A stretch of 64,000 bases of DNA from Coffea arabica (taxonomy: Eukaryota > Streptophyta > Magnoliopsida > Gentianales > Rubiaceae). The notes under the pieces are model-generated. The model saw only the letters and a program-made list of their open reading frames with translations, searched no databases and was not told where the DNA came from. This document shows positions 1 to 64,000 of this stretch, in pieces. The stretch is taken from the NCBI RefSeq assembly GCF_036785885.1, contig NC_092310.1, positions 3,906,001 through 3,970,000 of the forward strand. The letters are read 5' to 3'. Both the position numbers and the translations under genes were made by a program. Each line of letters begins with the position of its first letter. Within the stretch, counting starts at the first letter, position 1.

Positions 1-736
1 TATAAGGTCATGTGCAAAAAAAAAAAAAGTTTTCATAGTATATTTAAAATGCTTAAAACATATAACATTTATAAATGATACATACAATTGTGTATCATAC
101 ATTTACATTATGAGTAATTACTAACTAAAATACTAAGTTTCAATCATTAATAAAAAATCTCAGCATTATTTCAAATAAACTTCCTAATACTTGTTACATA
201 TTAGTTTTTTAAGTAAAATAGCAAATTTATACCACAAACTAGTAGGTTTTGACCACTAACCAATTTTACTATTCTATCAACAATATTTATTATTAATCTA
301 TAAAAACTTACTATTACTTGAACTAAACTTACTCTCCAAAAAGTAAGTTTCGGATATAAAGTAGTAATTTATTTCAAAAAAAAAAGTAAGTTCCATGCAT
401 ATTTATTGTAATTTACTTTTTGAGACATAAAAGTTACTAATTTATCGAATTAACTTACTATTCTTTATGTAAAACTTACTAACCAAATTTTTAGGTACTA
501 TCTTATTTAGGTGACCAGTCCAATAGGTAATTAAATGATCACTAAAAGTATTTTTACCTGTTATATCAGGTAAAAAGAGTTTCGTTACCGCAACAATCGT
601 TACTTCAGACTTTTCCTTTTATTATGTTCTTATGAAGCGTACTCACTAGCGGAGAGATGTCTTGGAAGTCAACATGTGTGAGGTCCGTTTGTTTGGTTTG
701 TCTCGAGAGTTTACACGTCACTCGACCACATGTGTA
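1..736. other. AT-rich stretch without a gene
   Basis: No coding sequence is visible. The stretch is very AT-rich and repeatedly shows short variants of ACTTACTA and AGTAAGTT between about 300 and 500, which suggests an old degraded repeat. The last eight bases before 737 (729-736, CATGTGTA) look like the left target-site duplication of the next element. Confidence 0.5.
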
Positions 737-1645
737 TAGGGGTGGCAATGGGGTGGGGGATCCTTCCCCCGTCCCGTTGTTAAATAACTTCCCCCGCCCT
801 TTGCCCCCCACCGCCCGCTTCGCCCCCGCCCCGTGTCCCCCGCAATCCCCCGCAGGGAAAGAAATCGAAGTGGAAGACTTCATCTATCAAAGTGCCTTCA
901 GACACTTTGTAGTTAAGGGGAGACTTGTTTGCGATGCTTCCTTTACTCGTCGGAGGCTCTCTTGCCAGATCAGTGGCTAATGGAGCAGAGACGGTAGTGC
1001 CCAGGCTGGGAGCAGGAGCGTGAGTTGCGGTCGATCTGAACTCTGGAGGTGAGATATAGTCCGTCAAGAAATATGGTGACCTCTGTTTATGTGTCTCAAA
1101 GTTTGTTGCTTTTGATCCAATTGTTGAGGGCCAGCTTCCCGGCGAGATCGCTGCCTTGGAGCGGCTAGACACCAACGATCTGGATATGTTGCGAGAGTGG
1201 AGGTTTGCGTTGGTGGTGGAAACGATGTGCTGATGTGCTGCCAGGCAGTGCGGACAGCAGCCGTGCAGCTAAGGGAGGAGGAGATGATGGCAACGGGTTG
1301 AACTCAGATTCAGAAGAAACCGTGATCCAGAAGAAACCGTGATCTACTGCCCAGACTGGTTTGCAGGTATATTTTTAAACCAATAGAAGAAGATAGATGC
1401 AAGTCCCACACAAAGAAGAAAGGAAGAAAAAGGAGCCGACGGTGGATGGCCTGACCTACAGCTCGAAGAAAAATTTGGGATTGTTGTGTATATATATATA
1501 TATATATTTTAATGTACGCGGGGACGGGGCGGGAATGGGGCGGATGTATGTTGCCCCGTCCCCCGCCACATTTTAAGACGGGGGATATATTTTGCCCCCG
1601 CCCAATTTTTATCCCTGCAGGCACCCGCACCCGTTGCCATCCCTA
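737..1645. mobile_element. hAT-type non-autonomous element, TAGGGGTGGCAA family
   Basis: The element begins TAGGGGTGGCAATGG and ends with the near inverted copy CCGTTGCCATCCCTA. It is flanked by CATGTGTA (729-736) and TTTGTGTA (1646-1653), six of eight matching, as expected for an old 8-bp hAT target duplication. GC-rich subterminal tracts at 745-850 and 1518-1640 are partly inverted copies of each other. The roughly 600-bp core (880-1480) is less biased in composition and may be captured host sequence. There is no transposase. A second copy with better preserved target sites lies at 60937-61654. Reading frames across the GC-rich ends are composition artefacts. Confidence 0.7.
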
Positions 1646-1653
1646 TTTGTGTA

Positions 1654-2336
1654 CATGGGCATCCTCAAAATTGGATGGTGTATGTCACACACTAAGTGTT
1701 TTAATCTTTCATTCACTACTAGTGAGTTAAATAACCACCAGCAGCTTGGGCTGGCAGCGACTGCCAAAGACTTCAAAGTTTTGGTCATCATTCGTCACAG
1801 TAGGTTGTTTCCTCAAATTCGTATATGTTGGGGCTCACATCATTTATTTGGTTCGATGGTGATTCAAACATCATGATCTTTCCTATAGATTCAGTTGAGC
1901 CTCCTCTGAATTAAGTTAGAGTAGTAGTAGAGTAAATAAATGACGAATTACCAAAAAAAAAACCAGTGAGTTAAATGTTTGGGCCCACATTTTTCTACTA
2001 ATAAAATAACTTTCATTGTATATATAAGTGCAAAGATTGAAATTGGATGAGAAATACATTTCCATTTTGGATAAGTGACAATAGATTTGATACAAATTAA
2101 AAAGAAAAGTATGACACTTTCAATAGGACAGACGAGTAATATATCGATGAATATGTAAAAATTGGCATCTCTAAGCATTGAATCAATGATTATAATTCAG
2201 GAGTTAGTATTATGCAAGTTTGGATGAACAAATGAATTTTGATGCAGATGCTGATCATACATACAGGGCAAGAACAACGTGCAAATCAGATGATTCGGGT
2301 AAAGAATATGTACAAACAAGGCAATCAATCTGAAAA
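1654..2336. other. Spacer without recognised features
   Basis: AT-rich spacer. I see no coding sequence, RNA gene or clear repeat boundary. It lies downstream of the stop of the minus-strand AIF-like exon at 2337, so it may include that gene's former 3' untranslated region. Confidence 0.4.
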
Positions 2337-2530
2337 CTAGTAGCGAGCAATACGAGGGTCAAGGTCCATCTGCTTCCTTGTTTTCCCAGGAAATAGATCC
2401 TTGGATATGATCAAACAAGGAAGAAGACCAATCAATGTTGTGAATGGAAATCGAGCCACTGCATCATGCCTTCCAAGTGAGACAATAACCTTCCCATCCG
2501 TTCCCAGTTTTCGTTCATCCTCCTTGTATA
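2337..2530 (-). pseudogene. C-terminal exon of an AIF-homologue-A-like FAD oxidoreductase, isolated
   Basis: A minus-strand reading frame of about 64 codons ends at a TAG at 2337-2339. It contains GKVIVSLGRHDAVARFPF, then a hydrophobic stretch and DLFPGKTRKQMDLDP. This matches my knowledge of the C-terminus of plant apoptosis-inducing factor homologue A-like (AIFM2/FSP1-type) NAD(P)H oxidoreductases, which end with a 'VSLGR..AVAQ.PF' block and a 'DLFVGKTRKQ' block. The FAD- and NADH-binding Rossmann domains of the roughly 360-residue family are not found upstream (higher coordinates) within several kilobases. It is therefore most likely an orphan exon or gene fragment. A split gene with far-away exons is not excluded. 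The identification is from motif memory. Confidence 0.55.
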
Positions 2531-2609
2531 AAATGACTCAAAATAGATTAGGTTTCATGCACTAAAAAAACTCAGATTAATAATATCATTGCCAACTGTT
2601 GGATTCAAG

Positions 2610-2849
2610 ATGGAGAAGGCTTCAATCAAGTCCGGTCTCTTTGTTGCTCTCTTTGTTCTTCCAATCTGTTAGTCTCTCCCTTTCTCTGTTGATCTTCTCA
2701 TCTACACTGACAATCATCGCTTGCTTTCCTCTCAGAAAAAGTCATTTATTTATTTATTTATTTATTTTGCAGTATCATCACTGCCAATGATGAAAGGGAT
2801 GGAGGCCAATCTGACGACACAAAGTTTCAAGCTCTGGACACAAATTTAG
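2610..2849 (+). CDS. Possible two-exon secreted small peptide
   Basis: From the ATG at 2610 a short frame starts MEKASIKSGLFVALFVLPI, which looks like a signal peptide. A GT at 2668 and an AG at 2771-2772 after a T-rich tract would remove a 104-bp intron. Splicing joins the frame to SSLPMMKGMEA and runs to a TAG at 2847, 44 codons in all. The layout (intron at the end of the signal peptide) resembles plant defensin-like genes, but no cysteines follow, so a mature defensin fold is absent. It could be a decayed cysteine-rich peptide gene or chance. There is no expression evidence. Confidence 0.15.
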
Positions 2850-4898
2850 GTCTACTAAGACACAAAATACTAATCCAAGAATTAGACCTAAAAAACCAAA
2901 ATTCCGTAGCAAAGCTGCTCATAGAGCATTGTTTTTAAGCTCAAAATTGATTGTTCCTCCGTTTTCTTTCTCTTGTCCCTTTATTCATGTTAGTTTCAGC
3001 CAAAATTAGAGCAGAACAGCTTTTATATAAAAGATGAGAAGAAATTGAAGAAATATGAAACTTACAATTCACTGGTCAGTCCAAGAATTGATGAAGCTTC
3101 TCTATAAAGAACGGTGACTGGTGGAATTATTGAAGACTTGAAGTTGCAAAAAGTTTTGGGATGGAGCCTTAGATATAAGCTCCATTCCGGTTCCAAGAAT
3201 TTCTTTATGGAAGACAGAACTTTTTTATTATTGGCCTTTCCATGCAAAGTGATTTCCTCTATTTCCGGCCAATTTTTCCATGCTCCGGTTCCAAGAATTT
3301 CCGCTGCATTCAATCAAGCACATTGAATTTAAATTCTATTTTTTTTCAAACTTTGGCAGGAGCAAGGATTTCGTTGCATGTAAATCTAGATACATACTCG
3401 TTGCGATATTTTGTTATTGCTTGCTACGAATTCTGGTCATAGTTGATTGTAGAATCATTTCTTGTGGGAACTAATTATTTACATTACATACTATCAACTC
3501 CTTAATTTAGGTTAACTTAGCACAATTGCAGATGCAAACCGAGAAATAAGCCGCTAGCACTAATTGAAGTCCACAACTAAAATCTCACGGGTAAGATCTA
3601 AGCCATCAAAGTCTCACCCAAACTCTTTTCTTTCCCTTCTCTCTAGAACTCTTTCAATCAAGATTTTTTCCATCTCTCCAATGAAAGAGAGACCAAATTT
3701 GGTCTTTCCCCATGAGAGGAAGTACTTTTTATAGTTTTTAGTTTTTCTTATATGAATAAATTCTTTCCTAGGATTTTCTAATGAGATAATTCTTCTCTCC
3801 TAGGATCTCCTAGTGAGAGTTTTATTTTCTTTTGGATTTTTCATTGTAAGAGTTTTTTAGGGTTTTATCTTTGTAAAATTTGAGATTCTGTAAATCTAAA
3901 ATCTACTTTCTCATATATACAATTTCTCCATTATTATCATCTCTAAATTTCTCTTTGGACTTGAATTAGTTTTAAACAGATCTAATTATCAGCAAACATG
4001 CACTGATGTATTAAGCTACAATAACTCATCCGAATAGAAGATATATGGGAGCATCAATGTTATCTTTATTTGTATTGTTTTCTTAGATCTGCTATATCTA
4101 TTGATTTCAGATATATATATATATATATATATATATATCTATGTCATGTTTATTTGATGTATTTTCTACCATTAGTACAAATTTGTTTGAATGAAATGAT
4201 CTTTTCTATCAAAAAAGAAAAAGGTCTCACATTTACCGACTTGTATATGCTCGTTTTTTGAAATCAAGTGGTAAAATCTTTTATTATATATATGGTTTTA
4301 TACGAAGACAAATAGTAAACCGTTATACATCTTTGCTAGACTAGCACGGAAAGGGTATGAATCTCTTGCCACTCTTTACCCCTAGCCTACCTTATTTTCC
4401 TCTATACTAAAAGGATGTACTTTAAGGTTTTGATTTCCATTTCAAGCTGTGCTAGTGTGACACAAATTTACAATTTTGAAACTTATAAATGGTCCACGGC
4501 TAAGATTTAAGGCATTAAAGCCTAATACTATGTATAGCATGATTTGTCTCGTATCTTGAAATCAAGTGATAATAATTATATGGTTCTATTTAAAAAGTAA
4601 TGTAAACAGTCGTATCTTTGTTAGACTAGTAAAGAAAGATACATGTTGAATCCCATACTACTGTTTATAGTTTTAAGGGGTTATATATAGTTTTTAAAAT
4701 CCTAGAGGGGTTAAAGTGTACTTTAGCCAAAATAAATAAATGTTCAATGAGCCAGGCATAAATATCCGAAGATCCAATTTTCACTATTGGCAAGATTAAA
4801 CTAGAAGGTTAATCTGCTTTTCAGAATCCAAAGGCTTCAAACATCATATAAAATTCCATTCAACAAATTTTAATCATGAAGCCATCTAGTGAGACTAA
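2850..4898. other. Spacer with a TA microsatellite
   Basis: No gene is recognised. A pure TA run lies at 4111-4138. A minus-strand frame of 83 codons at 3062-3313 has no similarity I recognise. An 18-base direct repeat (TCCGGTTCCAAGAATTTC) occurs near 3187 and 3284. The rest is AT-rich and repeat-like. Confidence 0.4.
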
Positions 4899-5884
4899 GG
4901 CTCCGTTTGATAAAACTGAATCTGAATTCTGAATTCTGAATATTGAAACAATTAATTTGCTGAATATTAAGCACTGAAAAGAGATATATGAATATCTGAA
5001 TCTTAATGCTGAATATATTTTTACTGTTTGACAAACATTTATAACTTAATGCTTAATAAGCTAAATTGTACAATTTTGCCCTTCTATCTTTTAATCCAAA
5101 AAGGAAATAGAACCTATGATTTAATTAGCTTAAAATTGTTAGGTATGAAAATGACAATATTTATTTTTAAATCAAAGTAATATAAAAGAAGAAATATATT
5201 ATGGAAAAGTCCAAATATCGGTGCAAATATATTTTTAAATCAGAGTTTGATAAGAAAAGTCCAAATATAAGCAAAAGGAAGCTGCAATAAACAAGTTTTA
5301 AATTCACACCAAATTATATAGAAATTTAATTACTTCAATGGAAAAATGTTGAAGCAAAACAACAAATAATCAATGCCACTTACCTTGGAAATAATGAATT
5401 TGAGATCGGTGAGTACGGTAGCAATAAAAAAAATTGGGAGGAAAAAATGACAAAATTATGAAAGAGTAGAAAGATGGAAAAAGATAAGGAGTAGACAGAT
5501 GTGAGGAGCATGGAAAAATTGTAAAAAAGTAATTAAATAGGAAGAAAATAGAAGTAGAAAGCCATTAGACAAAGAATGTCTGGTTGTTTAATTAGATAAG
5601 GATTTTGGATAGAGAATATTAGGTTGTTTAATTAGATAAGGATTTTGAATGTAATTAACAAACAAGGATAGATTTGGTAGATAAGATAAAGTAGTTGAAG
5701 TAAATCTCTTGATTCTTATCAAATTAAGCATTCAGTTACGATTCTTGTGCTGAAAAAAATACATACAAATTCAGCACCACTTAATAAGTTCAGCAGAAAA
5801 ATTTTTATTTATCAAACGCTCAAAACATCTGAATGTCTGAATGAATTCAGTTTCAGCACTTTTTTATGTTATCAAACAGACACT
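4899..5884. mobile_element. MITE-like element with GTTTGATAA / TTATCAAAC ends
   Basis: The left end reads AGGCTCCGTTTGATAAAACT, followed by repeated CTGAATTCTGAAT. The right end is TTATCAAACAGACACT, the imperfect inverted counterpart, preceded by CTGAATGAATTCAG. Subterminal CTGAAT repeats occur at both ends in inverted orientation, typical of hAT-like MITEs. There is no transposase. The core is AT-rich and contains a direct repeat (GGTTGTTTAATTAGATAAGGATTTT, split here by type only) near 5583 and 5623. The target duplication is not clean, so the outer limits may be off by a few bases. Confidence 0.55.
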
Positions 5885-6576
5885 AAAAAATGCTATCCTT
5901 TATGTACAATGGCGACAATTAACAAGCTTCAGACAGTTAATGATCATGACGAAGTTATACAAGTCTGGGAGAATGCAAAAGCTTCAACCATTAAAACTAA
6001 AATGCTCCAGATGACAATCTGTTTCTCTTTTAAGGAGCTTTACTCCAACATAGCTCCTAATGGAGATCATCAGAGAGTTGAGGCATCTTCAAAGGGTTAA
6101 CATTTTTGGTAAAAGAAATTTCCTGCCACTCTACTTCATAAAACAGACTGCGAAAAATTATCAGAATGTTACCTTACAGTACTGCTTCAATTATGACCGG
6201 CCAACAAATCAAATTATTAAGTATGTACATCGGCCAGGAAAGGTGTCATTTGGTAACCAGAGGAATGAAAAAAGAAAGTGCTTAAAATCATTTTGAGTTC
6301 CAAAATGCTGATAATCTTTTGATGGTTCAAAGAAGAAGATCAAGTCCACAGCTTTAATCTCTTTCAATCTGTGAAATTACGCTTTCTTAATGACAACAAT
6401 TAGCTTATAAATTGAAAGGAAACCAATATTTACAGAAAGGAATAGAGAAATCAATGTCCACTGAGAACAAATTTAGTGAACTAATGAGATTAAAAGAAGG
6501 GACCAAGAAAAGCGAATACATTAGAGAGAACAAAGCAGAGGTGAAAATCTTACAGGACGACTTAGAAAGATGAATG
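5885..6576. other. Region downstream of the NLR pseudogene
   Basis: This sequence lies 3' of the stop of the minus-strand NLR pseudogene. On the minus strand, GTAAGATTTTC just below 6555 has a counterpart in GTAAGATTCTC at the end of exon 1 of the intact paralogue (54206), so a former 3'-end intron may start here. No other coding sequence is supported. Open frames at 5747-6100 and 6060-6296 show no recognisable domain. Confidence 0.4.
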
Positions 6577-8139
6577 TTAATCAATATCAAGCTCCATGTG
6601 TGAAATCTTTGACCACTCTGAGTCGTCCCCACTTTCAAAATTGCACCTATCGATTAACAGAGAACAATCAATAATCCGCAGATATGTTAATTTAGTGAGG
6701 CGTCTCATGGCAGCCATGGAGGGCAAATATTGAAGCTCTTCGCAACTCTCTAATACTAGTCTTTCAAGAGACGCAAGGTTCCCAATCCAATGTGGTAATG
6801 CTTTAATTCTTCCAAAGTCGAATAGAGATAGTGACGTGAGAGTAGTCAAGTATTGGAGCTGATGTGGAAGAGACTCCATATCAGACATCCCATTTAACTC
6901 AAGCTCACAGAGTGTTGATGATGATATTAATCCAGACCAATCAACCAAGGAGTAATCTGAGAAGGGCCCGATCATCAGTGTCGTTAAGCAAGTAAGAAAG
7001 GCAAATCCTTTGGGCATATCATTGATCAATTCGGGGCAATTGGTTAAGATGCAGGTCTCGAGAGAAGGCGTCTGTTGCAAATCAAGTGGAAAGGAGACCA
7101 GATTGGGACATTCATACACCTGAAGGCTCTGACGAGGTGAACAGGACTCTAGCATTTCACTGGCTATATGGTCAACCCATCACAATCAGAAATTGTCAAA
7201 CTCTTGAGAGACTTGAGGAGGCTTTTCTGTCCATCGTTCCGATTTTCTCCAAGATCAATTAGGGGGCATACCCGTATAGACAAATCACGCAAGGCCTGGA
7301 ACTTATACAGATTTTCCGGCAACTCCCTCAAATTATCACAGTCAAACAATTTTAAACTCTCAAGACAGGTGCCGCAATTTAATCTTCTTAGACTCGTCAC
7401 ATTGGGGCAATACGACACTTGTAGATGTTGAAGACTTGGAAAATGACAGAGTCGCTCAACCATTTCACTCGGTAGAAGCTCACAACCATCTCCTAGAGTC
7501 AAAGAACTCCCTTGGTGGCTACCATCTTCTGAATTCAAAGGTCTTTTCACCAAATCGAGAGATTCTCTATGTTGATGAGCTTCAGAATTATGTCGCGAAG
7601 ACATACTTCCATCTAGTTTGAGTGACGAGAGAGTGGTTATATTGTTTAAAACCTTTTCTGCCAGAGAAGAGTGGCAATAGAATCTGATTTCGAGCTCCTC
7701 AAGAGTTGGAAAATGACTAGGAGTTGGAGCAGTGGTCAGTTGGGAGCAACCACTGATAGACAACCTCTTCAGCACACGAAATGCAGCTACATCTTCATCC
7801 GTTGTTGATCTCACTTCGTCTGGGTCCCTCCACTCAACCAAATTCACCATCTCTTCTAGAGTGAGACTTTTAAGGGCTGGAAAGAATTTGCATTCACTAG
7901 TGCTCCCTCTTCCATCCTGCTTATCAAAAATACCATAGAATGAAAGGCCAATGCATGTTAAGTTTTCCAATTTACTCAAAGAAAGAAGTTGGAGGAATGC
8001 TAGTTCTCCTAGCCCAGCATGGAGTTCTCTGCATCTGTTGCAACCTGTTAACTCCAGGGACACTAATTTCGACAAATTCATAAACCATTGCAGAAATTGG
8101 TAACCCATAAAATCTTGAATTTCTGACACTTGTAAATAA
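6577..8139 (-). pseudogene. NLR pseudogene, 3' half (LRR domain)
   Basis: This is the leucine-rich-repeat half of the dead NLR whose 5' half lies at 11613-13823. Two minus-strand frames cover it: 8129-7164 and 7155-6577. They carry plant CNL-type LRRs such as FPSLQHLQVSYCPNVTSL and SLRELP-like units, and close with MAAMRRLTKLTYLRI and EWSKISHM. The intact paralogue at 53881-57849 has the same closing motifs (MAAMRRLTKL, SEWSKINHI). The two frames are out of register around 7150-7165, where a one-base shift places TAG and TGA codons in the reading path. The upstream edge abuts the CTAG end of the Helitron at 8140. Confidence 0.9.
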
Positions 8140-11100
8140 CTAGTAATGGAGCACGTGCTTTAACCGTGAACATGATGCTTTTAGATTTTTTTCCTTTAAA
8201 ATTTCTAAAAAATTAATTATTTTGAAGGAATAAATGTAATTGAGACAAACAAATGTAATATTTAATATTTATATTATTTGGAACTTAGTGTGCCCTAACC
8301 AATACAAATGTACAAGCAATAAACCATTCATTGTTCCAAAAGCACTTTTATTTTGTAACAATATCAATATTTTTTGTATTTTGGTTAAATATAGATGACC
8401 TAAATGTTCATTTTTATGCCATTTGAGTTTAATTTTTTTTAATAATTTGTTGCTCCCCTTTAAATCAGTCTATGAAATGTTTATTAGTTTTAGTGAGACT
8501 TTCTAATTATTGCTACTTTTTTGCTAGCTGTGGATTGTAAAATGATCAATTGTACTATTGTAATTATAATAGTATCTAAACATATTGAAATTCCATTGTT
8601 CGAATTTAAATAGCTTAACTTTGAAGAGAAATGTTTTGATTTAGTGAAACTTATTTGCATTTCTTATTGATGACATGCTTTATGATAATAGTGTTTATAT
8701 GATTAAAAATTGTAAGAAATTAAAATTATTTATTATATTATAGTCAACCTGGACTTGGATATATTTTTATTCATCTTTGAAGTACTCCTTGAAATTGATA
8801 TTTATAAAAAAATGTTTTTTTTGGCTTAATTCACCATAATTCAAAGGGATGTTTCACCTTTGTAATTATTATTATGATTGGCATTGATGAATATAATATT
8901 CATAAATTATAGTTTAATACTGTTAGTTGTTACAGGAATATGACTGATAAAATTCATTAAATTTAATCTTTATTGCAATTTAAATAAATAAATTCCCAAC
9001 ATAAAACTCTTTGCCTACCTTGGTACTCCATTTGCTACTATATATTGGATTAATGTTTTTTAACTCAGTACCAATATACATAAATTAAAAAGGTGCTCTT
9101 AAAGCTTAATTTACTTATATCCTAAAAATGAAAAGGCTTGCAATACTTTTTAGGAGACTCATAGTACCAATTTGTTATGTTTTGTTTCATATTTGAAATA
9201 TATACTCTCTAAACTTGGATTTTGTAAATAAATTTGTTCTTCTTTCTTTTGATAAATGAAAAAAAAACTAAGGAATCTTTCATTTTTGTAACTGCTTGCA
9301 TGTTTGATATTATTTATTAATGATGAAATGCAACACAATTTGTTCATTTATTGGAGAGGAGTGTAATTTTGGCATCACAAAAACTAATATCATTTTTCGC
9401 TTACACTATTAACCACTAAGATTCACCATATTTTATTATAATTTATAAATAAAATTTGTTCTTCATTTTTTGATTTAATTCTCTATAACTCAAGGGAATG
9501 TTTTTCATTCTTGTAATTGTTAGCATAACAGATATTAATTATTGATGAAATGCAATGAATTGGTTGTTTCTTTTTTGGTTTAATTAACCAGAATTATCAC
9601 AATTCAAAAAATGTTTCTTTGTAACGGTTAGCATAATTCTTATTAATTATTAAGGAAATGCAATGTAATTTGTCCATTTATTAGTGTCAAGGGTAATATT
9701 GGTATCACAAAAACTAAGACCAATTTTTACTTACACTCACACTAAAGGTTCATCATGCTTTTTATAATATCTTAAAATATATTATTTTTCAGATACTAAA
9801 AATTTTTTATGAAATTTTGATCTTCAACATCGTGATATAGTATTTTTATGTTATTTATTTTTTTAAGCTAGTTACTTTTAAAAATTTTATGAAATGAAAA
9901 GAGGCAGAAAACATTCCAATGTAGTTGACATATCCCTTAGGATTGAATTTGAAATCATGAACCAAATACTTTTTGATTTATAGCTTGAACTCCAACATAT
10001 CAAATATTGATAATATCATGTTTTACCAAAATTATTGTATATTCATGACTCTATTGCATATAAACCACAATCATCACAATTTTTTATAAACGAAGAATAT
10101 AATTAAGTTAAAAAAATAAACATTAATGTAATTTGATTTCTTTGTATTATGTTAATTCTATTTTTGTCAATAATGGAGTATAAATGATCCACCACGTAAA
10201 GTTTTTTTGGCTTGTGCATTCTAACAATTGCAATTTTATAGATAGAGATAGTTGGAGTTTTTCTATTTTCCTTTTTCTTTATTCATGTTTTTAGCACAAT
10301 CCAATGCGAAGCAAGAGCAACAACAAGTCTACTTTTTTCATATGAGCACAATATTTTTTGTTTTAATATTAGTTTTTTTGATGATTATGAAATTGGAATG
10401 AGAATTGTGGCTAATTAATAATTTTAATATTAATTTTTTGTATATTGCCATGATTTAGTTTTTAATTGCCAACTTTTAATCCATAACCACTATCATTATT
10501 ATCAATTATTGGAATGCATTAAATCTGTCTAATTACAATTGTCACTATAAATGAAATTTACTTAATTTTAAAGCTTTTCATTTCATAACTGCTTCCATTA
10601 TTCACTAATATTGCAATATAATAAATATATGTAATCATTAGAAAAACAAGAGTATTTTGGATATCACCAAAAACAATTTGGATATCATTTTTATTTTATC
10701 ATTCTTCATTTTATATTTACTCTTATTATAATTCTTATTTTATCATTAGAGATGGTTTCTGACTTGATGGATGGATTTGGTTTGCTCAAACCAATACAAA
10801 CGAAGCATTACTATATTATTGCCAATAACAATGTTTGTCTTCCCCTGGATATCAGTGATTTGGATGTTGTCTTTGGTATTACTTGAATTGTATTCTAACA
10901 TTTTAATTCATTTGCTATTTACTTTATGTCATTTTATAAATAGTTTTCAATTTTATTTTAGTTTTTCTTGTTTTGATCGGTTACTATTAATGATAATAGT
11001 GGTTTGTATGGTGCTATTTTAGATTTCTTTTTTCTAGTTTAACATTGCTATTTCAGTTATAAAGGTGTCATCATTTTTTGTATATTGAAATTTCATTGGG

Positions 11101-11612
11101 TGTAACATAAAAAATTCTTCATATTGGTAAAAGTGCATAATTGTAAAATTTGCTCGTGATAGTTGTGTGAAGATATACAGATGAATAAGGGTTTTCTTAT
11201 CATTGTATGTATCTCCATTTTCTAGAGAGTAGCTATTTTTTGAAATTGATTTTTTTTAACAATCTCAACTAATGACTAATGAGAAAATTTTCATGCTTCA
11301 ATTAAGAAATTTTGATACATATAATAATAGGAGATGGAGTCCAAGGGTAGGTAAATAGTTTTTAATGAGAAATTTTTAATTATAATTACCAAAACCATTA
11401 AAATGTAATCAATTGGAGTGTTTTATTTCTTTTAATTAGTGCCACATTAAAATGTAATAATTCTAATTAAAAGACATGAGGGTAATTTAGGGATAACAAA
11501 AACTAAGATAAAAAAGTGCTTACACTTGTACTCCCCAATACCAACATTCATACTTTTTATATAGTAATGATAATGATAATGATAATGATGATAATGATAG
11601 TAATGATAATGA
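8140..11612 (-). mobile_element. Non-autonomous Helitron inserted in the NLR pseudogene
   Basis: On the minus strand the insert starts with TC (11612-11611) after an A and ends with CTAG (8143-8140) before a T, the A|TC...CTRR|T rule of Helitrons. Near the 3' end AAAGCACGTGCTCC follows a degraded stem; the relative at 48035-53544 has the perfect stem CACGTGC-AAA-GCACGTG at this place. Removing the insert rejoins the NLR frame without gain or loss of a base against its paralogue. The 5' end is expanded by a TCATTA/TCATTATC-type microsatellite (11567-11612). There is no Rep/helicase gene. The interior (about 9160-9780) holds degenerate tandem copies of the 5' terminal module; 9780-11450 is extra AT-rich sequence absent from the relative. 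Confidence 0.88.
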
Positions 11613-13823
11613 TAGTGAGGTTGGAGACCTTCCAACACAGCTCCATCGCCGTTATCACTCTCCCGATCCCCACTTCCCTACTCGAATACCAACCTAGACA
11701 GATTTGACTTGTCAATTAATTTTGCTAGTGCAGCTCCTTCTTTACTCTTTACTAACTTAAGATTTCTTATCACCAACGATCCTTTGAGATCTTTCAAGGT
11801 TCCAAGCTCTTCAACACCATGACCCTTCTCTTCTCCTATGTTAAAGAACTCTAATGTTTGAAGGCTAGTCAATCGTCCCAGTTTGATCGGCATTTGGAGT
11901 TCTGCATCACTATGATAATAGTGAAGATGTCTCAAGCTAATCAAATTGCTTGTGCCCTCTGGAAGACCTTCATGAAGTTTTTCACCATTGATCCTCAGTG
12001 TTTGCAAGTTGTAAAGCTTGCAAAGAGATTCTGGCAAAGTTGTAATACCAGAATCTGATATATCAAGAAACCGTAAATGTAACAGGCTGCCAATGGAGTT
12101 TGGCAGCACATTGACATCTGGTCCAGCCAATTTCAGAACATGCAAGTACTCCATCTTTGATAACATGTTATCAGATATGCCATTCTCTAGAAATAATGTG
12201 CGAAGTGAGGTTGGAATTTTCTCTGTGATATTTTTTGCCTTTGCTTCAGATGAGTACAATGCAAGGTAGCTGTACTGATTGCTGCTTTTAGGATTCAAGA
12301 TTGATTTTGCAAAATCATGCACAAGATCATGCATTTTATAATATGTTCTCTCCTCTTCTTCTACTTTTTCCAACAAGGAAGCCTGCAGCAAAATTCTCAA
12401 ATAGTCACTCCCTATTTCCTCCATCACACTTCCATTTTGGTGGCCTGGTTGAAGAAAGCCTTCCGCCATCCAAAGCTCAGTTAATAGATCTTGTTCCAAT
12501 TCAGTATCCTGGGGGAAGATCGAGCAGCATGCAAAACATTTCTTGACTGATACAGGTGACAAATGATCAATACTCACCTTAAGTATTTGCTCGATCTCAC
12601 CTTGATCTCCATCCAAGAGACTCTTCTCCACAATAGACAGCCACTTTTCCTTTCCCTTGTTACGTAACATACCTTCAATTAAACTTGCTGCTAGTGGTAG
12701 ACCATCACCACATCTTCTAAGAATTTTCTCCTTTAATGCTTCCAATTCCTTTGGCACTCCTTCCCCTCTAATTGCCTTTTCTTTCAGAATAGACCAACAC
12801 TCATCGTCTGCTAGCCTTCCCAAGATATATGGACCATCATTCATCTTCATATGCATAGACATTGCATCAGCTACTGGGTCCAGACAAGTAGTAACAAGAC
12901 ACCAGCTTCCTTTGGTTGGATTGAGTCCCTCCAAAGTGGTGAAAAAGTCATTCCACAATCCTTCTTCATGATTCCACACATCATCAAGAACAAGGAGAAA
13001 TCATTTTCTCGCAATTTCTCCTCAAATTTCTTGAACAATAGCATCCCTACCATCCACTTCAACTTTTTTCCTTGTCAATGTTCCAAAACGAATTTGAACA
13101 GCTCCATTAATTCAATTTCTTTAGCCAGGCAAATCCAAATCTTCTTGCCAAAATGCTCATCAATTTGCGGATTATTGTACACTGATTTAGCGAGAGTTGT
13201 TTTTCCCAACCCTCCCATGCCTGTTATAGGAACAACAGAAATAACTTTATCAGAGGGGCTCAACATCATGTCCACTATCTTTGATTCATCGCTGGCTCTT
13301 CCCACAACATTTGGAACAAGAATAGAGTCAGCCTGTCGGTTTGTGGCGGCTCCATCGGCAGCTGGGAGTGCGGCTTCAATTTGGTACTTCACAACCAATC
13401 CCAACTCGTTGGCTTTACCGTTGATCCTGTCTAGGTTGGTGTTGATGTCCCTGATTTTTGAAGCCAATCTCGAACGAAAAACAATCGTACTAAAGCAGGA
13501 GAATGAGAAGAAGAAGCATACCTTCCTCTTCTTGACTTGACCACGATACTTCACCTCCTGACGGAGATTTTCATAATTGACCTCATCCAGCACATATTCT
13601 GCTTTAAAAACCTCTCCCTCAAGCTGCTTGAGCCAATCTTGGACCCCTGGGCTATGCATTTCCCGTCAGCATCAGCCAAGAAACCTTGGATCGTTTCAGC
13701 AGTCGCGCTTATCCTCTCCAACTCCTTTTTGACCCCAAGAATCATACGGATACGATCAACCGCAAGGGAAACAGCAGTCCCCAGCACAAAATTGATAGTT
13801 GTATTAATAGCAGCATCAGCCAT
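11613..13823 (-). pseudogene. NLR pseudogene, 5' half (CC, NB-ARC, first LRRs)
   Basis: The start MADAAINTTINFVLGTAVSL at 13823 is a typical CNL N-terminus, like MADALVGATIR of the intact paralogue. A frameshift near 13650 moves the frame to the 13659-13075 segment, with the CC 'YVLDEVNYE' block and P-loop GMGGLGKTTLA. Near 13080 the frame breaks again. In the restored reading path two TGA codons precede the kinase-2 motif FLLVLDDVW, which spans the start of the 12979-11678 frame. That frame carries WCLVTT (RNBS-B), GLPLAA, CFACCSIFPQD (RNBS-D), KMHDLVHDFA (MHD) and LRRs. It stops at 11678, shortly before the Helitron insertion at 11612. The gene is clearly non-functional: at least two frameshifts, three or more stops and the insertion. 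Confidence 0.9.
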
Positions 13824-14764
13824 TTTTTCTTGCTTCGAATTGGAATTAGGAGCAAAAGTTTTCTGTTCTCAGAGAAGGAAGGAAGGATTGATTCAGCAGC
13901 AAATAGCGTAAACTCTGTGTAGTATAGAAGCAATGATAAATTTTTCTTTGATCCATGGTGGCGGCCCTTAAAAATTTGAAATTAGCAATAAAAAGTTCTC
14001 TTTGTCCGAATCAGACAACAAAAGTATGGCCTAGTAAAGACTAAATCGTAGTAGCAGGCAAGCCTTGTTTTAAATATTTGCCTGGTAAGAAAACCACATA
14101 AAAGTGTTATTAATCAGTTAATTCTTTTTTAATCTCGTCAGTTTAATTTAATAATTTGGTCACATATCATATCATGATCATCATTAGTTGGCATTATTGG
14201 GACAGACAAGTTAAGGGCAAGTTCTTTCCGCTTTGTTTCTTCCTCCATAATATGATTAAGATTTAATTTAATTTGTGAAGGTTAATTTTTTATTATGGCA
14301 AGTTAAGGAGAAGAAAATTTTGATTATTAATCCATTATTCCAAAACTATTTTTACAATTGTTACTTTGTACATGCAGGAACTATTTTACTTCTTAACAAT
14401 GATATTGACTCAAACTTTTCCATACACTAGTGTAAAAACAATGTGGTGCTTACCCAAAAAAAAAAAAAGAGTTATAAATAAATAAAAATCGCTGACGAAT
14501 CAAAGCATTTGAACTTGTTTTGGCCCCTACAGAAATTTCAGCTAAATACTTCTTACCCACCAGATTAGAAATCAATTGTCCACCTGCAGTGAATTTGTAT
14601 TTTTTTTGTGTGTCATAACCAGTAATCATCACGAAAATAGCAAAGCTGAAAATGCTAAAACTTTTAGGGTTCGCTGTTTTTTTTTTCCTCTATCTGTTTG
14701 AGAAGAATGGTTTACTTTTTTTTATTTTCCACTGAAAGTTTCAATCAGGCTCCTCTATTTTGAG
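13824..14764. other. Upstream region of the NLR pseudogene, no gene
   Basis: AT-rich DNA that would contain the former promoter and 5' leader of the minus-strand NLR pseudogene. I see no confident TATA box or other gene. Poly-A and poly-T runs lie at 14455-14470 and around 14680. The last five bases before the gypsy element (14765-14769, CCAAT) are its target duplication. Confidence 0.4.
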
Positions 14765-14769
14765 CCAAT

Positions 14770-16135
14770 TGATAGGGTGTTAATTGTTGGTTATTTTATT
14801 ATTAATTTTCCCTTTATTTTTGTCAAATATTGTTTTAATTAGTAATATTTACTTATATTTGGTATTTGGACTTAATTCCAGGGATTGGAGCAAGAAACTA
14901 CAAAAAAATAGGGACTTGCTCCATAAGTGGAAGACTTCAAGAAGGCTCCATCGACCTGGCCCACAAAGAGAGGAAGAGACGGACTGCATTTGCTTTCTGA
15001 TTTGGAGATTAGAGCTCTACTGGCAATAGGAAACAAGGAGCAATTCGGCAGGACCCCACCTTGTGGACTTGGTTTCTCTCAATTCGGCAGAGTTTCCTTC
15101 TTGGACTTTGACTCTTAATTCGGCAGGGCTCCAATTCTTTTGCTCCTTGACTTCTAATCTGTGGGGACCACTAGATAGCATGAGTCATTGCCCTTTGGCT
15201 TTAAAAAGACAAACGTGCTGAAGGTTTTCGAATCAATAGTTTTAGCTTAGTTTTTAGCATAGTTTAGTTTTATTCTTTCTTAGTTCCTTTGATGGCCTGG
15301 ACCTCAGTAAAATTACTTGGATATTTTCTCATGAGGCGTGGCTAAGTTTCTCATCTAGTCGAGGAACAACGGAGGACTTGGTTCTACTAAATTTGTGAGA
15401 TCAAATTAGTTTTTATTTATTTCCATTATTCACTGGTATTTGTCTATCTTCTGCTTTATGTTCATATGGTTGTTTTATTATTCGATTATCCAGGGCCCGG
15501 ATTCTAGATTAATTCAATAACCTGAAGCCAATTAGGGTAGTTAAATCCGTAATTGTTTAATTATTCTAAACTGGTGGCAACTGGCATGATTGGGTTTGTG
15601 TCAGGAAGATAGACGGGCTAACTTAAAGAGACCCTCGTAGCGTGTTGATTGGTTAGAATTAGGCTCTTCTAATTATTCATGCAATTAGGGAATTGAACTT
15701 CTATGGTCGTACCTAGGGTTGTTTCCTGATTAGAGAAATAGTCAACGGTCGTACCTTGGCTATCGACAAATTGAGGAAGAGTTGGTTGTTTATCGCGTGT
15801 ATGACAACTATAACTAATTTATCAGATAGTAACTGGAATAATCCTTGCATCTGTGATCGAATTAAGTGAACCATCTCCGAAATTGTCTCTTGGCTAGAGT
15901 TCGTCCATTATTATTTTTATTGTGATAATTAGTTATTTGAGTTGTAGTTGTTTTATTTTATTTTATTCCAAGTAATTTAGTTACTCTCATTTTCAAAAAA
16001 CCCCCCATACTTCGGACTCTAAAAGAAATAAATTATCCCCAATCCCTGTGGATTCGACCATGCTTATCACTATCTACAGAAATTATATTTTATTTAAGCA
16101 GGTATTTATTATTGCACAGGTTCGACAACCTGTCA
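14770..16135 (+). repeat. 5' LTR of the gypsy element
   Basis: The LTR starts TGATAGGGTGTTAATTG and ends GGTTCGACAACCTGTCA. The short inverted motif AGGTTCGACAACCT sits at the 3' edge. It contains no ORF of note. Its partner is 20685-22050, of equal length. Confidence 0.93.
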
Positions 16136-16140
16136 ATTTT

Positions 16141-16158
16141 TGGCGCCGTTGCCGGGGA
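16141..16158 (+). other. Primer-binding site, tRNA-Asp type
   Basis: TGGCGCCGTTGCCGGGGA follows the LTR after a short ATTTT spacer. This 18-base run is complementary to the 3' end of plant tRNA-Asp(GTC), including the CCA tail, and is the usual primer site of many Athila/Tat-like gypsy elements (established knowledge; the match is from memory). The next bases are CTGG. Confidence 0.85.
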
Positions 16159-16233
16159 CTGGTGCCAGATTAATTTGTTTCTTTTTTAGTTCATTTTATT
16201 TTATTTATTTTTCTCTTTTTTTTAATATAGTTT

Positions 16234-17289
16234 ATGGCTTCTAACACTCCGTATTTTGGTGATAGACTGGATTTTGTTTCCAGGGAAGGCAATGAGGCTT
16301 CTTTTTTTGCTAAGTTTGCATATTCAGAGGCACTAAACTCTATTAGAGAAAGAATGGCTGCTGCAACCTGTAAAATTTGTTATGCCAGGAATCGTTCAAC
16401 TGGTATGTGCCCCGAATATCAAGATAATCTGAATGTCCCACTCAATAATTATGGAGATTTTTCACCCTGGTCTCAAACGTGGTATAACCCTAATCCAAAC
16501 GGGTATGATCAAGGATGGTGGGATAACTCCTATTATAATTATACAACGGGGCCAATGAATTTTCAGCAGTATAAGTCTCAAGAATCGTCATCTATATCAG
16601 GTATGTCTCTTGAAGAAATAGTTGAATCAATAGCTACTAATACATACCAATTCCAACAGGAGACACAAATGAGGAATGAGATGATGAAGGATGCAATGAG
16701 TAATCTGGCAGATCAACTATGTCTATTGACATCCAGAATAAATCGATTGGCTTCTCAAATGGAAGAATTGCCCTCGAAAACCATTGTTGATCTAGAAGAA
16801 AACGAGAGTGCAATTTGCTTGACTAGTGATGAGGAGATGCAAGAGTGTCAAAATGAGAAATCTACAGATGCAGTTGAAAGAAAAGCCGAAAAGGAAGAAA
16901 TGGAACCCCAACCGCAACCCATTCAAGTGAAAGAATCCAATGAAGAATCATCAAATGTGGTGACACCACCTCCATTCCCTAAAGTGCATTTTCTTAACTC
17001 TTACTCTATGATTTCTGTTAATGAGATTGATTTCGTTATACCGGAAGTTTTTGAGTCTCGTGGCAGAAATAAGTTAAGAGTAGCTATGGTCAAATATCTT
17101 GAACCGTTGAGTGCTCTTGATGGAGGAGTGGATGAAGAATTGAGATCACTGCTTGATTATTGGGCGCCATCAACTAGTCCATGGAAGACCGTAGCTCATG
17201 TGCTCAAGGATTACTCTATTTACGAGGGCTATCAAGACTATATAGAGGATGAAGCACTGAAACGAGCCACAAGATTTTATCCTCCCTGA
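16234..17289 (+). CDS. gag-derived ORF of the non-autonomous gypsy element, 351 aa
   Basis: An intact 351-codon ORF begins about 75 bp after the primer site. Residues about 46-60 carry CKICYARNRSTGMCPEYQD, a relic of the CxxC...H...CP zinc-knuckle block of gypsy gag proteins with the histidine lost. Then come a Tyr/Asn/Trp-rich stretch, SLEEIVESIATNTYQFQQET and LPSKTIVDLEENESAICL, matching the well-known 'ATNT.QFQQET...LPSQTV.NP.E..SAI.L' region of Athila/Tat gag C-termini. The PPPFP motif near residue 245 usually precedes the protease. The final ~100 residues, through LDYWAPSTSPW and ending RATRFYPP, I do not recognise. After the stop comes GCGCTTTTTGGGAGGCAACCC (one base more than shown is shared), a motif I know from the end of pol in these elements. 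This suggests the whole pol gene was deleted between gag and its downstream region. The open frame suggests retained function, perhaps RNA packaging. Confidence 0.75.
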   Translation: MASNTPYFGDRLDFVSREGNEASFFAKFAYSEALNSIRERMAAATCKICYARNRSTGMCPEYQDNLNVPLNNYGDFSPWSQTWYNPNPNGYDQGWWDNSYYNYTTGPMNFQQYKSQESSSISGMSLEEIVESIATNTYQFQQETQMRNEMMKDAMSNLADQLCLLTSRINRLASQMEELPSKTIVDLEENESAICLTSDEEMQECQNEKSTDAVERKAEKEEMEPQPQPIQVKESNEESSNVVTPPPFPKVHFLNSYSMISVNEIDFVIPEVFESRGRNKLRVAMVKYLEPLSALDGGVDEELRSLLDYWAPSTSPWKTVAHVLKDYSIYEGYQDYIEDEALKRATRFYPP

Positions 17290-19390
17290 GCAAACATGAT
17301 AATGTCTAGCCAAAAACGTTAAAGAAAGGCGCTTTTTGGGAGGCAACCCAAATATTGATTTTATTGTTTTTCGTTGTTAAATTCTTTAATTATGTCGTTT
17401 CTTATTTAGATTGTGGTCGGTTTTAATGTTTTCCTCCACTGTGGTCAGGACAGCAATCTTGGCGTGCCCACGCGGTGTTTATAACTCCTGAGGTCAGTGG
17501 ACATTTATCAATTTTGGCGTGCCTACGCCATGTTTGACGACCCAAAAGCTAAGAAAAAAAAATTTATTATTTATTTATTTATTATTATTATTATTTCTAA
17601 AAAAAACAAAAAGGAAGTAAAGTATTTTAGCAATTACAATTTTCGAAATTTGAATTCAAAAAGGAAAAAAAAACTGAAAAAAAAACAAAAATCCACAAAA
17701 ACTATTTTTTCTTTTCTTTTTCTCCTTTCTTTCTCTTTTCTTCTTTCTTCTTTCTTTCTTTTTTTTTTCCTTTTCTTTCTTTCTTCCTTCTGCCCCCGCT
17801 GCTTTCCCTTTTTCCCTTTTTCCTGCGTTTCTTCCTCCATTGCCGCCACCAAACCCAGCTTCCCAGCACGACCACCACCTCGCAGCTCTACCGCGCGCTA
17901 GCCCGCCACCAACCGCCGCTGCTCCGCTTCTCCCACCCGCTACCAGCTCGCGGCCAAGCTCCTCTACTGCGCCTCCAGGCCGTCGCCCTGCTCCGCGAGC
18001 TCCACCGCACACGCCCCTCCCTCTCCATCCACCTCAGCTCCACTTCACCCACAGACCACGGCCGCACTCTTCTCACCTAGCGTCCTACCACCATCGCAAG
18101 CTTCACCCCAGCTTACCGCCACCACCTCCCTCTGCTCTCTCTCCACTTCACACCAGATCACGGCTAATAGCTCCTCCTCGCAGCCCCCAGCTCCTCCACC
18201 ATAGCGACTCCGTGCGCTCCGCCGCTGCTCCACTGCTCCACCACCCATGGCCATCTGCTTGGTGTCTCTGGCATGCAGCAGAGGTACTTGTTTTTCCCAA
18301 TTTATTGGCTAATTTTCTAAGGTAAATTACTTATATTTGGGGTACTATTTCTGGAATAGATCTCTAGAGTGAATTGGACACAGGCTTTGGGTTCTATGTT
18401 GAGCTTTGGTTTTCGGGTCCCTGTTAAATTATTTTACTGAATTCTTGATGCCCTATGACTGTTGATTTAAGTTGCTAAATTATTCGGGCCTCTGCTGAAT
18501 TGTAGTTCGCAGAGTTGTGCATTTATTTGTTCAGTCCAGCAACTATAATACTTAATGCATTGATTGCTGATTCATGGCCGTAGTTACTATCCCAATTCAT
18601 TCATTTGGGACTTCTTTTAGCCCTTGAGATTGATATTTTCTAGACCCTCTGATAGCTATTTTATTTGGAAGTTATCGGGGGTTGACTTTGGGGGTTTGCT
18701 GCTTTTGTTGGGCGTTTGTTGCGATTTTGGGTTGGGCATTTAGTTGCTGTTTCTGTGCACCATTGGTTGCGATTTCTAAGAGGTTCTTGTGGCTGATTTA
18801 ATTTTGCTCTGATTCCATTTTTGTTGTGCACCATTGACTATTGGGCTTTTGTGCTTAAAGTGTTGCTCCTTCTAGATCTCTGAACTGTTGCTGGAGTTAC
18901 CATTTTCTTGGGTCAATTGCTGATTTTGGCAGGTTGAATTGGGGAATTGACTGTTCAATTGGAGGCAGCTGTTACCATTTTGGGACCAATTGTGTCTATT
19001 TTGCTGTGATTTGTGTCTAATTGTGGGTAATTTGCTTGTTAAATTGGGAGGTGCCTATAACGCTGAAATTTGCTTATTGAAGTTAGTTGCCTCTGATTGC
19101 CTTGTTTAGGAGCATTTTATCCTTTTGGTTTCCTTTACTAAGCTATTTGGAGCACTTGTTGCATGATTGGACTGCCTTGATTCTGAATTTGACTACATTT
19201 GGACCACAGGGGCTCATTGATTGCATTTGTTATTAGTGTTGAGGTATTCGTATAACCTGGGGGTGATTGAATTGTGCCTATTGTTCATTGGGTTGGTTTT
19301 AAACAAAAAATTGTTATTACTTTGAAATTCCTATTTCCATTATCTGTTGGCAATTGTAGTCCCTTGTGATTAGAGTGACATCTAGAGATC
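17290..19390 (+). other. Non-coding gypsy interior with a GC-rich, proline-coding block
   Basis: After the gag-like ORF, 17560-17830 is a homopurine/homopyrimidine-biased stretch. At 17830-18290 there is an abrupt GC-rich block in an AT-rich window. It has an open plus-strand frame (17840-18325) made mostly of Pro, Ser, Ala, His and Arg, which I regard as compositional. A splice-donor-like AGAGGTACTTG at about 18280 is followed by a long T-rich, intron-like stretch. The block could be a captured host 5' exon plus intron, or a normal part of the element's 3' region. No domain is recognised. Confidence 0.5.
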
Positions 19391-19738
19391 ATGGTAAGGC
19401 CAAGATCCGCTTCTAGGTTTAGGACACCTAGACACTCGCAGCCTCCTCCTACCCCAGGGGCTGACGAATGGCACCGGCTCCAGATGCGAGTTGAGCGACT
19501 AGCGACTCGGATGACCCACATTGACGTCAACCTACATCACATGCGCAGAATTTGGCAGCATTTATGCCCCATGCAGGCCTTGATCCTCAATTTCCACCTG
19601 AACCGCCCCTGTTTTGATGACTTCAGGGAAGTACCGTTGCCCCTCTCTTTTATTCTATTTTTACATTATCACATTGAGGGCAATGTGTGGCTTAGGTGTG
19701 GGGGGGTCAGTTTGGGTGCTAGTATTTTTAGTTTTTAG
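19391..19738 (+). CDS. Small ORF in the gypsy 3' region
   Basis: A 115-codon frame starts MVRPRSASRFRTPRHSQPPP and continues ADEWHRLQMRVERLATRMTHI, an amphipathic stretch that could form a short coiled coil. Small ORFs of this style (MVR-, Arg/Pro-rich start, then ADEW and a heptad-like helix) occur between pol and the 3' LTR in Athila/Tat-like elements. Its end runs into the ATTGAGGGCAATGTG...GTGTGGGGGGG motif at 19675-19706, so the last third is probably not meaningful protein. Function unknown. Confidence 0.35.
   Translation: MVRPRSASRFRTPRHSQPPPTPGADEWHRLQMRVERLATRMTHIDVNLHHMRRIWQHLCPMQALILNFHLNRPCFDDFREVPLPLSFILFLHYHIEGNVWLRCGGVSLGASIFSF
19675..19706 (+). other. Internal polypurine-like motif (GTGTGGGGGGG)
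   Basis: The motif TTAGGTGTGGGGGGG follows ATTGAGGGCAATGTG. A near copy stands directly before the 3' LTR (20655-20684: TGAGGGCAAGCATG then AGGTGTGGGGGGAAT). Such duplicated tracts are known in Athila/Tat-like elements; the internal one could act as a second plus-strand primer. Confidence 0.55.
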
Positions 19739-20669
19739 GTTCTAGAGGTTTTTCCTTTGTTTTAGTTTGATATTTATCTCCTTTTTCGTTTATTTTATTT
19801 TCTTTTCTTTTTCTAGTGGTCAGTCTTCATATGAATACCAAGTTTGATGCTGGATTGTTGTCTCTAATTCTGCTATTGCCAAATTTATTAATAAAAAGGT
19901 ATCAAGTTTTTAGTGGCTGAGTTCAGGAACATCTCTTTGGTGAATATCAATAATTGCTCAACTTTTTCAATTTTTGGTTAATTTTTCTAGGCATAGGGAA
20001 TGATTGTTGGCATTTTTCATATGAATTGGTCCAGTTATTAATTTTAGTTCTCCATGTCTGGAAATTTGAGGCTGGCTGCTGTTATTCTTGTGTTGCTTTT
20101 TGTTATTGTGATATATGGTTGTAAATAAGAGTTGACTGTACTCCGCTAGTGGTTACTACTGAGTAACCGGGGATCTTCACCTAAAGTGTCGATTTTCGCG
20201 TCAAAAGGTAGTAGTTCCTATGAATGCGTGGTCCTGTAGGGATTGGAGCTGAGTAACTGGGCTCCTCCATCTGTCAAATGTTGGAGTTCGCGTCAAAAGG
20301 CTCTAAGGGTTATAGACTGAGTCTTTTGTTACTCAAAAAAAAAAAAAGGAAAAAGTAAAGTAAAGATTGTGTTAGTATGTGAATAAGTCAGCTTGCCGGT
20401 TTATGATCTTAATGTCGAGATTTTAGTTAATAGTTGGACCATTTGTTGATAAATGTGAGCAACCATTCCTTTTTCTTAGATTAGTTTATTTTAAATTGGA
20501 GGAGTTGGTAGTTTAGAGGCTAACCGGGGTGATTTTTCTTGGATGTTGACCTATGATGCTTGATATTTATTTTTCTTGGGCATCTTGGCAATACGGTAGT
20601 TGGAGCAACAGCCATTGTCAAATTTTGGTGTTCAATTGCTGTTCCCATGCTTGAGGGCAAGCATGATTC

Positions 20670-20684
20670 AGGTGTGGGGGGAAT
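20670..20684 (+). other. Polypurine tract of the gypsy element
   Basis: AGGTGTGGGGGGAAT directly abuts the TG of the 3' LTR at 20685, the expected place of the plus-strand primer. Confidence 0.8.
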
Positions 20685-22050
20685 TGATAGGGTGTTAATT
20701 GTTGATTATTTTATTATTAATTTCCCCTTTATCTTTGCCAAATATTGTTTTAATTAGTAATATTTACTTATATTTGGTATTTGGACTTAATTCCAGGGAT
20801 TGGAGCAAGAAACTACAAAAAAGTAGGGACTTGCTCCATAAGTGGAAGATTTCAAGAAGGCTCCATCGACCTAGCCCACAAAGAGAGAAAGAGACGGACT
20901 GCATTTGCTTTCTGATTAGGAGATTAGAGCTCTACTGGCAATAGGAAACAAGGAGCAATTCGGCAGGACCCCACCTTGTGGACTTGGTTTCTCTCAATTC
21001 GGCAGAGTTTCCTTCTTGGACTTTGACTCTTAATTCGGCAGGGCTCCAATTCTTTTGCTCCTTGACTTCTAATCCGTGGGGACCACTAGATAGCATGAGT
21101 CATTGCCCTTTGGCTTTAAAAAAGACAAACGTGCTGAAGGTTTTCGAATCAATAGTTTTAGCTTAGTTTTTAGCATAGTTTAGTTTTATTCTTTCTTAGT
21201 TCCTTTGATGGCCTGGACCTCAGTAAAATTACTTGGATATTTTCTCATGAGGCGTGGTTAAGTTTCTCATCTAGTCGAGGAACAACGGAGGACTTGGTTC
21301 TACTAAATTTGTGAGATCGAATTAGTTTTTATTTATTTCCATTATTCACTGGTATTTGTCTATCTTCTGCTTTATGTTCATATGGTTGTTTTATTATTCG
21401 ATTATCCAGGGCCCGGATTCTAGATTAATTCAATAACCTGAAGCCAATTAGGGTAGTTAAATCCGTAATTGTTTAATTATTCTAAACTGGTGGCAACTGG
21501 CATGATTGGGTTTGTGTCAGGGAGATAGACGGGCTAACTTAAAGAGACCCTCGTAGCGTGTTGATTGGTTAGAATTAGGCTCTTCTAATTATTCATGCAA
21601 TTAGGGAATTGAACTTCTATGGTCGTACCTAGGGTTGTTTCCTGATTAGAGAAATAGTCAACGGTCATACCTTGACTATCGACAAATTGAGGAAGAGTTG
21701 GTTGTTTATCGCATGTATGACAACTATAACTAATTTATCAGATAGTAACTGGAATAATCCTTGCATCTGTGATCGAATTATGTGAACCATCTCCGAAGTT
21801 GTCTCTTGGCTAGAGTTCGTCCATTATTATTTTTATTGTGATAATTAGTTATTTGAGTTGTAGTTGTTTTATTTTATTTTATTCCAAGTAATTTAGTTAC
21901 TCTCATTTTCAAAAACCCCCCATACTTCGGACTCTAAAAGAAATAAATTATCCCCAGTCTCTGTGGATTCGACCCTGCTTATCACTATCTACAGAAATTA
22001 TATTTTATTTAAGCAGGTATTTATTATTGCACAGGTTCGACAACCTGTCA
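20685..22050 (+). repeat. 3' LTR of the gypsy element
   Basis: Direct copy of 14770-16135, same length, with scattered substitutions. For example GTTGGTTATT in the left copy reads GTTGATTATT here, and single-base indels cancel out. It is followed by the target duplication CCAAT at 22051-22055. Confidence 0.93.
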
Positions 22051-22055
22051 CCAAT

Positions 22056-22632
22056 GAATGTGGCTGCCTTTGGTAATCTAATGCCAATAAAATGGAGTGT
22101 TTTTTTGGAAGGAATACAAATCAAACATGGAGTCATTTTTTAGAACTTTGGTTTCAACCTTCCCCGGGAAAATTTTACATAGAGTGATTAACATAGTTTT
22201 CTGAAAAAGAACTTTATTTTAATTTCAATCAATTAACTTATTCTTTGACTCCTTGCTCATGAGGGGTAGGAAAATCCAGTGTCAGTAGAACCGCTCTAAT
22301 TTTTATCATTATTATTTTTTTAACTTCTCTTTGGATAATGGGCTGATCATGACACTATTGAAATCAATCAGCTTCTTATTCTTTTTTTTTGTTCATAACT
22401 GGGCTTATTTCGATGGATTTGTAAGGCGTCACACTCTTGGATGGGGACTGAGGGACCAATTGATCACAAGTTTTGAAATGTTTAATTTATTGAATTAATT
22501 TGTTACATACCGATATCATATACACTTTTATCATTAGATATATGATGCATAATCTAAATTTAAATGTGAAATTCAAATTTTACATATATGTCATGTATCT
22601 AATGTGATAGTGTATACACTGTAAGTACAGTA
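22056..22632. other. Spacer between gypsy and Mutator-like elements
   Basis: AT-rich sequence without a gene. It contains TAATGTGATAGTGTATACACTGT near 22590 (20 bases or fewer are shared), which recurs as GTGATAGTGTATACACTGTC near 29276, so a short dispersed repeat is present. Confidence 0.35.
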
Positions 22633-23380
22633 TATATAAAAGGGTTATTATCACTTTACCTCCTTAACTATATTACTACTACCAGTTTACCCCTAACGTT
22701 ATCTTTTAGTCACTTTACCTCCATAAGTAATTTAACTCAATACATTAAGAAATTTTGGACAAAAATACCCTCTTATTTTATAGCATTACTACATTATTAT
22801 TATCACTTTATTCGTTTAGATTATAGCGATACAATCACTTTAGTTCCTAACATTATTTTCTAGGCATTTTATCTCATCGTTAATCTAACTATTATGGTTA
22901 AAAAATTTTAAATATATTTACCCTTTTTTATATATTATTAAAAATAAAAAAGTTGAAATGGTTATTCTTCCTTTTTTTCACTTTAAAAGATCAAAAAACA
23001 TAAAAATAAAAAGGATTTCTCAAATTTCTTTTTTTCACACTTATTAATACTCGAAAAAGAAAAAGAGATGAGAAAGAAGGAGACAGAAAATTAGATTTTG
23101 CAAAAAAAGAAAATAAAGAAAAGTATAACATTATCGTATTACTTTAAGGTTGTCGAAATTAGGATTGGAATTTGGTAGTAAACAGAAACATGAAATAATT
23201 TTAAAATAATAAAAGTATTCAATTCTTTCTTTTTTGTAATTTTTAAAAAAAGAATTGAGCTCTCTCTCTCCCTCTCCCCTCCCCCCCTCTCCCTCTTTCT
23301 ATTTTTTTTTTCAATATTAATAAGATTGTCAAGAAAAAAGAAATGAATTCTTTGACTTTTTTTCTTGATACTAAAAAGGA

Positions 23381-26300
23381 GAGTGGCGGAGTTAGGAATT
23401 AACTTTGGGGGGAGCGAGTCTATAGCAATGAAAATAAAATATATTTATAAAAAAAAATAATGTGAACATATATACCACAAGATTAGAAACAACCTTATAT
23501 AGAATGAAAATTATTTATACGTTTCACATAAACAAAAATATCATCATATTTACAAATCTATTTGACTGTGTGGGACATATGAAATTGTGCACGATGACTT
23601 TTAATTTTATCAAAGTCATCAATGATTGAATTTATATAAAAAGTTCTAGCAATTTCTTTCTCAATATACATTATCATAGAGTTAGCAAGAAAGTCTTCCT
23701 CCATCCTAGAACGCAAACAAGTCTAGATAATTTTCATAGCAGAAAATGCATGCTCTGTTGTAGCTGTTCAAACAGAAAGAGTCAAAATAAGATGAACCAA
23801 TCTATCAATAAGAGTATAGCACATTGACTTTCTTGTCTTTGCTAACACTTGGCACAACTCTTGAAGTGATGACAAATTTTGAAGCTGAGAATTACAGGAA
23901 AACTCAACCTGGAAAAGCTCTAATTGAGTTCTTAAGTGTAACTTCTCTTGATCTGTGAAGTCAGCTGAATAAAACTTGTTTGCAAGTTGACAAATTTGTT
24001 CAATATTGAAAGCCTGAAAACTATCTTTAGGGTGCAATGCTGAACTAAGAATAAGCAACTCTATTATATCTTCCTTAAACCTATTCTTCATTTCAAGTAT
24101 TTGAGAATCAACCGTTGCCAAAAACACATCAATCCTGTAGTGATGCTACATGGTAATTGGATCATTTTGTTTTCGAATTCTTCCTCGACTTGCTTTATAA
24201 ATGACATTCATATCATGCATCTCTATATTTCGTGCATCACAAAATGTCTTTACATTGGTGAACAATTCATTCCATCCATTATCTCTGTAACATTGAAGTC
24301 GATCCTTTGTTACTGAAACCAATTTAAGGGCATTCAAAATATCTTGAGATTTGCATTGTAAAGCTTGAGAAAGTACTTGTGCAAATCCAAAAATGTCCCT
24401 CATCATATGCATAACAAGAACAAAATCAAAGGATGTTATGAAATCGTAAACTCTGTCAGCTTCACTTCTTTGAGTTGATGTATTTCCATAATTGATAACA
24501 TCAATTAGGACAGAGCAAATGTCCTCATATTCTGTGAATAAGCTACAGATAGAACTAAAATGAGACCCCTATCTTGTAGTCCTTGGCTGTTTTAAGGTGC
24601 CAATCTGATTCTGACCCCTACCAGTCTCAAGTTCATCAATAGCAATCAATTCAACAATTCTAGCAGCTCTAGCAACTCTAAGTTGGTCCACACGTTTGCA
24701 AGAAGATGAAATTAAATTTATAAGAAGAGATAAGTATGTAAAGAATTGTTCCACAGGAACTACCTCTTGAGATGTTGCTACCAATGCTAATTGCAATCGA
24801 TGAGCAAAACAGTGAATATAATATGCATAGGGGCACTCCTGAATAAATAATGCTTGCAGTCCATTCCATTCTCCACGCATGTTACTAGCTCCATCATATC
24901 CTTGGCCACGAATGTTTTGCACACTAAGATTATGGCGAGAAAGGACATCACATATCTCCTTCTTCAAAGTCAAGGAATTGGTTTCGTGCACATGAACAAT
25001 GTCAAAAAATCTCTCTCAAATATAGCCTTGCTTGTCCACAAATCTAAGAACAATAGCCATTTGCTCTCTTTTTTATCTATCTTGAGCCTCATCAACATGT
25101 ATAGAAAATTTTGAATCACTAATCTCTTCTCGAATATACTTTTGTATCTTGCTTGACCAAATGGATAATATCTCCTTTTGGATCGTAGGAGAAGTATAAG
25201 ATGCATTTTGAGGAGCATTATCAAGGACCACAGCAGCCACTTTTCATTATAAGAAGACACATGCTTGATCAACTCAATAAAATTACCTCGATTGTTAGAA
25301 TCTAAACTTTCATCATGACCCCTAAAAGCCACCGCTTGAAATGCACACCATTTTGTAGCATCTATGGAAACTTGAAGTTGCAACCGATTTTTTGCAACCT
25401 GCTCAGAATTTTGCTTCTCAATAATTTTATCAAGATGTTGCAATGAGTTTCCCAAATCATGATAGCATTGCATTGTCACTTTGTGTGATGAGTTAGGATC
25501 TTTTCCAATGTGATTAAAAAAAGCACAATTTTTTCCATCATTTACCTTTTTCCATGATCTAAATCCACTAGTTGTGAAGGCCATTGATCCAAAACGGTCC
25601 GTTGGCTTGGAAAAAAGTGAGCAAGGAAGACAAAAGGCAGCCTTCTTTGTTGGAAAAAATTCCAACCAATCTGGAAACAATTTATACCAAGACAAAAGGA
25701 AACGTCGGCCCTTCTTGTCAACAACCATTGATTCAATCGGAAGCTCAGGTTAGTATGGCCCAAACTTAATATATGCTATCCGTACCTCATCCCTTTGAAG
25801 CTCTAGATATTCCCAAATGGATTTTCGCTTTCCAGGATCATGTTCTATGAATGAAATATCAAACTCTAATGATTCAGCTCTACAAAATTTCTTTGTTTGA
25901 TGCTTAGGAGAAGAATCACGAAGAGGACAAGGAGTTTCACCACTTCCACTTGGTTCTAGATGTCTTTTCTTGAAAAAAGAATCAATTGTCCTGTTGGCCA
26001 TTACCACTATATTTGCAACAAAACAATAACCTGTAATCGAAATAAAATTGATTGAGAAATGCTGGTTATGGCCTATAAAGATGGGAATTTGACCAATGCA
26101 AGAGACTGATTTCCCTAATTCCCTTACAAATTTTAGCCATTCAGCCTGACTGAAAAGCCCGGCCATCACCCAAGGAAGCCAACAGGATCCTCAAAATAAA
26201 ATTAGTATGAAAATTGGAAAAGGAAACCAGTCTCAGAATCAACTAAAATAAATGCTTATCACCCGAATTCAGAAGGCCAAGTACGAAAAACAATACAAGT

Positions 26301-26908
26301 CCCTCTCGAGCAATTCATCAAACAACTGGCGGGCAAACTTCTTACACCCACATTTCACTAAATAAATGCAATGTCAAACTAATCTGGTAAATGGTAATAG
26401 CTTAAAATTTCAGAGCTTTTGGTATATCCAGTTTCAAAGCCGCGCATTTCAACTTTTGCAGAAAAATTCGGGTGAGAACTGAGGAGTTACAATTCTCTGC
26501 CATAGAGTATTAGCTTGTATTTGGAAATGAAAAAAAAAAAAAAAAAAAACTGGAGATCGAAGAGGGAATTGAAGTTGGGAGTTGAGAGTTGAGGCTTTTC
26601 TGTAAGAAGGAAATAAGAGGTGCATTGGTGAAAAACGGCAATTGTGAAGTTCAGAAAATAGTAGGTAAGTGATTTGGACCAAGTCTGTTATTCTCCTTTA
26701 AGAAAATAGTGGCAATTCTCTGTTATTTGAACCAAGTCCAAATAACTTTCAAATATTATTGTTTGGGCCCTTGGGGGGGCAAAGTGAATTTTTTGATCAA
26801 TTTTTGGGAGGGCAAAACATAATAATAAAAAATGTTTTACTTAGAAATTTTTTTTAACAATTGGAGAGGGGCGGTTGCCCCCCCCGGCCCCCCTTCCCTC
26901 CACCTCTG
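23381..26908 (-). mobile_element. Decayed hAT transposon
   Basis: The left end GAGTGGCGGAGTTAGG and the inverted right end CAGAGGTGGAGGGAAGG resemble the CAGNGGCGGA ends of plant hAT elements of the DUF4371/MYM type. The subterminal G-rich tracts (TTTGGGGGGAG and GGGGGGGCAAC) are also mirrored. The flanking octamers do not match well, so the exact limits are provisional. The element encodes a broken transposase on the minus strand and sits inside the Mutator-like element 22642-27231. Confidence 0.7.
23690..26001 (-). pseudogene. hAT transposase (DUF4371 / TTF-zinc-finger MYM1-like), broken
   Basis: Reading minus from MANRTIDSFFKKRHLEPSG at 26001: an N-terminal region, then KFGPY followed by a TAA at 25750 where the family has a glutamine (GP.QP). 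The same frame goes on with the TTF-type block FCLPCSLF and FTTSGFRSWKKV. Around 25250 it shifts and DUF4371 continues in another frame: VHVHETNSL, RGQGYDGASNMRGEWNGLQ and YYIHCFAHRLQLALVA. Further stops and shifts separate 24991-24569, 24412-24146 and 24127-23768. The C-terminal hAT dimerisation block remains as TATTEHAFSAMKI just past 23768. The protein is complete in extent (about 750 codons) but dead. Confidence 0.88.
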
Positions 26909-27240
26909 AGAAGAGCCACTTTAAATTTTTTATTATTTTTATTATGCAAAGAGGAGGGTATTTGCTTCTAAAGTTTTTTAACTTGTTAAGTTGGTTTAAT
27001 GATAAGATAAATTGTCTAAAAAATAATTTTAGGGGGTAAATTGATAATGAAACTATAGTTTATGGGAGTAAAGTGATAATCATTTTAAGGGTTAAACATG
27101 TCTTTTCACTTTAATTAACAAACTCCGTTAAGTTTGACCATTAGTCTTGAGGGTAAAGTGACTAAAAGATAATGTTAAGGAGCAAATTGATAGTGACACC
27201 AAACGTTTAGGGGGTAAGGTGATAATAATCCTATATAAAA

Positions 27241-27595
27241 TTAACTCTAATTTATTATGGTGAATAACAATAATGATTTAGCCTAATTCCAAAACTCGAA
27301 TGAAAAGTGTAGGCTCGTAATGCGGTATATCTAGTCCATCAACTGGTGTCTAAAATTGGTCAAGTTATAAAACAAAATGAGGGTCAAGGCATTAGGAATT
27401 AGATGTCGTGGATTCGATTATCATGTAATTATATTTATAGAAAAGTGATCGGTACGCTAATCTAAGTCACGGTTGCATGCGCTAGTTACAATTATTACAC
27501 TGTTTTTTCATACAATTATATTATCGTGTTGTACATGTAAATTTTACTCTTTTTATTGGCAAAAAATATAAATTTTGCTTGTATAGACCAAATAA
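27241..27595. other. Spacer between two Mutator-like insertions
   Basis: AT-rich DNA without coding potential. It ends in TTATAAAAA (27596-27604), the left target duplication of the next element. Confidence 0.4.
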
Positions 27596-27604
27596 TTATA
27601 AAAA

Positions 27605-28439
27605 GGCATAATTTCAGAAACCTTTCTCGAGGTTTCTGACAATTTCATCTAGTAACCTTAAGATTTTCAATATTACACTTACCTCCCTTGACCCTATAAA
27701 ATGATCATAATAACCTTAATTTATTAATATTTTTCATACAATTAAATAATACGCTCCTAATCTTGTGCATAGGAATGCACCACACAATTAAATATTTAAT
27801 AGAAACAAAAACAAGGTTTACTTTTAGAATAACTAATTATATCCTAAACATAATTCGAACATATTACAAATTAATTTTAACTTGACTTGAAAGATCTAAA
27901 GATGAATAGAAGGAGATGCAAGTTGAAGATTTAAATATAACGGGGCATATATTGGTACTCCAACATTTGAGAGATGGGATGTTATATTAATACAGTTAGT
28001 CAAATTTTTTAAATTTTACGGTACTCTTTTTTTCTTTTGTAACTTAGATTGAGATTTTAGGATTTTGGGACTGAGGGTAGCGGTGGTCATGAAGATAGTG
28101 GTACTAATTTGAGATGTAAGAATATGAAAGGTTTAGAATAGTAGAAAAAAGGGTTGAAAGTGGGTTTGAGGTTTTGTGCACATTCCATATTTTTTTTTAT
28201 AGAATTTTGTAAGAAAATAAAATGAACTTTACAATTTCATAAGGGCAAATTGGGTTATTCATTCAAAATTTTGAGCATTGAATAGTTTTTGTTACCTGAT
28301 ATTGCCGTTTGTTTAAAAAAAAATAATAGTTTTTGTTACCAAAATGATAAATTCAAGGGAGTTAAGTGCAATTTTTTAAATCTCAAGAGAACTAAGTGAA
28401 ATTGTTAAAAATCTCGAGAGAGGTTTCTAAAATTATCCT
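27605..28439. mobile_element. Mutator-like MITE, GG.ATAATTTCAGAAACC family
   Basis: The left end GGCATAATTTCAGAAACC and the inverted right end AGGATAATTTTAGAAACC match and continue inward (CTCGAG, ACAATTTCA, AACTCCCTTGA). Flanks are TTATAAAAA (27596-27604) and CTATAAAAA (28440-28448), eight of nine identical. There is no transposase; the core has a T-rich stretch. The family is widespread in plants and usually assigned to Mutator-like MITEs (established knowledge). Confidence 0.75.
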
Positions 28440-28448
28440 CTATAAAAA

Positions 28449-29170
28449 ATACAATAATTTAGGTAAGGATACACCTATTACAAGAAATACAATAACCGAA
28501 CACAGCTGCACCTGCACAGGTATCCCTATTTCTACCATCTCCTCTTAGGGTAGCTGGATGTCTATTGTATCTTTTTTCGACAAACATGCTGAGCCATTCA
28601 TGATGGTCGATAAATATTGATGGTCGGAGAATTTCAAATACCATATTGAATTTTGCGTTATTTTTTCCTTCTTTTTGTTTTTTTTTCTCCTTTTAAATCA
28701 AGAACAAACAATTTGAAGGTAAACAGCCATGTAGAGAATCTCTCAATTGTTGGTGGAAACCATTCATGTTATCAGAAGTTGTCTTAAGCTTCGAATTATG
28801 CCATGTTTAGAGGGCTAGATGTCCAGCTCATATTCTGTATACTTGCTCCTTTATTTTTCTCGTAGCATTTCCACCTGAAACATTGGCCGCCTCTGCAGCT
28901 GATTTGATTTATTAAATACATGTTTCCCATCAAGACAAAATTGAATTCCCAATCTTTCCACATTGCAGCAGAATATGATCTAGAATCCAGCTATTCAAAT
29001 GAACCTTTTCACATTGAACGTCGAAGTACATTTCAACTAAAGGCTTCAGTTGAGAACTTCCCCAGTCGGTCGACCAAATATGAATGCACAGCCAACTCTT
29101 CTTCCTTTTTGTTTTGTTTAGTCTGAATGCTATTTGGCAGAGTTTAGCAGAGACAACAGAGCATTTTTCA
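28449..29170. other. Spacer without a supported gene
   Basis: Moderately AT-rich. Short frames on both strands (28459-28644 minus and 28920-29126 plus) have no recognisable similarity. Nothing else is visible. Confidence 0.35.
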
Positions 29171-29173
29171 TTT

Positions 29174-29190
29174 CACACACACACACAGAG

Positions 29191-29221
<31 letters not shown>

Positions 29222-29416
29222 TCATATATGTTATGCATCCAATCGTGATAGTATATATATTCATGAATCCAATCGTGATAGTGTATACACTGTCGATATA
29301 TATAAGATTAATTATATATGTGTATACACACACACATATATTGGTTCTTCTTTTTATTTACCAAAGCAAAACTGTTCCCTTCCTTTTGTTTTTTGGTTTG
29401 CATCCTTAGTAATGCT

Positions 29417-29453
<37 letters not shown>
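29174..29453. repeat. Cluster of microsatellites
   Basis: In order: a CA run (29176-29188), a TA run (29191-29215), two copies of AATCCAATCGTGATAGT-like sequence separated by 37 bp, a second CA run near 29325, and a GA run (29419-29452). The TA and GA runs are long enough to be polymorphic. No gene is present. Confidence 0.8.
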
Positions 29454-29456
<3 letters not shown>

Positions 29457-29844
29457 AATTTTTTATTTAAAAAAAAAAGAAAAAATAAGAAAGAATCTAG
29501 TATACTTATTATTTTAAAATCACTTCTTATTCTTCCACCTACCACCCAATTCCAACACAAACAATTTTAAAGTAATAATAATATTGAATTCTTTTTTATT
29601 TTTCTGCTTTCAAAAATTGTGCTTTTGTATCCTTCTGTCCCATCTCTCTATCCCCTTTTTTTTTCATTCCCTTGACATTAGTAACAGTGAAAAAAAGAGG
29701 AGACCAATCCTTTTTATTTTTTTATTTTTTGGTACTCTTAGAGAGAAAAAAAAAGGTGAAAGTTTTTCCAAAATTTTTATTGTTTTGACTATAGATTGGG
29801 AGAAGGATATTTTCATTAAGAAATTTTCAGCATATTGAGTTGCT
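29454..29844. other. AT-rich spacer, no gene
   Basis: T-rich and A-rich sequence. An 84-codon frame at 29584-29838 is compositional and has no domain. Confidence 0.35.
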
Positions 29845-30110
29845 TAATGGTGCAGTGAAATATTTAAGAAATAATGTTAGGTGGTAAACTGATAGTAGCA
29901 CTATAGTTTTAGGAAGTAAAATGATGATAGCCCTATAGTAGTGCATAAGAGATGAGGGTACTCTTCTTCTAAAATTTTCAACATGTGTCAGTTTAACGGT
30001 AGAGGTAAAGTAGCTAAAAAATAACGCAAATGGGTAAATTAATAATCATGCGAATGGATAAATTAGTAATAGTGCTATAGTTTAACCGAGTAAAGTGATA
30101 ATACCATTTT
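29845..30110. repeat. Fragment of the TTATCACTTTACC Mutator-like family
   Basis: Contains degenerate repeats of the family that forms the arms of 22642-27231: GGTAAACTGATAGTAGCACTATAG, AGTAAAATGATGATAGCC and, at the right edge, GAGTAAAGTGATAATACC (each shown here in pieces of 24 bases or less in the DNA; the shared core is ACTATAG with GTAAA.TGATA). No matching opposite end was found nearby. Confidence 0.5.
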
Positions 30111-30805
30111 TCTTGTCCCCATTTCCAAGAAGTAACAAACATATAATTAGTTACAAATCTTATCCAAAAGTTCCAATACCACTCTTATAAGCTTACAAAG
30201 AGAAAACAAATGTGTTGCTTTTTTTTCCTTACAGAAGAATTTGCTTAACAACAATAAACTAATCTATATATATATATATATGAAAGTACCTATTTTAATT
30301 AGAGTGTTTATCACTCCTATGTAGCATGCTTAATTGAAAAGAATTAACGAGTTATGGATCATTTGGATTTTACCCTTATTGAATATTATATTATATGTTT
30401 AAAAAATTGTCCATAATTTTAAAATAAATTTAAAAAATAACTTATCTTATCTTAATGATATCTAAAATGACTTTTAAAAATAAGTAATCTTATTTTAATG
30501 ATATTTGCTTTCTATCAAATTATTATATAGAACTATAGTAAACCCTTTTCAAATTATAATTAGTAAAATCTTACACATTCCATAAATTACTTCCTTTCAT
30601 CACCATATTGTTGATTAGTATTCAAATTACTCATCATATCTTTCCTTAATTTTGAATTAACTTAGTGTAAAAAAGAGAATTAATTATTGCACAGACAGAA
30701 TTACCAATATTGTTAGAAACTAAATATTTATTAATGAAAAAAAGTGGATTGCTGGAACTTTTCTACTTAATTAAATGTGAATATATAGTTATAGATTTAT
30801 GATCA
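30111..30805. other. AT-rich spacer
   Basis: No gene. A short TA run lies near 30265. The right edge TTATAAAAA (30806-30814) is the probable target duplication of the next element. Confidence 0.35.
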
Positions 30806-30821
30806 TTATAAAAAAAAAAAA

Positions 30822-32200
30822 GGAAAATCGTTCAAAACATCTCTCATATTTTATAAAATGATTTTTTCGTCCCTCACTTTTAAAAGTGTATTTTTACGTC
30901 CGTTACAAATTCACATTGGTCAAATTTGACCCCTACCTAAGTTTTCAACTAATTTTTGGCAGGAATTCATCAAGGCATATGATCATGTTTTAAGGGTAAA
31001 ATTGTCAAATTAAAATTTACCTAATTCGATCTATAATCCCTTATATTTCACAAAATGAATTGTTTCGTCCCTCACATTTCACAAAATAAAATTTTTAATT
31101 CCTCAAATTTCAGAAAATAAATTTTTTCATCCCTCATTGACCATGTGTACAAATAGTTTTTTTTTTAAATCCATGTATATATCTATTTGATTTTACCTAA
31201 ACAACACGAATAGCATGTAATATATCTCTATTTGATTTCACCTAAACAGACTAATTGTAATTGTATACATGCTATTCAATAGATATATACATGAGTTTAA
31301 ACTTAATAATATTGGTTTAAACCCATATATATTTATTTATTTGATTTCACCATGTGAATCTATTCAATATTTATAACCTTTCTCTTTTGGTAATAATTCA
31401 TTTATTGAATTGTGTAATAAGGCCATCTAAAAATCGATCCTAATTCGAATTCTATAATCATACTAACAAATTACAGTTTAAATTTAAAATTTTTACTCAC
31501 TACCTTTAAGTTTTTGCCTTGTGATTGTCGTAAAATTTGAAAGTGTCAATCACTTACTTTTTTTTGTCATACTTTTCCTTTGTGTATTTTTCTGTCCATA
31601 TTTAATTCACTATAAACACTTGATAATGTTTAGGATTAAATGTCTTCTTTATTTTCAATTTTCGAGTAAAAGGAAATGAACATCAGTGAAAAACTAACAA
31701 TTTTTTTAAACACACACATATATATATCTATTTAATTTCACTTAAACAGTACATTCAAGCGAAATCAAATAGATATATACATGAGTTTAAAAAAAATTAT
31801 TCGTACACATGATCAATGAGGGATGAAATAATTTATTTTATAAAATTTGAGGAATGAAAAAATTCATTTTATAAAATTTGAGGAATGAAAAAATTCATTT
31901 TGTCAAATGTGAGGGACGAAACAATTCATTTTATAAAATGTGAGAGATAAAAAAATTCATTTTGTGAAATGTAAGGAACTATGGATCAGATTATGTAAAT
32001 TTTGATTTAACAATTTTGTCCTTAAAAAATGATCACGTGCAAGGCATGTGATGACTTTCGACAAAAACTAGTCGAAAATCTAGATAAGGACAAAATTTGA
32101 TCAATATAAATTTATAAAGGACGTAAAAGTATACTTTTAAAAGTAATAGACGAAAAAAATCATTTTACAAAATGTAAGGGAAGTTTTAAACGATTTTCCC
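30822..32200. mobile_element. Long-TIR (fold-back-like) Mutator-type MITE with internal repeats
   Basis: The left arm starts GGAAAATCGTTCAAAACATC and the right arm ends with its inverted version (AAGTTTTAAACGATTTTCCC). Similarity between arms continues for several hundred bases, with the order TAAAATGATTTTTTCGTC, AAAAGTGTA.TTTTACGTCC, GGTCAAATTTG, ATGATCATGTTTTAAGGG preserved. Each arm holds serial copies of a roughly 33-bp unit built on ACATTTCACAAAATGAATT and CGTCCCTC (about three left, about five right). Left flank TTATAAAAA (30806-30814, then an A run) and right flank TTATAAAAA (32201-32209) form a 9-bp target duplication. No transposase is present. Confidence 0.78.
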
Positions 32201-32209
32201 TTATAAAAA

Positions 32210-33031
32210 TTTAAATTATCTTAAAGAATGTTTTTAAAAAAAAGAATATCTATCAAGTTTTTGATATGAGATACATTATTTGATATATACTATCATATTA
32301 AAGTGAAAGTATGTAATTAAATTTTTAAAATTTAGTAAATAGTTAAACATTTAGAGTACATTAATTTTTTAAAGTGAATATGAATGGACATGTAGGATTG
32401 TTATTAATTTTCATATTTATATAAATTCACAAAAAAAAAAAAGACCCGTACTAAGTTACGGGTAAAATTCTAGTGGTTCATTAAGACGTTATTTGTTGAA
32501 GCTCCTGACTTCTACCAGGGAACTCGGAATGTGCAATTGTGCGTCTACAAAAACACTCAAATTATTTTTCGATTGGCAGTTTCTGCGCAACAATATTCTT
32601 TTGAAACAAATTCTCCCAAAAAGAAGAGCGCATAGCAGTAACTAAACAAATCTGTTCCCTAAGCTTTTTCTTACGCTCGTAACATTTGACAATCGATGCG
32701 TGTAACTCCAACATTGTCCTTCAAATCGAACCATTCAGGCCGCATTGCTTTTCTACTCTTGAGGGCTCGTGTTAAGAAAGTTATACAGAAACGGGGCTTC
32801 ACGAATTTCATTCGCACAAGGTGGTATAAATTAACAATATACTCTCAATTTACACCAAATTGCTTTCAACTTATATTAAATGATAGTAATCAACTTATAT
32901 CAAATTGTACTTAATTTATACAAAATAATAACAAATCAACATACTTATTTAATATGAACAAATCAAGATACTTATTCAACCACCTATTACCACCATCGAT
33001 CATTGCCACCACATCTTTCCTCCTCCCTCAT
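32210..33031. other. AT-rich spacer
   Basis: No recognised gene. A 72-codon plus-strand frame at 32696-32914 lacks domains. The repeated CAACTTATATTAAATG / CAACTTATATCAAATTG sequence near 32870-32910 suggests a degenerate repeat. Confidence 0.35.
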
Positions 33032-33207
33032 CCTCTCTCCTTCCCTTCCCTTCTCTTCCCTTCCCTTTCCTTTGTCTTCGCAGTCCTTCCTCTCTCTTCC
33101 TTCTTGGTCTAGTCGTGGCCTACCCTTCCCCTTGGTCTAGTCGCAGCCCACCATACTAGGGGACAAAGGAAAGGGAAGGGAAGAGAAGGGAAGAGAGAGG
33201 AGAGAGG
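33032..33207. repeat. Purine/pyrimidine hairpin, arms about 45 bp
   Basis: A pyrimidine-rich arm at 33032-33076 ending CCCTTTCCTTTGTC is followed 85 bp later by its purine-rich inverted copy starting GACAAAGGAAAGGG at 33162. Only a few mismatches are seen. The loop contains a direct repeat of CTTGGTCTAGTCG. More purine-rich sequence continues to about 33320. Confidence 0.8.
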
Positions 33208-34802
33208 ATGCGGGAGAGAGGAGTTGCAGCAGTGACAATAAATGTGGAGGAGAGAGGAGAGAGAAGAGGAGAAATGGTAGCGACGGAAGATGGTAGTGTG
33301 GGTGGCTGGTGATAATGAGAGGAAGAAGAAAAAGGTGATAGAATTTGTTATTTTTCTTTTTATTTTATTTTTTTAAGTTGTATTTGAGATTTTAGAGTTA
33401 TTTTTTAAGTTGTTTTTGAAATTTGGTATTGTGTGTCATAAATAAATAACACTGTAGGGAAAAAATAGTTAATAAGTTTTAAAGAATAAACTCTTTAGTT
33501 TGGGCCAGAATGTTTCCGAGCCCAAATCCCAACAAAAAAAAAATCTTAGCTTGAGTCAGGTTTATCCAACTGAAATGGATCACGACCAAGCCTGATTAAT
33601 ATTTATAGTTTGGGCCAAGACTTGGGTTTCCAAAAGGACCCAATTGAAACGCTACATACTATAATTTGCATGCACAACAAGAACTTGCAAGGCCATTAAA
33701 AAGACAAATGGTTAGAAGTGTGATTGTTTTCTTCATTTGAGAACACAAAACGAAGATTGTCATGGTTATTGTATGAATCTCCTCATTTCCCCATTTCCAC
33801 TTTCCGCTTCTTTGATCACAGTATTCCATCCCTTCCAAGCAGGACAATAAATCGGATCAATCACCTTGATACTCGACTCGAATCAAACTCGTTCAAACTT
33901 GTTTATTTAGGTATCAATCCAAATTCGAACATAATTTTAAACTCGAAAATATTAACAAACAAATTACGATCTTCATATTGTTCAACTCTATATATTCAGG
34001 AACATATAATATAAGTAAATTTCATAAAAATATATCTAAAATTTCCTTTCTTAACTTCACTTCTTTCCTTCCTTATATTGCTTATCTTATAAAATAACAA
34101 GCATATAATACTTATATCTCTTGAATAGACATAATTGATTTTAATCACATCCATAATTTATCATAATAGATTTCTTGAATAGGTATAATTGACTTTAATC
34201 ACATCCCTAATTCATCGTAATAGATTTCTTGAATATCATAGGGCAAAAATTAAGGGAAAAAAAGCAATAAATTAGGGTGAACATCTTTATTTAATACAAC
34301 ATAAAATTTCAAGTCAAGCTAAATCAAGCTTTGATTGTATGTGCTTGACTTCGATACTAAGATAAGCCAAGCCAAACTTTTTATGGACATACATTAGAAA
34401 TTTCAAGCCAAACTTGATCAATTTCTTTCAAAAAATTATCAAATACAAGACAAGTTCAAAGATTACTTTTAATCTTCAAACCAATTTTGAACATGCTTCT
34501 GTCCAACTCAATGACACTTGTTTTCAGCCCTATTCTCCAACTATATATACACACACACACATCCTATATCTATATATACACACACACACACAGACCTATA
34601 CATATATATATATACACATACGTCGATCAACTGACTCTTTAATTGATTTATACATTACAAACCAGGAAACAGTTCACATGCCGATCTCAATTGTGATACT
34701 ATTATTCTCAAATTAATCCATTTAAATGGGAAAAAAAGACAAAATGGAAAACCAAATATCTTCACTTATCACAATGCAACAGTTATATTCTTTTGTTCTT
34801 GA
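33208..34802. other. Spacer with a 54-bp tandem duplication and a CA/TA microsatellite
   Basis: No gene is supported. A 54-bp unit starting CTTGAATAG is tandemly duplicated at 34120-34173 and 34174-34227 with about six differences. Mixed CA and TA runs lie at 34540-34620. The stretch around 33850-34430 (ACTCGAATCAAACTCG, CAAGCCAAACTTG) looks like an old MITE, but I could not fix its ends. Confidence 0.45.
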
Positions 34803-37800
34803 TGTTGGTTCTAGGTCAAAATAATTATATAGGTAACAATAATTTCTCTAATAAAATTTAACAAAGAAATTAACAAAAATCTCATACCTCAATATTGCAT
34901 TAAAAAATGCAAATAATTTGAACCATAAAAAGTTAATTTGGTGTGGGTTGAGGCGTGGACTAGGTCGCTCTCTTTAACACGATTCGTACCCCTACGAAAT
35001 ATCCTCCGGTGTAGTAGGTTTCAGCACGTCACCTCTAGGATACAATAGCCCAACCTATCTCACTGTAGTTTACTCCAATCTACACTATTGGAATAAGACG
35101 GAAAACCTTACATAACACTGTTCTTTGCCCTATAAACTCTTATAGTAGTGAGATGAAGAAAAATAGAAGATAATCTAGAAACAGCAAAGTACGTGTAAGA
35201 CTCGGTGGATAGAAATCTCTATTTTTAGACTAAGCATTAGGAGTATTAAAATACTAACATTAAGAGGAATAAGTACCTCATATTTTCAGCTACAAATTGA
35301 AAAGGCATAGGTGTGACGACCCCACCTCCCCCTAAGGCGTACCAAAGGGTTCGGCGGACCGTCTGCCCAGCTCTCGCCAGGACTCACTCACTATGAAACT
35401 CGAATCATGTACACACATCCATGAACCATAAATAACATCCACAATTCAAGCTTATAATTTACATTGATACAAATCAAGGTAACAAGTCTCATATACCAAA
35501 CTAGTTCAAATCGTATACAATCCAAGTACAAAATGTTTCATTCGAGGAATAGCGCGAGTACAAGCCCAAAAGTCAAAGATAAAAAACAAAAGGTTACGTT
35601 AGTCTTTTCAAGTCTCACGTCTCGCTCGTACCCCTGTAAGGAAAACAAAACTAACGGGGGTGAGCCAACGCTCAGTGAAGTTCCAGATATCAAATTGGCC
35701 AGCAACCAAGTGATAGCAAAATAATAGTGAAACAGCGAGCAAACAAGTTAAATCAGAGAAATAGCATTTGAGCTAGTCTAGCAACATCGAGTTCACATTC
35801 ACATGTAAGGATACAGTAATTCAAGTCTCGACTCCATTCCAGCTTGATCAATCGGTAGTTGACACTCCGTCAACTTTCAAGTAATAACTAGTCCAAACAA
35901 AACTCCACTACACGCCCGTCTCCATCCACCGATCAACCCCCTTTCCCGGGCCCGTACGCCACACGAAACATGGGTGGTAATATTCGAGCATACCGTCTAG
36001 TCGAGAAGATAGCACTCCACTTGACATTACTAGTGACCCAGGGTTTGTTATCTAATCGACCAGGCCCTTGCCGGCTCGACTCGATTAACTAGCCACAGGG
36101 TTTCTGGAATTCCAGGCAAGACATATCTCAGGTACATGTAGAGCAAGTCAAGTGTAATCAATAGCAAGAACAAGTCATATTAGGGCAAGTGCGGTAAAGT
36201 ACACCCTTGCCCTATGATTCCTTTTCATGTAATCATACAAGTCAAGTAAGGAACACATGTATCAAGTACAATCGGATATTTGGAAGCACTCACCAAAATA
36301 TAGTGCTTCAAGTATTCACGTTCACTTATACTCCAGGCTTGGAGTCCAGATCTGCGATAAAAATTCAGTTTGAGAACTTTGAAACACGAGTAGGATTCAA
36401 AACTTAAACGTTCCGTTCATAAGAATTGACCAATTGAAATTCATTTGGAAGACATTCGTGAAACACTTGCTCGCTTTTCAAATCGTAAGATTTTGTAGCA
36501 TATATACTTGGAAATAACACTTGAGTTGGAAGTACAAGGAAATACAAGTTTACATTGGCCATTATGTCTTTTCCTCAAAGTACAAGTTCGGTTAGGTTTT
36601 AACGTATAACCCTCAATTCAAGATAGCCAAAATCCTAAATGGCTCAAGTACTATTCATCTCAACTTGACCCAAGTTGCAAATGTATTTTTATAGTCCTTG
36701 AACGTAAATTTGGGCAGCATGCCCTTTGTGTTTACCTAATTTCCAGCCATTTAGGCTTCAATCCTTACTCAATCCAACCCAACGTCATCCATAACATAAT
36801 TTTAGTTCATTAGCCATTCCATAGGCTCAAAACAACATAAGAACAAAAATCAAAGTGATAACAAGTGCGGAAAGGCAATCCAGCAAAAGACAGATTTGCC
36901 GGGTTTTTGCGGAACGGCCACATCCGAAGGTACACTTGTCGGATTGAGGCGCAAATTATACCAATTCGAAGCTAAGACAAAAGCCTACAGTTTTCATGAA
37001 GAGTACTCAGTCAAATTTTCAGTGTAACCTGATCAATTTCCCAACTCACATAACCTGGTTTCAACTATTCGGCTAATCAACCGCACTGCACTCAAATGAC
37101 CATATCTCAGTCTACTGAGGTCTGTTTAAGACGTTCTTGGTGGCGTTACAAAGCTAAGACAGGGTACTGAAACTTTCATGTTTTAACAAATGATTAAATA
37201 CGAACGAATTATAGTGAATAAACTCAACAAAAGAGACTAAACTGTCCACGCGGAACTCTGGAAAGTGACCTAGATCAGCAAGGGTATTTTCATCTTTTCA
37301 CAAGCTAAGTTGCTCCGATTGAGTTGAAATTTTGTAGGAAGCTATAAAATACCATTATCTACAACTTTCATGTTTTAAACTAAGGCCAATTCGGCCTCTA
37401 ACATGGAGCAACAAAACCGGGCAGAAAGGGGGGAAATTTTCCAGAAATCTGGAATTTGTTGATTTCAATGCAACCTTTCTTGATTTCTTACTTCCAATAC
37501 TACCAAAGCCCCTTATATAATGTTATATACAACATATATTAATCATACATCAAGTTTGGCAGCAATTCCCCCAAACCCTAACTCATATGTCCACAAGAAA
37601 AACAACCCCCAAGACATGCTACAACCGTTATTCATCACAAACTTCAGTTACTAAGCTAATTTACACAAGATTGAAAGTAAGAATTAGAGAAATCATCATC
37701 CTTGCCTTGATTAGTATCCACCAAGTGAAACCCTAGCTTTCCCTTTCAAAATCTCACCAACACTTCACTAACTAAACACTCAAAGGTGAGTTTAATCGGT

Positions 37801-38681
37801 TTATTTTCTTTGTTTCCTCCCTTGGTTGCTAGATTCAAGAAGAAATGAAGAAGTTTTTCTCTTGTTCTTTCCCTCTCTCTCTCTCTCTCTCTCTCGGCTC
37901 TTCAGCAGAAAAATGAAGGAGTATGGAGCAATTTGGGGGATAAGAAGGTTGGACAATTGTCTTGGTCAATGGCCCCTAATGGTGTGACACTTGTCACATC
38001 CCTTACCAAGTAAAATTTTCTTTTTCTCTCTTGTATTTTCAGCCTTTAATTTCGGTCAAGCTTAGCTGGAAATTAGGAGATATTTTGCTCAAATATTAAT
38101 GAGCTTGTATGGTAAGAAAGTGGTGGTCAAGTGGTGTGTTCAATCGGTAGTGCGCGGGACCCGCCGGTTCGCGCCGTTTTTCTTAAAAACACACATACTA
38201 GGGTTTTTACTTCCTATTCACCAACCTTATCTCATTGCTCCTAATCATATTTTATTTCTCACTTAAAAGTCACTTTTAATCACCAAATTTGATCCTTGCT
38301 TCGTTCCGAAAATTCATCCGGCGAAAAATCGCGAAAACCCTAATTTTGCTCCAACCCCGAAACCGAAGAGTGAAACCCTACTTTCTAGGTTTATTTACAC
38401 TTATTGTGGTAGGATTGGGTAGGAGGGCTTGAATAAATATTAATTTCAAATAAAAGGCATTTTTGAGGAAAAATATAAGAAATTTGCGAATCCTCACAAT
38501 AGGTACATTGTATCACTAAATGAATTCATAAAACTAATCATCACATAGGTTACACACTTCAAGCTATAAGTTACACTTTTCAATGATTGAATTTGTAGCT
38601 GAAATTTCATTAAAGAATTTGTAATTTATTGTGTTTGAATTTCAAATAAACATGTGACATTTTTAATTAAAATATCTAACA
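34803..38681 (-). repeat. 3' LTR of the minus-strand element, interrupted
   Basis: The LTR proper is 34803-35311 plus 38504-38681. The interruption is the solo LTR 35312-38498 with duplicated ATAGG. The uninterrupted order is confirmed by the right copy, where AAAAGTTCTAGG runs directly into TTCATTGTATAACG. Confidence 0.75.
35312..38498 (-). mobile_element. Solo LTR of a large Ty3/gypsy element (Tekay/Del-like)
   Basis: A 3187-bp segment begins TGTGACGACCCC and ends AATCCTCACA, i.e. TG...CA on either strand. It is flanked by perfect 5-bp duplications ATAGG (35307-35311 and 38499-38503). There is no primer site, purine tract or ORF inside, so it is a single LTR left by recombination between two LTRs. 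On the minus strand it starts TGTGAGGATTCGC and ends GGGGTCGTCACA, and includes GAGCGTTGGCTCACCCCCGT, features I associate with LTRs of plant chromoviruses of the Tekay/Del type. A CT run lies at 37870-37894. Confidence 0.82.
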
Positions 38682-40614
38682 ATCCCCCACTTATTTAATA
38701 AAAAATAATATAGTATTCAATACTAAACACTTAATAGGGCAAAGATTAAAAGTTCATGCATAATAAAGGTGGCAGTGTCTTTAAACCTTCACTTAGCATT
38801 CAACAATTCCCGTACTAAAGTGAAGGTGGATTTAGCCTTTAAATGATGATAACTTGAGGGCACGTGGAATCATATCACATACATGAACCTTTCAATGTTC
38901 TAAAACAGGTTTCATAAGCAAACACATTTATGGCCTTGTGCTTTATTCTAGTTTTCATGACAGCCCTAGAGAACTAATCCAAATTCTCGTAGGAAACGAC
39001 CCCACGTCCACAATTATATAGGTGAATCTATCAAGAATGCTCCCACGATTTAGACATCCTACCCATAAGGGCTACCCATAAGGACTTGAAATTCTCAACC
39101 TCACTTATCGTGATTCCATCACTAATGCACTTATGCCATAGAGATAGACAATTTAATCAAAATAATGTATATTAATCAATCAAACCACTCTATGATTCGT
39201 TTGTCTCCAACCTAGTTCTTGGGATCTCCAGTCCCTAAGCAATTGTATTCTCGTAGACGATTTTTAATATATATTGGGCCTTTGTCGTATCCCCTTCAAT
39301 GTATATCATATCTTTGACTTAAATTTGGTATTTATCTTTTACAGAAATAAAATAGCAAACATATGATGTTCTCGAAATTTTCCAAATAATCTCTCTTAGT
39401 GGGCCAAATATATTGAATCAATTTCTAGTGAGAAAATTTTTCATCTATTTATATTTGCCAAATAGTATAGGCATATATTTGTTCATATTCAACTTTTTCA
39501 CTTTTTTCTCAATGGCTAGTAGTCTAGTAGCGCACTAGAAGCCCTTCTCAAAAAACTCCATGGTTATTTTTGCTTTTGCAAAAATGCCAAGAAAATAATT
39601 CAAATACCTTCACATCAGGTCATACTTTTCAGTGAGTGCTAGTCTACATAACTCAAAAAAAGAGTGAAAATAAATCCAAAAAATCATAATAATGTTATAC
39701 TCATAAATTGAGCAAATAAAATGATATCTCATTATTTTTTCATCACTTCCACTATCACGGTGTTTTATTTCAAAAATACATTTATCAAGAGTTGCACGAG
39801 ACATCAAAATGGTAGCAAATTTGAAAATATATTAAAATCCTTCACCTTCCAATAGAGGAGTAGTGATGCATACTATCACTTCATAATGCTCCAATTCCGA
39901 CTTTTCCTTTTCATCAATACATGCCAACAAATAATACTAATTTAAGGAAGCCATTACTGTATGCAAAAAATAACTTGAGATAGTCACTTGACAAAACTAT
40001 TGCTTATAGCAATTAAGAACAAATTTCATAGTAGCCATAGAGATTTACTTACCCCCACTATTTATCATATTTCTATAGGATGTGATGCGATTTTGAGATA
40101 CAAAGATATTTGTTCTAAGATTACTGCCACATAGAATGACTTAAGTACTCAATGGCTTATTGCCATTATCAATCACTAGATCTATTGACAGTTATCCAAA
40201 GCTAATAATCTGTACCAGTTATCACCAACAAGCAACTATGATACTCGACTATGAAATTTTAAAACCAGAGACGTGGCATCTCAAAGGAGTGAGAAAAATT
40301 AGGTCTAGGTACAAAATATGTCAATAATCGAAATTGTAGAGAAAGACATTTTTCATAAGCTAAGATAATTGACAATTTCAAATTTTGTACAAAGTAGCAT
40401 GTTTAGTTTCTCAAATTTGTTCTTATATTGCCACAATATCTAGCCTCTAATTTTTCAGGTTACTCACACACTAATAAGCAATAAAAACTTAGCTAAGACT
40501 CACTAATGCACCTGAGTCTAAAGGAAACCACAAATCCAATGATTTTTCCTTAATCACGCTAGTCAAGATTAAGCAAAAATTTCTTTTGCAATAAGAGGCT
40601 AATTGTCTTAAAAT
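38682..40614 (-). other. Interior of the non-autonomous LTR element
   Basis: The region between the two LTRs has no ORF longer than about 65 codons and no gag/pol motif. It is AT-rich with several moderately complex stretches (e.g. near 38930-39130, with the tandem CTACCCATAAGG). The next 1.9 kb gives no other signal. Confidence 0.55.
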
Positions 40615-41242
40615 TGTTGGTTTTAGATCAAAATAATCATATAAATAACAATAATTTCTCTAATAAAATTTAACAAATAAATTAACAAAAATCTCATACC
40701 TCAATATTGCATTAAAAAATGCAAATAATATGTACCATAAAAAGTTAATTTGGCGTGGGTTGAAACACAAAATAGGTCACTTTCTTTAAGATGATTCGCA
40801 CCTCTACGAAATATCCTTTGGTGTAGTAAGTCTCAATGTGTCGCCTCTAAAATAAAATAACCCAATCTATCTCACTAGTCTACTCCAATTTACATTGTTG
40901 AAGTAAGACAGAAACTTTACATAACACCGTCTTTGCCCTATAAACTCTTATAGTAGTGAGAGAAAGTAAAATAGAAGATAGTCTAGAAATAGCAAAATAT
41001 GTGTAAGACTCAGTAGATAGAAACCTCCATTTATAGGCAGAGAAATTGGGAGTATTAAAATACTAATATTAAGAGAAATTAACGCCTCATATTTTCAACT
41101 ACAAATTGAAAAGTTCTAGGTTCATTGTATAACGATAAAAATTCACTAAATGAATTCATAAAACTAATTATTACTTAGGTTACACAATTCAAGACATAAA
41201 TCTAAGTCTCATTTTAAAGACATATGTTACACTTTTGAATAT
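40615..41242 (-). repeat. 5' LTR of the minus-strand element, truncated
   Basis: Direct counterpart of the left LTR from TGTTGGTTTTAG to TTACACTTTTGAA. The last ~80 bp of the LTR are missing or replaced where the repeat starting TAGTTATTAAACCC begins. Confidence 0.72.
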
Positions 41243-41800
41243 AGTTATTAAACCCAACCTGATCCGACGGTTGAACCGATGGACCCAACATGAAATCGGG
41301 TCGGTTTAGCAATTGGATCGGAGTTGCAGATGACTCGTTTGAACCATTTGACTTGGATGGTCAAATTGGTGACCTGCTAAACCCGGCGATTTTTTTGAAT
41401 CCGATGGATTTTGGAAATTTTTTTAAAATTTCCTTTTTACCTAAATTTTTAATTTGACCAACCACATTAACATGGGTATTGTTGTGTTTTTGACAATTAG
41501 ATGAGAAAAATTGAAAAGGGATTTGGGATTAGGGGTTTCTTTCTTTCTTTAACACTTAGATTTATTATTTATGTTTGTGTATAATATTAATATGAATTCA
41601 TGAACTAAGGAACATATATTGGTATGGTTTGTATGTATGAACTATGAAATATAAATAGGTTATGACTTGTTAACATTTAAGAATTTCTGTATTTATATTA
41701 TAATTTATATGCTTATTTAATTTTATTATATATTTTTTATTATATAATGTGACTTGACGGTTCAACCGGTGACCACTGACCCGCTAATCCGGTTCTCCTG
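41243..41800. repeat. Repeat beginning TAGTTATTAAACCC, probably a hAT-like MITE
   Basis: The left edge TAGTTATTAAACCCAACC with GACGGTTGAACCGATGG, and near the right edge GACGGTTCAACCGGTGACC with CCGCTAATCCGG, resemble a dispersed plant MITE whose ends are rich in 'GGTTCAACCGG' motifs. The right terminus is not clearly preserved. No coding sequence. Confidence 0.45.
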
Positions 41801-41860
41801 CTGTGTTGATGCCTGTGTTGATTAACACATATGTACTAAATGCGTAGAGGTGTGCCAAGA

Positions 41861-42406
41861 GAGCTCTTTTTTTGTGATGTGGCAAAATATTATTGGACCA
41901 TTTATGGTCGTCCTTGTACGTGAGGATTGCCCTTGTTAGTGCAAACAAAAGTTCCGAATGGAAATGTTATTACTCTATTTTTCAAATGAATGCTGCATGC
42001 CTTCACTTTCCTTGCACCCGATTGGACCCCTTTAGCAGCATTTCTGTTTCGGCCTTTTCCATATGTGTTGGGACTTGATTGTCATCATTGTAATAACTGA
42101 GCTTAATTGACTATAAGGACAGTTATATTACAATTTTGCCACATCACAAAAAAAAGGAACTCTCTTGTGCAAACAAAAATTCCGAATGGAAATGTTATAT
42201 CACAATTGTGCAAACAAAAGTTCCGAATGGAAATGTTATTACTCTATTTTTCAAATGAATGCTGCATGCCTTCACTTTCCTTGCACCCGATTGGACCTCT
42301 TTAGCAGCATTTCTGTTTTGGCTTTTCCCATATGTGTTGGGACTTGATTGTCATCATTGTGACAACTGAGCTTAGTTGACTATCAGGACAGTTATATTAC
42401 AATTTT
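41861..42406. repeat. 199-bp direct duplication combined with a 28-bp inverted repeat
   Basis: A 199-bp unit starting GTGCAAACAAAAGTTCCG occurs at 41939-42137 and 42208-42406 with about ten differences, and a partial third copy of its first ~32 bp lies at 42167-42198. In addition GAGCTCTTTTTTTGTGATGTGG at 41861 has its inverse CCACATCACAAAAAAA at 42139-42154, enclosing the first copy. The parts look like a small inverted-repeat element that carries a duplicate of its own flank. Confidence 0.75.
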
Positions 42407-42582
42407 ACCCTTCCATTATAATTTTCTTACCGGCCATAACAAATTGATTTTGTTCTTACCGTTTCCTTCTTCTTCTTCATGTTCATGTCAGGAGGTCAAT
42501 TTCTATTTACCTTTGGGTTGTATTTGTAAAAAACCATAATTCTAAATACTGTTGACGCTATTGGAAGGAGGACTGTAGCAGT

Positions 42583-44655
42583 TTCTTTGTTCTGTCCAAC
42601 CCACCGCTGTTTCTTTGCTCTGTCCAACCCACCGCTGCAGATAGAGCTATGCATTGTCGCCGGCATTTTCTTCTTGTGCTAATAATGGTTAGTGATGTCT
42701 TTAATTTTTGCATTTCTTTTTTGTATCATTCTTTATAGCACAACATCCTATCTTCTCTTTTACATGATTATCTTTGGGAGTTGCTTTGTTCGATTCTCAT
42801 TTTCTTTTGTATTGCTCTGTTCTTTCGAAGCTGCTTCTTCGTTTTGCTCTCTTTCATAAAGATTGGTCAGATGAGCTAGCTGCCAACCGACTTTTATCCA
42901 TCAGAATAGACAGAACAAGGTGAACATTTTTTTGCTCTTTTTATTTCTTTCTTGTGCAATTTTGTAGATTTGATAGGAACCTGAGCCACCTAGGTTCTTT
43001 TTTTCCCTGGGTTTATTCAAATAATGGTGATTGATAGTTCAAAGATGGAGTATATGGATTTAAACATATGGTCTTTGGATTATTCAGTTTTAGAAACTGG
43101 TTTGGAAATTCCTTCTTTTACCTGAATTTTTCATTGCAAAGTACAACTTTGAAGCTAATAGAACTAGGAAAAAAGATGGAATAGCGTAAGATAAGAACTT
43201 GAGCAGGAGGAGGGTATTGCAATATAGCAAGCTATATCTCTTGCTAGACTATATAGAGAACCCAAATGATGGTCCTGATGCAGTCCTCGGAGGTATTTTT
43301 ATCACTAGAAAGCAGTTTTATGTGTGTCGTTTACTGATGGGCTTCCCAGTTCCCCTAACATGTATATCTTGCTTTTGTTTTGGAATCACAATATGCAGTA
43401 GGGAAATGACAGGAAGTATCAAACGAAATTTGTTCACAACTGGTTCTTGATATCCTGTGATCTATCATAATGGCTGGAAGTTACTTTTGTAGTTTTAGTT
43501 TGCTTTTTTGTTCTTGATATGGAGTATTCTGGCTTCAAATAGTGGTATTTTGCACGGCATTCACTAGGTGTATGTCTTCTCCTATTTGGATAAGTTGTTA
43601 TGCCAATGTCTTTTATTTGCCTTTCATCTTTTCCAGTTTGATTTTTTTGGCTGTTCGGTAAATATTAGAACATGGGGTAGTATTAACTCGATAGACCAAG
43701 TTTTCTGATAGCAATTCCCTTGGTTACAACTTTTTATGTTGTCTCTAATTAAATCACCAGGGACTTGTGTTGCCACGACTCCTTGCTCTTTCTCTGGCCT
43801 TACTGTTTTATTGTCTTCCTTAGTGTATTCTACCTGAGTATCTCTTCTACAAGTTAAGGTTATTTATTGCAAGCTCTGACTTACTGGATAGTGTTTGATT
43901 CACCAGTAGAATAAAGTCTTTGAAGGGTAACTAGGTAAATAACAGTCAACAAGTAATGTCTGTAATAGTTCCATGGCCATGATGAAGCTGTTTGATGCTA
44001 ATTGTCACCTACAAGAAATTTCTTGTGTTCTTTGATTCTTTGTTCTACCTTTCAATTGTCCATTATTTATTCTTATTTATGTTTTGCATTTTTCTCCTAT
44101 TTCCTCTTTACATTTTGCGTGCAGTTTTCTTCGTCCGTGGTTGCTGTAAAGAATTTTCTTTCTTCTTCATCTGTTATATATCTGGAGCTTGAATTGTTTC
44201 AGGTTAGCTAATCTTTCTGTCTTTTTTTTTTTTTATAGATTTTTGTTCTACCAGTTTTTTATTTCTTCGATATTTTCTATTAAATACTCTGCAACTTATT
44301 TTTTTTAAAAATTTTGCTGTAAGTTACATGTTTGTTATTTTTTCCCCCTGTTTAGTTTTTGTTCTGGCAGTTTTTGTTTCTTCTTAAAGTTTTGCAAATG
44401 GATATGAGTCTGTCCAATAATTGTTTGACAGATCTTTCGTATTTTGATGTCATTTATTGATTAGTTTTCATTTACTCCTTTATTTTCCTGTTGTATTCAA
44501 TAGATATTAATCTTTATATCTGTTTCTACTGTATATCTATTTCTTTCTTGGTTCTGTTACTTGAATTTTATTGTTCGTTGTTGTGTTGGTTTTAGATACT
44601 ACTTTTCTCTCTTTTGTCTCCTTTTTTTTTTGTCTGTGCTTTTGTAAATTATTTT
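42583..44655 (+). other. Probable 5' leader and introns upstream of the 44727 reading frame
   Basis: A tandem duplication of a 28-bp unit (GTTTCTTTGTTCTGTCC...) lies at 42583-42638. T-rich, intron-like sequence follows. An exon-like stretch at 43199-43290 (frame with LLLDYIENPNDGPDAVLGG, then a GGTATTTT donor-like site) has no domain I know. There are no other signals over about 2 kb. Assignment to the downstream frame rests only on position and composition. Confidence 0.25.
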
Positions 44656-44726
44656 CTGTTCCTTGTTCTTTGGTTAATTAAGTTAGATGGATAAACTGTT
44701 CCTTGTTCTTTGATTAATTAAGTTAG

Positions 44727-45599
44727 ATGGATAGAAATGCAATACGCCGAAAAAGATATGCAGAAATGCCCCAAAATGAGAAGGCTGCGCTTTTACGCCG
44801 TCGAAGTGAAGCTAGGGCTGCAAAGAAAAGAAAAGAATCATCGCGTTCTTTTGTTCGTAGTGTTCCACTCGGTTATGTATTCTTCCCTAATTCTTCTTCA
44901 CGTGGAGACAGTAACATTCAGGATAGTCGGAACAACGATGCTACACTGAATGAAATGTTACAACATAGGTCGATTGGTTATCAGGATGTTCTAATTAAAG
45001 AGGGATTGGACTTCATGACCAGTAGTGGAGCTGCTGTCACTAATGTTTCTGGTCCTACTCCTTCTTCTGTTGTTCCCATTGAATCAAATCCACTTTTTAT
45101 TATTCCCGAAGGTATATCCAGCCTGATTTCTCCCTACAGATCAGCCATGTCTTTGTCACTCTATTGTTATACCAGTATCTTGCCTTATTTTTAGTTAGGC
45201 ATTCTATCCTGCTACAAATCCAGCCTTTAATTTATATACATTACAGAAACTTCACTTATTGGTGAGCTAGGGAGTGGAAGAGGTAGGAAAAAAACTGGTA
45301 CGATTATGCAAAGAGAAGAACAATGTGGATCTTCTCATGATTATCATGCAACACAGTCTTCTAGGAAAAGGTATATAACTACCGTATTGACAAAATCATC
45401 TCTTATCTCAAAAAACACTGTTATCCTTTCTGCTAAGAATAAGCCAAAATTTGATCTTCAAACATATATCAGCTCTGAATCTTTAAGTCATTCATTAGTA
45501 AACTCTATTTCTTCTTCTACTACATTGGAGCCTGGTAAAAGACGGTACAACAAACACTCAATTCAAAGACTTGTTACATATGACTTTTTTCACACTTAA
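44727..45599 (+). CDS. Two-exon reading frame; possible N-terminal stub of a Helitron helicase-like protein
   Basis: Exon 1 (44727-45111) starts MDRNAIRRKRYAEMPQNEKA and continues with an Arg/Lys/Glu-rich helix through about residue 38. The intron 45112-45246 has GT...AG ends and a good acceptor (TACATTACAG). Exon 2 runs from 45247 to the TAA at 45599, making about 245 residues in phase. The basic 'RRKRYAEMPQ.EKA.LLRRR.EAR' start is like the N-termini of plant Helitron/PIF1-like predicted proteins ('R.RYA.M..E.K...L.RRRE'). No helicase-like or Rep (HUH) domain follows, so this would be a truncated stub. A host gene of unknown type is the alternative. A 40-bp tandem duplication immediately upstream doubles the ATGGATA start context. 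Confidence 0.35.
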
Positions 45600-45609
45600 T
45601 TCTTTGTTT

Positions 45610-45945
45610 ATGTAATCTTAGAAAACAAAGCTTTCTTTATTGATTGAGAGGAAGAAGATTATTTAATTATGAGTATATCTAATGAGTGTCCAATGGGCAC
45701 TTGTTAGAATGAAGATAATTATGGATATTTTATTTGCAAAATTTCTCAGTTTGGGAGGCTTCTTGGACTCTTAGAAATAACAATACGGTTGTTCATTTTT
45801 TAGCTAAGTATGCATTATCAATTCCTGATTCTTGTATGTGGAATCAATCTCCACCTTGCTTCGTTGTTTTTGCTCTTTTAGCAGATTTAGTATGCTATTA
45901 ATAAAATTTGTCCCTCTTTGTATCAAAAGAAAAAAAAATGTAGTT
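45610..45945 (+). pseudogene. 3' tail of an L1-type LINE (RNase H end and poly-A)
   Basis: In one frame the segment gives RNNNTVVHFLAKYALSIPD, then a Trp, and FVVFALLADLVCY before stops. This matches the end of the RNase H-like domain of plant L1 LINEs ('N..AH.LAK.AL......W......LL..D'). The next bases (TTAATAAAATTTGTCCCTC TTTGTATC) and the A-rich tail at 45928-45938 are the usual 3' end of such elements. The 5' part is missing, as is normal for truncated LINE insertions. No target duplication was identified. Confidence 0.6.
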
Positions 45946-45964
45946 AATTAAGGAAAAGTGTATA

Positions 45965-46250
45965 CATAAAAGGGACAAGGGACAAAGGGCACAAACGGTT
46001 GCAGGTGCAGCCGTTTGTGCCGGTTTGTGCATTTTCCAACAGCACGTAACATTTTTTGCACATCGCGTAACTTTCTTTACATATGGAGTAACTTTAGAAC
46101 AATTTTTTGTGGGGCCCACACATGGCGTGAAAATCGACTTACATGCTGTAATCTGAGCCGCACAAATTTTTGAAACCACATCGTGACCGTAAACCTTCAG
46201 GAACAGTTGTCAGAGACAACCGTTCCTGCCCCATTTCCACATAAAAGGGA
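45965..46250. repeat. Small inverted-repeat (MITE-like) element
   Basis: The left side carries GCACAAACGGTTGCAGGTGCAGCCGTTTGTGC, itself a stem (CACAAACGGTTG / CAGCCGTTTGTG). The right side carries GGAACAGTTGTC and GACAACCGTTCC, another stem. ATAAAAGGGA occurs at both outer edges (about 45966 and 46242) and may be the target duplication. No coding sequence. Confidence 0.45.
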
Positions 46251-48034
46251 AGGAGGACATTAATTGCTTGTGTGTATTCACATGATAAATTGATTGTGAT
46301 TAAAGTGTATCAACGAGTATCAATTGGATATCGATTAAAAAAAACCCTTTAATTATATGAGCCTTTTATCTTGCATTAATCAAAAATTAAGAAAGTACTA
46401 AATCATACTTTTATATCTACCAAATGTCATCATGATACTAGTAGTTGACACGGGTGTGGTGGGAGTAGGCTCTTCTCCAATTTCCCCCAAATGCATGTCT
46501 AGATGATAGACACATGTATAAAGTAGCATCGATCAACGGTTGAGATTGTCTTTTCTTAACCATGTGTGCTTAACCTTAGAATCTTTCTAATAATATAAAA
46601 AAATGTTAAAATTGAACTTTTTCAAATATTTTGATGTTTTAATTGTTTGTTTAAAAAAAATTTATTTATTGAACTTGTTAATTGATGTTGAACTTGTGTG
46701 TGCGTTTTTTTTAGAATTCAAATTCAATTTTATTCAACGGAACTTAAGTGTGAAATATTGAGAAACATATAACAAATTGATCCATGTCCAATGTTAGCAA
46801 CAAAATAATGTTATGTAGTAAGTTTTACGCTGCTGGAAACAGGATGTAGGGGAAGAGTAAAACCGTATCTGTTTGCCGCACGTCTCTTCTCACACTGTGC
46901 GTGTGTGTCTTTATATATATATATATTGCTTTATATTCAAAAGCCTATGGAACTGATAAATCAAAGTATTCAACATGAATACGTAAACTACGATGAATAG
47001 AAAAGGATCGACAGAACAATTATTCCCACAAAAAAATCCAAAGGGAATTAACTTGGGGCAGGTACAACGGAGAGTTGGTACAGTCGTGTACAATTATTGC
47101 CTCTGTTGTAGTTTTTTTTTTTTTTTTTTTTTTTTGGTAGTATATGGGACACAAATATATTGTTTTGGAACAAAACTTGATTTATATGAATAAAAATGTT
47201 CTATGTACTTGAAATATGCAACAACACAACGTGATTACAATATAGTTTGATTCTACACCATGCCCTGTAACAAATACACCACCACAGATAGATCACTTCT
47301 GCTATGAAGCTATAGCTTTCATTTTCTGTAACAAGGGGTCGCATGCTCATCATTCTTCAGTTGAAACGGACTAACAAGCTGCCATCAAGAACAACATACT
47401 GCAGCTTCCCAGTCCATAGGCTCAAGCTGCAGACTTCATTCAGCCTTTCTGAAGGTCTCAACTTTCACTTTAGATTAAGCTGCCAAAACTCAACTTTCTT
47501 CAAACTGGGAATTTAATAGTTTTAGTTTGAAAACTCCAAAAGCATCCATGCACTCAGAAGAGCTAACAAGGTAGATGATGTCGATGGAAGGATCATAGCC
47601 GTGTCTATGGACAAATCCTCAATATCAAGTACAAGAAATACTGCACTGAAATTTTCAACTTGTTGAAATTGAAAGCAACATCTGAGAGATCAGCAATACT
47701 GAAAAGTGATTGAGATTGAATATCTGCAATTGCAAAAATCAGGACATGTCCATTAGTAGATATGGAGATATGCCAATATCAGTCACTAAATTGACTTGAG
47801 GAGCCAGTAAAAATGCAGGGGGGATGATTTATCTGGTGTAATTAAACTGAACAATCCAAGAAGCATAAACCTGCAACTTGCTATATTCATAGCACTGTAT
47901 TTTATGTTCTCGGGAAAAAAGATGAAGAAACTAGTGTTGCGAATTGTAATTACTTAAGTAATGAATTTTACTCTAGTTTAAGACATTTTATTCTATAACT
48001 GCTATCATTGTCAGTATTATTGGAATGCATCTAA
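46251..48034. other. Spacer without a recognised gene
   Basis: A short TA run at 46913-46926 and a T run at 47112-47135 are present. 47220-47900 is less AT-rich and looks like low-copy sequence, but I find no protein similarity on either strand. 47945-48034 resembles, in the same plus orientation, part of the interior of the first Helitron (about 10440-10610, ATAACTGCT.CCATT.TC...ATTGGAATGCAT), although the two Helitrons lie in opposite orientation. Confidence 0.35.
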
Positions 48035-48683
48035 TCATCTATTACTATTATTATTACTATATAAAAAGTATGATGAGTCTTTAGTGCAAGTGTAAGCAAA
48101 AACCCATCTTAGTTTTTGTGATACCAATATTGCCCTTGACACTAATAAATGGATAAGATTACATTGCATTTTCTTAATAATTAATAATAAGATTTATGCT
48201 AATAGTTACAAATAAACATTTCTTAAATTGTGGTGATTTTGGTGAATTAAACCAAAAAAGAACAATGAATTCATTGCATTTCATCAATATTAATATCAAT
48301 TATGCCAACAATTGCAAGAATGAAAAACATTCCCCTGAGTTATAGTGAATTAAATAAAAAAAATAAGAACAAATTTTATTTATGAATCATAAAATAATAT
48401 GGAGAATCTTAGTGGTTAATAGTGTAACAAAAAATGATATTAGTTTTTGTGATGCCAAAATTACATTCCTCTCTAATAAATGAAAAAATTGTGTTGCATT
48501 TCATCATTAATAAATAATATCAAACATGCTAGCAGTTACAAAAATGAAAGATTCCTTACTTTTTTATTTACCAAAAGAAAGAAGAACAATTTTTTTTTTA
48601 ACAAAATCCAAGTTTAGAGAGTACTTCAAACATTAGACAAAATATAATAAATTGGTACTATAAGTCTCTTAAAAAGTACCACT

Positions 48684-49026
48684 TGTTATGAAACAATTAA
48701 AAGTATGGATGTCCCTTTGTATTCCCAAGAGGATTAATTCTTGATTTATGGCTACATTATGTATAGAAGTTACAATCCATAAATCTATTCATGTAGTGGA
48801 GGAACCGTTTCATAGGTTTCTTCATATTCTTGTAGTAGTGGGTGTTTAATAGGATTAATATACCTTTGATCTTGTAGTACCTATATATAGAGGTACATTG
48901 ACACCTTTTTGGAAGTACTTTTGTATCTTGTTAGAATATAAGGATATCATTCTCCCTTTCTCTACTCCTTTCTCTAATACTTCTTCAATTCCTATTGTAG
49001 TATTTCATTTTATTAGTTTCACAACA
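48684..49026 (+). repeat. 5' LTR of the copia element
   Basis: Starts TGTTATGAAACAATT and ends TTAGTTTCACAACA. Contains CTATATATAG near 48890, a candidate TATA box, and poly-A-signal-like AATA sequences. Confidence 0.9.
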
Positions 49027-50099
49027 CGTTATCAGTACGAGTCTCTATTTTTGAGCAAAAGGTGAAAACGGAGCCTCTACCGTGAACAAAAGTGAAACAC
49101 AAGGTTTTGCCAAAATTCTGCCCGTATTTCTTCAAGTAACTTCTAAGGTAAATCTTTGACCCACAAACTTATGTCAATTTCTTATGGCTAACATTTGAAT
49201 TATCGCAAAAAATACAAGTGCCTATTGCTGAACAATCACTAAACACAAACATATACTGTTTGACACCTTTGAGATAATATTTCTTCTTTTAATTCTATTT
49301 ATTTACATTTAGAATTATTCGTTATAGATACTTATATTCTAATGCATTGAATTTTGGAGATGCTATTATAGAAAATCAATTATATTTGAAAATCTACTTG
49401 TCCTTTGAAATATTTAAAGAAAAAGATTCGATCACCTGAAGATGGTTGTTCTTTAATAAAAAGATTTGACCACTAGAAGATGGTCATTATTTCAAAAGCC
49501 TGGTATGATAAATTTACCTGTGGCTATAAAACATAATTATGCAATTTTCAGAATTACTTCTCAATTGAAATTGTGTTGAGAAAATTTTACTCATAAGATA
49601 TATTGAAAATGATACTCTCCACAATTGATTTCTTGAATATGCTCCTGTAGTAACAATATTAAGAGAAATTTTGAGAAGTATTTTGTACTTATTGCATGTT
49701 AATTCTAGTCCATTCCCAGAAGTGAATGTGACTAAATTTCAATTTATTAGTTATGGTTGTTGCCATGATTATGATTTTGGTAAATATATATTGTACCATG
49801 ACAAGAGAAAAAGTTACCACTTAAAGTGGGATAATAATGATAAGGACAAGAAAATAAGAATTCTAAAGATAAATGTCCCGAAGTACATTTGACGAATCAA
49901 AATTATAATAGCATCTTCACATAGTCAATTTCTTTAAACACCCTGAAGGTGTATAATGATTGATTTAATTAGCTTTTCTTCCTGAAGAAGAAATGGATGT
50001 TAAACATTTGGGATCAAAGGATTATGGTGATGATATTTGTCCCATAAAAATTATGGTGATAATGATATGTGTCTCATTAATAAGTACTACTATATATAC

Positions 50100-50880
50100 T
50101 ATTTTTCAACAAAAGAGACAAACACAATTAGTGGTAGTGCTTAAGTGATTGAAAGCTCCAGAAGAGCCACTACTATATTTCTCCCTGTAGGAGAAAAGTT
50201 TATCATAAATAAAGTACTACTTTTTACCATGTCTCGAAAGAATTATTAAATTTGAATATCCGTCAAAATGGATATCAAATTGAGACACTAAATGAGAGAG
50301 ATCATGTTTAAAAATCAAATGAGATAAATGTTGATTATATCATAATAATCATTCGAGAGAGAAACTTTTATCGATATAATTGTCTTCATTCTCATTTGAT
50401 TTATAATCATCACTTGCAGTAAACCAGAAGTTTACTGATCCCAACGGATATATGATTTGACAAAAGTGAAAATATTTGAGAGCCGACAAATATTTATACA
50501 TACCCCTTTATATTATATATGGCTCCAAAAAAATTTTTTAAATTTATGTCGGGTATGAACCACTTTTTACGATTAAATATCGTAAAATATTGATGGGTGA
50601 TCTATTAAATGATTTATTTATTCTGATGAGTTACAATTCCCGACATTAGGGGGAGGAAGAAATCAACCGAAAGGAAATCACCTAAAAAATTGGATTTCCT
50701 CGATCCTCATACAAAATAACGTGAACTGGAAGTTCAAAAAATTATTCATTTGCAGAAAATTGCAAATCAGTTGTCAGATATATTATCGACTCCAGAAGAG
50801 TTATTAAATCAACTATTCCTGCAGGAAATACCTTGGTTAAAATTGATGTCCCTGAAGGACATGCATAAGTGCTGCAAATA
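50100..50880 (+). pseudogene. Decayed copia protease/pre-integrase and post-integrase pieces
   Basis: Translated across stops, 50110-50310 gives ISGSA, VIESS.RATTIFLPVGEK and SVKMDIKLRH-like sequence, corresponding to the 'ISG...VIEG.GRA.I.LPNGT' to 'IRQNGYHIET' stretch ahead of the integrase zinc finger. 50480-50880 gives YIPLYYI, IYVGYEPLFTIKY, ILMGDLLNDLF, then KSTIPAGNTLVKIDVPEG, corresponding to the linker between integrase and reverse transcriptase. The catalytic integrase core between the two is deleted. Many stops are present. Confidence 0.7.
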
Positions 50881-51119
50881 AATTTAAGGCCGGCCTACCA
50901 AAATAAGGTATAAATTGATTTCAAATATCTCTGGAGATTAAATAAATGTCATGACAAAATTCAACCTCTTGAAGAGATTGCTCCTGAAGAGCCAACTCTT
51001 GAAGAGAATTAAATCATAGAAAATTTAATTGGAGTCTAATAAAATGTAGCACTTGATGTTATAGAAGTTGATGAGGATCATGAATCTAGATCGGTTGATG
51101 AATGTCGGTATAGAAATGC

Positions 51120-52081
51120 TTGGAAAAATGGAAAGATGCGATTCAATTTGAATTGGACTCACTGGCTACAAGAAAAGTTTTTGGACCTGTAGTCCAAACA
51201 CCTGAAAGTGTAAAGCCAGTAGAATATAAATGGGTATTTGTGAGAAAAAGAAATGAGAAAAAAGAAATTGTGAGACTTGTAGCCCAAGAATTTTTACAAA
51301 GGTCTGGATTTGATTATGATGAAACGTATTCACCTGTAGTGGATGCTATTACATTTAGATATCTTGTGAATTTTGCAATACATGAAAAATTAGATATGCG
51401 TCTAATGGACGTCGTTACTGCATATTTATATGAAAATCTTGAAAATGATATTTATATGAGAATCTCCGAAGGATTCAACATGCCTGAAGCATGCAAATCA
51501 ACTTCTAAAAATATTTATTCTATTAAATTACAAAGGTCTCTGTATGGGCTCAAACAATCTGGACGTATGTGGTTAACCGTCTCAATGAATGTCTGACAAA
51601 TGAAGGTTATACCAATGATCCAATATGTCCATATGTTTTTATTAAGAAAAATGGATCAAATTTTGTGATAATTGCTGTATATGTTGATGATCTAAATTTG
51701 ATTGGAACTCCTGAAGAGATTCAAAATAATGTTGAATATTTAAAGAAGGATTTTGAGATCAAGAATTTTGGAAAAACAAAATTCTACCTTGATTTACAAA
51801 TTGAGCATTTGAAAAGTGAAATTTTTATCCACCAAATTACATATACCCGAAAGGTATTAAAGCGATTTTATATGGATAATGCACATATATTAAGTACTCC
51901 AATGATCGTCAGATCATTAGATTCTAATAAAGATCCTTTTAGATCACGAAAGGAAGATGAAGAGATACTTGGTCCTGAAGTACCATATCTCAGTGCAATT
52001 GGCAAAGAATATTGGAATGCGACGATTAAAAGATCTCAAATGATGTTTGCATCGGGGGGAGAAATTAATACACAAGAATAG
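51120..52081 (+). pseudogene. Copia reverse transcriptase, frameshifted
   Basis: The first frame (51120-51596) holds the RT start: KPVEYKWVFVRKRNEKKEIV, RLVAQEFLQRSGFDYDETYS, DVVTAYLYENLENDIYMR and YGLKQSGRMW. Directly after this block the frame shifts into 51569-52081. That frame carries the catalytic YVDDLNLIGTPEEI and continues to LSTPMIVRSLD and VPYLSAIG. DVVTAYLYE replaces the usual DV.TAFLNG/YG. RNase H is missing and the second frame ends at 52081, about 100 bp before the 3' LTR. The enzyme cannot be active from this copy. Confidence 0.9.
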
Positions 52082-52183
52082 TGTACTCTTTTTCCTTCAC
52101 TAGGGTTTTTGGTCCCACTGGATTTTTCTCTAGTAAGGTTTTAACGAGGCATATTCTTTGTATAATGGACATCCAAGGGGGAG

Positions 52184-52526
52184 TGTTATGAAACAATTAA
52201 AAGTATGGATGTCCCTTTGTATTCCCAAGAGAATTAATTCTTGATTTATGGCTACATTATGTATAGAACTTACAATTCATAAATCTATTCATATAGTGGA
52301 AGAACCGTTTCATAAGTTTCTTCATATTCTTGTAGTAGTGGGTGTTTAATAGGATTAATATACCTTTGATCTTGTAGTACCTATATATAGAGGTACATTG
52401 ACACATTTTTGGAAGTACTTTTGTATCTTGTTAGAATATAAGGATATCATTCTCCCTTTCTCTACTCCTTTCTCTAATACTTCTTCAATTCCTATTGTAG
52501 TATTTCATTTTATTAGTTTCACAACA
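52184..52526 (+). repeat. 3' LTR of the copia element
   Basis: Counterpart of 48684-49026, identical in length, with about seven substitutions (e.g. AAGAGAATTAATTC here, AAGAGGATTAATTC on the left). Confidence 0.9.
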
Positions 52527-53544
52527 CCACTTGTCATTTTATTTTTTGGATACAACTAAATTAAGCCTTAAGAGCACCGTTTAAATTTGCATTTATTAGC
52601 TTTGAGTACAAAACTTTTATACAAAATATAATAGGAAATAGAGTACCAAGGTAGGCAAAGAGTTTTATGTTGGGAATTTATTTATTTAAGTTGCAATAAA
52701 GATTAAATTTAATGAACTTTATCAATCATATTCTTGTAACAACTAACAGTATTAATGAATATTAAATTCATCAATGACAATCATAATATTAATTACAAAA
52801 ATGAAACATCCCTTTGAGTTATGGTGAATTAAGCCAAAAAATATTTTAAAAAAAAATATCAATTTCAAGGAGTACTTTATGGGTGAATAAAAATATATCC
52901 AAGTTCAGTTTGACTATTACATAATAAATAATCTTAAAGTCTTACAAATTTTAATCATATAAACTTTATAATCATAAAGCATGTCATCAATGAGAACTAC
53001 AAATAAATTTCACCAAATCAGAATATTTTTCTTCACAGTTAAGCTATTTAAATTTGACTTATGGAATTTCAATATGTTTATATACTATATATTATATTAC
53101 AATGGCATTATACATCATTTTACAATCCACCGTTGGCAAACAAATAATAATAATTAGAAAATCTCACTAAAACTAATAAACAATTCATAGAATGACTTAA
53201 AGGGAAGCAATAAATTATTCAAAAAATTAAAAATTTAAACTCAAATGGCATAAAAAAGAGAATTTTGATCATCCGAATTTAACCAAAAGACAAAAATAAG
53301 ACAAAAATATCGATACTATTACAAAATAAAAGTGCTCTTGGAACAAAGAATGATTTATTGTTTGTACGATTGTATTGGTTAGAGCGAACTAAGTTTAGAA
53401 AAATATAAAATAATATAAATAGTAAATATCACATTTTTTCTCAATTATATTTATTCCTTCAAAATAACTAATTTTCTGAAAATTTTAAAGGATAAAAATC
53501 TAAAAGCATCATATTCACGTGCAAAGCACGTGCTCCATGACTAG

Positions 53545-53880
53545 TTAGAAGAAAAGGGCATTAGGCATCACTGAAAACTTAGACAGAAATTTGCTTACAC
53601 TCTCATCTACTAAGACTCGCTGTACTATGATAGGGGGTACAAATAGATAGATATATATAGATACGAGAGAAAGAAGAAATCATTTGCATATTCCAAAAAA
53701 ACTATCAATGATTATGCTGATATGAAGGAGAAGAAAGGTATGACACCAAAAGGTATGATCATTTTTCAGTGACCCCCAAAATGACAAGAAAAATATAAAC
53801 TTAAAGACATAGAAAAGAAATTATGTTTTAATTTTTACCAAAATATGCTTCTCGAGCTTTAGTTGCATCATACAGAAGAC
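53545..53880. other. Spacer between Helitron and NLR gene
   Basis: Probably includes the 3' untranslated region of the minus-strand NLR. TTGCTTACACTCTCATCTACTAAG near 53590 resembles, in inverted orientation, the 5' terminal module of the Helitrons (shared core GCTTACACT....CTAAGA). A short TA-rich run lies near 53655. Confidence 0.4.
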
Positions 53881-56800
53881 TCATTGCTGCAGAAGACTTG
53901 TCCAGCTGTGATCTGCAGTTGAAGGAATTAACAAATCAATAATGCAAAACGTAGAAAGCATAAACATGTTCATCATGACTAGCAACATCCCATTTGGAGA
54001 ATTTCACATCGAGAACTGATGAAGAAGTTCTGATACTAACAAACCAAAATTAGATATATTCATATCCAAAAGGAAAAAGATCGAAAAGTTGAAAAAATAG
54101 AACAAAAGAAAATATGGAAACAAATTGGAGACGGCGAAAAGGAGAGATTTTTTTTGTGGAAACCCAACAAAAGAATTACAAGTGATTTGAAGGTTGAGAA
54201 TCTTACAAGGTAAATACTGAACAGTCATCTGACCAACAAAGATATGAGGTATATGGTTAATCTTAGACCACTCAGAGTCAGGGCCGCTTTGAGGAGTACA
54301 TAGTTCCTCCAACAAGGGACAGTGTTTGATGCACAATTCACTTAACTTAGTGAGGCGTCTCATAGCAGCCATGGAGGGTAAAGTTCGAAGTTTAGCACAA
54401 TTCACTACTTCTAGTTCTTCAAGATGAACAAGGTTCCCCAACCATTCTGGTAAAGCTTCTATTCCAAAGCCAAATAGATGTAATTCTATCAGGGCAGTCA
54501 GATTTTGAAGTTGATTTGGCAGGGACTCAGAGCGAGGCCACCCCTGTAATGTCAGTTTTCGGACAGGAAAAAAAGAACATAAAGCTAACCAATCATATCC
54601 ATAGTTCTCCATTGAAGTATCTGAGAAGGGACCAATACATAATTCCCTTAAGCTGGTAAGACCACCAAATCCTTGGGGCATAGTGGTTAACTTGGGACAG
54701 TTACTTAGCCATAACACTGAAAGAGAAGGCATCTGTTGCAAATCAACTGGAAACCACACAAGATTGTGGCATTCGTACAGTCTGAGTTCCCGGAGAGATG
54801 TATTGAGCTCTAAAATTTCACTTGGAAGACTTCTCAAGCCATTGCATTGACCAATTGTCAAACTTCGAAGAGATTTGAGATGTTGCTGGTCATTTGGAAC
54901 TATAAGATCGATAGTCTTGAGATTAGGACACCTTACTACTGACAAGTGTTCCAAAGAAAGCAACTTATGCAAGTCACCTAGATGCAGTAAATGAGGACAG
55001 CTCTCTAATGACAGGTATTTTAAATTTTGGCTGTTGTGAACTGCTAACACATCAGAAACGCATGTGAGTCCTGCCTGGCCTCCTATACTGAGTGTTGAGA
55101 GAGTGGTCGCTTTGCTCAAAATATCTTTTAACACCAAAGCATGGCTTTTATTCGGTGTTTTCAACTGATAATACAAACCATCACGATAATTTTCAATTAC
55201 CAATTGTCTAAGGCATGGGAAATAATTTGGAGCTCTGTTTAGTTTACAGCAATTCTGTATCTTCAATGTCTCCAGCATGGGGAACACATCTAATACTTCA
55301 CCTTCTGTTGCTTCTGCCTCCATCCACTCAACGAGATTGTTCATATTGTAGAGGTAGAGACATTTAAGATGTGGAAACACCTTTCTAGACAATTGACTAG
55401 AACTACGAGAGCTTCTGGATCCACTTGGATTGCATAAGCCATAGAATGAATGCCCAATGACTGTTACCTTTTCCAGTCCAATCATGGCCAGAGACTGGAG
55501 AAATGGCAGTTGTCCAAGTGCAGGAAGCTCTGTGCATCTTCTGCAGTTTATTAGCCGTAGACATACCAATTTGTCGAGACTTGTTGACAGATTCATCAAC
55601 CACAGTGGAAATCGATTACTCATGAAATTTTCAACTTCTAATACTTGCAGATTGGGGTGAGGTTGGAGGCCATCCAACACATTTATATCAGCACCGTCAA
55701 CTTCCCATCTACCACCCCATTCAAGTGATAGCGAAGACAAATTCTGCTTTTCGAACAATTTTGCCCTTTCAGCTGCTTCTTTGCCTTCTACTAGTTCAAG
55801 ATTGCGGATCCTCAGGAAACCTTTCAGGTCTCTTAAGCATCCAAGCTCTTCAATTTGGCGTCCTTTCTCTTCACCAACATTGAAGAAGTCCAGCGTTTGA
55901 AGACAAGTTAATCTCCCCATCCCTAGCGGCATCTGCACTTTTCTATCATTATTGTAATAGGATAGATGTCTCAAGCTAATCAACTTGCTCATCTGCTCTG
56001 GAAGGTCCATTGGAGAAATGCAATTGAACTTCAGAGTCTGCAAATTATAAAGCTTGCAAAGAGATTCTGGCAAAGTTTTTATTTGAGTGTGTGGAAACTC
56101 AAGATAGCGCAGATGGATTAGTTTACCAATTGATGTTGGCAACTCCACAGTATTTGCTGAAGACAAGTCTAGAACACGCAAGTTCTTCAACTTTGGTACT
56201 AGGTCCTCCGATATAGGACTCCTTGGAAATAATGAACGAAGTGAACTAGATATGACTTCAGAGTTTTTTGGTGTAATTTCTCCAGATGAGTTTAAAACAA
56301 TGCTTTCACATCTCGAAATAGATTGTGCAAGGTCATGTACGAGATCATGCATTCGACCAAATGTCCGCTTATCACTGCTAATTTCTTCATGCAACAAGGA
56401 ACTGTCCACCAAAACTCTGAAATACTTATCACCTATTTCCTCCATTACTTCATTTTCAAGATTTGATTGAAGAAATCCCTCTGCCATCCAAAGTTGGATT
56501 AACTTCCTCCTTTCTATCTTGAAATCCTTGCAAAACATCGAGCAGTATGCAAAGCATTTTTTAATGGATAGAGATGGCAAATGATCAAAGCTCAGCTTGA
56601 GTATTTGCATGACACTACAGTCATCTCCAGTAGACTTCAAAAGCCCATTCTTCACAATTGAGAGCCACTCCTCCTTCCTTGTCATACGCAACATACCTCC
56701 AATAACAATTGCAACAAGTGGTAGACCTTGGCACCATTTTGTGATTTCCTTTTCTTGTACTTGCAATTCTTCTGGTACTTCCCCACTTCCTATCATTTTG

Positions 56801-57849
56801 TCTTTTATTATAGTCCAGCAATCATCATCAGATAGCTTCCCTAATGAATAGGGAGGATATGTAGCCACAACGGTTGCCACTTGTAGCTGACGAGTAGTCA
56901 CAAGACACCAGTTTCCTCTGGTCGTGCTTATTCCAGTCAAAGAACGATAAAAATCCGTCCAGAGTAAAGGAATTTCATTCCAAAGATCATCCAATACAAG
57001 AAGATATCGTTTGCCCTCGATTTCTTTTCGAATCTCTTGGACAATAACGTCTCTGCTAGCTACATCAACTTTGCGTCTTGTCAACGATTCCAAGATTAGT
57101 CTGAATATCCTAGTGACCTCAAAATCTTCAGATACACAAACCCAAATCTTTAAATCGAAATGCCTCTCGATTTGCTGGTCGTTGAAAATTGACTGAGCCA
57201 GAGTTGTTTTTCCCAAACCACCCATTCCAGTTATGGGCAAAACATAAATAACATTGCTGGTCTCACTCGAAATCTTCTGCACTATTTTGAACTTATCATG
57301 CTCTCTACCCACAATATTAGGAAAAACAACGGAGTCAGTCTCACGATTGACCATCACAGTTCTACTAATGTCGGGAAGCAGAGTAGCTTTTGTACCACTA
57401 CCCCCCAATTGGGACTTGAGTCCAAAGCTATTCGCTTCTTCATTAATAATGTTCAACTTCTTGTTCAAATCCCTTATCTTTTGACCCATTTTCCAACGAA
57501 AACCAATTGAGTTAGAATGGAAAAGAGAGCGTACCTTTCCTTTCAGTTGGTTACCATTTCTCTTTCCGGTCTCTACCTGTTGTCTTAGAACATCATAGTT
57601 GAGCTCATCCAACACGTTATCAGCTTCATAAGCCAGTCCTTCAAGTCTCTTCAGCCAAAGCTGCACTGCCTGCTGCTTCGGCTGCTCTTCCTCAGCATCA
57701 GCCAAGACAGCTAGGATCATCTCCACAGATGCTTTGAACTTCACCAGATCCTCCTTGAATCCATAAACCACGCCAATCTGGTCACTAGCAATGCCAACTG
57801 CCTTCTCTAACGTAATCCTTATGGTAGCACCAACAAGAGCATCAGCCAT
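53881..57849 (-). CDS. CC-NBS-LRR disease-resistance protein (CNL, RGA-like), intact
   Basis: Intracellular immune receptor of the CNL class. I take the start at MADALVGATIR (57849), the family's usual N-terminus; an in-frame ATG 84 bp upstream (57933) only adds an unrelated extension. Approximate residues from 57849: Rx-type coiled coil 1-145 with ADNVLDELNYD (76-86); P-loop GMGGLGKTT (208-216); kinase-2 LLVLDDLW (283-290, W typical of CNLs); RNBS-B WCLVTTR (314-320); GLPL (375-378); RNBS-D CFAYCSMFCKD (432-442); MHD (500-502); then LRRs to about 1190. All NB-ARC motifs are intact. After EWSKINHIPHIFVGQMTVQY a GTAAGATTCTC donor (exon end 54207) and an acceptor CTTCAACTGCAG (next exon from 53912) give an in-phase 32-bp last exon ending TGA at 53881, about 1224 residues. 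Without splicing the frame reads into a hydrophobic, intron-like tail to 54004. Confidence 0.93.
54207..57849 (-). other. Exon 1 of the NLR gene (predicted)
   Basis: The 3643-bp exon leaves one base of a split codon, completed by the proposed 32-bp second exon (53881-53912). The donor CCTT|GTAAGATTC is strong. The pseudogene paralogue has CCT|GTAAGATTTTC at the equivalent place, which supports a conserved 3'-end intron. Confidence 0.6.
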
Positions 57850-58262
57850 TCTTGATTTCTCGATCACACTACAGTTTTCTTTTTGTGTTTTTGGGAAAAG
57901 GGTTCGTGAGTTATGTTCTTGAAGAGATGTCAATGGGGGGCTAGAATCGCTGCCTTAAGGTTAAGGTTCAATTTTGTATGACTGTTGACGCGGAATGCAT
58001 TATAGTGTAAATTAAACAAAGACTTTGCCAGTCATGTAAGTGTGAAAGCATTTTTTTTTAATGGGTATTGAAACTTGAAAGAAACTGCATTAAGAAGAAA
58101 ATTAATATAATCAAGGGATTATTTTTAATACACTGTTTGTGTAAATATTTTTTTTACACACAAGCAGATTTAAATGAATGTCGCATTATCACTGTTCAAA
58201 TTTTAAATTTACTTTTTGTCCATGTGTCATATATCTATATCTGTTAATGTAAAAAAATTTTA
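57850..58262. other. Upstream region of the NLR gene
   Basis: Presumed promoter and leader of the minus-strand NLR. I cannot identify a TATA box or W-box cluster with confidence. No other gene is visible. Confidence 0.35.
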
Positions 58263-58409
58263 GGCCATGCTTGGATTGCTTGTTTCCGTCGGAAAATATT
58301 GTTATTTTTCGTGATCACATTTCTCTATCACTTTTTTCTCTTACATATATCAAATCGCTACAGTAATTTTTCCATGAAAAATGACGGAAAATGCAATCCA
58401 AACACAACC
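58263..58409. mobile_element. Short MITE, GCNTGGATTGC / GCAATCCAAAC ends
   Basis: A roughly 147-bp segment begins GGCCATGCTTGGATTGC and ends GCAATCCAAACACAACC. Inner mirrored blocks are CCGTCGGAAAAT and ATGACGGAAAAT (the latter read on the plus strand near the right end). No target duplication was resolved. It lies about 0.4 kb upstream of the NLR start and could influence its promoter. Confidence 0.55.
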
Positions 58410-59007
58410 TTACATTAACAGTGTGTATAACATTAATCCAAATAATCAACATTACGTATACTATTTATGCATTTCTTGATTCTACGTGTTTTGGTACAAC
58501 TTCTTCTTCTTTTACCTCTTTTGGTGAGAAATGTTTCTGCCATATTTTGGTTCTCTTTTGTTAATCAAAGGATAAGAATTGACGAGAAAGTATTGACTTT
58601 AAATAGATTATGAATCTCTTTCTATAGGACAATTGTTGATGATTTATGTACATACATTACACTTAAAAGTTCTATTAACACGTTTCCTTTAGTTCATTAG
58701 TAATTTTTTAAGTAACTTGCTCCCTCTCAATTGCCAAAGTTGATTTATAATATCTTGTAATTTTGACTTAATTCGGTTCATCAGAGGTTCTTTTCCTAAT
58801 CTTTTTTAAAGATAAGTAAGATAAATTGATGGATTCTGCGTTTACCTGAAAAATAAAAAGGAAAAGAAAGTACGGAGAGCTAAAATGCAATGCACCCCAG
58901 ATCTGACTTCGGAGGTCCCCTCCCTTTTTTTCCCTTCTTTTTTTTTTGGGCTGTAAATTCAACCTGCTCTGTTTTTTAGTGCTGGTGTCAACATGTAGGT
59001 GAAATGA
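58410..59007. other. AT-rich spacer
   Basis: No gene or repeat boundary recognised. The 86-codon minus frame at 58768-59028 has no domain. Confidence 0.35.
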
Positions 59008-60027
59008 GGGCCTGTTTGGAACCCCCAAGTTTTTTCCAGGTTTATATACTACTAGTTTTTTTGATAACTTTTGTTACAAAAACTCTAAAGAATTTATCAA
59101 AATTTTTAACCTACAAACTTAAAAAAATTTTCCCTTCAACTTTTCTAATACACAAAAAATTTCCGAAAAACTTTTCTTGAGAGAGAGAACTTTTCTTCAT
59201 TGGCATCAGAGAGTTCTTTCTTCTGGTGAACTTTCCCTTCAACTTCTCCCACGGTCTGGCACCAGAGGGAAAAGTTCTCCAACAAAAAATTTCCCTGCAA
59301 CTTCACCAGCGGCATCAGAGAGCGGATTATTAAACTTGAGGAAAGGTTTGACTTTTCTTTTTTTTTTTTTAAACTTAAGGCGAGGGTAGCTGGGCAAGGG
59401 GGAAGGGGGGAAGACGGGGAGAGGGAAAATTGCAACAAAAATAAAAAGTTTCTGTACCTGACCTGTCCAGCAAGAGATGGAGAGAAGAGGGGAGGAGAGG
59501 GAGAGGGAAAATTGAAAAAAAAAAGTTTATGTTGCTCCCACCTCTGCCAGCAGGGGAAGCAGCGGCGGCGAGGGAAGGGCAGAGGGGAGGAGAGGGGGAG
59601 AGGGAGAGGGAAAATTAGAAAAAAAAAAAAAAGATTTCTGCTGCTGCCTCCCCTGCAGGTAGGTGAAGCAGTGGCGGGCGAGGGGGAAGGGTAGAGGGGA
59701 GGAGAGGGGGAGAGGGAGAGGGAGAAAAGAGGTGGTCCTGAATCTGTTGCTTGGGTAGAGATAAAATGCAAAAAAAAAAAAAAAAAAAAAAAGCCTTGAA
59801 TCTGCCGCTTCATTGGCAGCTTCGAGAGAGGGAACAGGGGAGGGATGGGGGAAGGGGCAGGGAGAAGAAGCGGGAACGGAGGAAAGAAAAGAAAAAAGAA
59901 AATGTAAGAAAGAAAATGAAAAGGAAAAAAAGTTTTTTCTCTTACAAAAATTTTTCTACAATTTCTACACTGATCGACAATAAAATTTTAGATAAATTTT
60001 AAAAAAACTCAGATTCCAAACGAGGAT
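59008..60027. mobile_element. hAT-like MITE with reiterated purine-rich core
   Basis: The left end GGGCCTGTTTGGAACCCCC and the right end GATTCCAAACGAGGATAAAC (inverse: CTCGTTTGGAATC) form the 'GGGCCTGTTTGGA' terminal signature of a common plant MITE family. Between 59385 and 59900 about four degenerate copies of a roughly 100-bp purine-rich module (GAGGGGGAGAGGGAGAGGG, an A-run, then GCTGC...CAGCAGG and GAAGC) are in tandem. The long Ser/Pro/Phe-rich minus frame here (59145-59813) is a by-product of these repeats. No transposase. Confidence 0.6.
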
Positions 60028-60884
60028 AAACTAATCAACAGATTAGTTAGCAGGACAAAAAAAGAAATATTTTTGGATGGAGACTACAGATTAATTCTTT
60101 TTTCCTTTATAGAAGGTTTAACATTTTGATTTAATTTATGGATGGGAAGAATTAACAATTTTTTTGGTGAAATATTTGTGGAATCAGACTCTGTTGTGAT
60201 ATTCTGGCATTATTCTGATTTCAAGGCAACCTAAGCTTGGTGAACAAGCAGCCAAAGATGTCCTCCTGATTAAACAATCAAAGAATATTGTTGTTCATGG
60301 ACTGTTATTGTTATTATTTTGGGGTCAAATCGTTCATGGTCTATTTTAGTCATTGCAATTCTTGGTTTTCAATACCGTGTATAAGCTACTTTGTTGCTCT
60401 CCCAAGTTTCAAGGTTCCTTCACAACCCCAAAAAATACCGTGCATAAGCTACTTTGTATACCAATTTTAATCCCCGGACTTCAAAATTTAGAAGCCAGAT
60501 GACAGCAAATCAATGGTCTCTTATCAAAAGTTACGAAAATAAAAATATGGATAATGTTACTATGACTTTCAAAGATTATTTTATTGTATATTAATCCCAA
60601 ATTTAACTCTTATCAACAAGACACTAAATTAATCAAAATTTTACAAACTAATCACTTTTATATGCATGTACCTATATAAATTATGATGTATGGTATTGCT
60701 ATTTTGTATATAACTCGAAAATTTTGTTATTATCCTTACACATATTTTTTAAACTTTTTCCAAAAATAGTAATATAATTCATGAAGTACGATAAGTCAAA
60801 AGTTTATTACATGCCTTGTACAATTGAAAAGTATGAGTAATTTTTGAATTATTTTGAAGTGTACGAAAAACATAAGTAGGACGT
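60028..60884. other. Spacer without recognised features
   Basis: AT-rich sequence. A duplicated stretch (AATACCGTG.ATAAGCTACTTTG) occurs near 60381 and 60436. No coding sequence supported. Confidence 0.4.
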
Positions 60885-61885
60885 TTAGTGTTACTATTAT
60901 TTTCCTCCTTAACGTTACTTTTTTAATCACTTTATCTAGGGATGGCAATGGGGGCGGGTGCCCGCTCACGGGGCGGGGGGGAATTTTTTCCCCCCGCTTA
61001 GAAACGGGGCGGGGGGCGGGGGAGTATACCCCCACCCCGCCACCCGCAAAACAAAAAAAAAATAAAAAATATATATATATATATATAAATGACTATATAT
61101 TATATGTAAGTTAATTAGTTATAAACTTATGATAATGATATTATTAGTTAGATGTATTATATAATGTATATTAGTTTATGTAATATAATTGATATTATCA
61201 ATTATATGACTAATTATACATGTCTACTAATAGAATTTATTAATTAGTTATACTAAATTTACTAATACATTTATACTAAATTTCTAATTACACTTAATAG
61301 AATAACACTTTTTTCTCAAAAAAAGCACAAACACAATGATGAATTAGTGATTGCATTTGTACTAAAAGTGAAAATTTGACTATTTTAGTTATATTTATTT
61401 CATCATATTGGATTGTATTCAAATAACTTCTGTTTGATTGTTTTTATGAGTTTCAATTGTAAAATTACAATGAATAATAATTTGGTGATATGTTGATATT
61501 TTAGTACTTGATTATTTATTAAAATTTAATTATAATAAAATTATATAGTAAAATTTTATTAACCCCGCGGGGGAAGCGGGGCAAGGCGGGGCGGGGCGGG
61601 GCGGGGGACGAGGGAGGGGTCCCCCGCCCCAACCCCGCCCCGTTGCCAACCCTAACTTTACCCCCAAGACTAACGGTCAAACTTAAAAGATTTTGTTAAT
61701 TCAAGTGAAGAGATATGTTTAGTCTTTAACATTATCATCACTTTAACCAATAAACTATAGTTATCAATTGACCCCCTAAAGTTATTTTCTAGACAATTTA
61801 GCTCCTAAAGTAATATGATAATATTAGATTCTTCATTATTTTCTTTCTTTGCAAAATCTAATTTTCTGTCATTTTCTGACCCTTA
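60885..61885. repeat. Fragment of the TTATCACTTTACC Mutator-like family, split by a hAT element
   Basis: 60890-60936 (CCTCCTTAACGTTAC, TTAATCACTTTA) and 61655-61880 (CTTTACCCCCAAGACTAACGG, TATCAATTGACCCCC, GCAAAATCTAATTTTCTGTC) join across the inserted hAT element. They match the arm and inner sequence of 22642-27231. The far right end is missing, so the copy is truncated. Confidence 0.65.
60937..61654. mobile_element. hAT-type non-autonomous element, TAGGGATGGCAA family
   Basis: Starts TAGGGATGGCAATGGGGGCG and ends CCCCGTTGCCAACCCTA. Target octamers ACTTTATC (60929-60936) and ACTTTACC (61655-61662) match at seven of eight positions, and the host sequence is recognisable on both sides, which fixes the borders. 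GC-rich subterminal tracts enclose an AT-rich 500-bp core. Related to 737-1645. Confidence 0.8.
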
Positions 61886-62515
61886 CCCCCAGCATATTAG
61901 TGGCTACCCGTTGAGATAGGGTCGAGTCAACGACATCCATTTCGCCCCGTTTATCATTTAATTTTTTTTAAAAAATAATTATACTAATTTAATTTTGTAT
62001 TTTACATATTTATCTAAGATTTAATAATTTTTTTAAAAAAAAATCTCCCTCCAAGAAACAAACATGCAAAGAGAATATAAGAAAAAGGAAAAAAAAAATT
62101 AAAAGGATTCAAAATCAATGAAAATTTAAAATAAATACTACATTTTTTAAATATATATTCCACATTAATTAAACTCTTTTCTCAAAAACATAAGATCATG
62201 ACCTCTATAAATGAATATTGTAAACAAATTATAGTCTCCCATATTTATAATGCAATTTGTTCAATGAAATTGCTTATTTAGTTCTAAAAATATTATTTTG
62301 TAGTATGTGTATAAAAATAAAAAAATATATGTCCGGCGGGTCGTTTACCTGCTGGTTTTTTATTATGTGATTCTAACCTGCCTCACATCTAAATGGATAT
62401 CCAACCCTCTTTTGACCCGGTCAAATAATATGGATCGAATATCCTAATTTTCGAATCAAACCGGATCAGATATGGTGGATTTTTTAATTAGCAGATATTT
62501 TTGCTCACCCCTAAC
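61886..62515. repeat. Possible truncated MITE
   Basis: Right part has GTCCGGCGGGTCG, ACCCGGTCAAATAATATGG and a terminal GCTCACCCCTAACG, typical of hAT-like MITE ends (inverse AGGGGTGAGC). The left end is not preserved clearly (CTACCCGTTGAGATAGGG near 61905 may be its remnant). No gene. Confidence 0.3.
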
Positions 62516-64000
62516 GTCGATACCCAAAAAAAAAAGAGTTACTTGAAGATTCTACTTTTCCAATCTAGGGCAATCCTGAATTCTCAAAGCTTTAATATTT
62601 GGTAATCTATATCCAAATTTGACGAAAACTTGCCTGGTATACTAACACAAGCCAGCCATAGAAACTTGAGGTCTTGGCATGGATACAGTCTAAGCATGGT
62701 CCAACATCTAGTGATTTTTTACCACAAGCAAAGAATTCCAGGCAAGCTGCTTCGACTATAAGCTATCTATCCATCTCGAGTAGACAAGTGAGCCATAAAT
62801 CTGCTTAAGATTTTGAAGCTTAGTCACAATAAGATCTTTCATGCCAAAACAGTAGTCATGTTCCAAGATTGCAATCAATTGACAACTCGAAATGATATCC
62901 TGGGACATTACCTGATCTAAGCATGTCCCAGAAGAGACACAGTTGTTTGAGACACTAGTAGTAGTACATTATTTTCTTATTGGATTCTAGTTTTAAGCAG
63001 CATTGCTAATATGTAAATCTACGAGAGAATTTGCTCCAAGAACTATCTGAGGCAAATTATAAGAATGGATATGGATTTGGATTTTGCTGCACCACTTTCT
63101 ACAGCATTTTTCATCCGTCTTTCAGCAATGGAAGCCAAAACTACATTAGCAGATGAAAATTCCTGCTCAACTCAAGCTTAAAAGTTTCTACCTTACCTAT
63201 TTTCTGCTTCTTGTACACCAGCAAGGTGCGGTCCGTGTATTTAAAGAACTTCATGCATCTCTCTTTCTTTGTTACAGGATCCTACTGGTGATATCATTTT
63301 GTTTTCAATTCCTTAAAAAAGAACAAGCTATTATTGAGTTCCAAAGTCGGGTGTGCACATTGCTCAACCATGCCTGAGAAAAGATGTTGGTTTTGGCTGC
63401 ATCTTTGGTAGTGAGAAGAGAGGCTATATGTTGTATAATGTCTTCCGCCAATTCTATAAGGACCTCAGAGGTCTGCCATTGATAGATGGATAGTTAAAAG
63501 ATTCTAAAACTGCAGCAAACAGTCAAGAGGTAGAAAACAATGACATCTTCTTGGCTAGGACACTATAGGGTATTTAAGCATTACAAATTAGTTCAATAAT
63601 TACAATTTCCTAGAAATCTGGCCTAGAGAGTCCTGGATGAAGATTCCCTTTGGATTAGTGAATTTGCTGCAACTAAAATTTCAATGTTTGTGGCACAAAT
63701 TCAAATAGGACTCAACCAGGGAAGAAGAAGAAAAGGAGGGAAACTAGAGTTACCTCTGTACTGCTCCTATTTTTTTTTTTTTTTTTCCAAATTAAAGCAT
63801 TTAAAAGATCAGAGACAATAATTTCGATGTGAAACCAATTTTACTTTTTGAAGAAAAGCCAATTCAGGGTATTGTATTGTTTCTGGTATGTTACATGTAT
63901 TGTGGATGGGGACTTTGCACTTCTCAATGTTTGTTTCCTATGCTCAAATGCAGAATTGACCATTCAACTGCTGTTTTAAGTCTAAACTTTCCAGGAGCTA
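62516..64000. other. Right-hand end, no recognised gene
   Basis: Less AT-rich, low-copy-looking sequence. A 74-codon plus frame (63153-63377) has no domain I know. A T run is at 63771-63787. It may be part of a gene that continues beyond the window, but I cannot support an assignment. Confidence 0.3.

Follow-up and report, generated by a model that had tools for sequence, protein, structure and literature searches.

The window, that is the whole 64,000-nucleotide stretch of Coffea arabica DNA analysed here (C1:3906001-3970000), contains an NLR pseudogene interrupted within its LRR region by a 3,473-bp insertion, an open NLR paralogue and a second Helitron copy. Table 1 lists these features together with the parts of the insertion. 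Genome searches were run against the window's own assembly (G000; 1.198 Gb in 131 contigs).

Table 1 Features of the window, in window coordinates, and the observations on which they are based.
Feature	Position	Strand	Observations and basis
NLR pseudogene interrupted by the insertion	6595..13647	minus	Two of three stops (one at 11680-11678) common to both empty copies
Whole insertion	8140..11612	minus	3,473 bp; TC...CTAG; empty sites L009 and L010 equal the joined flanks
Helitron A part	9762..11612	minus	Has its 5' end and body, lacks its 3' hairpin and CTAG; L051, many relatives, A 3' ends
Expanded TCATTA-type repeat (A 5' terminus)	11561..11612	minus	In other A copies, an A precedes the initial TCATTA units
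TATAA microhomology at the fusion point	9762..9766	minus	A 3' regions, B start, junction search
Helitron B part	8140..9766	minus	Has its body and 3' CTAG, lacks its 5' TC tip; L011, L012
Partly decayed 3' hairpin	8152..8168	minus	CACGGTTAAAGCACGTG; commonest family form CACGTGCAAAGCACGTG
Second Helitron family B copy	48038..53544	plus	Ends TC (48038) and CTAG (53544); interrupted by a 3,839-bp insert; empty site in L098
Open NLR paralogue	54007..57849	minus	1,281 aa; Rx_N, NB-ARC, winged helix, LRR (CC-NB-ARC-LRR)

Boundaries of the insertion and state of the host gene

The insertion is seated between a host A (11613) and a host T (8139), its outer ends reading A|TC and CTAG|T. On the minus strand, CAACCTCACTA (11623-11613) is followed by TC, and the CTAG at 8143-8140 is followed by TTATTTACAAG (8139-8129). 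The first-pass annotation had described these flank letters and ends, and had read the joined flanks as PHYYLQV against PHPNLQV in the paralogue; all of this was found as stated. The paralogue alone is weak proof of an empty site, because five of the six bases in the two middle codons differ from the joined flanks, and we therefore set it aside and used two closer NLR copies in its place.

A search with 600 bp of the downstream flank gave 38 matches, of which three were near-identical places, namely the window itself, C2:4683840-4684439 (98%) and C1:4001118-4001722 (97%); the remaining 35 showed 65–82% identity. The two NLR loci fetched from these places, L009 (C2:4.684 Mb) and L010 (C1:4.001 Mb), cover the upstream side too and align to either side of the insert, with the sides meeting without a gap. 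Both read CAACCTCACTATTATTTACAA, letter for letter the joined flanks, and empty sites are present in 2 of 2 near-identical NLR copies. Their flanks are 97–98% identical to the window copy by BLAST and 98.8% identical by MAFFT alignment (L009 against L010: 99.3%, also by MAFFT). The earlier claim that no base was gained or lost therefore stands through CAACCTCACTATTATTTACAA, and the alignment with relatives lacking the insert, which might have contradicted it, came out in its favour. No target duplication is visible when the joined flanks of the 3,473-bp insertion are compared with the empty sites; a TC...CTAG element without duplication is indistinguishable from a C...CTAG element with a 1-bp T duplication, as is true of any A^T insertion starting with T. 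The strength of the insertion case rests on these empty sites, single flank motifs being weak: for the 3' flank 11-mer, the window contains six matches with one mismatch, where 4.8 would be expected.

We rejected the idea that the Helitron was what first disabled the NLR, and inactivation of a working NLR by it is not supported. Two stops, one in the NB-ARC region and one in the LRR region, are common to the interrupted copy and to the uninterrupted copies L009 and L010, so the gene was broken before the insertion; the third stop is private to the window copy. Frame breaks occur in all three copies, near paralogue residue 254 in the window copy and near 403-408 in L009 and L010, and they were not counted as shared because their places differ.

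The left flank of the second Helitron copy is found at C2:4649 kb and L009 at C2:4684 kb, the same order as that of the second copy and L010 on C1, and L009 and L010 therefore look like counterparts. The downstream-flank search of the assembly returned no near-identical C2 partner for the window NLR gene, which, by this comparison, looks like an older duplicate relative to the counterparts L009 and L010.

Two Helitron families in one insertion

The Helitron identity of the insertion is well supported. Plant-type Helitrons carry a palindrome of 16–20 bp located 10–12 bp ahead of the 3' end; the candidate here, 17 nt long and 12 nt ahead of the B 3' end, has five of its seven pairs in this copy and folds no better than shuffles. 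Terminal inverted repeats were not seen, the two ends being unpaired among the 25 of 68 inverted repeats listed. The four ORFs of at least 60 aa overlapping the insert are all 62–83 aa long, and none of them provides a transposase of its own. In the assembly, the 150 best scored of 763 candidates for the Helitron Rep domain (PF14214) include many open frames of >1,000 aa; Rep/Hel proteins encoded elsewhere in the genome would thus supply rolling-circle transposition in trans. At C8:523936-558333, three Rep domains with equal scores, each in an open frame of 1,126 aa, recur at intervals of 16,926 bp, which points to a tandem repeat with an autonomous Helitron in it.

That the insertion is a Helitron composite is near certain, and it very probably consists of two non-autonomous Helitrons of different families, A and B, fused end to end. 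L011 and L012, which rank best among the relatives listed, match positions 1847–3473 of the insert at 97–98% and do not match its body ahead of position 1847; as both flanks are common to them, they are duplicates of one insertion. A short 5'-end similarity between the insert and B copies (about insert 1–134) is due to the related 5' ends of the two families. For the outer part, insert 1353–1841 yielded 260 candidates, the best 40 scored being 93–99% identical besides the window itself, and the 5' 306 bp yielded 500 candidates (best 40 scored, 94–99%). L051 matches insert 36–1851 at 97.6% and then runs on into ACAATCACGTGCAAAGCACGTGAACTATTACTA; the final ~34 nt of A, comprising hairpin and CTAG, are lacking in the window insertion. 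Based on the extents of the relatives and the A 3' termini, the outer part corresponds to Helitron A shortened by ~34 nt at its 3' end, and the inner part to Helitron B minus its first bases. The proposal that the family could be defined from this copy consequently does not hold, as the insert fuses two Helitron families and its 3' hairpin is partly decayed.

At the fusion point, the A 3' region of L072, whose body piece is the closest A relative among the matches listed (99%), reads GATAT-TATAA-TCACG, B reads ACTA-TATAA-AAAGC, and the window junction reads GATATTATAAAAAGC. The microhomology amounts to 5 bp if A resembled L072, but shrinks to 2 bp when compared with the more frequent A form, which has a C (GATATTACAATC). 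A 141-bp query spanning the join (window 9700-9840) gave 201 candidates, of which the best 40 were scored; among the 41 matches listed, the window's own copy is the sole full-length one. The others split near 79/75 into A (1–79) and B (75–141) located elsewhere, with one weak match (C11:56463362, 85%) extending to 117.

The termini were compared across family copies. All 20 A 5' ends fetched are readable as A|TC, as judged by eye. For the A 3' regions, 20 were fetched of the 39 other places listed; an A-type 3' terminus, in some cases with a shortened hairpin, is present in 17 of these and absent from L074, L077 and L082, and it is followed by T in 16 of the 17. The outer 5' end of the insertion is of the A type (TCATTA), and most B copies whose 5' end was read start with TCTA. 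The 5' type is not a perfect family marker, because L018, with a B-type 3' end, starts with TCATTACTG and a clear TCTA start was not found at the 5' ends of the B copies L013, L022, L023 and L027. The 5' ends of the Helitrons (11561-11618 in the window) are variable and resemble microsatellites, being built of TCATTA units in A and, in most of the B copies read, of TCTATTA or TCTA; the 5' termini therefore differ in length between copies. Arrays of two or three A 5' ends spaced 350–800 bases were observed at C22:43973416-43974845, C21:32753395-32755243, C6:5025191-5025856 and C5:4848407-4849067, and in L054 and L058 A body sequence lies directly ahead of another A 5' end (by eye).

For the B 3' ends, the best 40 of 135 candidates were scored; the 40 rows comprise 38 loci and the two window copies, with L039 and L050 left out as duplicates, and several rows have common flanks and are not independent. 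A T follows in 38 of the 40 rows, including L048, which ends in CTTT; a real 3' end is absent in L028 and L045. In the gapless subset of 30 rows (10 dropped), the end is CTAG in 25 and the next base is T in all 30. Both window Helitron copies show CTAG|T.

Within the same 30 rows, all seven stem pairs of the hairpin are formed in 13 and at least six in 21, with five in the window copy. The hairpin of the window insertion folds as a 4-bp stem, no better than shuffles (z 0.23). Covariation was considered as support for the hairpin and none was found above shuffles, the 7-bp stem being paired at 85.7% over 26 distinct rows, where shuffles average 85.3% and 781 of 2,000 shuffles reach the observed value. 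An exact search for the intact hairpin with the end of either family found 40 places (reversed control: 0). Three adjacent changed bases at 8162-8164 (insert 3449–3451), which belong to the 11 private B differences, fall in one hairpin arm.

The second family B copy has an empty site of its own. Its C2 counterpart L098 reads ...GCATCTAATCA|TTAGAAG..., equal to the joined flanks, with an A^T target and no visible duplication. Together with the two NLR empty sites, this bears out the Helitron identity, A^T target, lack of visible duplication and exact outer boundaries that the first-pass annotation had put forward. The 3,839-bp insert within this second copy (48687-52525, plus-strand coordinates) is surrounded by a 9-bp duplication, ACCACTTGT (48678-48686, 52526-52534), and has imperfect inverted ends, TTATGAAACAATTAAAA / TTGTGAAACTAATAAAA; it resembles a Mutator-like element.

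Order and timing of the events

As the most likely history, we tentatively propose that B inserted first, followed by A beside B and then by a small deletion. B would have inserted at CACTA^TTATTT, A would have entered the A^T whose A belongs to the host and whose T is the first base of B, and a deletion between TATAA repeats would have taken A's 3' end and B's 5' tip. This order is argued from parsimony and from precedent in maize and Helraiser; insertion at a host A and the T of an earlier Helitron is reported in PMC2267711. Exact-pattern searches of the assembly for an intact abutting A-B pair (one pattern) and for an A end abutting TATAAAAAG both gave 0 matches, so the intact intermediate is unseen. 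The 5' edge has an additional TCATTATCATTACTA that may be left over from a different 5' end, which would speak against the proposed order.

On the window branch, private changes make up 40 of 4,786 sites in the flanks; in B, compared with two relatives, they make up 11 of 1,586. The figure for A shifts with the relatives used, being 10 of 1,608 with five relatives and 14 to 24 of 1,735 to 1,763 with pairs of them. Private changes thus give no usable difference by which A and B could be ordered and do not show B to be older, and this way of dating them was discarded. Plant substitution rates are near 7e-9 per site per year, and at such a rate the private changes of the flanks set an approximate upper limit of about 1.2 million years.

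It is possible, if doubtful, that the fusion arose elsewhere, that A without its hairpin terminator ran through to B's CTAG, and that the chimera inserted as one unit. The outer ends, A's 5' and B's 3', would fit this, as does a private divergence that does not separate A from B. Loss of the hairpin terminator leads to read-through in Helraiser (PMC4778049), and in maize it has been proposed that nested Helitrons can mobilise from an internal 5' end (PMC3288121). Along these lines, A's hairpin may conceivably have been lost by the TATAA microdeletion, with read-through into the neighbouring B giving a new chimeric element of A 5' and B 3' end. However, the junction occurs at no other place among the 41 matches listed (40 of 201 candidates scored), and B's own hairpin is partly decayed and would not have helped termination, unless the decay came later.

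Nesting with internal leftovers, where A inserted a few bases within B's 5' end (ACTA^TATAAAAAG) or B into A's 3' end and one or two small deletions followed, appears unlikely. The B part does start exactly at TATAAAAAG, the 5' edge has a 15-mer ending in ACTA ahead of another TCATTATC, and L018 combines its TCATTACTG start with a B-type 3' end. Yet the 15-mer is the usual A form, most B copies read start with TCTA, B into A requires a second deletion, and an intact A end ahead of TATAAAAAG was not found in the exact-pattern search of the assembly. That the insertion is one Helitron of a single family, as the first-pass annotation had it and as its continuity and proper ends might suggest, was rejected as highly improbable: A and B relatives cover separate parts of the insert, the first 1,846 bp are absent, but for the short 5'-end similarity, from the nearest B relatives, A relatives have their own 3' end, and no other match among the 41 listed (40 of 201 candidates scored) spans the junction.

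Relation to known Helitrons

According to PMC2267711, the maize r1 Helitrons No.1 and No.2 are, like the window insertion, two different Helitrons arranged head to tail; both are described there with their ends, whereas the facing ends are deleted in the window. Maize multi-terminus Helitrons arising from nesting (PMC3288121) resemble the insertion in having several Helitron ends, but helitron_mc2 of that study is multi-copy, in contrast to an A-B junction found once. Helraiser (PMC4778049) shares the hairpin ahead of CTAG as terminator and the A|TC and CTAG|T junctions; it is an autonomous reconstructed bat element tested in cells, whereas the window element is non-autonomous and was deduced from sequence. 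This locus is absent from the titles and abstract openings of the papers listed on Helitrons with NLRs, coffee, nesting and read-through. Adjacent and multi-terminus Helitrons were known already from maize, and the composite is a further example.

Two cautions follow for annotation: two families can end up merged when a consensus is taken from a single insertion, however well bounded, and an insertion within an NLR is not necessarily the cause of the gene's breakage. For a Helitron family of a large plant genome, the locus fixes the ends and empty sites to the base, and this one composite lets the loss of a hairpin terminator be read at the single-base level.
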